A DNA stretch of 31,500 nt, taken from positions 1 to 31,500 of IMG/VR virus record IMGVR_UViG_3300042314_000439, one strand, 5' to 3'. Every line of letters begins with the position of its first letter. Positions within the stretch are counted from its first letter, which is position 1. Of the stretch, positions 1-31,500 are shown piece by piece. A program made the translations under genes and the position numbers. Origin of the DNA: a virus. The notes beneath the pieces are model-generated. The model did not search any database. It was not told the DNA's origin and saw nothing but the letters and a program-made list of their open reading frames with translations.

Positions 1-24
1 TATATCTAAGAATCTATGAGGCAT
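1..24 (-). CDS. 5' fragment of membrane protein gene (second copy of 31150-31344)
   Basis: Only the first eight codons (MPHRFLDI) lie inside the window, starting at the ATG at 24-22. The same eight residues begin the complete 64-aa membrane protein at 31150-31344. The fragment overlaps the 3' end of the 70-aa gene exactly as at the right end, which is part of the evidence that the window wraps round a circular map. It is cut by the window edge, not broken. Confidence 0.7.
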
Positions 25-180
25 CTTCTTCTAAAATTGGCTTAAAATCTATTTGTGGTAATGCAATAAGTTTGTCTTTAATATCAATAAAATCCAAGTC
101 TTCAATTACTGCAATATTGCATACATACTTACCATTTGCATCTAATATAAACTCTAAAATAGAACCGTTCAAATAAGTTC
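1..180. repeat. Left copy of near-identical terminal direct repeat
   Basis: Bases 1-180 match 31321-31500 at 175 of 180 positions. The five differences are at 10, 41, 44, 45 and 53 and all fall in the first 53 bases; 54-180 is identical. The repeat carries the same gene junction in both places: the start of a 64-aa membrane protein gene overlapping the end of a 70-aa gene. This is what a circular or terminally redundant genome of 31,320 bp looks like when a contig runs past its own start. Confidence 0.9.
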
Positions 181-226
181 CTTCAAGTTCTTTTTTTTGT
201 TTTAATGTTGCTACTATTACTTTCAT
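14..226 (-). CDS. Hypothetical 70-aa protein after the receptor-binding candidate
   Basis: Small acidic protein of 70 aa with no membrane segment or motif I recognise. It starts at ATG 226-224, one base after the 271-aa tail-fibre-like gene ends, so it is the last gene of the tail block. Its end overlaps the start of the first lysis-block membrane protein by 11 bp. A second copy is cut by the right edge (31334-31500) and differs by F to Y near the C-terminus (PQIDFKP versus PQIDYKP). A tail-tip accessory role would fit the position, but nothing in the sequence shows it. Confidence 0.75.
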   Translation of the reverse strand: MKVIVATLKQKKELEGTYLNGSILEFILDANGKYVCNIAVIEDLDFIDIKDKLIALPQIDFKPILEEDAS

Positions 227-227
227 A

Positions 228-1043
228 TTATACTCCTAATGCTGTAAATGTGTTGCGTAAAAGTGTTTGTAATAACGCATTATCAATTCCACCCGAACCA
301 TGCCATGAAGCCCCATGATACATAGTATCATAATTGCCTCTTGGTACTACTTCATTAAACTCTGTTAGTTCCGTTGTTGGGCTATTTGGCAAACCTACTG
401 AAGTTCTTGTAACAGCATTGTAAGTTCCATTTATTATACTAAAATTACCAGTTGAAGAATCAATCCTTTGACCTTCACAACACACCCACCCACTTGTTAC
501 TACGGATGTATTACCCGCACCATTGTTATCATTATTGTAGGCTGATGATATGTTTGAATCTCGTGTTATTGATAGTCTTGTATTTGGTGATGTAATTCCT
601 TGTTGTGCGCCCATTGCTCTAACCGTTGCGGTGAATGGTGGATTTTTCACAAAGTAACCATGACTTACAGAATTTAAAGTTAATTTAACAGCATTTACCG
701 ATGGATTGTAATTTAAGTTCAAGTAACTTGTTCCACTTGATTTAACACCATTGATGTCAAATGTTGGACTGCTAACAGGCGTTATTAATGTACCTCTTAT
801 TATACAAGTTCTTTGTGCTATACTATTACTTAAACCTGCATAGATGTTTAACCTATCTAAATTATTTAAGATAGAACCATTAGCAACCGCAGGCTTAAAG
901 AAACTATTATCTATTGCTGCAAGTTCCGCATCTGTTATGCTGCCACCATTAGCAACTACTATACTTGTTCTCCATGCTAATGCTTGTGGGCTAAATCCGC
1001 CATATCTTGTTGCATCAACTGCTATTTTAATTCCTATACTCAT
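228..1043 (-). CDS. Putative receptor-binding / distal tail protein
   Basis: A 271-aa protein with no signal peptide. The N-terminal part has the pattern found in many phage tail-tip proteins: an AxxANGGSITDAELAAID stretch (about residues 28-46) followed by LNNLDRLNIYAG (about 58-69). The middle is rich in N, S, T and G and looks all-beta (YLNLNYNPS, about 107-115), like concanavalin- or LamG-type adhesin domains. The C-terminus (GGIDNALLQTLLRNTF) is helical. It is the last large gene after tape measure and tail tip, where receptor-binding proteins usually lie. Function is inferred from pattern and position. Confidence 0.6.
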   Translation of the reverse strand: MSIGIKIAVDATRYGGFSPQALAWRTSIVVANGGSITDAELAAIDNSFFKPAVANGSILNNLDRLNIYAGLSNSIAQRTCIIRGTLITPVSSPTFDINGVKSSGTSYLNLNYNPSVNAVKLTLNSVSHGYFVKNPPFTATVRAMGAQQGITSPNTRLSITRDSNISSAYNNDNNGAGNTSVVTSGWVCCEGQRIDSSTGNFSIINGTYNAVTRTSVGLPNSPTTELTEFNEVVPRGNYDTMYHGASWHGSGGIDNALLQTLLRNTFTALGV

Positions 1044-1044
1044 T

Positions 1045-3402
1045 TTATCCGTTACTTATTTTTAAATTATGTGAACCATCACGATATACTCTGCCATTAA
1101 TATGTGGGTCTGATGTTGGTAATCCATCAAAACTTATATTACCATCAAACATTGCCAATCCATTTACTCTCATTGTATCTAATACTGGTTTATTGAATGG
1201 AACAAATATAAGACTACCTGCAGGAATATCTTCTGTAAAAGTTTGTGAAATAATTGGGATTTCAGTATCACTTACTGCTATATCTGCGCTTAATTCGCAT
1301 TCTACTATATCGCCTGCATAACTTGGTATTAGTATAATCTTATCGCCATCCTTTAAATCTCTTAATACAGTTGCTTTTATCGCTGTTTTAGTTCCACTTA
1401 ATGTTTCTGTAATTCCTGCTACTATTCTTTCAGCATCATAGTAATTTTCTCTTTTTTGCTCATTTCTTATACCTTGATTTAAACTTGCAAATTCAGATTG
1501 ATTTCCACCGCCTTGTTCAATCTCTACTTTATCATTTGTATCTATTGTAGAAATGTTTCTGTAAATCTTAAACCATTCACCGCTCCACTCCATTGATTCT
1601 AAATTCAATTCGCCACCATTTAAGATATAATAATCACTTTGGTACAAATATCTATCGTAAGGATTTCCATTTGTAATTAGATTACCTTGATAACGTGGAT
1701 TAGGGTAGTATTGTGGTGCTATTGTCTCAATTAATAATAATTGGTTTATATCATAAGCAGTACCACCGCCATCAGTTTTCCATTGAGATGTGCTTATTAA
1801 AGGTGCAAATTTACTTCCAGTATATAATGAACCATTTAAACCTTTGTTATTGTCTCCTAAGTAACTTTCAGGCAATTCAATATCTTCACTATTTATTAAT
1901 CCGCTTATGCTATCTACTTTATAGCCGATATAGTTTTGGTCATTAGTTCCGTTATAATAACATAGTCTAGCAGTATCGCCTTTTGTTGTAAAATCAAATG
2001 TTGCAGCGCCATTACTCCATGTTTTTCCCGATTGGCTAAGTGTTAATGGTACTAATATATTGATAAATTCTACATTTGTCACAATAACTGCAGCATTTGT
2101 ATGCAATCCAGCAGGTAATGTTGGTGTTACAATATTTAAACTAAATTCAAAATTTATACCAACAATAGGTATGTTAATCAAATATCTATCTGATGAATTT
2201 GTTGTCCATGTTAATGCTCCCGTTGCAGGGTTACTTTTTAAAAAATACGAACCTATGTTTACTTGTATTTTACATTTAAAATAATTTCCCATAAGATTCA
2301 TGAAGAAATTAAAAATACTTGTAGAACAATTTATAGTTGATGTAAATTGCATTGGTTTGTTACCAATAATATCACCTTGATGATATGGATTTAAACCATT
2401 GTCAAATAAATTTGATTGAGCATAAATTAAATTTACATTATTTGTATTAAACTTTCTTGTAGCTGATTTTATCGCAGGAAAATACTGCCAACAATTTTGA
2501 CCACTTGATGCCCATTCGCTTGTTTGATTGATGTTAGAATCCCACGCTACTAATGTCTGTCCTAAATAGGTACTATCGGCTAAATATTTTCTTTCTTTCC
2601 AACTTGCATTATTATAGTTATTTCTTGATATAATGTGAAAATATCCTTTTGCTAAAATTATTCGAGCATCAAATAACATTAAAATTTGCTCTAATATATC
2701 GTAAAAACTAAAGGCTTCTAACTGCCCATTTGACAAGGTATTACAAAATGCTTTTGGGTATACAGTAGTTTCATCTAATGGGTCAACATTAGTAAACCAA
2801 TGTGTTCCACTACTAACCATGTTGTATTCATAAAAATTTACTGAATTTGAATACAATGTATCTAAAATAGTTATTCTAAAATATATTGGAGTGTATTGTA
2901 AACATTGCCATAAATACCAATTTAGTGTTTGTGGAGTATAACTAAGTGCATTTGTACTATCTGCTAATTCTAAAAATCTAAAGTCTTTTAAACGTGCTAA
3001 ACCATCGGTAAATTTAAGTTCGTATGTATAAGGATAAGCAGCATCTTCACGTTGGTTTAAATCATGCAATAATACACCAATCCAATAAACTTCATATAGG
3101 TTTGTTGATGTGTTCCATTTGTGCAAATGACAATAAAATCTTTCTTCTTTTGCTAATTGAACTTGATTAAATAACCAAGTTTCTAAAGTTGAATTATCAA
3201 CTATAATAGGAACACTTAAACTACTGCCTTTAATACTTGCATATCGCTTGTCATTTTGACTTTCATAGTTTAATATTGGTGGGCTTGATGTTGCTATTTC
3301 AGTACTTGGACCAGTAATGTAATCTGTATCCCATATCTCTACTTTCCATTTCTCATTAAACTTAGTAGATTGAACATAAGTTATATATTTTGGATTGCTC
3401 AT
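1045..3402 (-). CDS. Tail-tip / baseplate hub protein
   Basis: A 785-aa protein directly after the tape measure gene (the start codon overlaps the tape-measure stop at 3402). The N-terminus is beta-rich and holds YTYELKFTDGLARLKDFRF (about residues 125-143), a pattern I associate with tail-tip proteins of Bacteroidota phages. The C-terminus ends with LPTSDPHINGRVYRDG then LKISNG, a form of the LPTSDPxxxGxxW motif that closes many trimeric phage fibre and tip proteins. It probably caps the tail tube and carries the fibre encoded next. No peptidase or lysozyme motif was seen in it. Confidence 0.7.
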   Translation of the reverse strand: MSNPKYITYVQSTKFNEKWKVEIWDTDYITGPSTEIATSSPPILNYESQNDKRYASIKGSSLSVPIIVDNSTLETWLFNQVQLAKEERFYCHLHKWNTSTNLYEVYWIGVLLHDLNQREDAAYPYTYELKFTDGLARLKDFRFLELADSTNALSYTPQTLNWYLWQCLQYTPIYFRITILDTLYSNSVNFYEYNMVSSGTHWFTNVDPLDETTVYPKAFCNTLSNGQLEAFSFYDILEQILMLFDARIILAKGYFHIISRNNYNNASWKERKYLADSTYLGQTLVAWDSNINQTSEWASSGQNCWQYFPAIKSATRKFNTNNVNLIYAQSNLFDNGLNPYHQGDIIGNKPMQFTSTINCSTSIFNFFMNLMGNYFKCKIQVNIGSYFLKSNPATGALTWTTNSSDRYLINIPIVGINFEFSLNIVTPTLPAGLHTNAAVIVTNVEFINILVPLTLSQSGKTWSNGAATFDFTTKGDTARLCYYNGTNDQNYIGYKVDSISGLINSEDIELPESYLGDNNKGLNGSLYTGSKFAPLISTSQWKTDGGGTAYDINQLLLIETIAPQYYPNPRYQGNLITNGNPYDRYLYQSDYYILNGGELNLESMEWSGEWFKIYRNISTIDTNDKVEIEQGGGNQSEFASLNQGIRNEQKRENYYDAERIVAGITETLSGTKTAIKATVLRDLKDGDKIILIPSYAGDIVECELSADIAVSDTEIPIISQTFTEDIPAGSLIFVPFNKPVLDTMRVNGLAMFDGNISFDGLPTSDPHINGRVYRDGSHNLKISNG

Positions 3403-5129
3403 TATCTTACTCTGCCCCTTTCATAACCGCTTCTATTTACTGATACTAAAAGATTATTGCCTCTAATTTCGCCACCTACTTGTAATACTCCAAAATTGCT
3501 ATTCATACCACCATTTCCAAATGTACCTGCATTAACTGCTGAACCACCACCGCCACCACCTGCACTTACACCGCCACCGCTTGCACCTGCACCTAATACC
3601 CCTGCTGCTATATTTAATCCTATACCCGCTGCGGTTGCCGCTGCTCCATGAGCATAATCTTGAATAGCAAAATAACCCGCTGCCATTGCATACATAGTCA
3701 TTGCCATTGAATTACATACATCTGCTAACATTGCTTTTAATGCTGCGCCTCCATCAATATTATCCCCACCCAAAGCCTTACCAAGTGTATTTCCAAAATT
3801 TTGAAGTGCAGGTACTATCATACCCTTCAAAGTTTCCCCCATCTTTTTCATTCCATCATTCAAAACTACCATTCTTTGACCTGCTTTTTGAATGTCATCT
3901 AATCCCTCTGCTTTAAATGTAAAAGTAACTGTTTGAGGTACATTTAATTTTGCTGCTTCTAAATTTTTTATTATTCCCTGCCTTAATTCATCATTGCTTT
4001 GAGCCCCAAATGATACTCCAGTTGCTTTTTTTCTTTGAATTAAATAAATGCCTTCATCCGTTCCACCTCGTGCACGCATCTCACTATTCATTTTCTGAAT
4101 TTCTTCTACGTGCTTTTTATGCTCATCTTGTATTTGTTTATTGTTTTTCTTTAAATCATCTAAAATTCCTTTTTCAATTTCATTTTGTTTGTTTTTATAA
4201 ATTTCAGTTAATGATTTTAATGTGTCTCTATAACGCATTTGGTCAAATAAATTTTTTTGACTTTCCAAATACGTTTTACGATTAGCCTCTACTGCAATCT
4301 CATAATCTTGTTTTGCCTTTTCTCTTTCTAATGTTCCTTTATCTCCAGTTGCCTCTGCTTGTAATAATGCTAATGCCCTTTGTTTGGCAACACTATCTTG
4401 AATTGCTGTATTTAAGTTTGCTTGTGCCCTTGCTGATTCATTGATGAGTCTAATATAATCTTCTTGCGCTTTTTTAGTATTCCCCATCGTTTCAATGGAT
4501 AAGGCAACTAAAGCACCTATAATTAATGTAATCCCTGCTGTTGCTATTGCTGTGGTCGCTCCGATTGAAGCTATTGCAGGTAAAACTTCTAAGGTAATAA
4601 CTGTCTTTAAAACCATAAAAGAATCACCTGCTTCCTTCAATGATTGTAAACCTTGAGTTAATGCCATTGCACCTTGCAATTTTACCATTGTTTCTTGCAA
4701 TGCTTTGCTATCAGTTCCAAATAACGCTGCTGCCCCTTGCGCTGCACTAAATGCCCCTGCCAATGATTGCATAACTCCAACCGTTGCACTTAATACTGGC
4801 GCATCACTCGAAAATGCTTTAATCGTACTATTGGTTAAGTCTAATCTATCTTTTAACTCACCTGCGGTTTTGGCTGCTACTCTAAATTTATCCGATGTTT
4901 CACCAAATTGCAATGCTGCTTCCCTTGCATCTCTTGCAGCTGCTCTATATGCTTGCTGTAAGTTTTCGCCTGAACGCTTAGAACTTGCAGAAATTTTATC
5001 TGATGATTGCATTACTGCATCACCCATTTGCTGACCTGCACTCTTTACGATTGCGGCTGCATTATCCATGTCCTTTTTAAGACCTGATGTGTTTGCTCCT
5101 AATCCTATGCTAAGTATTTTGTCAGCCAT
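3402..5129 (-). CDS. Tail tape measure protein
   Basis: A 575-aa protein, long, Ala/Lys/Gln-rich and mostly helical. It has a hydrophobic stretch at about residues 172-214 (including LPAIASIGATTAIATAGITL), a charged coiled-coil part at about 220-340, and a hydrophobic Ala/Gly C-terminal third with a GGGVSAGGGGGG run. It follows the G/GT chaperone genes, overlapping the T-frame stop by 8 bp, which is the universal order for tape measures. At roughly 0.15 nm per residue the length would set a tail of about 85 nm (family knowledge, not measured). It is short for a siphovirus, with no transglycosylase or peptidase insert visible. Confidence 0.88.
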   Translation of the reverse strand: MADKILSIGLGANTSGLKKDMDNAAAIVKSAGQQMGDAVMQSSDKISASSKRSGENLQQAYRAAARDAREAALQFGETSDKFRVAAKTAGELKDRLDLTNSTIKAFSSDAPVLSATVGVMQSLAGAFSAAQGAAALFGTDSKALQETMVKLQGAMALTQGLQSLKEAGDSFMVLKTVITLEVLPAIASIGATTAIATAGITLIIGALVALSIETMGNTKKAQEDYIRLINESARAQANLNTAIQDSVAKQRALALLQAEATGDKGTLEREKAKQDYEIAVEANRKTYLESQKNLFDQMRYRDTLKSLTEIYKNKQNEIEKGILDDLKKNNKQIQDEHKKHVEEIQKMNSEMRARGGTDEGIYLIQRKKATGVSFGAQSNDELRQGIIKNLEAAKLNVPQTVTFTFKAEGLDDIQKAGQRMVVLNDGMKKMGETLKGMIVPALQNFGNTLGKALGGDNIDGGAALKAMLADVCNSMAMTMYAMAAGYFAIQDYAHGAAATAAGIGLNIAAGVLGAGASGGGVSAGGGGGGSAVNAGTFGNGGMNSNFGVLQVGGEIRGNNLLVSVNRSGYERGRVR

Positions 5130-5463
5130 TATCTAAGTTCCACTTTTGTTTAAGTTCTTCAATCTTTTCTTTTGTCAATCCGCTTGATTCATCTTTGGTT
5201 TCCCATTCAAATTTAATCAAATCTTGGGCTTTTAAAGGTTTTGTTACATGACAATTTACAAGCCATGTTGTTTGCCACCTTGTTCGTTCCCATTCGTTTT
5301 GGTCTTTGAATTTTAACTGCTCTAAATACTTGTGATTGATTGCGTAAAATTCACAAGGTTGTATAACCCAAAAATCAACTGCACTCATGCCGATTTGACC
5401 AAGTGCAGTTGAATAATGGTCTAATATTAAATCAAAGTCGGGGGCTACTTCGCCCCCTTGTCG
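5122..5463 (-). CDS. T part of the G-T tail assembly chaperone, read by -1 frameshift
   Basis: The -1 frame is open from the slippery site (first shifted codon CGA, 5463-5461) through 25 codons into the 88 residues that begin MSAVDFW at 5388 and stop at 5122. Ribosomes shifting on A-AAA-AAC after residue 101 of the G protein would make a 214-aa GT fusion. In lambda-like phages the GT fusion binds the tape measure while G coats it, and the T frame always lies just before the tape measure, as here. The T part contains CEFYAINHKYLEQL and RTRWQTTWLVNC. The ATG at 5388 could in theory start it alone, but the upstream open frame and the signal argue for frameshifting. Confidence 0.85.
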   Translation of the reverse strand, partial: RQGGEVAPDFDLILDHYSTALGQIGMSAVDFWVIQPCEFYAINHKYLEQLKFKDQNEWERTRWQTTWLVNCHVTKPLKAQDLIKFEWETKDESSGLTKEKIEELKQKWNLDNG

Positions 5464-5469
5464 TTTTTT
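5440..5469 (-). promoter_or_regulatory. Programmed -1 ribosomal frameshift signal
   Basis: On the coding strand the heptamer A AAA AAC (5469-5463) sits in the 0 frame of the G gene (CCA AAA AAC). After a 5-nt spacer there is a perfect 6-bp GC stem, GGGGGC (5457-5452) and GCCCCC (5445-5440), with loop GAAGTA. The G stop codon TAG lies in the 3' side of this hairpin. Heptamer, spacing and stem are the classic arrangement for the G/GT shift in tailed phages. Confidence 0.88.
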
Positions 5470-5765
5470 GGCGCAAAAGCATTTGTTAATGACTTGTTCA
5501 TCTCCATTGATACCTCATAAAAGGCTGATAAATTTTGATTGAAGTAGTCTTCACATTCTTTCACGCTGATTGGCATTTCTGTAAGGTTCGAATCCTTAAT
5601 AATTGCCCCACCAAAAATACCACTTGCTAAATAAATAGGTGCATTTTCTAACGCATCTAAGTTGCCAATGTCGAATATCTTAGTATTCGTTAATTGTTGG
5701 ATTTTTTTCAAAGCAGTGTAGTTAAAAACTACATCATGCTTTACTTCTTTAATTGTTACTTTCAT
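5445..5765 (-). CDS. Tail assembly chaperone G
   Basis: A 106-aa protein beginning MKVTIKEVKHDVVFNYTALK and ending in a lysine-rich tail (APKNDKGAK). Its size, its place between major tail protein and tape measure, and the frameshift signal near its 3' end identify it as the G-type chaperone; sequence alone would not. It should bind the tape measure during tail assembly and be absent from finished virions. A hairpin (5783-5834) lies between it and the upstream tail tube gene, possibly lowering its expression relative to tail tube. Confidence 0.82.
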   Translation of the reverse strand: MKVTIKEVKHDVVFNYTALKKIQQLTNTKIFDIGNLDALENAPIYLASGIFGGAIIKDSNLTEMPISVKECEDYFNQNLSAFYEVSMEMNKSLTNAFAPKNDKGAK

Positions 5766-5782
5766 ATTGCTTTTTAGTTTTG

Positions 5783-5834
5783 TTGGTATGGCAAAGGCAA
5801 TAGCTTAAAAAGCTAAAAGCCAATGCCAATGCCA
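5783..5834 (-). promoter_or_regulatory. Hairpin after the tail tube gene
   Basis: In the 74-bp gap between tail tube and chaperone genes the coding-strand RNA can form a long imperfect stem: TGGCATTGGCATTGGC (5834-5819) pairs with the region around GCCTTTGCCATACCA (5797-5783), with an inner AGCTT-TTT-AAGCT hairpin (5814-5802). No U-run follows, so it is more likely an attenuator or mRNA-end stabiliser than a full terminator. Confidence 0.5.
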
Positions 5835-5839
5835 CCCAG

Positions 5840-6256
5840 TTAGTTAGTTGCTTTAGTTATTGCTCCAGTACCTTCAAATGATACAGTATAAGTAGCTGTA
5901 TCTTCTACTGGTGCGCCTTGTTTAATTGATTTGATGAATGCTGAACCTTCATAGTACACATCACCACTTACTGAACTACCTACTCTTACAGTTACTGCCG
6001 AACCAGTATTCCACGCATCATACAAATCCACAAAGAATTGATAAGTGCTACCAGTCTTTTCTTCATAAAATCCATTCGCTGAAAAGTTGAATGATTTTTT
6101 ATAAACTAAAATTTCTCTCCATCCTGCACTTTGCTTTGTTGTTACATCTTTTACTTCACGTTCTAAATTGAAGTCGTTTGAAGTTAATCGGGCTATTACT
6201 TTGGTTGCTACCTTAATTGTAATATCCGTTCCATTTACCATTCCTGTTGTTGCCAT
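5840..6256 (-). CDS. Major tail tube protein (TP901-1 type)
   Basis: A 138-aa protein with the TP901-1-type tail tube pattern: MVNGTDITIKV, then LTSNDFNLEREVKDVTTKQS, SAGWRE and SANGFYEE in the N-terminal half, and an EDTATYTVSFEGTGAI C-terminal strand. It would polymerise into the tail tube around the tape measure. It lies 12 bp after a longer paralog (6269-7078) with the same two halves, and both genes share the leader AAGAACATG. Being the shorter copy and next to the chaperones, it is probably the main tube subunit. Confidence 0.85.
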   Translation of the reverse strand: MATTGMVNGTDITIKVATKVIARLTSNDFNLEREVKDVTTKQSAGWREILVYKKSFNFSANGFYEEKTGSTYQFFVDLYDAWNTGSAVTVRVGSSVSGDVYYEGSAFIKSIKQGAPVEDTATYTVSFEGTGAITKATN

Positions 6257-6268
6257 GTTCTTATATTA

Positions 6269-7078
6269 TTATATCGTTGTTTTACTTAAATCTGCTGTTC
6301 CTTCTATTGAGCAAGTAAAAGTTGATGTATCTTCTACTGGATCTGTATGCTTTAAACTTTTTATATATCCGAATCCTGAATATTGCTTATTGCCATCTAT
6401 TTGGTCTGAAATTAACATAGTAATTTTAGTTCCATTATTTTGCAAATCATAAAGTTCATCAAATGTATAACCGCTTCTTGTATATGGTAACGCTGTTGCT
6501 CCTATGTTTACCATTATATTTGATACTGTTGCACTTGTTGCAGTTCCTTTGTATATTTTAACGGTTACATCGTTACTATCATTAGATAACAATGTCACTG
6601 AATATCTAGTTAAAGTTCCAGTTAAGGTTATTGATTGCGTTGTATTGTAATCTAAATTTTCAACTTTAATAAACATAGTTCCACTACCTTTAGCATATAA
6701 TGAGAATGTAACATAATCATCAATTTGAACATAGTCTATTGATTGTGTTATTTCTGCACTTGTAAACGTAATTAAATCCGCTGTTTTCTTACCAAAAGCA
6801 TCAACCGCACTATTACTTGTTATTGTGTTTGTTCCTTTGTTCCAATTAGTCGCATTTGCTAAATTTTCACTTGATTTTACCAAGTTAATTCCAACTCCTT
6901 TTATAAATCCATTTGCAGAACCATTGAAACTTTTCTTCATTGGTTTGCATTCTCTCCACCCTGCGCTGTCTTTACTTGTAATGTCCTTCACGTCAACCTC
7001 GCAACTAAAATCGTTTGATGTTAAGGCTGCTATTGGGTCATTGTCTATTAATAAAAGTATATCCGTTCCGTTTGTCAT
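6269..7078 (-). CDS. Tail tube paralog with an inserted carbohydrate-binding-like domain
   Basis: A 269-aa protein. Residues 1-61 (MTNGTDILLL to SANGFIKG, with SKDSAGWRE) and 204-269 (YTFDELYDL to EDTSTFTCSIEGTADL) align with the two halves of the 138-aa tail tube protein next to it. Between them, residues about 62-203 form a separate domain: NLVKSSENLANATNWNK, YVTFSLYAKGSG, LTRYSVTL, NIMVNIGATALPYTRS. This matches the phage jelly-roll/CBM-like pattern NLLxxSExFxxxxW, ysfSvYaKg, GAqLExGxxaTsYi. Such a domain would stick out from the tube and could bind sugars. The shared halves are seen in the sequence; the decoration role is inferred. Confidence 0.8.
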   Translation of the reverse strand: MTNGTDILLLIDNDPIAALTSNDFSCEVDVKDITSKDSAGWRECKPMKKSFNGSANGFIKGVGINLVKSSENLANATNWNKGTNTITSNSAVDAFGKKTADLITFTSAEITQSIDYVQIDDYVTFSLYAKGSGTMFIKVENLDYNTTQSITLTGTLTRYSVTLLSNDSNDVTVKIYKGTATSATVSNIMVNIGATALPYTRSGYTFDELYDLQNNGTKITMLISDQIDGNKQYSGFGYIKSLKHTDPVEDTSTFTCSIEGTADLSKTTI

Positions 7079-7082
7079 GTTC

Positions 7083-7484
7083 TTAATTTTTTATTCGTAA
7101 AATATAATCTTGTTGCCATCCATATACACCATTTAAATCAACATTGTCATTGTACATTTCGCCTTCATTGTCAAAGACTATTGATTGAACATTAACACCG
7201 CCATAAGTTCCTGATGTTTTACGTTCTAATGCTAATCTTATTGCATCTGCTATGTTGCTTAGTGTGTCGTAATCAGTATGTAATATATTAACCTGCATTC
7301 TTATAATATCAAGTTTACTTGGTCCATCTTTCTCAATCGTTGGTACTAAACTAACTTGCTCATAAACTACATAAGGAAATTCAGCTAAATTACTCGCTTT
7401 TAATGGCGATATTCTAGTACTTACATAGGCTGTGACTGCCGATGTATTAGTTAAAATGTTATATATTGCTTTACCTGCCTTCAC
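7083..7484 (-). CDS. Tail terminator / tail completion protein (DUF3168-like)
   Basis: A 133-aa protein. It shows IYNILTNTSAVTAYVSTRIS, then PYVVYEQVS, an IIRMQVNI strand and a TLSNIADAIRLAL helix, the pattern of the SPP1 gp17 / DUF3168 tail completion family. It sits between the HK97 gp10-like gene and the tail tube genes, where that family lies. The start is GTG at 7484, overlapping the upstream gene by 14 bp, with no nearer ATG before the conserved region. Confidence 0.75.
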   Translation of the reverse strand: MKAGKAIYNILTNTSAVTAYVSTRISPLKASNLAEFPYVVYEQVSLVPTIEKDGPSKLDIIRMQVNILHTDYDTLSNIADAIRLALERKTSGTYGGVNVQSIVFDNEGEMYNDNVDLNGVYGWQQDYILRIKN

Positions 7485-8019
7485 TAAATACTCCAGTTTT
7501 TTTTGCTGCCTCTACAATTACACTTTCATAACCTTTTTTTAACTTATCAAGTAATGAAGTTTTCATTTTATCATAAGTTGGTCTTATAAATGGATGTGCA
7601 GGCATCTTACCTCTAAATCCTTGCTTTACACCTGCCTTTGATAAATTTGCAGCTACAAACTTGCTTTTAACACCAATATACCTATCAACTGTTCCATACT
7701 CAACTAAGTGTGCATGATTGCCACCTTTAAACATACTTTTTTTAGTAGAGTAATTAGGTCCTACCCATAAGAAATTTGCATTTTTCTTACTTTTAAATGA
7801 ATCTATGCTATTCTTCAAATCTCCAGTATTAACTGGAACTGCCGATTTTAAAGCAATTATTAAATCATTGGCAACTGTCTGATTAACTTTTTGTATGTCT
7901 TTAAAATTTGACTCATTTGACAATAGTTTGATTCCATTAACAATATCATCAATCCCATCAATGGTACAATTCATTGATATTCCATTTGGATTGCTTGTAT
8001 TTCTTGTTAATTTACTCAT
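7471..8019 (-). CDS. HK97 gp10-like neck / tail component
   Basis: A 182-aa protein with the HK97 gp10 pattern: VPVNTGDLKNSI (about residues 60-71), HAHLVEYGT and PAHPFIRPTYDKMK. These proteins act at the head-tail neck or in tail completion. The start overlaps the upstream stop as TAATG at 8021-8017. An internal Met (MNCTIDGIDD) is a possible later start, since the first 15 residues look unlike the family. Confidence 0.85.
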   Translation of the reverse strand: MSKLTRNTSNPNGISMNCTIDGIDDIVNGIKLLSNESNFKDIQKVNQTVANDLIIALKSAVPVNTGDLKNSIDSFKSKKNANFLWVGPNYSTKKSMFKGGNHAHLVEYGTVDRYIGVKSKFVAANLSKAGVKQGFRGKMPAHPFIRPTYDKMKTSLLDKLKKGYESVIVEAAKKTGVFSEGR

Positions 8020-8357
8020 TATGTTAAAATCTCTCCTACTATTCTCATTGCATTTCTTCTACCATATTCAGGTGCTTCAAACAATGTTACTACCGAATAT
8101 TGAAGTCCTTCATATTGAAAGTGCCACTCATTTGTTACACTTGTTACATCGTTAAATCTGACATCAATTGTTAATCTATCATCAATATTCTTTTTAGCTT
8201 CAACAAACTGCTCTGTATTCGCTCTATTATTAACATAGCACCAAATTGTACCCACCTCTGTATAAGTATATGAGGTTGCACCACTTGATGAACTTTGAGT
8301 TGCTACTGGGCTAAACAAAGTTATTTGATTGTCAAATTTACCGCTTATAATATCCAT
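8019..8357 (-). CDS. Head closure / head-tail joining protein
   Basis: A 112-aa beta-rich protein: GKFDNQITLFSP at the start, GTIWCYVNNRANTEQFVEAK, LTIDVRFND, FQYEGLQYSVVTLFE. This is the SPP1 gp16 / phage head-tail joining family, which caps the connector after packaging. It lies between the adaptor-spike genes and the gp10-like gene, as expected in HK97-like modules. Confidence 0.8.
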   Translation of the reverse strand: MDIISGKFDNQITLFSPVATQSSSSGATSYTYTEVGTIWCYVNNRANTEQFVEAKKNIDDRLTIDVRFNDVTSVTNEWHFQYEGLQYSVVTLFEAPEYGRRNAMRIVGEILT

Positions 8358-8909
8358 TTAGTATATACAAAGAATATTTGTTGCAGTTGTATTTGTACTA
8401 AAAACTTTTTTTACTGAATATGGGAATGGTCCTACTGGAACATTCTTAAACAATTGTGCTCCTCTACTTGCTGCGGTTGCTGTATTAGTATCAAGATGCC
8501 CATTTAATAAAACATTTACATCACCACTTACACCTATGTACAATGAGCCTTCAACTCTTTGTGTTCTACGAGCAAAAATCCTATCAATTGATGGTGCTGT
8601 GGTAGCTGCTCCAGTTAAATCAACTGCCGAACCGCCTAAACTTAATGATACTTGGAAAGTGTTTGTAGCACTTGTTATGATAAAATAATTATCAGTTGTA
8701 GTGATTCCAGTAACTGTTCCTAAACTTGTAAAAATTACTATATCGCCATCATTATATCCATGTGAATTTAATGTGAATGTATCTGTGGCTAATGTTACAC
8801 TTGTAATTACCTTTTCTGCTTCAGTTACTTGAACTGCAATTGAATCGGTTATATAATCTGTATTGCTTGCTGTTACTGCGACTGCGTTTGTTCCTATTAA
8901 ATTTCTCAT
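8358..8909 (-). CDS. Spike-base-like head protein with inserted FCCH-like domain
   Basis: A 183-aa protein. The ends (NAVAVTASNTDYIT; GSLYIGVSGDVNVLL, FKNVPVGPFPYSVKKV, STNTTATNIL) fit the small beta fold of phage/GTA spike-base or head-decoration proteins (AVxVTpSDt ... LYVGtgGDv ... tGTTAt). Between them, residues about 32-103 carry HGYNDGDIVIFTSLG, NYFIITSATNTFQVSLS and AVDLTG, the pattern of the FCCH-like domain found in many virion proteins. It lies between adaptor and head-closure genes, so a head vertex or decoration role is likely. The split fold is visible; the exact role is inferred. Confidence 0.65.
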   Translation of the reverse strand: MRNLIGTNAVAVTASNTDYITDSIAVQVTEAEKVITSVTLATDTFTLNSHGYNDGDIVIFTSLGTVTGITTTDNYFIITSATNTFQVSLSLGGSAVDLTGAATTAPSIDRIFARRTQRVEGSLYIGVSGDVNVLLNGHLDTNTATAASRGAQLFKNVPVGPFPYSVKKVFSTNTTATNILCIY

Positions 8910-9490
8910 ATACTTATTGTTCTATTATATCTATTGTGGTCGATGTCTAAAAGTGTATAAACTCCAAATGGCAATTCAATTGCGTTTTGTGTGCTTACTT
9001 GATTCCTATTGTCATACAAACTTGTAATGATTAAATACATTGCTTGCTTATAGTTTGAAGGTACATTAGCTGCGCTTGTATAGCCTGCTACAAACCTAAT
9101 TTTTAAAGCATTTAAACTATCTTTCATCGTTGGCACTTCACTAAGTTTAATTCTACAAACTGGACTTATTAAATCAACTTCATAAGTGCTTGAATTAATA
9201 GTCTGTTCAGTTCCATTTGCATCAATGTATTTAATACTTGTAATTGATTGAATTGGAAACTTATTTAAACTAATATCCACTATTTGCACATCTTGTTTGT
9301 CAAAATTAGCCTGCAATGTTTGTGTCATTAGTGGTCTCCATGTGAAACCTTCTACCCACTTACGAGCAGCGGTTATCAAAGATGTGATTAAGGCATCTTC
9401 TAAGCTATTTGTAACCCTTAAATTTAGCTTTGCTTCCGCTAATGTTATTGGCTCGCTTGATGGTTCTGTTATGACTGAATATGATTGCAC
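8906..9490 (-). CDS. Head-tail connector (adaptor) protein
   Basis: A 194-aa protein starting at GTG 9490, which overlaps the upstream TAG (TAGTG). It shows EPITLAEAKLNLRVTNSLED, LITSLITAARKWVEGFTWR, LMTQTLQANFD and a later LKIRFVAGY, the pattern of the gp6/gp15 head-tail connector (phiE125 gp8-like) family. The adaptor ring binds below the portal. It overlaps the next gene by 4 bp (ATGA-type coupling). Confidence 0.85.
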   Translation of the reverse strand: MQSYSVITEPSSEPITLAEAKLNLRVTNSLEDALITSLITAARKWVEGFTWRPLMTQTLQANFDKQDVQIVDISLNKFPIQSITSIKYIDANGTEQTINSSTYEVDLISPVCRIKLSEVPTMKDSLNALKIRFVAGYTSAANVPSNYKQAMYLIITSLYDNRNQVSTQNAIELPFGVYTLLDIDHNRYNRTISI

Positions 9491-9681
9491 TATTTAACCG
9501 CTTTTTCTGTTTTAGATTCTTTTGTTGCCTTTTCTATTTTTGGCTTTAATTCTTCAATCAATTCTGCAATGCCTAATTGAATTAATTCATCTGCTTGACT
9601 TGTTTCAAAGTCTCCTTCTTCTCCTTGTGAGTAGCCTAATCCAAAACCCATTGGAGAGGCTATAAATTTTATTCTTTTCAT
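9490..9681 (-). CDS. Small head-module protein
   Basis: A 63-aa protein: MKRIKFIASPMGFGLGYSQG, then GDFETSQADELIQLGIAELI and a lysine/glutamate-rich tail. The layout (short strand, GxGYxxG turn, then a helix with ADxLIxLGxA) is common in small proteins between capsid and adaptor genes of many phages. Its function is not known to me; a minor head or decoration role is possible. A strong hairpin separates it from the capsid gene. Confidence 0.65.
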   Translation of the reverse strand: MKRIKFIASPMGFGLGYSQGEEGDFETSQADELIQLGIAELIEELKPKIEKATKESKTEKAVK

Positions 9682-9697
9682 GCTTTTTATAATTTAG

Positions 9698-9730
9698 AAA
9701 TAATGAGGGGAGTCGAACCCCTCATTATTT
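9698..9730 (-). promoter_or_regulatory. Perfect 13-bp hairpin after the capsid gene, with a tRNA T-arm-like loop
   Basis: AAATAATGAGGGG (9698-9710) and CCCCTCATTATTT (9718-9730) are perfectly complementary. On the coding strand the 7-nt loop reads TTCGACT, which fits the tRNA T-loop consensus TTCRANY, closed by GGGG/CCCC as in a T-stem. It starts 14 bp after the capsid stop. Without a U-run it is more likely a partial terminator or 3'-end stabiliser of capsid mRNA. No full tRNA fits around it. Confidence 0.75.
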
Positions 9731-9743
9731 GACATTGTTAAAA

Positions 9744-11057
9744 TTAACCAGTAATCAAATCCAATGTTTTTACTATCGTACCTGCACGCTTGATGGTAGT
9801 ATCCCAATAAGTATTACAGATAATTCTTGTTTGACCTTCAGCCGCATTTGTATATGGATCAATAACGATATCCAATCCACCCCACTGGCATACTTTCAAG
9901 TTACTAAAATCACCTGCGATAACTGCCGAACAAGTTGCACTTGTTGTACCTTTAGTTAAGTTATTTGGTAGGTTTGAAGTCACTAAATAAGGAATATTAT
10001 TGATAAATCCAGTTGCACCATTAAAATATGAACCATAAGGAATTAACATTGCACCTGAACCAGTATCTACTGGAGTTGCCATCAATAATGCTTCAGTATT
10101 TGGATTAATTAACCAAAATATTTTGCTTGCATCTACGTTTCCATTCAATAATGTTTTTCTCATGTTCTGAATGTATGTTAGTGATGGTGCGCCACCATTA
10201 GCACCTAAAGCTAAAGTAGCTGCGGTTGCATTTGATGTGATACCAGTCATTGCATTTGATGAACCATTACCAGTTAATACTTTTCCCTCAACATAAGGAT
10301 ATAAAGCATTTTGTAATGATTGCAATAATTTTGCATCCATTGTAGGGTCTTGAATCATCAACTGATTTGATAATAAGATTTTACCTGCAATTCTCTTAGG
10401 TGAAACCGAACGATTTACAGTTACTGCATCTGCATCGGCTGCGGTTGCGTTTTCTGCTGCATCTGCAAAAGTCCATCCGGTTGAAAATCCAGTGTAATCT
10501 ACATTAGGAACCATACCCATTTCCCATTCTGCACCTACTTTGTCTAATACTCTGTTTGCTCTTAACACATCAAAGAAACCCATCTTATCAGTTTGGATAA
10601 AGTTTCCACCTGCACTTGATGAACCTGCACTCATTGCACGTTTTTGGATTGCGTTTAATGCTTTCAAGTTGATGTAATGACCATTACTTGATGCACCTAA
10701 TGAGCGTGCTTCTGTAACACCTTCATCTAAAATCTCACGCTCTAAACCAGTGATAGGCTCATTGCGATTGATTGAGTTGAAGAATTTAGTCATTGAGAAA
10801 TTACTCATTTCTCTTTCTTCTGCATTCATGCCATCATTTGACTTCTTGCTTTGTACTGATTTCTTTGCAAATTTCTCACGCAATTCAGCATCTTTAATTT
10901 GATTTTCAAAAGCCTCAACTTCTGATTGAATGTTTCTAAGTATAGTAGTTTCTTCAACTGATAACTCACGCTTTTCAGTCTCTGCTTTGTCTACCAACTC
11001 TGAACCTTCTGCTCTTTTTAGAGACTGTAATTGTCTCAATTCTACACTTGTTTTCAT
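9744..11057 (-). CDS. Major capsid protein, HK97 fold
   Basis: A 437-aa protein. Residues 1 to about 95 are charged and helical (ELRQLQSLKRAEGSELVDKA, EVEAFENQIKDAELREKFAK), a built-in scaffold (delta) domain of HK97 type. The rest has the phage capsid pattern: SAGGNFIQTDKMGFFDVLR, KVGAEWEMG, PKRIAGKILLSNQLMIQDP, KIFWLINPNTEALL and DIVIDPYTNA. The prohead protease just upstream should remove the delta domain. It is followed by a strong hairpin, as is common after highly expressed capsid genes. Confidence 0.93.
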   Translation of the reverse strand: MKTSVELRQLQSLKRAEGSELVDKAETEKRELSVEETTILRNIQSEVEAFENQIKDAELREKFAKKSVQSKKSNDGMNAEEREMSNFSMTKFFNSINRNEPITGLEREILDEGVTEARSLGASSNGHYINLKALNAIQKRAMSAGSSSAGGNFIQTDKMGFFDVLRANRVLDKVGAEWEMGMVPNVDYTGFSTGWTFADAAENATAADADAVTVNRSVSPKRIAGKILLSNQLMIQDPTMDAKLLQSLQNALYPYVEGKVLTGNGSSNAMTGITSNATAATLALGANGGAPSLTYIQNMRKTLLNGNVDASKIFWLINPNTEALLMATPVDTGSGAMLIPYGSYFNGATGFINNIPYLVTSNLPNNLTKGTTSATCSAVIAGDFSNLKVCQWGGLDIVIDPYTNAAEGQTRIICNTYWDTTIKRAGTIVKTLDLITG

Positions 11058-11067
11058 GTTGTTTATT

Positions 11068-11643
11068 TTATATTAAGTTAAATTTATGCTTATTAATTAG
11101 ATAGTAATTTGAATTAATATCCGTTGGTCTTACTTGCTTTTTTCTTAGTTCAATATTACGCTTGCACGCTTCTATTTCAGTTTCTTCATAAGCAGGATTA
11201 ACCACTGGTCCTACATCGTATAATTTACCAATTTTAGTAATAGTTCTTATGCACGTTCCATCCTCAAAATCTTCAACCATTTGCTCATTAACTGTGAAAG
11301 CAAATGAACAACCTCTAATATTTTGAAGTTTTACATTTTCTAATACATCATTACCAATAGTTGTGTTTGGTGCTTCAAATTCGAAGTATAATCCTTTTTC
11401 ATCTACTAATAATTTCAATGTACCCTCACCATCTTTTGAACGTGCTAATAAGTATTCAGATTCATGATTAAATAAAGCTACCACATCGCTCATATCACAT
11501 TCACTAAATGCACCTTCAGCAATAGTTTCTTTATAACCATCCCACATTTCGTAAAATGAATTGAAAACAGCGCTATAACCTTTTATAGTTCTACCTTCTT
11601 CACTTACTATGTTGCTTTCTCTTATGTTAAATCTTCTTTCCAT
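11068..11643 (-). CDS. Prohead protease (peptidase S78, HK97 gp4 type)
   Basis: 191 aa when started at ATG 11643, which overlaps the portal stop as TAATG. The open frame runs 23 codons further upstream, but those lie inside the portal gene. The family pattern is clear: RTIKGYSAVFN, GYKETIAEGAF, VVALFNHESEYLLAR with the likely catalytic His60, LLVDEKGLYFEFEAP, and GCSFAFTV with the likely catalytic Ser113. It cleaves the capsid delta domain during head maturation. The last about 30 residues are basic and not conserved. Confidence 0.9.
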   Translation of the reverse strand: MERRFNIRESNIVSEEGRTIKGYSAVFNSFYEMWDGYKETIAEGAFSECDMSDVVALFNHESEYLLARSKDGEGTLKLLVDEKGLYFEFEAPNTTIGNDVLENVKLQNIRGCSFAFTVNEQMVEDFEDGTCIRTITKIGKLYDVGPVVNPAYEETEIEACKRNIELRKKQVRPTDINSNYYLINKHKFNLI

Positions 11644-12938
11644 TATTGTTGCTGCCCTCCGATTGGCTCTGATTGTGTTAATTGTAAATTTTTCTCTGCT
11701 TGACCTTTCCAAAATTCAATAGCTTCATTAGCAGGTATCATGTTGCTTGGTACATAATTTATATTACTTGCCTCATTGTCTATTGTATTCTCGCCCCACA
11801 TCTTTCTAACTTCATTGGGTGTTATACCACCGCTTGTAAACATTGTTCTTGTCTTACGTTCCATTGCTGCACTATCACCTCTATAATATACTTGAGTATC
11901 AAAATAGCCATCCAATGTTTCACGCTCATTTATTGCAAATAGTTTCTTATCTGCTTCTTGCTCAAACCTTACTATCCAAGGCATCAAAGTGTCTGTTAAA
12001 TACTTAATATCTGTTTGTTCTAATGAACTATTGTTAGTATCTGATAAATCCGATAATTTACTTAATGGCATTCTAAACCATCGTGCAATTTCGCCTCTTA
12101 TCAAATTTTCAGTTTCTATAAATTGAGATTTTTGCGGGTCATAATTCATTTGCTCAAACTTCATCCCACTTGGACCACCACCAATACCACCTTTCGAGAA
12201 TGAATTGAGAAACATATTAATATACGTTTGCAGTTTCTTTTCATCATTTACACCCTCGAAAGTTAGCAAGCCACTCATAGCTGCACCTTCTTTAAAATAA
12301 TTGCTTGAATAATCTTGAATTGCTAATGCTTTCCCTAATGATTGAAGTTGAAACCCTAAAACAGATTGCCCCACCATTGTATTACCTGCACCTTTGATAT
12401 GAAATATTTCTTCGCTTGAATAAATACCTGCTAATTTTAAAGGCTCATAGTTTATAGTGTACCATAAATTTTTAGTATCAGTATCGTATTGAGGATAAAC
12501 AAAATTTGAATCTACATAGTGAATTTCTTCTACAAATCCGCTTGAATTTCTTACTATATAACCATAACCATTACCCCTACCGATTGCATCTTTTAAAATA
12601 GAGTATTTTATATCAAAAGGAATTGCATATCCATTAGGCTTTTTGTTTAGTAACTGATAAGCATTGTTTTTTGTTATTCTTGTTTTGTTACCATTAGATT
12701 CAGTTTTGATAACTACATAAGGTAGCTTGCTAATGTCTTCGCAAATGTTACGAATACAAGCATAATAAGTAGCTAATTGATTTACTGACCTCTCATTAAC
12801 AACTTCACCACTTTTTGCATATCCGCTAAAGAAATTAGATTGAGGCATCCCATTAATACCAGTTGCAGGCATTAAATTGGTTGGAGTTTTCGCTCTAAAA
12901 TTAATTTTTGGTAGATACTTTGTAAAAAAGTTAGCCAT
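11643..12938 (-). CDS. Portal protein (HK97 gp3 type)
   Basis: A 431-aa protein with portal features: VNQLATYYACIRNICEDISK (about residues 52-71), YQLLNKKPN, DAIGRGNGYGYIVRN, a FHIKG segment, a SNYFKEGAAMSGLL region, and IARWFRMPLSKLSDL followed by SSLEQTDIKYLTDTLMPWI. It forms the dodecameric vertex through which DNA enters. The C-terminal tail is Gln-rich. The gene lies between terminase and protease as in HK97. Confidence 0.92.
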   Translation of the reverse strand: MANFFTKYLPKINFRAKTPTNLMPATGINGMPQSNFFSGYAKSGEVVNERSVNQLATYYACIRNICEDISKLPYVVIKTESNGNKTRITKNNAYQLLNKKPNGYAIPFDIKYSILKDAIGRGNGYGYIVRNSSGFVEEIHYVDSNFVYPQYDTDTKNLWYTINYEPLKLAGIYSSEEIFHIKGAGNTMVGQSVLGFQLQSLGKALAIQDYSSNYFKEGAAMSGLLTFEGVNDEKKLQTYINMFLNSFSKGGIGGGPSGMKFEQMNYDPQKSQFIETENLIRGEIARWFRMPLSKLSDLSDTNNSSLEQTDIKYLTDTLMPWIVRFEQEADKKLFAINERETLDGYFDTQVYYRGDSAAMERKTRTMFTSGGITPNEVRKMWGENTIDNEASNINYVPSNMIPANEAIEFWKGQAEKNLQLTQSEPIGGQQQ

Positions 12939-12984
12939 ATACGCTACAAAATTGCAGTATATTTAATTAACTCAAGTTAACTAT

Positions 12985-13191
12985 TTAATATAGCCCAAAA
13001 AACTTTGATTTTGAAGCCTTAAAGGAGTTGTAAGATTTGTATTTATACTGTCTATACTTGCTGTAATACTCGCTTTCTAAGTGATTATAGGCTTCCTCTC
13101 CATTTTTAAAGTATGGTAAAAGGTTGAAGAATCGACTAAAATAGCCCTTAATTTGTGTTAAATCGTGCTTGTTTTCAGGTATTACGCTCAT
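12985..13191 (-). CDS. Hypothetical 68-aa protein between terminase and portal
   Basis: Basic, tyrosine- and lysine-rich 68-aa protein (HLESEYYSKYRQYKYKSYNS) starting at ATG 13191, right after the terminase stop (13193). No motif recognised. The gap to the portal start (12939-12984) shows no signal I can name. It may assist packaging by position, but there is no direct evidence. Confidence 0.65.
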   Translation of the reverse strand: MSVIPENKHDLTQIKGYFSRFFNLLPYFKNGEEAYNHLESEYYSKYRQYKYKSYNSFKASKSKFFGLY

Positions 13192-13192
13192 A

Positions 13193-14860
13193 TTATCTTA
13201 CTTTTATAAAGAAATATTCCTTTTCAATTGGTTTCTCGACTTGTGATTGCATATAAGCAGCTATTGCCATTACATTAGCTATCGGTCCATCCACTTTATT
13301 ATCGCTGTTTGACTTGTCAATCTTCATGTTGCCTGCTGCATCTCTTAATATTAATATGTTGCCCATCATCCACCGCATAACTGGATTGAAACCATGATTT
13401 AATTCTTTGTTTAGTATCATTCTCTCAAATTCGCTTGTAGGTGCGCCCATGCTCATAAATCCTTGTCCAAATGGGGTCATTTCTATTCCATCTTGAGTTA
13501 ATTCGGTTACTAATGTTGTTGCAAATGCCCTATCATAGTTTATAAACTTGATTCTAAAGTTTTCATTTAGTAAATTTATCGCATTTCTTATAAGTTGATG
13601 GTCTATAACATTGCCATCAGTAAGGTTAATTGCTCCAACTTCCGACCATTCAAGTAAGTTTGAATAGTTTCTCTTATGCCTTTCCTTTGCTGTTAATTCA
13701 GGTAGCCAAAAATAGTATAAACATTTATAATCCTTTTCATCATTAATCGGTGGGAATAATAAACATAAAGAACTAAAATCTTGTGATTTACTTAAATCTA
13801 ATCCACCATAACAATCTCGACCTATTAAATCTTGAGCATCAAAGTGAGTACCACATAACATATAGTTTTCATCACTTATCCATGTGGTTGCTGTATCAGT
13901 CCACAAGTTCAAATACTTGGTTTTAAAGTTTATTTCTTTTGTTCCACTTGCAAGTGCATCGATTAATTCAGATTGTAAGAATGATTTTTTAACAGATACC
14001 CCTAAATTTGGATTAGCCTTTGCCCATGTGTTAGGGTCTTTCCAGTCATCGCCTTCATCAATCGTAAATATAATAGTAAAGTATCTATCATTCTGTATTT
14101 TGTTTTCTAAAATCTCAATACAATATTTTCTTTCCCGATAACATGGAGAGTTCTTATTAAATCCTGAGGTTGTAATTACATATAATAATGGATCTTGAGT
14201 TGCACCCATACCCGATATTATTACATTGTATATGTCATCTGTTTTATGTGCGTGAAATTCATCTATAATAGCTATACTTGGTTTTAATCCATCTAAGTTA
14301 TTAGAATCGCTTGCAAGTGCCTTCATGTTATTGGTATCATAACCTTCAGAAATATTAAACATTTCATATTGTGTAATTCTTACTATACCTTCATCTCTTT
14401 CTGTTAGCCATGAGTTTCTAGCCATTTGTTTAGCTGCATTATAACAGATGTTTGCTTGGTCCTTTGTGGTCGCTGCTACATAGATATGTGCATCTTTCTT
14501 TTCATCATCCGCTAATCCTAACAATCCGATGGCTGCTAACTTTGCTGTCTTACCATTCTTTCTTGGCACTTCTTCGTATGCTTTAATAAATCGCCTTTCA
14601 CCATTGTTATAATAAAAACCAAATACATTTACTAAACAAAACTTTTGCCATGCTTCTAAAATAAATTGTGTTCCATCAACATGATTAATACTTTGAATAA
14701 AATTAATTGCAAAGTTTGCTTTCTCCCAATCCAAATAAATGTCTTTTCGCTTCAAATCTTTATTAAATCGTTTGACAGCTAACTTGACATACTTGCATGA
14801 AATGATAGTATCATTTAAGACATCTTTACAATAGTTCTGTATTTCGTTTTGTAGTATCAA
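13193..14860 (-). CDS. terL: Terminase large subunit
   Basis: A 555-aa two-domain packaging motor. ATPase: deviant Walker A EVPRKNGKT (about residues 97-105), Walker B SIAIIDEFH (195-203), coupling motif VITTSG (228-233). Nuclease (RNase H fold): GGLDLSKSQDFSSL with acidic residues at about 355 and 361, and a late KVDGPIANVMAI with the third Asp. The pattern is the HK97/Terminase_1 group, which generally cuts cohesive ends. The start appears to be TTG (14860-14858), since the first Met is well inside the ATPase domain. The upstream gap 14861-14942 shows no feature. Confidence 0.93.
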   Translation of the reverse strand: MILQNEIQNYCKDVLNDTIISCKYVKLAVKRFNKDLKRKDIYLDWEKANFAINFIQSINHVDGTQFILEAWQKFCLVNVFGFYYNNGERRFIKAYEEVPRKNGKTAKLAAIGLLGLADDEKKDAHIYVAATTKDQANICYNAAKQMARNSWLTERDEGIVRITQYEMFNISEGYDTNNMKALASDSNNLDGLKPSIAIIDEFHAHKTDDIYNVIISGMGATQDPLLYVITTSGFNKNSPCYRERKYCIEILENKIQNDRYFTIIFTIDEGDDWKDPNTWAKANPNLGVSVKKSFLQSELIDALASGTKEINFKTKYLNLWTDTATTWISDENYMLCGTHFDAQDLIGRDCYGGLDLSKSQDFSSLCLLFPPINDEKDYKCLYYFWLPELTAKERHKRNYSNLLEWSEVGAINLTDGNVIDHQLIRNAINLLNENFRIKFINYDRAFATTLVTELTQDGIEMTPFGQGFMSMGAPTSEFERMILNKELNHGFNPVMRWMMGNILILRDAAGNMKIDKSNSDNKVDGPIANVMAIAAYMQSQVEKPIEKEYFFIKVR

Positions 14861-14942
14861 TTTTGCGCTTTTTCTATTTTAATGGTAGTTTGGTTTTTAT
14901 TTTCCCTTAGCAATTTTGAATAAATATTTTATGTGAATGGTT

Positions 14943-15332
14943 TTAACCTATCTTACTTTCTTGTTTCAATGCTGCTAACTTTGTTATTTTAGCTTTTGCA
15001 CCACTTTTAATTTTAGTCTTTGGTGTTAATCCTATCTGCATTGCTGCTTTCATCATTGAATTAAAATAGCCTTGTTGCAATCCAAATAAAGGATTAGGTA
15101 TTGGTGTTCCATTGCCTGCATAGGTTATTAAACCTTCTTGCTGAAGTCTTATTTCGGCTGATACCCAGTTCCCATAATTAGAACAGTAAGTAATTAATAC
15201 CCACTTTTCTGCATCACTTAATTTGCCTGACTTTATAAATTCATCATGCTTTTCAATCCATTCAATTTTACCATATTGGTTGTTTTCTAAAATGCTTGGA
15301 ATCTCTATGTTTTTGTCTGTTTTTTTGCTCAT
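14943..15332 (-). CDS. terS: Terminase small subunit, P27-like
   Basis: A 129-aa protein directly before terL. It shows KLSDAEKWVLITYCSNYGNW, SAEIRLQQEGLIT, then PNPLFGLQQGYFNSMMKAAMQ and IGLTPKTK, the layout of the P27 small terminase family (DxxxLxxYcxxwxxw ... NPxxxxxxxaxxxmxxxxxxLGLTPxxR). It would bind cos DNA and recruit TerL. The 96-bp non-coding stretch upstream (15333-15428) is a reasonable place for a cos site, though none can be proven by eye. Confidence 0.8.
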   Translation of the reverse strand: MSKKTDKNIEIPSILENNQYGKIEWIEKHDEFIKSGKLSDAEKWVLITYCSNYGNWVSAEIRLQQEGLITYAGNGTPIPNPLFGLQQGYFNSMMKAAMQIGLTPKTKIKSGAKAKITKLAALKQESKIG

Positions 15333-15428
15333 TTTTGCTATATAATTGATTTTGACCCACCTATACGAACCTAATATATATGAAATAATTGAAACGATGG
15401 TTACAAGGTAGGGACATATTTAAACTTT

Positions 15429-15746
15429 TTACCCCATACCCCCTAAATCTTGAGGCATTAACTCCTTTATATCATTCTCCCAGATGTTATCTATCATCTC
15501 ATAGATAAACTCTCTTTGACTATCCATGTATTGGTCTTTAATGTTAGCTTCTATAAATGTATTCTCTACGTTCTTAATGAAGTAGTTTAACTTAGGTAGT
15601 GTTTGTCTTATTGCTTCTTTCATCATAGCATCATGGATTAGGTGTTTATCACTCCATACATAGTTTAGGTGTTCGGTTGCTGCCTTTGCTAACCAATAGG
15701 CTGATAGTATGTTCTTTGCTTGGGTGTCTATTCTGTTTGCTTTCAT
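15429..15746 (-). CDS. Hypothetical 105-aa protein before small terminase
   Basis: A 105-aa mostly helical, acidic protein (KNILSAYWLAKAATEHLNYV; EFIYEMIDNIWENDIKEL). The start ATG at 15746 overlaps the HNH stop by 4 bp (ATGA), so it is translated with the HNH nuclease. No family recognised. The setting, between HNH and small terminase, suggests a packaging-module role. Confidence 0.65.
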   Translation of the reverse strand: MKANRIDTQAKNILSAYWLAKAATEHLNYVWSDKHLIHDAMMKEAIRQTLPKLNYFIKNVENTFIEANIKDQYMDSQREFIYEMIDNIWENDIKELMPQDLGGMG

Positions 15747-16063
15747 TTCTTTCTTGATTGTACTTCTTGACCTCGCTTGATGTCATCACATTCTTTGCAT
15801 AACCCTTGCAGGTTTGTCTTATCGAGTGGGCTGCCTTTATATTCTTGTACTGGTATGATGTGGTCAATTACTTTGGTTAGTGTTACTAATCCTTTTGCCT
15901 TACAACTTACACATATAGGCTGCTCTTTTATTATCTCTGCTCTTAGGCTTCGCCATTCCTTTGAGTGATAGTTAAAGGTGTTCTTCCCATAACTTGACCA
16001 ATTACTATTCTTTTCGGGTATGTGTTGCCATACTTTTCTTTTTGGTTTGGGTGCTATTGGCAT
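15743..16063 (-). CDS. HNH endonuclease
   Basis: A 106-aa HNH protein: PICVSCKAKG (first CxxC), TKVIDHIIPVQEYKGSPLD (metal-binding DH), NLQGLCKECDDIKRG (Asn plus second CxxC). HNH proteins next to terminase in HK97-like phages stimulate cos cleavage by TerL. The usual CHxxK at the end is CDDIK here, so the last histidine of the motif is replaced by aspartate; activity may differ. The start overlaps the glycosyltransferase 3' end by 10 bp. Confidence 0.88.
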   Translation of the reverse strand: MPIAPKPKRKVWQHIPEKNSNWSSYGKNTFNYHSKEWRSLRAEIIKEQPICVSCKAKGLVTLTKVIDHIIPVQEYKGSPLDKTNLQGLCKECDDIKRGQEVQSRKK

Positions 16064-16980
16064 ATATTTAAGTAGCTAATTAGTTCTTTCTCTATCTGCT
16101 CATAGTTAGTGAGGCAATATGCTGATGTCTTGTTTACGTTTAGTCTGCATGGATTAACCCCATGAACAAAACATGGACCTAATGAACATATAGTCACATC
16201 AACTGAATGTGTGTGTGTGTAGTTCTTTGTTCGACATTGTGCAGTAAATGCACCATACAAACCTAATGCACTCAATCCAAATCCTTCACGAATATGAATA
16301 GCCGATGTATCTACACTAATCACAAACTTGTATGTGCTTAATGCTTTAATGTATTCTTTGGTGGTCCAATTCATTTTGTGCGCTATATCAACATCTTTAA
16401 AGTATTTAACAGCTATTTGCTTAAGTGCTTCGCCATCTCCAGTTCTATTGATAGTTGAAGATTCGCTAACTATCAAACACCTATCTATTACTTCATTGAA
16501 TGGTCTTATTAGTTGTGGTCTGCCTTCAATTAATTCTTTACCTATGGACCTGCTAAATATCTCATACCAATCATCTTTACTACCTAATTCGATTTCATCC
16601 TCACCCTGCATAATACCTATTTTAGTTAGCTTACTTATAAATTCATTGTAAGAATTAGCGGTAAATATCGGATTGTCAAAGTGTTTAGCTATTGGTTTAT
16701 TCTTAAACAAATCTAATATTGGTAAATACTTCTTTTGAGTTAAGAATATTGTTTTGGGTGCAATACCACATATACTACTCATTGCCACTATATCACCAAT
16801 GCCACCGCTACGAACCAATAATAAATACTCTTGATTAGCATACTTAGGTAGGTCCTTAGTATTAATTATGTTCACACTATTAACTGGCACTTTAGATAGA
16901 TTTGTTTCATCCATCCAATATACTCCATGCTTTTTTAATTGTGCTACATTCTGCCTAAAGTGAACTAAATAGTAATTCAT
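16054..16980 (-). CDS. Glycosyltransferase family 9-like (heptosyltransferase-like)
   Basis: A 308-aa protein with the two marks of the GT9 (ADP-heptose:LPS heptosyltransferase) fold: YLLLVRSGGIGDIVAMSSI (about residues 53-71) in the N-terminal Rossmann domain, and FVISVDTSAIHIREGFGLSA then LGLYGAF (about 218-244) in the C-terminal sugar-nucleotide site. A Cys-rich tail (CSLGPC, NPCRLN, SAYCLTN) follows, as in many GT9 proteins. It is the first gene of the late block, before the HNH and terminases. It may modify host LPS to exclude other phages, or glycosylate phage structures; the target cannot be told from sequence. Confidence 0.8.
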   Translation of the reverse strand: MNYYLVHFRQNVAQLKKHGVYWMDETNLSKVPVNSVNIINTKDLPKYANQEYLLLVRSGGIGDIVAMSSICGIAPKTIFLTQKKYLPILDLFKNKPIAKHFDNPIFTANSYNEFISKLTKIGIMQGEDEIELGSKDDWYEIFSRSIGKELIEGRPQLIRPFNEVIDRCLIVSESSTINRTGDGEALKQIAVKYFKDVDIAHKMNWTTKEYIKALSTYKFVISVDTSAIHIREGFGLSALGLYGAFTAQCRTKNYTHTHSVDVTICSLGPCFVHGVNPCRLNVNKTSAYCLTNYEQIEKELISYLNICQ

Positions 16981-17024
16981 TCATCAGGATTTAATAATGC
17001 AAATATTTCATCTTCTCTTTCCAT
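16977..17024 (-). CDS. Possible 15-aa leader ORF upstream of the glycosyltransferase
   Basis: ATG at 17024-17022 opens a 15-codon frame (MEREDEIFALLNPDE) whose TGA overlaps the glycosyltransferase ATG as ATGA (16980-16977). It directly follows a -7-like box (17029-17036). It could be a coupling leader peptide. It is too short to be sure it is translated. Confidence 0.3.
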   Translation of the reverse strand: MEREDEIFALLNPDE

Positions 17025-17028
17025 ACGA

Positions 17029-17036
17029 CAAAAATA
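17029..17036 (-). promoter_or_regulatory. Possible late promoter -7 box
   Basis: On the minus strand the 76-bp gap before the late block contains TATTTTTG, an exact match to the Bacteroidota -7 consensus TAnnTTTG. No TTTG at the -33 position was found, so this is only a half-site. It lies where the switch from the replication block to the packaging block occurs. Confidence 0.3.
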
Positions 17037-17056
17037 GTTAATATAAATCATATAAT

Positions 17057-17329
17057 TTAATTCTTTCTTGTTTCGTTAAATAATGTTTTTTCTTCAAGTG
17101 CTTTTACGATATCTATTTTATAGTGATTAGACATTGATAAGCAAACGAGAATGATATCGGCTAATTCCTTTTCATCAAAGGTTGAATTGTGCTTAGGGTA
17201 ACTGTTCCATAGTTCGTTTACTTCATCTCTAATGTCAATTATCCAATCATAGAAATCTATTTTTTTTGTGACCTTACCTCGCTTTAATTGGGCTGCATAG
17301 TTGCGGTTTATTATTTCTTCTATTGTCAT
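17057..17329 (-). CDS. MazG-like nucleotide pyrophosphohydrolase
   Basis: A 90-aa all-helical protein with the MazG-type metal-binding pattern: DEVNEL (ExxE) then FDEKELADIILV (EExxD), and the usual end KALEEKTLFNETR (Kxxx NxxR). Such enzymes hydrolyse NTPs or dNTPs to monophosphate and pyrophosphate; phage copies may adjust nucleotide pools or (p)ppGpp. It overlaps the upstream 76-aa gene by 4 bp. Confidence 0.78.
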   Translation of the reverse strand: MTIEEIINRNYAAQLKRGKVTKKIDFYDWIIDIRDEVNELWNSYPKHNSTFDEKELADIILVCLSMSNHYKIDIVKALEEKTLFNETRKN

Positions 17330-17556
17330 TTGTTACCTCCGTATGTTTCATTGTAGTATTGTTCAGGATTATATGAATCAAGTTCCAAATGAAAATGTCC
17401 TTCTTCATAAGATTTTATTATCTCCTGCTTCTCCATTTCTTTGGCTTGTTCAAGCAATCCATTAAATATTTGTGATGTTTGAATATTTTGGAATGGAATA
17501 GTATTGTCTATTTGTTCCCATAACCATTCTACTGCTGTTTGTTTTACTTGTTCCAT
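17326..17556 (-). CDS. Conserved phage protein of unknown function
   Basis: A 76-aa acidic protein: KQTAVEWLWEQID at the start, QAKEMEKQEIIKSYEEGHF in the middle, NPEQYYNETYGG at the end. The order TAVEWL ... QAKEMEKQQI is one I recognise from small proteins in many Bacteroidota phages; no function is known to me. It overlaps the 236-aa gene by 13 bp and the MazG-like gene by 4 bp. Confidence 0.7.
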   Translation of the reverse strand: MEQVKQTAVEWLWEQIDNTIPFQNIQTSQIFNGLLEQAKEMEKQEIIKSYEEGHFHLELDSYNPEQYYNETYGGNK

Positions 17557-18254
17557 AAGTCTTCAATCGTTATTTGTTTTGCCATGTTAATTACTTCTTT
17601 GCTGTCCATTGTGAGCGTTTCAATCTTTGCTATTAATTTTCTTCGCAGTAATAAATCATTCGTTTTAGATTGCATTTCTAAGTCTTCTAAAACATAATCA
17701 TAAGCCTCTTGAATATTTGCGTTAAACTCGATGTTACTTACCTTATTCGTATCTACTAAAATCTTATATATGTCGCCAATGCTTGGTTCATAAAGTCCAA
17801 AATGACCAGTTTTTTTATAAGTAGATTTAGCATAACTCATAAATTCATCTCTAATTCTTAGCTTATCTTCTGCGGTGTATTCCTTAATAGGTTCTATTCT
17901 TGGTGTAGAACGTATTTTAATCGCATCTAATCGCTTTTCTTCAGCCATAAAGGACTTAATCCATTGGTGAAAGGTTACGATGTTTAAACCGAAGTATTCG
18001 CCATAAACTTTTCGCACTCCATTTTGGAAGCATAAGTCAAGTTCATCAATCTTTAAGTTTATAAAGTATCGCTTAATTTCGTTTATTACTCCATTGGATA
18101 GGCTGATTAATTCCTTTGATTCGATTACCTTTCCGCAATCAATGTAGGTCTTTGCAAGTGTTTTAATCACTCGGTCTTTTAATTCTTGTTGCTGCATATC
18201 AACTATGAGTTTAGAGTTGAGCGCAGTTAAGTAGTGGTTGTCGTTTGTTTTCAT
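17544..18254 (-). CDS. Conserved phage protein, possibly replication-related
   Basis: A 236-aa mostly helical protein. The best conserved-looking part is DLCFQNGVRKVYGEYFG then LNIVTFHQWIKSFMAEEKR (about residues 73-107), a pattern I associate with unknown proteins of Bacteroidota phages. No Walker or nuclease motif. Its place after the replication-initiation-like gene (once the cassette array is removed) suggests a helicase-loader-like or other replication role, but this is only a guess from context. Confidence 0.65.
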   Translation of the reverse strand: MKTNDNHYLTALNSKLIVDMQQQELKDRVIKTLAKTYIDCGKVIESKELISLSNGVINEIKRYFINLKIDELDLCFQNGVRKVYGEYFGLNIVTFHQWIKSFMAEEKRLDAIKIRSTPRIEPIKEYTAEDKLRIRDEFMSYAKSTYKKTGHFGLYEPSIGDIYKILVDTNKVSNIEFNANIQEAYDYVLEDLEMQSKTNDLLLRRKLIAKIETLTMDSKEVINMAKQITIEDLWNK

Positions 18255-18255
18255 T

Positions 18256-18486
18256 TTAAAATGGTAATTTAATTGATTCTATTTGTATTTTTATTGCGTT
18301 TTTGCGGAGTTTTATTATGCCTAATTTTTGATTACCTACTAATACTGATTTACTGCCATTATTATATACTACTCTACATGGCTTTTCATTCATCCAAAAT
18401 TTATTTGAGTGAAATATCAATCCTTCAAAGTTAATAAATTTATAAGCAATAATTTTATCATCAATATCTAATTTTCTTTTTGACAT
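18256..18486 (-). CDS. Hypothetical 76-aa protein
   Basis: Basic 76-aa protein (pattern KFWMNEKPCRVVYNNGSKSV; KLRKNAIKIQIESIKLPF) with predicted strands and no known motif. It is the first phage gene downstream of the cassette array. Its ATG (18486) lies 40 bp after the array's left boundary (18526/18527), which would be 40 bp after the 243-aa gene if the array were absent. Confidence 0.6.
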   Translation of the reverse strand: MSKRKLDIDDKIIAYKFINFEGLIFHSNKFWMNEKPCRVVYNNGSKSVLVGNQKLGIIKLRKNAIKIQIESIKLPF

Positions 18487-18538
18487 TCAATGTTTTATTT
18501 AGCAAATAAGTTCTTATATCCAATAGTTATCGGCAACC

Positions 18539-18850
18539 TTATCGAACGACATCTCCATATGCCTTGTTGATAGCATTATTAAGTTCATTTTCCATAAGAA
18601 TATATCCGTGCTTACCTTCTGCAATAAGTTGAGCGTTTAACTTGTGTATATCTCTTAAAGCATTTTCACAAGCAATAAGTAATTCAGGAGCAGCGGCTAT
18701 TAAATCAGCATCCGACCTTTCGTAAACGTGGTCTGTTACACATTCGCCATCGTCTGACCAATGTATTTCAAAACCTTTTACTCCATTAGTTTCTCGGTTA
18801 TCTACTTTCCAACCGATTGTACCATCTTTAAATTTCCCTTTTGTAATCAT
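18539..18850 (-). CDS. Cassette 1 gene: phage-type protein of unknown function
   Basis: A 103-aa protein: MITKGKFKDGTIGWKVDNRE, then EIHWSDDGECVTDHVYER, and SDADLIAAAPELLIACENAL (about residues 66-85). The (N/D)AxLIAAAPxLLxAC phrase is widespread in small phage-encoded proteins; its function is unknown to me. The stop codon lies 12 bp from the left cassette boundary (18526/18527), the same spacing as in cassettes 2 and 5. Upstream of the start is attC A. No promoter was seen, so it is probably read by the phage operon. Confidence 0.7.
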   Translation of the reverse strand: MITKGKFKDGTIGWKVDNRETNGVKGFEIHWSDDGECVTDHVYERSDADLIAAAPELLIACENALRDIHKLNAQLIAEGKHGYILMENELNNAINKAYGDVVR

Positions 18851-18895
18851 TTTTTTATTTGTTTAATTGTTAATAATTCGTTTGAAAAAAAGGCA

Positions 18896-18983
18896 GCCGA
18901 TAACAGCACATAAGCAAAAGCCCAAATCCAACCGCACAATGCCAACGCTATTTGTGCCTTCGCTTATCTGCAAAACGTTAGGT
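18896..18983. repeat. attC-like site A
   Basis: Outer cores GCCGATAAC (18896-18904) and GTTAGGT (18977-18983) enclose arms AGCACATAAGCAAAAGC and GCCTTCGCTTATCTGC that pair with few mismatches, plus an inner GCACAA/TTGTGC stem. The 80 bp from 18901 to 18980 match site E at 75 positions. Its left core is complementary to the left boundary of cassette 1 (GTTATCGGC, 18526-18534). Confidence 0.8.
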
Positions 18984-18989
18984 GCAATG

Positions 18990-19166
18990 CTAATCCAAAA
19001 CACCTACTATCCAAATTGGACAAAATATTAGCCAGTACAAAAATCGTTCTTGCAAACTGACTGCTAAATTGTCTTTACCTATTGTTTTGCAATCGTTCCT
19101 CCAAATCAAATAGAATGGAATAAAGAGAACGATTTGCAGTAATACACACATCAATATTTTGTTCAT
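18990..19166 (-). CDS. Cassette 2 gene: small two-helix membrane protein
   Basis: 58 aa when started at ATG 19166 (an ATG ten codons upstream lies nearly in the attC core). Two hydrophobic helices, about residues 3-22 (ILMCVLLQIVLFIPFYLIW) and 45-57 (YWLIFCPIWIVGV), flank a polar loop RNDCKTIGKDNLAVSLQERF. It would sit in the inner membrane. The stop lies 12 bp from the cassette boundary at 18977/18978. Function not known; small membrane proteins are common integron cassette cargo. Confidence 0.65.
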   Translation of the reverse strand: MNKILMCVLLQIVLFIPFYLIWRNDCKTIGKDNLAVSLQERFLYWLIFCPIWIVGVLD

Positions 19167-19192
19167 TTTTGTTTCAATTTGTGAGAAGCACT

Positions 19193-19286
19193 GCACCTAA
19201 CAGCAAGTAAGCAATAGTGCAGAAACATTCTCGGTTAATAATTTAATTTATCGTAAGCACCATCGCTTACTTGCAAAACGTTAGGC
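19193..19286. repeat. attC-like site B
   Basis: Cores GCACCTAAC (19193-19201) and GTTAGGC (19280-19286). Arms GCAAGTAAGCAATAGTGC and GCACCATCGCTTACTTGC pair at 16 of 18 positions; both mismatches are A/C on the plus strand, meaning T/G wobble on the minus strand. The left core extends to 14 of 15 matches with the start of cassette 2 (from 18977). Confidence 0.85.
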
Positions 19287-19490
19287 GTTATTTTCTTGAG
19301 CAGCCCGTAAACAAGATGACCGAATACTGCCACAATAAGCCATTCCTTTTTCATTTGGTTTATAAATCCTGTAAGTCCATTCCATAAAGTTTTCAAGGTA
19401 ACTACCTTCTTCAAAGTACATTGTTTCACCTGCTTTATAATCAAAATGAAAACCTACTTTAGTGTCTTTTTTAAATTTTAATTCGTTCAT
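19281..19490 (-). CDS. Cassette 3 gene: hypothetical 69-aa protein
   Basis: 69 aa from ATG 19490 (the open frame starts six codons earlier, close to the attC core). Sequence features: MNELKFKKDTKVGFHFDYKA, MYFEEGSYLENFMEWTYRIY, ending CLRAAQENNA. No motif or membrane segment recognised. The TAA stop is formed by the TTA of the cassette boundary itself (19281-19283), so gene end and recombination core coincide. Confidence 0.6.
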   Translation of the reverse strand: MNELKFKKDTKVGFHFDYKAGETMYFEEGSYLENFMEWTYRIYKPNEKGMAYCGSIRSSCLRAAQENNA

Positions 19491-19509
19491 ATTTCTGAAT
19501 AAAAACAAC

Positions 19510-19605
19510 GCCTAACAAGGGTTTTGCGTAATAGCCCTATCAAGTGTCGTGGTTAATTTTAAGTTTATACTAAGGGCTACTACGCAAAGCCCCGATACGT
19601 TATAG
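19510..19605. repeat. attC-like site C
   Basis: Cores GCCTAAC (19510-19516) and GTTATAG (19599-19605). Arms GGGTTTTGCGTAATAGCCC and GGGCTACTACGCAAAGCCC pair with two mismatches. AACGCCTAAC is complementary to the start of cassette 3 (GTTAGGCGTT, from 19280). The loop also has GTGTCGTGGT (19544-19553), complementary to ACCACGACAC downstream (19630-19639), so a larger fold across the boundary is possible. Confidence 0.8.
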
Positions 19606-19683
19606 GATAGCTTTTTAGCCCAAAGCAGCACCACGACACATTGTAAATTATTTTTTTTGCCAACGCTATAAAATACAAATATT

Positions 19684-20112
19684 ATGAGCATACTAAGTGA
19701 AATTAAAGACCTACATTTTGTACTAAAATACATGTTAGTTAACATTGGTTTAACAGCACCTTTATTTTATATTGACATGTATTTTCTTAATAACAATTTA
19801 TTTAATACAGCCCCACTATACATACCAATAGTTTCTGCTTTTTGTATGTCTATTTGTTGGTATTATGCAACTACATCTATAATTGTTATCGGAAGTTTAT
19901 CGTCACCTAAAACAATCAATAAAGACTATACTGACCAAGTCCATTTTACATCAACTATGGTTTCAGTTTCTACAATTGCAATACTTTCGACAATATGTCT
20001 TTATTTTAGATTTACTTTCAGAAACTTTTTTCATTTGTGTTTTTTTACAATTGTACTCGGATTTATTATAGCTATTTTCAGTTTGTTGACGACTAAGAGT
20101 AACAAGAGCTAA
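19684..20112 (+). CDS. Cassette 4 gene: membrane protein, the only plus-strand gene
   Basis: A 142-aa protein with four hydrophobic segments (about residues 14-35, 43-72, 90-108 and 115-136; for example LYIPIVSAFCMSICWYYATT), so a likely four-helix inner-membrane protein. It is the only gene in the window that reads rightward, in the sense expected for the array if attC polarity is left to right. A short A-rich leader (ATACAAATATT) precedes ATG 19684. A minus-strand frame overlaps its 3' half but looks like an A/T-rich shadow. Function unknown. Confidence 0.65.
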   Translation: MSILSEIKDLHFVLKYMLVNIGLTAPLFYIDMYFLNNNLFNTAPLYIPIVSAFCMSICWYYATTSIIVIGSLSSPKTINKDYTDQVHFTSTMVSVSTIAILSTICLYFRFTFRNFFHLCFFTIVLGFIIAIFSLLTTKSNKS

Positions 20113-20278
20113 AAACAAAATAAAACAAATAAACATTAATAATACAATAACAATTTTGAATTTATTTTCTTTCTCCATGACACAAAAAAATAATTTACAA
20201 TTTTGCCCCGCACAGACAGGCAGTGGAGCATCTCCTTTGTCAATTTACCCTCTCGACAATAGAGAATAAGAAAGCCAC

Positions 20279-20405
20279 CCTATAACAGCACCTTGCTGCT
20301 ATTTTGGCTGTCCCTTTGGGACAATTACGTTGGTGGTTTGTATTTCATCTTTCTATTCATAATTTCGTGAAGCCAAAACATCAGCAAGCTGCGGAAACGT
20401 TATAG
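20279..20405. repeat. attC-like site D
   Basis: The longest site, 127 bp. Cores CCTATAAC (20279-20286) and GTTATAG (20399-20405). Arms GCACCTTGCTGCTATTTTGG and CCAAAACATCAGCAAGCTGC pair with three mismatches. The loop holds a further perfect hairpin TGTCCC-TTT-GGGACA. The left core and flank match the start of cassette 4 (GTTATAGGATAGCTTT, from 19599) with only A/C mismatches. Bases 20113-20278, between the cassette 4 gene and this site, hold no gene I can support. Confidence 0.8.
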
Positions 20406-20411
20406 CCAATA

Positions 20412-20804
20412 CTAAAGACCATCTATCGCTTCGACTTTTATTGTTCCTAAAGTGCCACTTGGTAACGATGATGAAGAATAAACATTATTCCAATTATTAT
20501 CTATTGCAAGTTGATGTAAAATAGTTCTGTAAATCTGATAAGTATTGCCAATAAATTCAGACCCATTATAACCTTTACTTGCATTGTCAGGTAAATCAGG
20601 CAATAATATTCTTTTCACTTGTTTTAAAAGACCTTCAACTTCATCACGCCTTTTCATTTGTTCATCAAACGGTAAACCACGCAACATTTCTTCAATGGTA
20701 TATCTCATTTCCCATTGACCACTTGCAAATCTTGACAAATCTTCAAGACAAAAAGAAACTAAACGCATTTGTTCCTCTGATAATTCTATTTTATATTTTC
20801 TCAT
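20412..20804 (-). CDS. Cassette 5 gene: conserved hypothetical protein
   Basis: 130 aa from ATG 20804 (an upstream in-frame extension would cross attC E). N-terminal helical part: KIELSEEQMRLVSFCLEDLS then RFASGQWEMRYTIEEML; central LLKQVKRILLPDL; then NTYQIYRTILHQLAIDNN and NVYSSSSLPSG. I recognise the EQxRLVxxCLEDxxRFxxGQ ... YRxILHxLA ... NVY layout from uncharacterised phage and Bacteroidota proteins. The stop is 12 bp from the boundary at 20399/20400. Like cassette 1, it looks like a phage-type gene carried as a cassette. Confidence 0.65.
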   Translation of the reverse strand: MRKYKIELSEEQMRLVSFCLEDLSRFASGQWEMRYTIEEMLRGLPFDEQMKRRDEVEGLLKQVKRILLPDLPDNASKGYNGSEFIGNTYQIYRTILHQLAIDNNWNNVYSSSSLPSGTLGTIKVEAIDGL

Positions 20805-20833
20805 AATCCAATTTTTAAATTTGTAAAAGTACT

Positions 20834-20921
20834 GGCTATAACAGCACATAAGCAAAAGCTCAAATTCCACCGCACAATGCCAACGCTATTTGTGCCTTCG
20901 CTTATCTGCAATCCGTTAAGT
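20834..20921. repeat. attC-like site E, at the stop codon of the replication gene
   Basis: Cores GGCTATAAC (20834-20842) and GTTAAGT (20915-20921, an exact GTTRRRY). The 80 bp from 20839 to 20918 match site A at 75 positions. The TTA at 20916-20918 is the complement of the TAA stop of the 243-aa phage gene, so the core belongs to the phage gene's end. GGCTATAAC is complementary to the start of cassette 5 (GTTATAGCC, from 20399). Confidence 0.85.
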
Positions 20922-21647
20922 ATTTTCATCGTGTATCATATTAAGTGCCTCTTTTGCTGAATTAACCATTGATTCCATTTTGCTCGGTTGACCATTTGAC
21001 AAATTTTGTCCTTTGTTATAATTATTACTTACCCACCTTTCTAATCTTCTATTTAAGTCCCAAGTCTTTTCTAATTCCTGCCTAAACTTTGTATTTGATT
21101 TATTTGGTTCTGTCCAATAGCCATAAAATTTATTTAAAGTTTCACGACCATATTGAGGTAAAAATATTTCTAATGTTGAAGCAAATTTTAATTTGCGTTG
21201 TTCTATATCATTTACTTTTACATTATCAGTTACAGTTACATTTACATTATCATTTACATTTACAGCGATGTTTGCGATAGGTGGCGATTGTAAATTATCG
21301 CCCTGCGATGTTTTGCGATGTTTTGCGATTATTTCAGCATCTTCAAGTGTAATTTCATTTTTAATAACTTTTGAATGTAAATCTTCATTCCACCTTTTTA
21401 AATTGCCTAATCTACCATTTATAGATTTAGTTTCTGCGCTGCCTTCCCATTTTAATAAATCACGTTTTAGCTGCAATTTAATAGGCTCAAAAACTAAATT
21501 GATAAGTAGGTCATCAGATGTTGGGTTCTCATCATTAACGTATGCGTAAATGTGTTTAAATAACTTTCCTGCAATCTCATCAGGTAGCATATCAATAACA
21601 CTTTTTTGGTCGCAATAAAGAATAAATGATTTTTTGTTTTCAGCCAT
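20916..21647 (-). CDS. Replication-initiation-like protein (DUF6291-type N-terminus)
   Basis: A 243-aa protein. N-terminal SFILYCDQKSVIDMLPDEIA, KLFKHIYAYVND, FEPIKLQLKRDLLKWE matches the domain seen in replisome-organiser-like phage proteins of Bacteroidota. A Val/Asn repeat linker (about residues 125-147, VNVNDNVNVTVTD) precedes a C-terminal KFYGYWTEPNKSNTKFRQEL then KTWDLNRRLERW, also typical of these proteins. It probably binds the origin and loads the host helicase; no polymerase or helicase gene is in the window, so host enzymes would be needed. The stop codon coincides with the core of attC-like site E. Confidence 0.75.
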   Translation of the reverse strand: MAENKKSFILYCDQKSVIDMLPDEIAGKLFKHIYAYVNDENPTSDDLLINLVFEPIKLQLKRDLLKWEGSAETKSINGRLGNLKRWNEDLHSKVIKNEITLEDAEIIAKHRKTSQGDNLQSPPIANIAVNVNDNVNVTVTDNVKVNDIEQRKLKFASTLEIFLPQYGRETLNKFYGYWTEPNKSNTKFRQELEKTWDLNRRLERWVSNNYNKGQNLSNGQPSKMESMVNSAKEALNMIHDENT

Positions 21648-21650
21648 AAT

Positions 21651-21845
21651 TTAAACCTCCAACATTGAAATTTGTCTACGTAACTCCTTAGATAATTTTA
21701 CTGCATCATACTTATTAAATATTAATTCAATAGGTGGATTAAAATTGCTCATACTTTGAGCTTCAATTAGAATTAAATTGTTTTCTACTTTTATAGTTAA
21801 TTCGCTAGAAGTTTCAAAACTTTTAAATATTATTTCTACTGCCAT
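21651..21845 (-). CDS. Hypothetical 64-aa protein
   Basis: A 64-aa beta-then-helix protein (ELTIKVENNLILIEAQSMSN; ELIFNKYDAVKLSKELRRQI). No family recognised. It ends 3 bp before the replication-initiation-like gene, so the two are probably co-transcribed and co-translated. Confidence 0.6.
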   Translation of the reverse strand: MAVEIIFKSFETSSELTIKVENNLILIEAQSMSNFNPPIELIFNKYDAVKLSKELRRQISMLEV

Positions 21846-21884
21846 AAGTTATTAATTAGTTAAGCACCAATTACGCTTTAAAAT

Positions 21885-21957
21885 AAAAAAGCCTGCTTAT
21901 TTTCTTTGGCTGAAACAAGCCCCATCAATTAGGCTTCCAAATACTCATAAACAGGCT
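21885..21957 (-). terminator. Structured RNA element ending in an intrinsic terminator
   Basis: On the minus strand AGCCTGTTTAT (21957-21947) pairs with ATAAGCAGGCT (21900-21890), followed by a U-run (21890-21885). Inside, AAGCCU can pair with GGGCUU, or instead GGCU with AGCC, so two inner folds compete. It lies in the 281-bp gene-free stretch 21846-22126, between the early operon and the replication gene. It could be an attenuator or a small RNA; the rest of the gap shows only a short CAAG/CTTG hairpin near 22000. Confidence 0.6.
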
Positions 21958-22126
21958 ATTTAAAAATGTCGTGTTTAAGATGTCATAAATCGGCAAGGTT
22001 TCAGTCTTGTTGCTCCAATTTTCTTTTACAAATATAACTACTACTTAATGAAATAATAGAATAATTTTAAGAGATACTTCTTCACAAATAATTCCCATAC
22101 TGTGATTGTTATAATTATCTTGACTA

Positions 22127-22390
22127 TCATTGGTAACTATTGATTAGCTTTTTAGATGTCTTCTTGAAGTCCAAAGAATACTCAATGAAGGAACAGCTGT
22201 TGCCAAAAATTGACAACTTAGTAACTCGTTCTTTTTTGATGCTAAATCCCAGTGCAATGATGTCAGCTATTCGCTGCGGTAACTTGGTGCAGTAGCCAAA
22301 TTGCTTTTGTGTCGCTTGAATTGATGTGATTTTGTTGCCTGCTATTAAATAACAGATAATAGCTTCGGTTTGTGTTTTTGGTTTTTTCAT
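22127..22390 (-). CDS. Helix-turn-helix protein
   Basis: An 87-aa protein: KTQTEAIICYLIAGNKITSI, then QATQKQFGYCTKLPQRIADI and IALGFSIKKERV. This is the small winged HTH pattern (T-Q..I..YL..G..IT...A...FG...LP.RI.DI...G..I) common in phages (HTH_55-like). It may regulate or assist replication. It is the last gene of the early block before the structured element at 21885-21957. Confidence 0.75.
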   Translation of the reverse strand: MKKPKTQTEAIICYLIAGNKITSIQATQKQFGYCTKLPQRIADIIALGFSIKKERVTKLSIFGNSCSFIEYSLDFKKTSKKLINSYQ

Positions 22391-22394
22391 GTGT

Positions 22395-22742
22395 TTATTG
22401 GTTTGTATTTTTTATAATGTATTGTAATTCACTTAGACATTTGTTTCCGAAATTTCGGATTCTCAAAAGGTCTCTGTCACTTAATTGTTCTAAGTCTTTT
22501 AAGGTGTAGATTTTATTATCAAGTAAGCAATTCTTAGTTCGTACCGACAAATCCATATCTTTTATAAAGACTTGTTGTTCGGGTTCTTTTTTCTCATTTT
22601 TTTCTTCGTTGTGCTTTAATAAGCCTGCAAATAGATTCTTTTCATGATACCTAAGCAGTCCTAATGCTTCAAGTGGTGTAATTTCATCAGTCCATTTGAT
22701 TGAGGTCTGTAATCCATTGTATTCTATTGTTATTGTTTTCAT
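22395..22742 (-). CDS. Protein with RNA polymerase alpha-CTD-like domain
   Basis: 115 aa from ATG 22742 (the frame continues 12 codons upstream). Residues 60-110 read like the C-terminal domain of bacterial RNA polymerase alpha: DMDLSVRTKNCLLDNKIYTL then KDLEQLSDRDLLRIRNFGNK and CLSEL, compared with the alpha-CTD pattern LxLSVRxxNCLkxxxIxTvxDLxxxxexdLLxirNFGkKSlxEi. The N-terminal 45 residues (TIEYNGLQTSIKW; TPLEALGLLRYHEKN) are a separate small part, joined by a charged linker. It could bind UP-element DNA or transcription factors and so redirect host polymerase; that is inference. Its 23-bp leader is shared with the methyltransferase gene. Confidence 0.75.
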   Translation of the reverse strand: MKTITIEYNGLQTSIKWTDEITPLEALGLLRYHEKNLFAGLLKHNEEKNEKKEPEQQVFIKDMDLSVRTKNCLLDNKIYTLKDLEQLSDRDLLRIRNFGNKCLSELQYIIKNTNQ

Positions 22743-22768
22743 TTTATTTTGTATTTGGTTTTTTATTT

Positions 22769-23596
22769 TTAGCTCCATAATGTTAATGAGGTTTTTTCCA
22801 TTTTTGATTTGTCAAAACCATAATTTTTAATATCAAGTTTTGATTTTTTTTCTTCTAATAACCATTCATTAGCCTTTGCATGAAATTCTTTTTTAATCTC
22901 AAATCCATAACCTTTTCTATTCATTCTTTCTGCTGCTATTAAAGTGCTTCCACTACCTGCGCATGGGTCAATAACTACATCGCCTTCATCAGTAAAAATT
23001 GAAATTAAAGTTTTTAATAATTCTACTGGCTTTTGTGTTGGATGTATTTTTTCGCTGTCATTATCTCGTGGCCAATCAATGCAATTAAAAATCATTTTAC
23101 CATTGTTTCTAAACTTTGGAAGCCTATCACGATAAAGAACTAAACCATATTCGCAGTTCCCGACTATCTTCATATTAGCTTTTAGAACTTGTGCTGAAAA
23201 GTTTTTACGAAATACTAAATTAATGTAATTATTTAATCCATATCTTTTAGCTAATTCAATTAAATACATTTGTTGGTCAAATGCACAAAATATAATCATA
23301 CATGGTGCTTCGCTTTTTTGTCTTGATTCGCCTTCTACCTTTTCTTTTTTAGGTTCATTCCTTAACATAGTGCTGCAAAAGTGCATAAACTCGGCAGGTC
23401 TAAAATCCTCATCAGTATCAAAAAAACTTTTACCTGCTAATGCGCTTTCTCCATTGGCATTGTCTCCGTCTTTATACCAAGCAGGATTTGAGGCATAAGC
23501 ATTGTTCCCTAAATTATAAGGAATATCTGCAATAATTAATTGCGCTTTTGGTATTGCATAACTTTTGTAGTTTTGAAAGTGGTCTCTGTAAATCAT
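22769..23596 (-). CDS. DNA methyltransferase, beta class (N6-adenine or N4-cytosine)
   Basis: A 275-aa protein with catalytic motif IV IIADIPYNLG (residues 21-30; DIPY instead of the usual DPPY) at the N-terminus, and HPTQKPVELL (185-194) with SAM-binding motif I VIDPCAGSGSTLIAA (208-222) at the C-terminus. Motif IV before motif I is the beta order. No restriction partner is near, so it is an orphan enzyme that probably protects phage DNA from host restriction or marks origins. The start ATG overlaps the NinG-like stop (ATGA). Confidence 0.9.
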   Translation of the reverse strand: MIYRDHFQNYKSYAIPKAQLIIADIPYNLGNNAYASNPAWYKDGDNANGESALAGKSFFDTDEDFRPAEFMHFCSTMLRNEPKKEKVEGESRQKSEAPCMIIFCAFDQQMYLIELAKRYGLNNYINLVFRKNFSAQVLKANMKIVGNCEYGLVLYRDRLPKFRNNGKMIFNCIDWPRDNDSEKIHPTQKPVELLKTLISIFTDEGDVVIDPCAGSGSTLIAAERMNRKGYGFEIKKEFHAKANEWLLEEKKSKLDIKNYGFDKSKMEKTSLTLWS

Positions 23597-24117
23597 TTTA
23601 TTTTGTATTTGGTTTTAATTGTGTTTAATTCTTCTATTGTCCATTTCTTTGTGCGTGTTTCATTCGCTAACTGCTCCAGTGCTTCAACTTGCTCAACTCC
23701 GATTTTCTTTACTAAGTTTTCACGATAGCTTAACTCGTTTCCATTTAAAAAAATATTGCATTTACTGCATGATCTCCACACGTTAAACTCATGGAATATA
23801 ACTCCGCTAAATGTTTCTGCTTTCTTGAAATGTGAAGCGTGCCACATACTCGCTTTAGTTGTTCCACATGATATGCAAGGTTCGTTCTTATCCCTTTCTC
23901 TTATCCATTTTTGAAATATTACTTTTGCCTTATTTACCTTTTGTGAATACGTTTCTAGTTTCTCTTTTGCTTCACTTTTTAGCTGCGAATTAACTCTTTT
24001 ATAATTGACTTTTGCAGGCTTCAACTTACCCCATTCAATAGCACATTGATATCCGCAGACACTAATTGTACTATTGAATTGAGTAAATTCTTTTTTGCAA
24101 AATTTGCACTTAGCCAT
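23593..24117 (-). CDS. ninG: NinG / Rap-like recombination protein
   Basis: A 174-aa protein. An N-terminal zinc-binding part (CKFCKKEF ... VCGYQCAIEWG) is followed by the NinG pattern: QKWIRERDKNEPCISCGTTK, WHASHFKKAE, NVWRSCSKCNIFLNGNELSY and LVKKIGVEQVEAL. Lambda NinG (Rap) is a structure-specific nuclease acting on recombination joints. Here it lies three genes after a Rad52-like annealing protein, so the two likely form a phage recombination pathway. Confidence 0.85.
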   Translation of the reverse strand: MAKCKFCKKEFTQFNSTISVCGYQCAIEWGKLKPAKVNYKRVNSQLKSEAKEKLETYSQKVNKAKVIFQKWIRERDKNEPCISCGTTKASMWHASHFKKAETFSGVIFHEFNVWRSCSKCNIFLNGNELSYRENLVKKIGVEQVEALEQLANETRTKKWTIEELNTIKTKYKIK

Positions 24118-24482
24118 TAACCTAATTTAGACTTGTAATGATTGATAATCTTTTCAGTTTCATTCGTGTAAAATTCCTTGAATGTTGATGAATTGCCACC
24201 ATTTTGTTGATGTAAAATATAAAGGGTGTTTCTCAATCTTGTACTTTGACTTTTATTGTTGATTTCCTTGTCAATTACATCCATTTTAGCCAAGTCTTCA
24301 TCTTCAATTTTATCGCTTTCAGTAAAATGTAATGCTCCTATTTTACTCATTAATTGATTGATAGTGATAATTTCATATTCTCGTAATTCAGATGTTGAGA
24401 ATGTTAATGTGAATGATTTATCCTTGCGTGGTCGGTAGCTTTCTAAACAGGCTGCAAGAGTTAATTTGACTATTGATGCCAT
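24117..24482 (-). CDS. Hypothetical protein of the recombination operon
   Basis: A 121-aa protein. KDKSFTLTFSTSELREYEII in the first half, and SQSTRLRNTLYILHQQNGG then FKEFYTNETEKIINHYKSKL in the second half, recall uncharacterised phage proteins found near annealing proteins. No catalytic motif visible. It is coupled on both sides by 1-bp overlaps (stop/start), so it belongs with the recombination genes. Confidence 0.65.
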   Translation of the reverse strand: MASIVKLTLAACLESYRPRKDKSFTLTFSTSELREYEIITINQLMSKIGALHFTESDKIEDEDLAKMDVIDKEINNKSQSTRLRNTLYILHQQNGGNSSTFKEFYTNETEKIINHYKSKLG

Positions 24483-24949
24483 TAGATAGTAACTTTTAAA
24501 CTTGATGTACTTGATTTAATTGGTGGTAATACCTGGATAATATCGCCACTTTCTTCATCCACTAAACTAATAGGGTCTTTTAATGATTTTAAGAATGTTT
24601 CACGCTGTTTTTTTGATTCATTTAGCTTTGATAACTCTTCGCTTACTTTGGCTAACACAAAGTCATTACATTGGCTATAATCGTACTTTGTGCCAACTTC
24701 TGCAAGTTCAATCTTGATTCCTTTGTATTCAAAACTCTTTGCTCCATACTTTTCAGCCTCTTCCCTTGCCATTTTTGAAAGAGTATCTTTTGTTTGTTCG
24801 ATTACTTTTTCAAAGCATTTAATTTGCTTCAATAAGTCAAGTGGTTTAATCATTCCATTTTCTAATTCTGAAATAATTTTAATACTAAAATTTTGGATCT
24901 CATCTTTAGTAGATGGTAAAATTGATAATGTGTTAATTGTAGTTTCCAT
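24482..24949 (-). CDS. Hypothetical protein, partner of the annealing protein
   Basis: A 155-aa acidic, partly coiled-coil protein: LPSTKDEIQNFSIKIISELE, LLKQIKCFEKVIEQTKDTL, then FEYKGIKIELAEVGTKYDYS. The KYDYS segment followed by a long helix is a layout I know from phage proteins of unknown function next to Rad52/RecT-type genes. It starts one base after the Rad52-like gene ends. Confidence 0.65.
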   Translation of the reverse strand: METTINTLSILPSTKDEIQNFSIKIISELENGMIKPLDLLKQIKCFEKVIEQTKDTLSKMAREEAEKYGAKSFEYKGIKIELAEVGTKYDYSQCNDFVLAKVSEELSKLNESKKQRETFLKSLKDPISLVDEESGDIIQVLPPIKSSTSSLKVTI

Positions 24950-24950
24950 T

Positions 24951-25502
24951 TTATGCAGTTGTTAGTTTTTCTAAATTTGCTTTACTTATTTTGAATGATT
25001 TTTTAGCTTTTTCGATTAGACCTTGCTCTCCACCTTTAATGCGTTGTACTAAGTCAGCGACTTGCTTATCGTTTATCCAAGGTAAATCATTGTCAGGATA
25101 AATTTTTGGAGTTGGGTTTTTGTTTCCTTTAAATACATCAATAGCAATTCCTAAGAATGAACATACTTTAGTTATTGCATCAGTTGTAGCACCTTTGTAA
25201 GCATCGCCTAAATCAAAGTTTTTGCTATCATAACCTCCGTTGTCATTGCCACCAAAACATTCGTAATAGATTTTGTATTGCGGCACTTCAAAAGTTAATT
25301 TAACTACTACCATTCCTTTGTCTCCATCGGCTATCTTTTCGACTTTGGTAGTCCATGCTCCAATACCGAATACATCATTGAGCCTTTCGGTTACATAGAT
25401 TGCCTTAATACTGCTTAAATAGGTTTTAGTTGGATGTTGACTTACTGCCTCACTTGGTAGAGGTGCTGATAATTCTTGTTTAAGTTGTTCTTGTGTTTTC
25501 AT
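24951..25502 (-). CDS. Rad52/22-family single-strand annealing protein
   Basis: A 183-aa protein. The Rad52-type core is at about residues 12-125: LPSEAVSQHPTKTYLSSIKA, YVTERLNDVFGIGAWTTKVE, ECFGGNDNGGYD and GDAYKGATTDAITKVCSFLG then IAIDVFKGN. The S-x-I-x-A-x-Y-x-x-E-R-L-N and DAxKgAxTDAxxK phrases are diagnostic. It anneals complementary ssDNA and would drive recombination of phage DNA, with the NinG-like nuclease resolving joints. The C-terminal tail may bind host SSB, but no clear acidic tip is seen. Confidence 0.88.
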   Translation of the reverse strand: MKTQEQLKQELSAPLPSEAVSQHPTKTYLSSIKAIYVTERLNDVFGIGAWTTKVEKIADGDKGMVVVKLTFEVPQYKIYYECFGGNDNGGYDSKNFDLGDAYKGATTDAITKVCSFLGIAIDVFKGNKNPTPKIYPDNDLPWINDKQVADLVQRIKGGEQGLIEKAKKSFKISKANLEKLTTA

Positions 25503-25729
25503 TGTAGTAGTTCATTAATTTGTTTAATTGTTTGTTTGTATTGGGTTTCATTGTGCTTGATTTGGGCTTCGCAGTTTGTGATTTGAGTTAAGAACAATCT
25601 ACTACTTTGTGTATCTTGCACTTGACTCCATTTTTCCTGCAAGTATATAATCTGTTCTTTGTAATCCCTAATCAAATTTAAAATTTGTCTTAAATTAGTG
25701 GTTAAATCATTGAGTAATTGGTAGTTCAT
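25499..25729 (-). CDS. Hypothetical coiled-coil protein
   Basis: A 76-aa almost wholly helical, Gln-rich protein (NLIRDYKEQIIYLQEKWSQV; HNETQYKQTIKQINELL). It looks like a short coiled coil. Overlaps the Rad52-like gene start by 4 bp and the zinc-ribbon gene end by 23 bp. No function can be given. Confidence 0.6.
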   Translation of the reverse strand: MNYQLLNDLTTNLRQILNLIRDYKEQIIYLQEKWSQVQDTQSSRLFLTQITNCEAQIKHNETQYKQTIKQINELLQ

Positions 25730-26201
25730 TTTTTAATATTTCTTGTTTTTTTTGGTTACACAAATTTATTATTTCATCGAGTTTATCAATTTCATTGCTA
25801 TTTTTTCTCAATAGTCTGTGAAATGATTTTATTTTATAATCACGATTATTTTCAATACATATACATTGCTTGCATTTTTTGGAAGGATTTAATCTAAATT
25901 TATAAAACATATCCAAAGGTTTCACTTCATTGCATTTTATACATTGCGCTAAAGTTTCTTTTACATGATTTATTTTAGGTGTAAATTCAGTTTCATATCT
26001 AGGAAGAGGTTTTAATGATAATTTTCGAATAGTTGAGTAAATTAAATTCTTATAATTATCGTTATTTACATCATTATTAAAATAAAATTCATTGACAACA
26101 TCTTGAGATTTATATTGTTTTATGTTTAGTTTCTTTAAACAATAATAAGCATAGTTGCAGCAAGTGCCATATAATTTAGTATCAAAAGTAGTTTCAATCA
26201 T
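25707..26201 (-). CDS. Zinc-ribbon protein
   Basis: A 164-aa basic protein. Residues about 87-115 form a treble-cleft-like zinc site: CIKCNEVKPLDMFYKF then KKCKQCICIENN, a pattern seen in phage proteins of the CxxCxxxkpxxxFyk ... CKxC type that can resemble HNH nucleases. The N-terminal part (NYAYYCLKKLNIKQYKSQDV then VNEFYF) weakly recalls sigma-factor region 2, but is too divergent to claim. A DNA-binding role is plausible. Confidence 0.6.
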   Translation of the reverse strand: MIETTFDTKLYGTCCNYAYYCLKKLNIKQYKSQDVVNEFYFNNDVNNDNYKNLIYSTIRKLSLKPLPRYETEFTPKINHVKETLAQCIKCNEVKPLDMFYKFRLNPSKKCKQCICIENNRDYKIKSFHRLLRKNSNEIDKLDEIINLCNQKKQEILKNELPITQ

Positions 26202-26398
26202 TTTAGTTCTTTTAGTAATTCGTTAAATAATTCGGTTGCTTCTTTCGTTGATGAACGATACTGGACTATTCCTACACCGCCCTTTTTATAAAGTATGATT
26301 CTGTACTGGGCATTATGCAGGTCTCTTTCCATAACTACACTTTCAGTCTTACCGGACTTGTAATCTATTCTTTTATGACTTGGTTTTTCTCTACTCAT
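26198..26398 (-). CDS. Hypothetical 66-aa protein
   Basis: A 66-aa basic protein with strands (SVVMERDLHNAQYRIILYKK; GIVQYRS) and a C-terminal helix (TELFNELLKELK). No motif recognised. It overlaps both neighbours by 4-8 bp, so it is tightly coupled in the early operon. Confidence 0.55.
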   Translation of the reverse strand: MSREKPSHKRIDYKSGKTESVVMERDLHNAQYRIILYKKGGVGIVQYRSSTKEATELFNELLKELK

Positions 26399-26624
26399 AA
26401 CTTAAATCTCCTTTGTTAGTTAAACTTGTGTATTCAATCTGCAATTTAGCGACTAATTCGGTTTGTTTATCCCATTCATTTAGTGCTGCGGTGCATTCTT
26501 TGTAGGCTTCATCAGTTTCATACAAATAACGTCTATTCAATGCTGCGGTGTGGTTTCTTTGGCACTCTAATAATCTGTTTCTTTGCCTCTGAAGTTCTCG
26601 GTATTCTATGCTTATTTCTCTCAT
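26391..26624 (-). CDS. Hypothetical coiled-coil 77-aa protein
   Basis: A 77-aa helical protein rich in E, R and Q (YRELQRQRNRLLECQRNHTA; WDKQTELVAKLQIEYTSL). It resembles a two-helix coiled coil. No known function. Coupled by short overlaps to both neighbours. Confidence 0.55.
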   Translation of the reverse strand: MREISIEYRELQRQRNRLLECQRNHTAALNRRYLYETDEAYKECTAALNEWDKQTELVAKLQIEYTSLTNKGDLSYE

Positions 26625-26884
26625 ATTATTTTAGTGATTAGTGGGAATGATTCGTTAACTTTAAATTCGTTTATTCGCTCTTGGGTTTCTGCCATTAGTG
26701 TTTCTAAATACTTTCTTGCATCTTTTTCATTTACAAATAAAGTTCTATCAATTACATCAGCCCTGCCGTTATGGTGGCTGTGGCATACTTCAAAAAGTTT
26801 CTTTTCGTAAAGATATTGTAATCTGAAACCATTAGCACCTATTGAGGTCTGCTCTAGTGTTGTGATGTGTCGTGTTCTTGGCAT
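26621..26884 (-). CDS. Hypothetical 87-aa protein
   Basis: An 87-aa protein: FRLQYLYEKKLFEVCHSHHN, DRTLFVNEKDARKYLETLMA. The layout of strand pairs followed by a helix resembles small substrate- or protein-binding folds, but no family is recognised. It overlaps the next gene by 4 bp. Confidence 0.55.
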   Translation of the reverse strand: MPRTRHITTLEQTSIGANGFRLQYLYEKKLFEVCHSHHNGRADVIDRTLFVNEKDARKYLETLMAETQERINEFKVNESFPLITKII

Positions 26885-26886
26885 GG

Positions 26887-27492
26887 TTATGGTTCTATAA
26901 TTAAAGGCTGTCCACCCATGTTAAGATATGCTTCGCAAATGTCTTCAAGGCTCATATCGTTTAAGTCATACATCACTGGGATTTCTTTATGTTCAGGTAT
27001 TCCGAAATCGCAGGTGTCAATTAATGCAGTATCTTTGTACTCGCTTATTGCGGTCAACACTTGGTCGTAGTTCAATATTGAATTGAATACAAAAAAAGAT
27101 TGCTTTGGTGTGTATTGAACCTCAATTATGTGTCCTAATGTATCGTGCAATGTACTTACTGCATATTCAACATCAAATCCATAATTTCGGCTAATATCTA
27201 TTGCTGCTAACAATTTGTCAAAATCTGACTTGTCAAGTTTTAATTCAAAGTTAGTTGTTTTAATGTATCGGATAAACCATTCGAGATGATTAGGTCTTTT
27301 CATTAGCATACTATCGTAGATGTCGCTAAACATCTTGCGTGCTGTCTCAACTTCATTTAGTGTGTTAAGCATCGCTAATGCTATTCCTAATTGCGCTTGA
27401 TAGTTTGGAGTTGTAAAGACTTCATCATCTTCATTTAATTCTTGAAAGTTGCGGATAAGGCATTCTTTAGTAGTTTGGTGTGGTGTTGTCAT
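26887..27492 (-). CDS. Hypothetical 201-aa protein
   Basis: A 201-aa acidic protein, largely helical in the first two thirds (ALAMLNTLNEVETARKMFSD; WFIRYIKTTNFELKLDKSDF). Its C-terminal end MSLEDICEAYLNMGG looks like a small docking helix. No catalytic motif. It is the longest unknown in the early operon and lies among small unknown genes, where host-takeover or anti-defence proteins are often found; there is no direct evidence for either. Confidence 0.6.
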   Translation of the reverse strand: MTTPHQTTKECLIRNFQELNEDDEVFTTPNYQAQLGIALAMLNTLNEVETARKMFSDIYDSMLMKRPNHLEWFIRYIKTTNFELKLDKSDFDKLLAAIDISRNYGFDVEYAVSTLHDTLGHIIEVQYTPKQSFFVFNSILNYDQVLTAISEYKDTALIDTCDFGIPEHKEIPVMYDLNDMSLEDICEAYLNMGGQPLIIEP

Positions 27493-27496
27493 TTGA

Positions 27497-27709
27497 TTAT
27501 GGTTTAATAAGTGAATTGTGAATTGAATCTAATAAATTCTCAATAATAGTTTTATTTGTTTCTTTTGCAAAGTTCTTAACAGCATCTGGAATACTTACAT
27601 TACATAGTGTTAGGTTTAGAATGTTTTGATATTCCTCTTCAGTTTCAATAAGAATTGTAATTGCTTTTGGTTGAAAGGCTAATTTATGATTTTGGTTTGT
27701 TACTTTCAT
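27497..27709 (-). CDS. Hypothetical 70-aa protein
   Basis: A 70-aa protein: FQPKAITILIETEEEYQNIL, LCNVSIPDAVKN. The phrase FxPxxItIxIETxEEYxxxLxL followed by xNxSIPxxV occurs in small conserved phage proteins of unknown function. Four bases separate it from the next gene. Confidence 0.65.
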   Translation of the reverse strand: MKVTNQNHKLAFQPKAITILIETEEEYQNILNLTLCNVSIPDAVKNFAKETNKTIIENLLDSIHNSLIKP

Positions 27710-27710
27710 T

Positions 27711-27938
27711 TTAGTTTAAGTTTAGTATTTGGTATGAGTTGATTTGATTTAATTTGATTGTGAGTTCTTTTAAAAGCCTGTTAGCTTGATAAACTTTGCA
27801 AAAGGTGTTATCATCTATTGCAATGTTTCGCAGCCTCTGCACACGCTCGTAACGTGCAAGGATAGTGTTTGATTTTGATTTGTTCTGCATGGTCGTTACT
27901 TGTTCGCCATACATGATTCGTCTTAGTAGTTTTTCCAT
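27711..27938 (-). CDS. Hypothetical 75-aa basic protein
   Basis: Basic helical 75-aa protein (LARYERVQRLRNIAIDDNTF; ANRLLKELTIKLNQ). Internal Met codons at residues 9 and 17 are alternative starts. No motif recognised; the charge would suit nucleic-acid binding. Confidence 0.5.
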   Translation of the reverse strand: MEKLLRRIMYGEQVTTMQNKSKSNTILARYERVQRLRNIAIDDNTFCKVYQANRLLKELTIKLNQINSYQILNLN

Positions 27939-27941
27939 TTT

Positions 27942-28175
27942 TTAGTGTTCGATTAATTGAGTTAATTTGATTTCTTGTGTTAATGGTTCGGTGTAATTAG
28001 CGTGTTTTTTAAAATAGCTTAGGAAACTATCTGTTGTCAATTTGGGTGAATTGTTTACTGCCCACCTTTGAATAGTTCGCTCATTGCAGCCTAAATCTAA
28101 ACTTAACTTAATTCGTAAGTTGTAGTCGGTCGCTAACTGGTCTCGGTTCTTCTTTGTCATTTCTGTTCTTGTCAT
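27942..28175 (-). CDS. Small HTH (Cro-like) DNA-binding protein
   Basis: A 77-aa protein: TDYNLRIKLSLDLGCNERTI then QRWAVNNSPKLTTDSFLSYF. The segment LSLDLGCNERTIQRWAVNN fits a helix-turn-helix (helix, G/C turn, recognition helix ERTIQRW). Being the second gene of the early operon, just downstream of a promoter with a dyad operator (28488-28519), it is a good candidate for the regulator that binds there. Met6 is an alternative start. Confidence 0.65.
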   Translation of the reverse strand: MTRTEMTKKNRDQLATDYNLRIKLSLDLGCNERTIQRWAVNNSPKLTTDSFLSYFKKHANYTEPLTQEIKLTQLIEH

Positions 28176-28214
28176 TATTAATGCAGTTGGTTGGATGCTG
28201 CTCCCCTTTTGATT

Positions 28215-28463
28215 TTAAATAGTTCCTGTTATTTTTATTGCATTACCATTTGTATGGTGTGAATGTGTTTTTGTCCCTGTTTTAAAGAAGTTTAATTTTG
28301 TTTCATTAAAAGTAATTATACCACAATTATCCCAATTTCTCCATACTCTTAATGTAAATTTGTTGTCTTCAACATTACAAACAACTCCTGTTTCAATCAT
28401 TCCGTTATCTTCAAAAGTTACTGTTTGATTAAGTTCTACGTTTTCAAATTTTCTTGCTTTCAT
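28215..28463 (-). CDS. Hypothetical 82-aa protein, first gene of the early operon
   Basis: 82 aa from ATG 28463. The frame extends to a TTG at 28490, but that codon overlaps the predicted -7 box, so the ATG is chosen. Beta-rich: VELNQTVTFEDNGMIETGVV, NKFTLRVWRNWDNCGIITFN, with a His-rich turn (KTHSHHTNG). It looks like a small barrel; no family recognised. The first leftward gene after the early promoter. Confidence 0.6.
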   Translation of the reverse strand: MKARKFENVELNQTVTFEDNGMIETGVVCNVEDNKFTLRVWRNWDNCGIITFNETKLNFFKTGTKTHSHHTNGNAIKITGTI

Positions 28464-28487
28464 AATTTTGTTTCGTTTATCTGAGTT

Positions 28488-28519
28488 CAAATGTCGGAGT
28501 ATTGTACGACATTACAAAA
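28488..28519 (-). promoter_or_regulatory. Early leftward promoter with dyad operator in the spacer
   Basis: On the minus strand TTTTG (28519-28515) and GACATTTG (28495-28488) are 19 bp apart, close to the Bacteroidota -33/-7 promoter layout (the -7 box lacks the TA). Between and overlapping them is a perfect dyad: ATGTCG (28491-28496) and CGACAT (28507-28512) around a 10-bp centre. A second dyad ATGATT/AATCAT lies at 28522-28540. A repressor bound to the dyad would block the promoter. Confidence 0.55.
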
Positions 28520-28581
28520 TAATGATTAAAAATAAATCATAACTTACTATAAATCAAGCTAATATTTTTTAGCATAAACGT

Positions 28582-28613
28582 AAAAAAAGCCCCAAAATGT
28601 AACTTTTGAGGCT
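28582..28613 (-). terminator. Intrinsic terminator after the spanin-like gene
   Basis: Minus-strand AGCCTCAAAA (28613-28604), loop GTTACA, TTTTGGGGCT (28597-28588), then seven T (28588-28582). The 10-bp stem has one U-G pair. It ends the lysis transcript just before the early promoter. Confidence 0.9.
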
Positions 28614-28637
28614 ATCCAGCTGTTCGGAAATCCCGAA

Positions 28638-29072
28638 CTACTCACTCTTTTTATGTGGCATAATAAGGTAGAATCCTAAGAACATAGCTAAAAAGCCAAT
28701 GACTGCGAACCAATCCCTTGCTTTTATGTATAAGGTCTCCCACCATTCTAATTTCTTAACCTTTGTTGGCACTTGCACCTCAACTAATTTTGTTTTATAG
28801 ATAGTATCTGATTTGCATTCGCCTTGTATATATATCTTTTCGCCTACTTTCTTATAACGAATTTCTAAGCGGTCTTTAATAATCGTGAATGAATCAATAC
28901 TTGAGTTAAAGAATGTATCTACTTTGATTGACTTAACTATAATTGTATCGTGTACTAAAACTGAATAAGGAATACTATCTGTTATGCAGAATTTCTCTAT
29001 TGCTCTTTTCTTTGTGTATAAGCAGCCCGATAATAAGTAAGTGAAGCAAAGTATTGTTATTATTTTTTTCAT
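28638..29072 (-). CDS. Lipoprotein with C-terminal membrane helix: candidate unimolecular spanin
   Basis: A 144-aa protein. N-terminal lipoprotein signal MKKIITILCFTYLLSGC with lipobox LSGC (lipidated Cys at 17), a mostly beta periplasmic part of about 100 residues (SIPYSVLVHDTIIVKSIKVD; ERLEIRY-like strands), then a C-terminal membrane helix at about 121-138 (WFAVIGFLAMFLGFYLIM) and KKSE. A lipid-anchored N-terminus plus an inner-membrane C-terminus is the topology of u-spanins such as phage T1 gp11, which join the two membranes in the last lysis step. It lies after the lysozyme gene. The topology is seen; the function is inferred. Confidence 0.65.
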   Translation of the reverse strand: MKKIITILCFTYLLSGCLYTKKRAIEKFCITDSIPYSVLVHDTIIVKSIKVDTFFNSSIDSFTIIKDRLEIRYKKVGEKIYIQGECKSDTIYKTKLVEVQVPTKVKKLEWWETLYIKARDWFAVIGFLAMFLGFYLIMPHKKSE

Positions 29073-29086
29073 GCAGCAAATATAAT

Positions 29087-29113
29087 AAAAAAAGCCCCGA
29101 TTTACTCGAGGCT
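29087..29113 (-). terminator. Intrinsic terminator after the metallophosphoesterase gene
   Basis: Minus-strand AGCCTCGA (29113-29106), loop GTAAA, TCGGGGCT (29100-29093), then seven T (29093-29087). Its stem begins with the same AGCCTC...GGGGCT as the terminator at 28582-28613. It separates the lysozyme-phosphoesterase transcript from the spanin-like gene. Confidence 0.9.
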
Positions 29114-29179
29114 CTTAACCAAATTAATGAAACGAAATCTACAAAAAACTACTGGTGCAAATATACTAAACTTTTAAAC

Positions 29180-30175
29180 CTAAAAAATTTTTCCTTCTAT
29201 TATTGATTTTTGATAAAATTTATAATCCCCATTTTGACTTAACTCTAAATATCCGAAGCCATGAGTCCACATATTAACGGGCAGATAGGTCGGAAATAAA
29301 TCACAAAGGCAGCCGATTGAGAAACATGAATAAGGGTGTTCATCTAAGTTTTTACCCATGTCTTTTGTTTCTCTATGAAAATGCGATGTTACTGCACTTT
29401 TATTTAACTTCAATCTTAATGACCTCGCAGGATTTACACCGCCACTTGTTAATCCAGTTTCGTGACCATGAAATATTGCTAACTTTCCTGCATAGATATA
29501 TTGAGTTGAATCTACTTTGATAATGTTTAAATCTCTAAGTTTTAAAAGTTCATGCAGTTGTATTAATTCAATGTCATATATCTCGGGTGCTTTCTGCATG
29601 ATGTACTTGTCATATCTCAAATCATGGTTGCCATAACTCCATACTATTAATGCTTTTGGGAACATACCTCTCAAACCTTTTAAGAATACCCTTGTGCAAT
29701 CCATTTCGTATTTAACCGACCTCTTTCTCATGTCCTTTTCATGTCGAGAGATGGTCGCAAAATCAATTAAATCTCCATTGATTATAATAGTATCTACTTG
29801 TTGCTCTAATCCATATTCTAATGCTGCGAAGACTGCATCATCATTGTGGTAAGGAATATGAAGGTCACTTATAATTAAAATCTTTTTGCTTGCTTTTGGT
29901 AGTGTGTACGGTTGTATTCTTTCGCTTTCTCCCTTTGGTAGTTCTTTTTTTAGTGCTTCAAATTGTTTGCGAAATTCAACATGAGTTTCTTGTTTGTTTT
30001 TAACACCATAAACACCTTTTAAAATTCTTATGTGATTCCTAACTTGTTCGAGGTCTTTGTAAACACTTTTGTTTTCAGCATAAATCTTTTTTGCTAAAGT
30101 CATATTCGCAGTGTTAGGGAACTTTAATAAATACTCTTTTGCAATATCTGATTTAATAGTTGGTTGACCTGCCAT
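29180..30175 (-). CDS. Calcineurin-like metallophosphoesterase with N-terminal helical domain
   Basis: A 331-aa protein. Residues 1 to about 60 are helical and HTH-like (LAKKIYAENKSVYKDLEQVR). The metallophosphoesterase core has all metal motifs: SDLHIPYH (DxH at 104-106), NGDLIDF (134-139), YGNHD (181-185), FHGHE (235-239) and SHFH (264-267). It could be a phosphatase, phosphodiesterase or nuclease; phages of this group often carry one near the lysozyme gene. It follows the lysozyme gene directly and is followed by a terminator. Confidence 0.85.
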   Translation of the reverse strand: MAGQPTIKSDIAKEYLLKFPNTANMTLAKKIYAENKSVYKDLEQVRNHIRILKGVYGVKNKQETHVEFRKQFEALKKELPKGESERIQPYTLPKASKKILIISDLHIPYHNDDAVFAALEYGLEQQVDTIIINGDLIDFATISRHEKDMRKRSVKYEMDCTRVFLKGLRGMFPKALIVWSYGNHDLRYDKYIMQKAPEIYDIELIQLHELLKLRDLNIIKVDSTQYIYAGKLAIFHGHETGLTSGGVNPARSLRLKLNKSAVTSHFHRETKDMGKNLDEHPYSCFSIGCLCDLFPTYLPVNMWTHGFGYLELSQNGDYKFYQKSIIEGKIF

Positions 30176-30604
30176 TTATAAGTGGAATAATTGTGCTTCT
30201 GCTTTTCTGCGATTTACTAAGCCTTGTAATACCTTACCGCCTCCCGTTGTATAGTGTGTTTCCCACCATTGTTTTAAGTCCTTAGACTTGCTATTAACTA
30301 ATCTAAATAAGGTTTCAGACTTTCCGCAATTCCATGCAAAAGAAACTAAGGCATCAAATTGGTATTGGGTTAAATCTATCTTTATATTCTTGTTTACTAT
30401 CGCTTCGTATTGTGGAAGCAAATCCATCAATAATTCTTCCGCTTGCTGTTGTGTTATCTTATCGCCTAACTTTATTTTAGAACCATTTTTATAAAAGGTG
30501 TTTCCATAACCTATTGTGACTAATCCCGCAGGACAAGTATATGCAGTTAGTTTGCACCCTTCAAATTTTTTGATTAATCCTAATCCTCTAATTCCCGTTT
30601 TCAT
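30176..30604 (-). CDS. Endolysin, T4-type lysozyme (GH24)
   Basis: A 142-aa muramidase without a signal peptide. The catalytic triad region is FEGCKLTAYTCPAGLVTIGYG: Glu15, then Cys24 in the place of the usual Asp (E-8aa-D/C-5aa-T), and Thr30. Further family marks are ITQQQAEELLMDLL, QYQFDALVSFAWNCG and GLVNRRKAEAQLF. It cuts host peptidoglycan at the end of infection and needs a holin, for which the small membrane proteins just upstream are candidates. It overlaps the upstream gene by 17 bp. Confidence 0.92.
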   Translation of the reverse strand: MKTGIRGLGLIKKFEGCKLTAYTCPAGLVTIGYGNTFYKNGSKIKLGDKITQQQAEELLMDLLPQYEAIVNKNIKIDLTQYQFDALVSFAWNCGKSETLFRLVNSKSKDLKQWWETHYTTGGGKVLQGLVNRRKAEAQLFHL

Positions 30605-30791
30605 TGCTTATTAAGTTAGTTAGTTCATCAATACAAGCACCGCCTACTAATATCCAAAATGCTACCTTTTCACTCCCATTAACATAAGCAGAAACCGAGA
30701 TGGTCGCTAATATTGATTTAATAGCTAATAGCCATCTTTTGACATTCTTAGGTGTAGGCTCAAAGTAGTTTCTAAGTGATATTTTCTTCAT
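30588..30791 (-). CDS. Small membrane protein, holin candidate
   Basis: A 67-aa protein: basic N-terminus KISLRNYFEPTPKNVKRWLL, then hydrophobic segments at about 20-35 (LLAIKSILATISVSAYV) and 43-54 (VAFWILVGGACI). The gene directly precedes and overlaps the lysozyme gene. KISLRNYFxPTPKxxRxxx is a start I know from small membrane proteins of Bacteroidota phages. Size, charge and position fit a holin, unproven. Confidence 0.6.
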   Translation of the reverse strand: MKKISLRNYFEPTPKNVKRWLLAIKSILATISVSAYVNGSEKVAFWILVGGACIDELTNLISNENGN

Positions 30792-31153
30792 CTCAATTCC
30801 TTAAAGGTTTGTTCAAATCCAAATGATTTAATAAAGAAATAAGTTACGATTACTGCCATCATTGTTGAGATAAAGCTATGTAGTATCTCATCATAAGAAT
30901 AACTCAAACACACGCAAGCTAAGGCATCAAAAATGAACTCAATTATCTTGATTCGATGACCACCATCATTAGGAAATGTGTTCTCCCAATAGCCAATTTT
31001 ATTTCGAGTGAATCTCGCATAACTCCACCACTCCGAATATCCATGTTTTTCAAATAAAGAATCGAACAAAATAATACACTCAAATAAAGCTCGGCAATAG
31101 CCTGCAATAAGTGCGAATAAAATACCCAATATCATGTAGTCGAACTCAATCAT
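30788..31153 (-). CDS. Membrane protein of the lysis block
   Basis: A 121-aa protein with hydrophobic segments at about 7-26 (ILGILFALIAGYCRALFECI), 73-85 and 92-108 (FISTMMAVIVTYFFI), and an aromatic polar loop EWWSYARFTRNKIGYWENTF. Overlaps its neighbours by 4 bp each side. Possibly a holin or antiholin; no family recognised. Confidence 0.6.
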   Translation of the reverse strand: MIEFDYMILGILFALIAGYCRALFECIILFDSLFEKHGYSEWWSYARFTRNKIGYWENTFPNDGGHRIKIIEFIFDALACVCLSYSYDEILHSFISTMMAVIVTYFFIKSFGFEQTFKELR

Positions 31154-31344
31154 TTTTTCAATCCCTTTTCAAAGTCATCAATAGACTTATCGGTTATCAT
31201 TTTTATAATCCAATTACAAAAACGAAATATCCAATAGATAATCGTACAAATCGAAGCTATGGAAGCGAATAAAAAATTATGTTTTTCAAGTAAGGCTATG
31301 AAGCCCAATACTGAAACGAATATATCTAAAAATCTATGAGGCAT
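31150..31344 (-). CDS. Small membrane protein at the head of the lysis block
   Basis: A 64-aa protein with two hydrophobic helices (about 8-20 LDIFVSVLGFIAL; 26-49 including FASIASICTIIYWIFRF) and a charged C-terminus (SIDDFEKGLKK). Its first eight codons also occur at the left edge of the window (1-24). A class II holin-like topology is possible. It overlaps the 70-aa gene copy by 11 bp. Confidence 0.6.
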   Translation of the reverse strand: MPHRFLDIFVSVLGFIALLEKHNFLFASIASICTIIYWIFRFCNWIIKMITDKSIDDFEKGLKK

Positions 31345-31500
31345 CTTCTTCTAAAATTGGTTTGTAATCTATCTGTGGTAATGCAATAAGTTTGTCTTTA
31401 ATATCAATAAAATCCAAGTCTTCAATTACTGCAATATTGCATACATACTTACCATTTGCATCTAATATAAACTCTAAAATAGAACCGTTCAAATAAGTTC
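31321..31500. repeat. Right copy of near-identical terminal direct repeat
   Basis: Matches 1-180 at 175 of 180 positions, with the last 127 bases identical. See the left copy. The distance between copies is 31,320 bp, the likely genome length. Confidence 0.9.
31334..31500 (-). CDS. 3' part of the second copy of the 70-aa gene
   Basis: Same gene as at 14-226, cut by the window edge so that the first part is missing. It encodes the C-terminal 55 or so residues ending ALPQIDYKPILEEDAS, with Tyr where the left copy has Phe. The stop is TAG (31336-31334). If the genome is circular this is the same locus read twice, with population variation. Confidence 0.7.
   Translation of the reverse strand, partial: TYLNGSILEFILDANGKYVCNIAVIEDLDFIDIKDKLIALPQIDYKPILEEDAS

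Follow-up and report, generated by a model that had tools for sequence, protein, structure and literature searches.

An integron-type cassette array in a tailed phage, very likely served in trans by a recombinase other than IntI

Integrons are defined by IntI. A phage locus in which short genes alternate with attC-like hairpins, and in which no integrase is apparent, raises the question of whether it is an integron-type cassette array at all and, if so, which enzyme could have served it. The locus lies in a viral stretch of 31,500 nt (IMG/VR record IMGVR_UViG_3300042314_000439), here called the window. Our reading, which we consider very likely correct, is that a tailed phage of ~31 kb here carries an integron cassette array of functional type, served in trans by a non-IntI recombinase.

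The anatomy of the array is demonstrated (Table 1): positions 18508 to 20918 comprise an attI-like site and five cassettes, each with a terminal attC-type hairpin of the form TAAC...GTTA. The initial annotation, made from the DNA letters alone, had described five segments and five attC-like hairpins, and all were found in the place given. It had put the array at 18527 to 20915, and this needs correction at both ends: the start belongs at the attI-like site (18508–18529), and the right edge lies between G20915 and T20916, within the stop codon of the neighboring DUF6291 gene. The last R' box has this stop codon (TTA/TAA) as its outer half, and the right junction, GTTA followed by AGTATTTTCATC, is common to the window and four relatives (L084, L086, L247, and L251). 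The ORF of cassette 1 belongs to phrog_1273, of unknown function (E=1.8e-9), and family searches gave no match for the ORFs of cassettes 3 and 5. The stop codon of the cassette 3 ORF lies inside the R' box. Cassette 4, the only one in the window with its ORF in canonical orientation, also contains a perfect inner inverted repeat of 18 bp. Rfam searches of the window and the array at gathering and relaxed thresholds were without match, a tRNA/tmRNA scan of the window found none, and megablast of 12 kb against GenBank phages gave no match.

Table 1. Coordinates of the array and its right-hand neighbor. R1 is a covariance model of attC sites from other phages; matched ends are counted contiguously from GTTA.
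Feature	Position	Strand	Content	Matched ends	R1 score
attI-like site	18508–18529	+	AAGTTCTTATATCCAATA followed by GTTA; crossover between G18526 and T18527		
Cassette 1	18527–18977	+	Unit TT to G; minus-strand ORF 18539–18850 (103 aa) and attC H1	9 bp	
attC H1	18901–18980	+	80 nt		36.7 bits, E=1.2e-5
Cassette 2	18978–19280	+	Minus-strand ORF 18990–19196 (68 aa) and attC H2	10 bp	
attC H2	19198–19283	+	86 nt		48.6 bits, E=3.4e-8
Cassette 3	19281–19599	+	Minus-strand ORF 19281–19508 (75 aa) and attC H3	10 bp	
attC H3	19513–19602	+	90 nt		73.2 bits, E=2.1e-13
Cassette 4	19600–20399	+	Plus-strand ORF 19684–20112 (142 aa) and attC H4	8 bp	
attC H4	20283–20402	+	120 nt		23.1 bits, E=0.0089
Cassette 5	20400–20915	+	Minus-strand ORF 20412–20804 (130 aa from ATG) and attC H5	10 bp	
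attC H5	20839–20918	+	80 nt		37.4 bits, E=8.2e-6
DUF6291 gene	20916–21647	-	Flanking phage gene, 243 aa; PF19808, E=1.5e-20		

Matched ends within each cassette (R' at its start against R'' of its attC), which the initial annotation took as the decisive sign, are demonstrated for all five, although the 9–17 bp first claimed shrink to 8–10 bp when no mismatch is allowed. In cassette 1 the pair GTTATCGGC/GCCGATAAC can be read directly from the sequence, and the ends of cassettes 2 to 5 agree at 14–16 of the first 20 positions. Outside GTTA, the contiguous matched bases sum to 27, for which the chance expectation is about 4^-27. The two flanks of any one hairpin do not match each other (1–4 of 8 positions agree), as expected if the partner of each lies at the other end of its cassette. 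The same pattern recurs elsewhere: 85 of 118 consecutive attC pairs have matched ends (shuffled mean 9, maximum 19), as do 73 of 106 integrase-adjacent pairs (shuffled mean 10.6, maximum 20). In a true Vibrio integron used as a control the figure was 10 of 12; this control yielded zero segments at a score threshold of 8.5, and its figures were taken at a threshold of 8.

The hairpins themselves were assessed with R1, which was trained on sites of 79–92 nt from other phages only, with the window sequence left out. It matches exactly the five hairpins of the window, on the plus strand only (E from 2e-13 to 0.009); the score of H4 is the weakest because the model was built on shorter sites. A failure of attC models to match, named at the outset as grounds for rejection, was thus not encountered. 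Shuffled windows contained 0–1 hairpins at the same threshold. Across 167 sites the attC arms covary, with z of about 9–10 at positions 21–25, which had not been used in selection. The hairpins could instead be terminators or REP-like palindromes, the genes between them being swapped by ordinary homologous recombination among repeats. Hairpins H1 and H5 are indeed near-identical, near-identical copies occur in many phages, they are located between ORFs, and one ORF segment is found with two different hairpins (L248 and L251). We nevertheless regard this explanation as very improbable: it would not lead one to expect complementary ends specific to each cassette, a conserved attI confined to one end, a fixed polarity or a linked integrase, and in sister phages cassettes at the same locus are followed by different hairpin sequences.

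Cassette turnover is demonstrated at the same point in related phages, where the same five genes in a fixed order would have spoken against an array. Close relatives carry no cassette (L085, L088, L091), one (L171, L251), two (L086, L087, L250, and L252, with a different two in L247) or at least three (L248), compared with five in the window. Near-identical phages thus differ in their cassette set at one point, from which we conclude that cassettes move. Some of these differences could be explained by ordinary phage mosaicism, since the gene to the left of attI varies among the relatives as well. The junction in the cassette-free phages is different and shortened, and no clean empty attI was found; a search with TAGTTAAGTATTTTCATC gave a single, unrelated match (L244). 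Individual cassettes also occur in other surroundings: the 450 bp of cassette 1 are found at 97% identity in L026 and L032, next to different neighbors, and cassette 2 is found over its full length at 94% identity in L064. The 19-mer TTCTTATATCCAATAGTTA of the attI-like site is present in eight viral stretches, and in the seven that extend past it, varied first cassettes are followed by an attC on the same side. With attC structure, matched ends in each cassette, and gain and loss at one point, the window meets these criteria of an integron array, and the proposal of an integron-type array in a phage is upheld. On this evidence, circular cassettes, each with one ORF and one attC hairpin, would have been inserted successively between G and TTA of the attI-like site, immediately past the DUF6291 stop codon.

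A PF00589 profile search of the whole record gave no match, which confirms that this phage lacks an integrase. The array is therefore a CALIN, as had been suggested: it has five attCs, where at least two without an adjacent integrase are required. Any recombinase would have to act in trans, and since the mobilizing enzyme is missing from this phage, it is identified through shared attCs and the resemblance of attI sites. Trans action is inferred only, as are expression and catalysis, including any use of the bottom strand of a folded attC as substrate; there is no recombination assay.

The best candidate would be a clade of recombinases that head attC arrays divergently, with their own attI, in many larger phages. 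The linkage of integrase, attI, and attC is demonstrated on metagenomic contigs: 80 related recombinases, encoded on viral contigs of at most 362 kb, are flanked on the 5' side of the gene by divergent attC arrays, with 184 attCs in the predicted 5' position versus 8, 7, and 5 elsewhere (20 in total). An attI, TATATATAATA followed by GTTA, lies about 52–87 bp upstream of the integrase start at 59–60 of the 76 loci with enough flank, so that, as required of an IntI integron, the head of the array combines integrase and attI. The attI-like site of the window resembles this sequence and, as TTATATCCAATA followed by GTTA, departs from the integrase-linked consensus. Hairpin H1 is 99% identical to the integrase-adjacent attC of one locus (L272), and H3 is 99% identical to those of two others (L338 and L339). 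Among 50 integrase-bearing metagenomic records, only 14 contain a T4-type capsid gene and 14 contain Terminase_6N. Several relatives of the recombinase have no attC detectable nearby, and none was found near the integrases of the isolated flavophages Freya, Ingeline, and Leef, which are the nearest integrases (34–37% identity). Bacteroidia chromosomal relatives of the clade may be an alternative source of the enzyme.

Two features of these related phages lay outside the view of the initial annotation, namely that the matching integrase is not IntI and that ORFs and attCs run in opposite directions. In the integrase-linked phage arrays, no ORF has the direction of its attC and 59 are opposite, facing the integrase; four of the five window ORFs are likewise opposite. 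The arrays depart in this from IntI integrons, in which ORFs run with attC and are expressed from a promoter on the attI side. In the phage version of the system, cassette ORFs point to the attI and integrase end of the array. Phage transcription runs the same way in the window, so that inserted genes would be read from phage promoters. Another possibility is that the strand assignment is inverted, with cassettes read on the minus strand and ORFs in normal orientation. The attC sites are nearly palindromic, and the scored ORFs face the other way in 49 of 54 and 59 of 59 cases. Such an inversion is quite unlikely, however, as attI lies on the plus side with no hairpin before it, and lone cassettes (L171, L251) have their hairpin on the far side. 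Moreover, the TAACA...CGTTA boxes are oriented as in the true Vibrio integron, which has mostly co-oriented ORFs (7:2), and co-orientation also prevails (18:2) on Bacteroidia chromosomes in arrays that share these boxes.

Clade membership of the phage enzymes is demonstrated by the recombinase tree, in which the phage attC-integrases form one clade (99/97) that includes two bacterial members; IntI is separate (99/98), and E. coli XerC/D fall outside the clade. The alignment shows that the phage enzymes lack the IntI-defining insertion, the additional domain near patch III. Their TIGR02249 scores are below the cut-off, with none above it in 48 attC-bearing records, and their best profile is NF040815, yet also below its cut-off. 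The criterion of a tyrosine recombinase with the IntI additional domain is thus met neither in the window nor by the linked integrases. Xer recombinases act on dif-type sites, and we know of no case in which they serve cassette arrays. The candidate recombinase belongs to an XerA/XerC/XerD-like group (NF040815, TIGR02224, TIGR02225; PDB 4a8e, 1a0p), with which it shares fold and catalytic motifs. As it lacks the IntI insertion, the integrase of this integron system would not be an IntI.

The phage could instead have acquired part of a classical chromosomal integron (IntI type) from a bacterium; the array would then be a passive CALIN, mobilized solely by an ordinary IntI of the host. All published phage integrons and CALINs are read within the IntI framework, and attC2 of Polaribacter phage P12002L was recombined by IntI1 (PMC9892861). 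R1 also matches P12002L near its methyltransferase genes (38035–38090, 38879–38936, and 39122–39245), so that IntI can probably process such sites. We consider an exclusively IntI-driven origin unlikely, given the profile results above, the near-identical attCs that adjoin non-IntI integrases with a conserved attI, and cassette ORFs reversed relative to IntI integrons. The cassette pool is also mainly viral: H1-type sites occur in 78 viral stretches versus 2 in about 85,000 genomes.

The supposition that phage-borne cassette arrays are hardly described needs qualifying, as CALINs in virulent phages, including one in a Bacteroidota phage, have already been published (Qi et al., 2023; PMC9892861). 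Those CALINs, that of P12002L among them, resemble the present array in being phage-borne clusters of attCs without an integrase, accompanied by small ORFs and DNA methyltransferases. The paper reports neither an attI-like site followed by five cassettes with matched ends, nor sister phages that differ in their cassettes, nor related phages in which the array is linked to an integrase other than IntI. Vibrio IntIA sedentary chromosomal integrons (control phage MK672802) are similar in their TAACAA...GCGTTA attCs, divergent integrase, attI, and matched ends; they differ in that their IntI has the additional domain and their ORFs are co-oriented with attC, whereas in the phage system the insertion is absent and the ORFs are inverted. 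Archaeal integrons likewise occur outside the classical hosts and mostly as CALINs (Ghaly et al., 2022; PMC9668308), but archaeal IntIs keep the additional domain that phage attC-integrases lack.

The host group of the window phage is probably Bacteroidota, as first proposed; the evidence is indirect, namely that Bacteroidia genomes and a Polaribacter phage contain relatives of the integrase and the attCs. More broadly, we lean toward the view that a large integron system, which evolved with a non-IntI recombinase at its core, is common to the phages and chromosomes of Bacteroidota. It would have two layouts, with divergent integrase and inverted cassettes in phages, and co-directional integrase and canonical cassettes in chromosomes; the integrase would be carried by large phages, and small ones, the present phage included, would draw on the common cassette pool. 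Standard integron searches would miss this integrase because they require the IntI domain. IntegronFinder 2.0 names only one complete integron in Bacteroidota (PMC9024848), and our results suggest that integron surveys underestimate this group. We found no published description of a large gene-swapping system with a non-IntI recombinase in Bacteroidota. If the reading is correct, there would be a second lineage of integrases, which has an attI and an attC population of its own and phages as hosts. Cassette capture would then not depend on a single enzyme family, and the system would offer a direct test of what the IntI domain is required for. Phages would then be active users of cassette exchange, beyond being carriers, and the mosaic patches of small genes in Bacteroidota phages (DNA methyltransferases, exonucleases, unknown proteins) would have a mechanism.

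Bacteroidia chromosomes have a related layout with a larger recombinase. Within 1.5 kb of bacterial recombinases, arrays seemed to be lacking; they were found further downstream when longer stretches were searched with the covariance model. The recombinase of one metagenome-assembled genome (L082), considered as a phage-type enzyme, was rejected as such and is of the longer chromosomal type.

The window, an entire virus record of 31,500 bases, contains clear terminase and major capsid genes. Its ends overlap by 180 bp at 97% identity, which makes a nearly complete genome of about 31.3 kb probable. The overlapping ends show amino-acid-level differences, and the genome is probably circularly permuted and assembled from a mixed population. 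Five segments lie between the neighboring genes listed in the table, each with a hairpin, TAACA...CGTTA, at its right; shuffled windows contain 0–1 such hairpins. The two ends of each segment are complementary over 8–10 contiguous bases from GTTA in a sequence that varies among segments, and the flanks of a single hairpin have no mutual match. Segment ends matched in this way are the mark of cassettes that were circular and opened at G/TT, and the window almost certainly carries an integron-type cassette array. Cassette 4 is unusual, with an ORF in canonical orientation bracketed by an 18 bp perfect inverted repeat and with an internal attC-core fragment; it may be a composite cassette.

Coordinates of features in the window and in the stretches compared with it.
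Sequence	Feature	Coordinates	Strand
Window	overlapping record ends	1-180 / 31321-31500	
Window	left neighboring gene	17544-18254	
Window	small gene directly left of attI	18256-18486	
Window	attI-like site	18508-18529	
Window	hairpin H1	18901-18980	+
Window	hairpin H2	19198-19283	+
Window	hairpin H3	19513-19602	+
Window	hairpin H4	20283-20402	+
Window	hairpin H5	20839-20918	+
Window	cassette 4	19599-20402	
Window	inverted repeat in cassette 4	19640-19657 / 20184-20201	
Window	attC-core fragment TGCCAACGCTAT	19658	
Window	right neighboring gene (DUF6291)	20916-21647	minus
L248	first cassette	12584-12900	reverse
L251	first cassette	119-420	
L343	cassette-encoded tyrosine recombinase	3433-4413	
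L375	268 aa integrase	9123-9929	
L375	weak covariance-model matches	12953-13006, 17895-17979	
P12002L (L384)	three attC-model matches	38035-39245	opposite ORFs

The initial annotation named as one part of its refutation a fixed set of genes in fixed order in related phages, which was not seen, since relatives with near-identical flanking genes differ in cassette content at the same insertion point. The related stretches have none (L085, L088, L091), one (L171, L251), two (L086, L087, L250, L252, and two different ones in L247) or at least three cassettes (L248), and the window has five. The left junction, AAGTTCTTATATCCAATA/GTTA, was found in eight stretches with several different first cassettes after it, and the right junction, GTTA/AGTATTTTCATC, is common to L084, L086, L247 and L251. 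Cassettes 1 (97% identity in L026 and L032) and 2 (94% in L064) also occur with other neighbors. The first cassettes of L248 and L251 begin nearly alike (GTTATACGCAATTTGGAAACTGCTCC) and their attC hairpins differ, as if hairpins were swappable independently of the ORF. The small gene left of attI has undergone non-homologous replacement in several relatives (L086, L171, L245, L247), which makes it a further variable slot, one that has no attC.

The pattern of the first hairpin (H1) was found in 78 viral stretches, vs. only 2 in approximately 85,000 bacterial and archaeal genomes. Its core of about 80 nt is almost identical among these stretches, the flanks vary, and several contain arrays of 5–10 attCs. 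When a match is defined as at least three matching bases beyond GTTA, 85 of 118 consecutive attC pairs match (shuffled mean 9, maximum 19), in contrast to only 12 within single hairpins. Hairpins in array stretches favor one strand (204 vs. 9). The genuine IntIA integron carried by Vibrio phage MK672802 served as a positive control: 10 of its 12 segments were matched, and its box polarity was the same (13 vs. 0). A covariance model (R1) built from 23 integrase-adjacent attCs, without any window sequence, matched exactly the five window hairpins, on the + strand (E = 2e-13, 3e-8, 8e-6, 1e-5, and 0.009; next best 0.73). H1 and H3 each have 99% identical counterparts among the attCs of integrase-linked arrays.

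No tyrosine recombinase was found in the window; three larger array-bearing contigs have one at the array head. Four of these array-head proteins, used as queries, retrieved 80 viral loci from contigs as long as 362 kb. Around these loci, 184 attCs lie 5' of the integrase gene on the divergent strand, compared to 8, 7, and 5 in the other three positions. In 59–60 of the 76 loci with enough flank, the sequence TATATATAATA/GTTA stands between gene and array, 52–87 bp upstream of the integrase start codon; the cassette that comes next differs from locus to locus. Closely similar integrase regions have different first cassettes (e.g., L299 vs. L300; L301 vs. L302). It is highly probable that the window array is part of the pool that this integrase clade serves, and likely that the clade's recombinase catalyzes cassette movement, although catalysis is inferred from linkage. 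In one integrase-linked phage array (L343), a cassette codes for a tyrosine recombinase distinct from the integrase (PF00589, E = 9.8e-38).

The phage integrase matches the XerA/XerC/XerD and integron-integrase models, though with scores below their cut-offs. When aligned with two classical integron integrases (IntIs), it lacks the insertion that these carry between conserved blocks two and three, and in a maximum-likelihood tree three IntIs form their own group (99/98), with the phage attC-integrases in another (99/97). Published work takes the IntI-specific domain as the defining feature (PMC9668308; PMC2426708). The array thus works like an integron, but its most likely enzyme lies outside IntI. 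Two bacterial proteins fall inside the phage clade, and one of them, L369, has an attC at the expected position as well. At the bacterial integrase of this clade on a 4.1 Mb contig (L375, G363:C1), the hairpin scan found no array, and the covariance model gave 2 weak matches (E ~0.002).

R1 matches occurred in 43 of 198 Bacteroidia genomes (E ≤ 1e-4), and the host phylum of the window phage is inferred, with good confidence, to be Bacteroidota. Chromosomal attC arrays of many kb lie downstream of a 360–420 aa tyrosine recombinase (L415–L420, L264/L265). This relative has an N-terminal extension and is followed by co-directional arrays in L264, L415, and L417–L420; the last five loci were selected for attC and recombinase on one contig, and no prevalence is claimed. 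An apparent attI lies 77–98 bp downstream of the recombinase gene in two of the Bacteroidia loci, and 14 of 21 segments have matched ends (shuffled mean 2.4). Many relatives of the recombinase gene lie no more than about 250 bp from where their contig stops, a pattern that assemblies interrupted by arrays would produce.

Phage attC clusters without an integrase (CALINs) have already been published; one of them lies in Polaribacter phage P12002L, and the attC2 of this phage recombined with attI1 under IntI1 (PMC9892861). The three R1 matches in P12002L surround methyltransferase and Mom-like genes, and they tie this attC family to a phage that has been isolated and can be cultured. No open-access paper that we found describes attC arrays of phages or Bacteroidota with an integrase other than IntI beside them; novelty is claimed within the open-access literature only, since preprints and subscription papers lay outside our scope.

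The main ORF points towards the integrase, opposite to attC polarity, in all 59 scorable cassettes of integrase-linked phage arrays, and pattern-derived loci have 49 ORFs opposite to attC and 5 with it. Four of the five window cassettes are inverted, which aligns them with the minus-strand operon of the phage. In contrast, ORFs are co-oriented with attC in the Vibrio control (7:2) and in Bacteroidia chromosomes (18:2). We infer that phage promoters, not a promoter at attI, drive the phage cassettes. Most of the 83 cassette proteins examined belong to no family; six are DNA methyltransferases, of which five are of the N6/N4 type and one is Dam, and there are also proteins similar to an exonuclease, a PAPS reductase, and a GNAT acetyltransferase. 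This cargo fits counter-defense and general phage accessory functions, a point Qi et al. made for methyltransferases in phage CALINs (PMC9892861).
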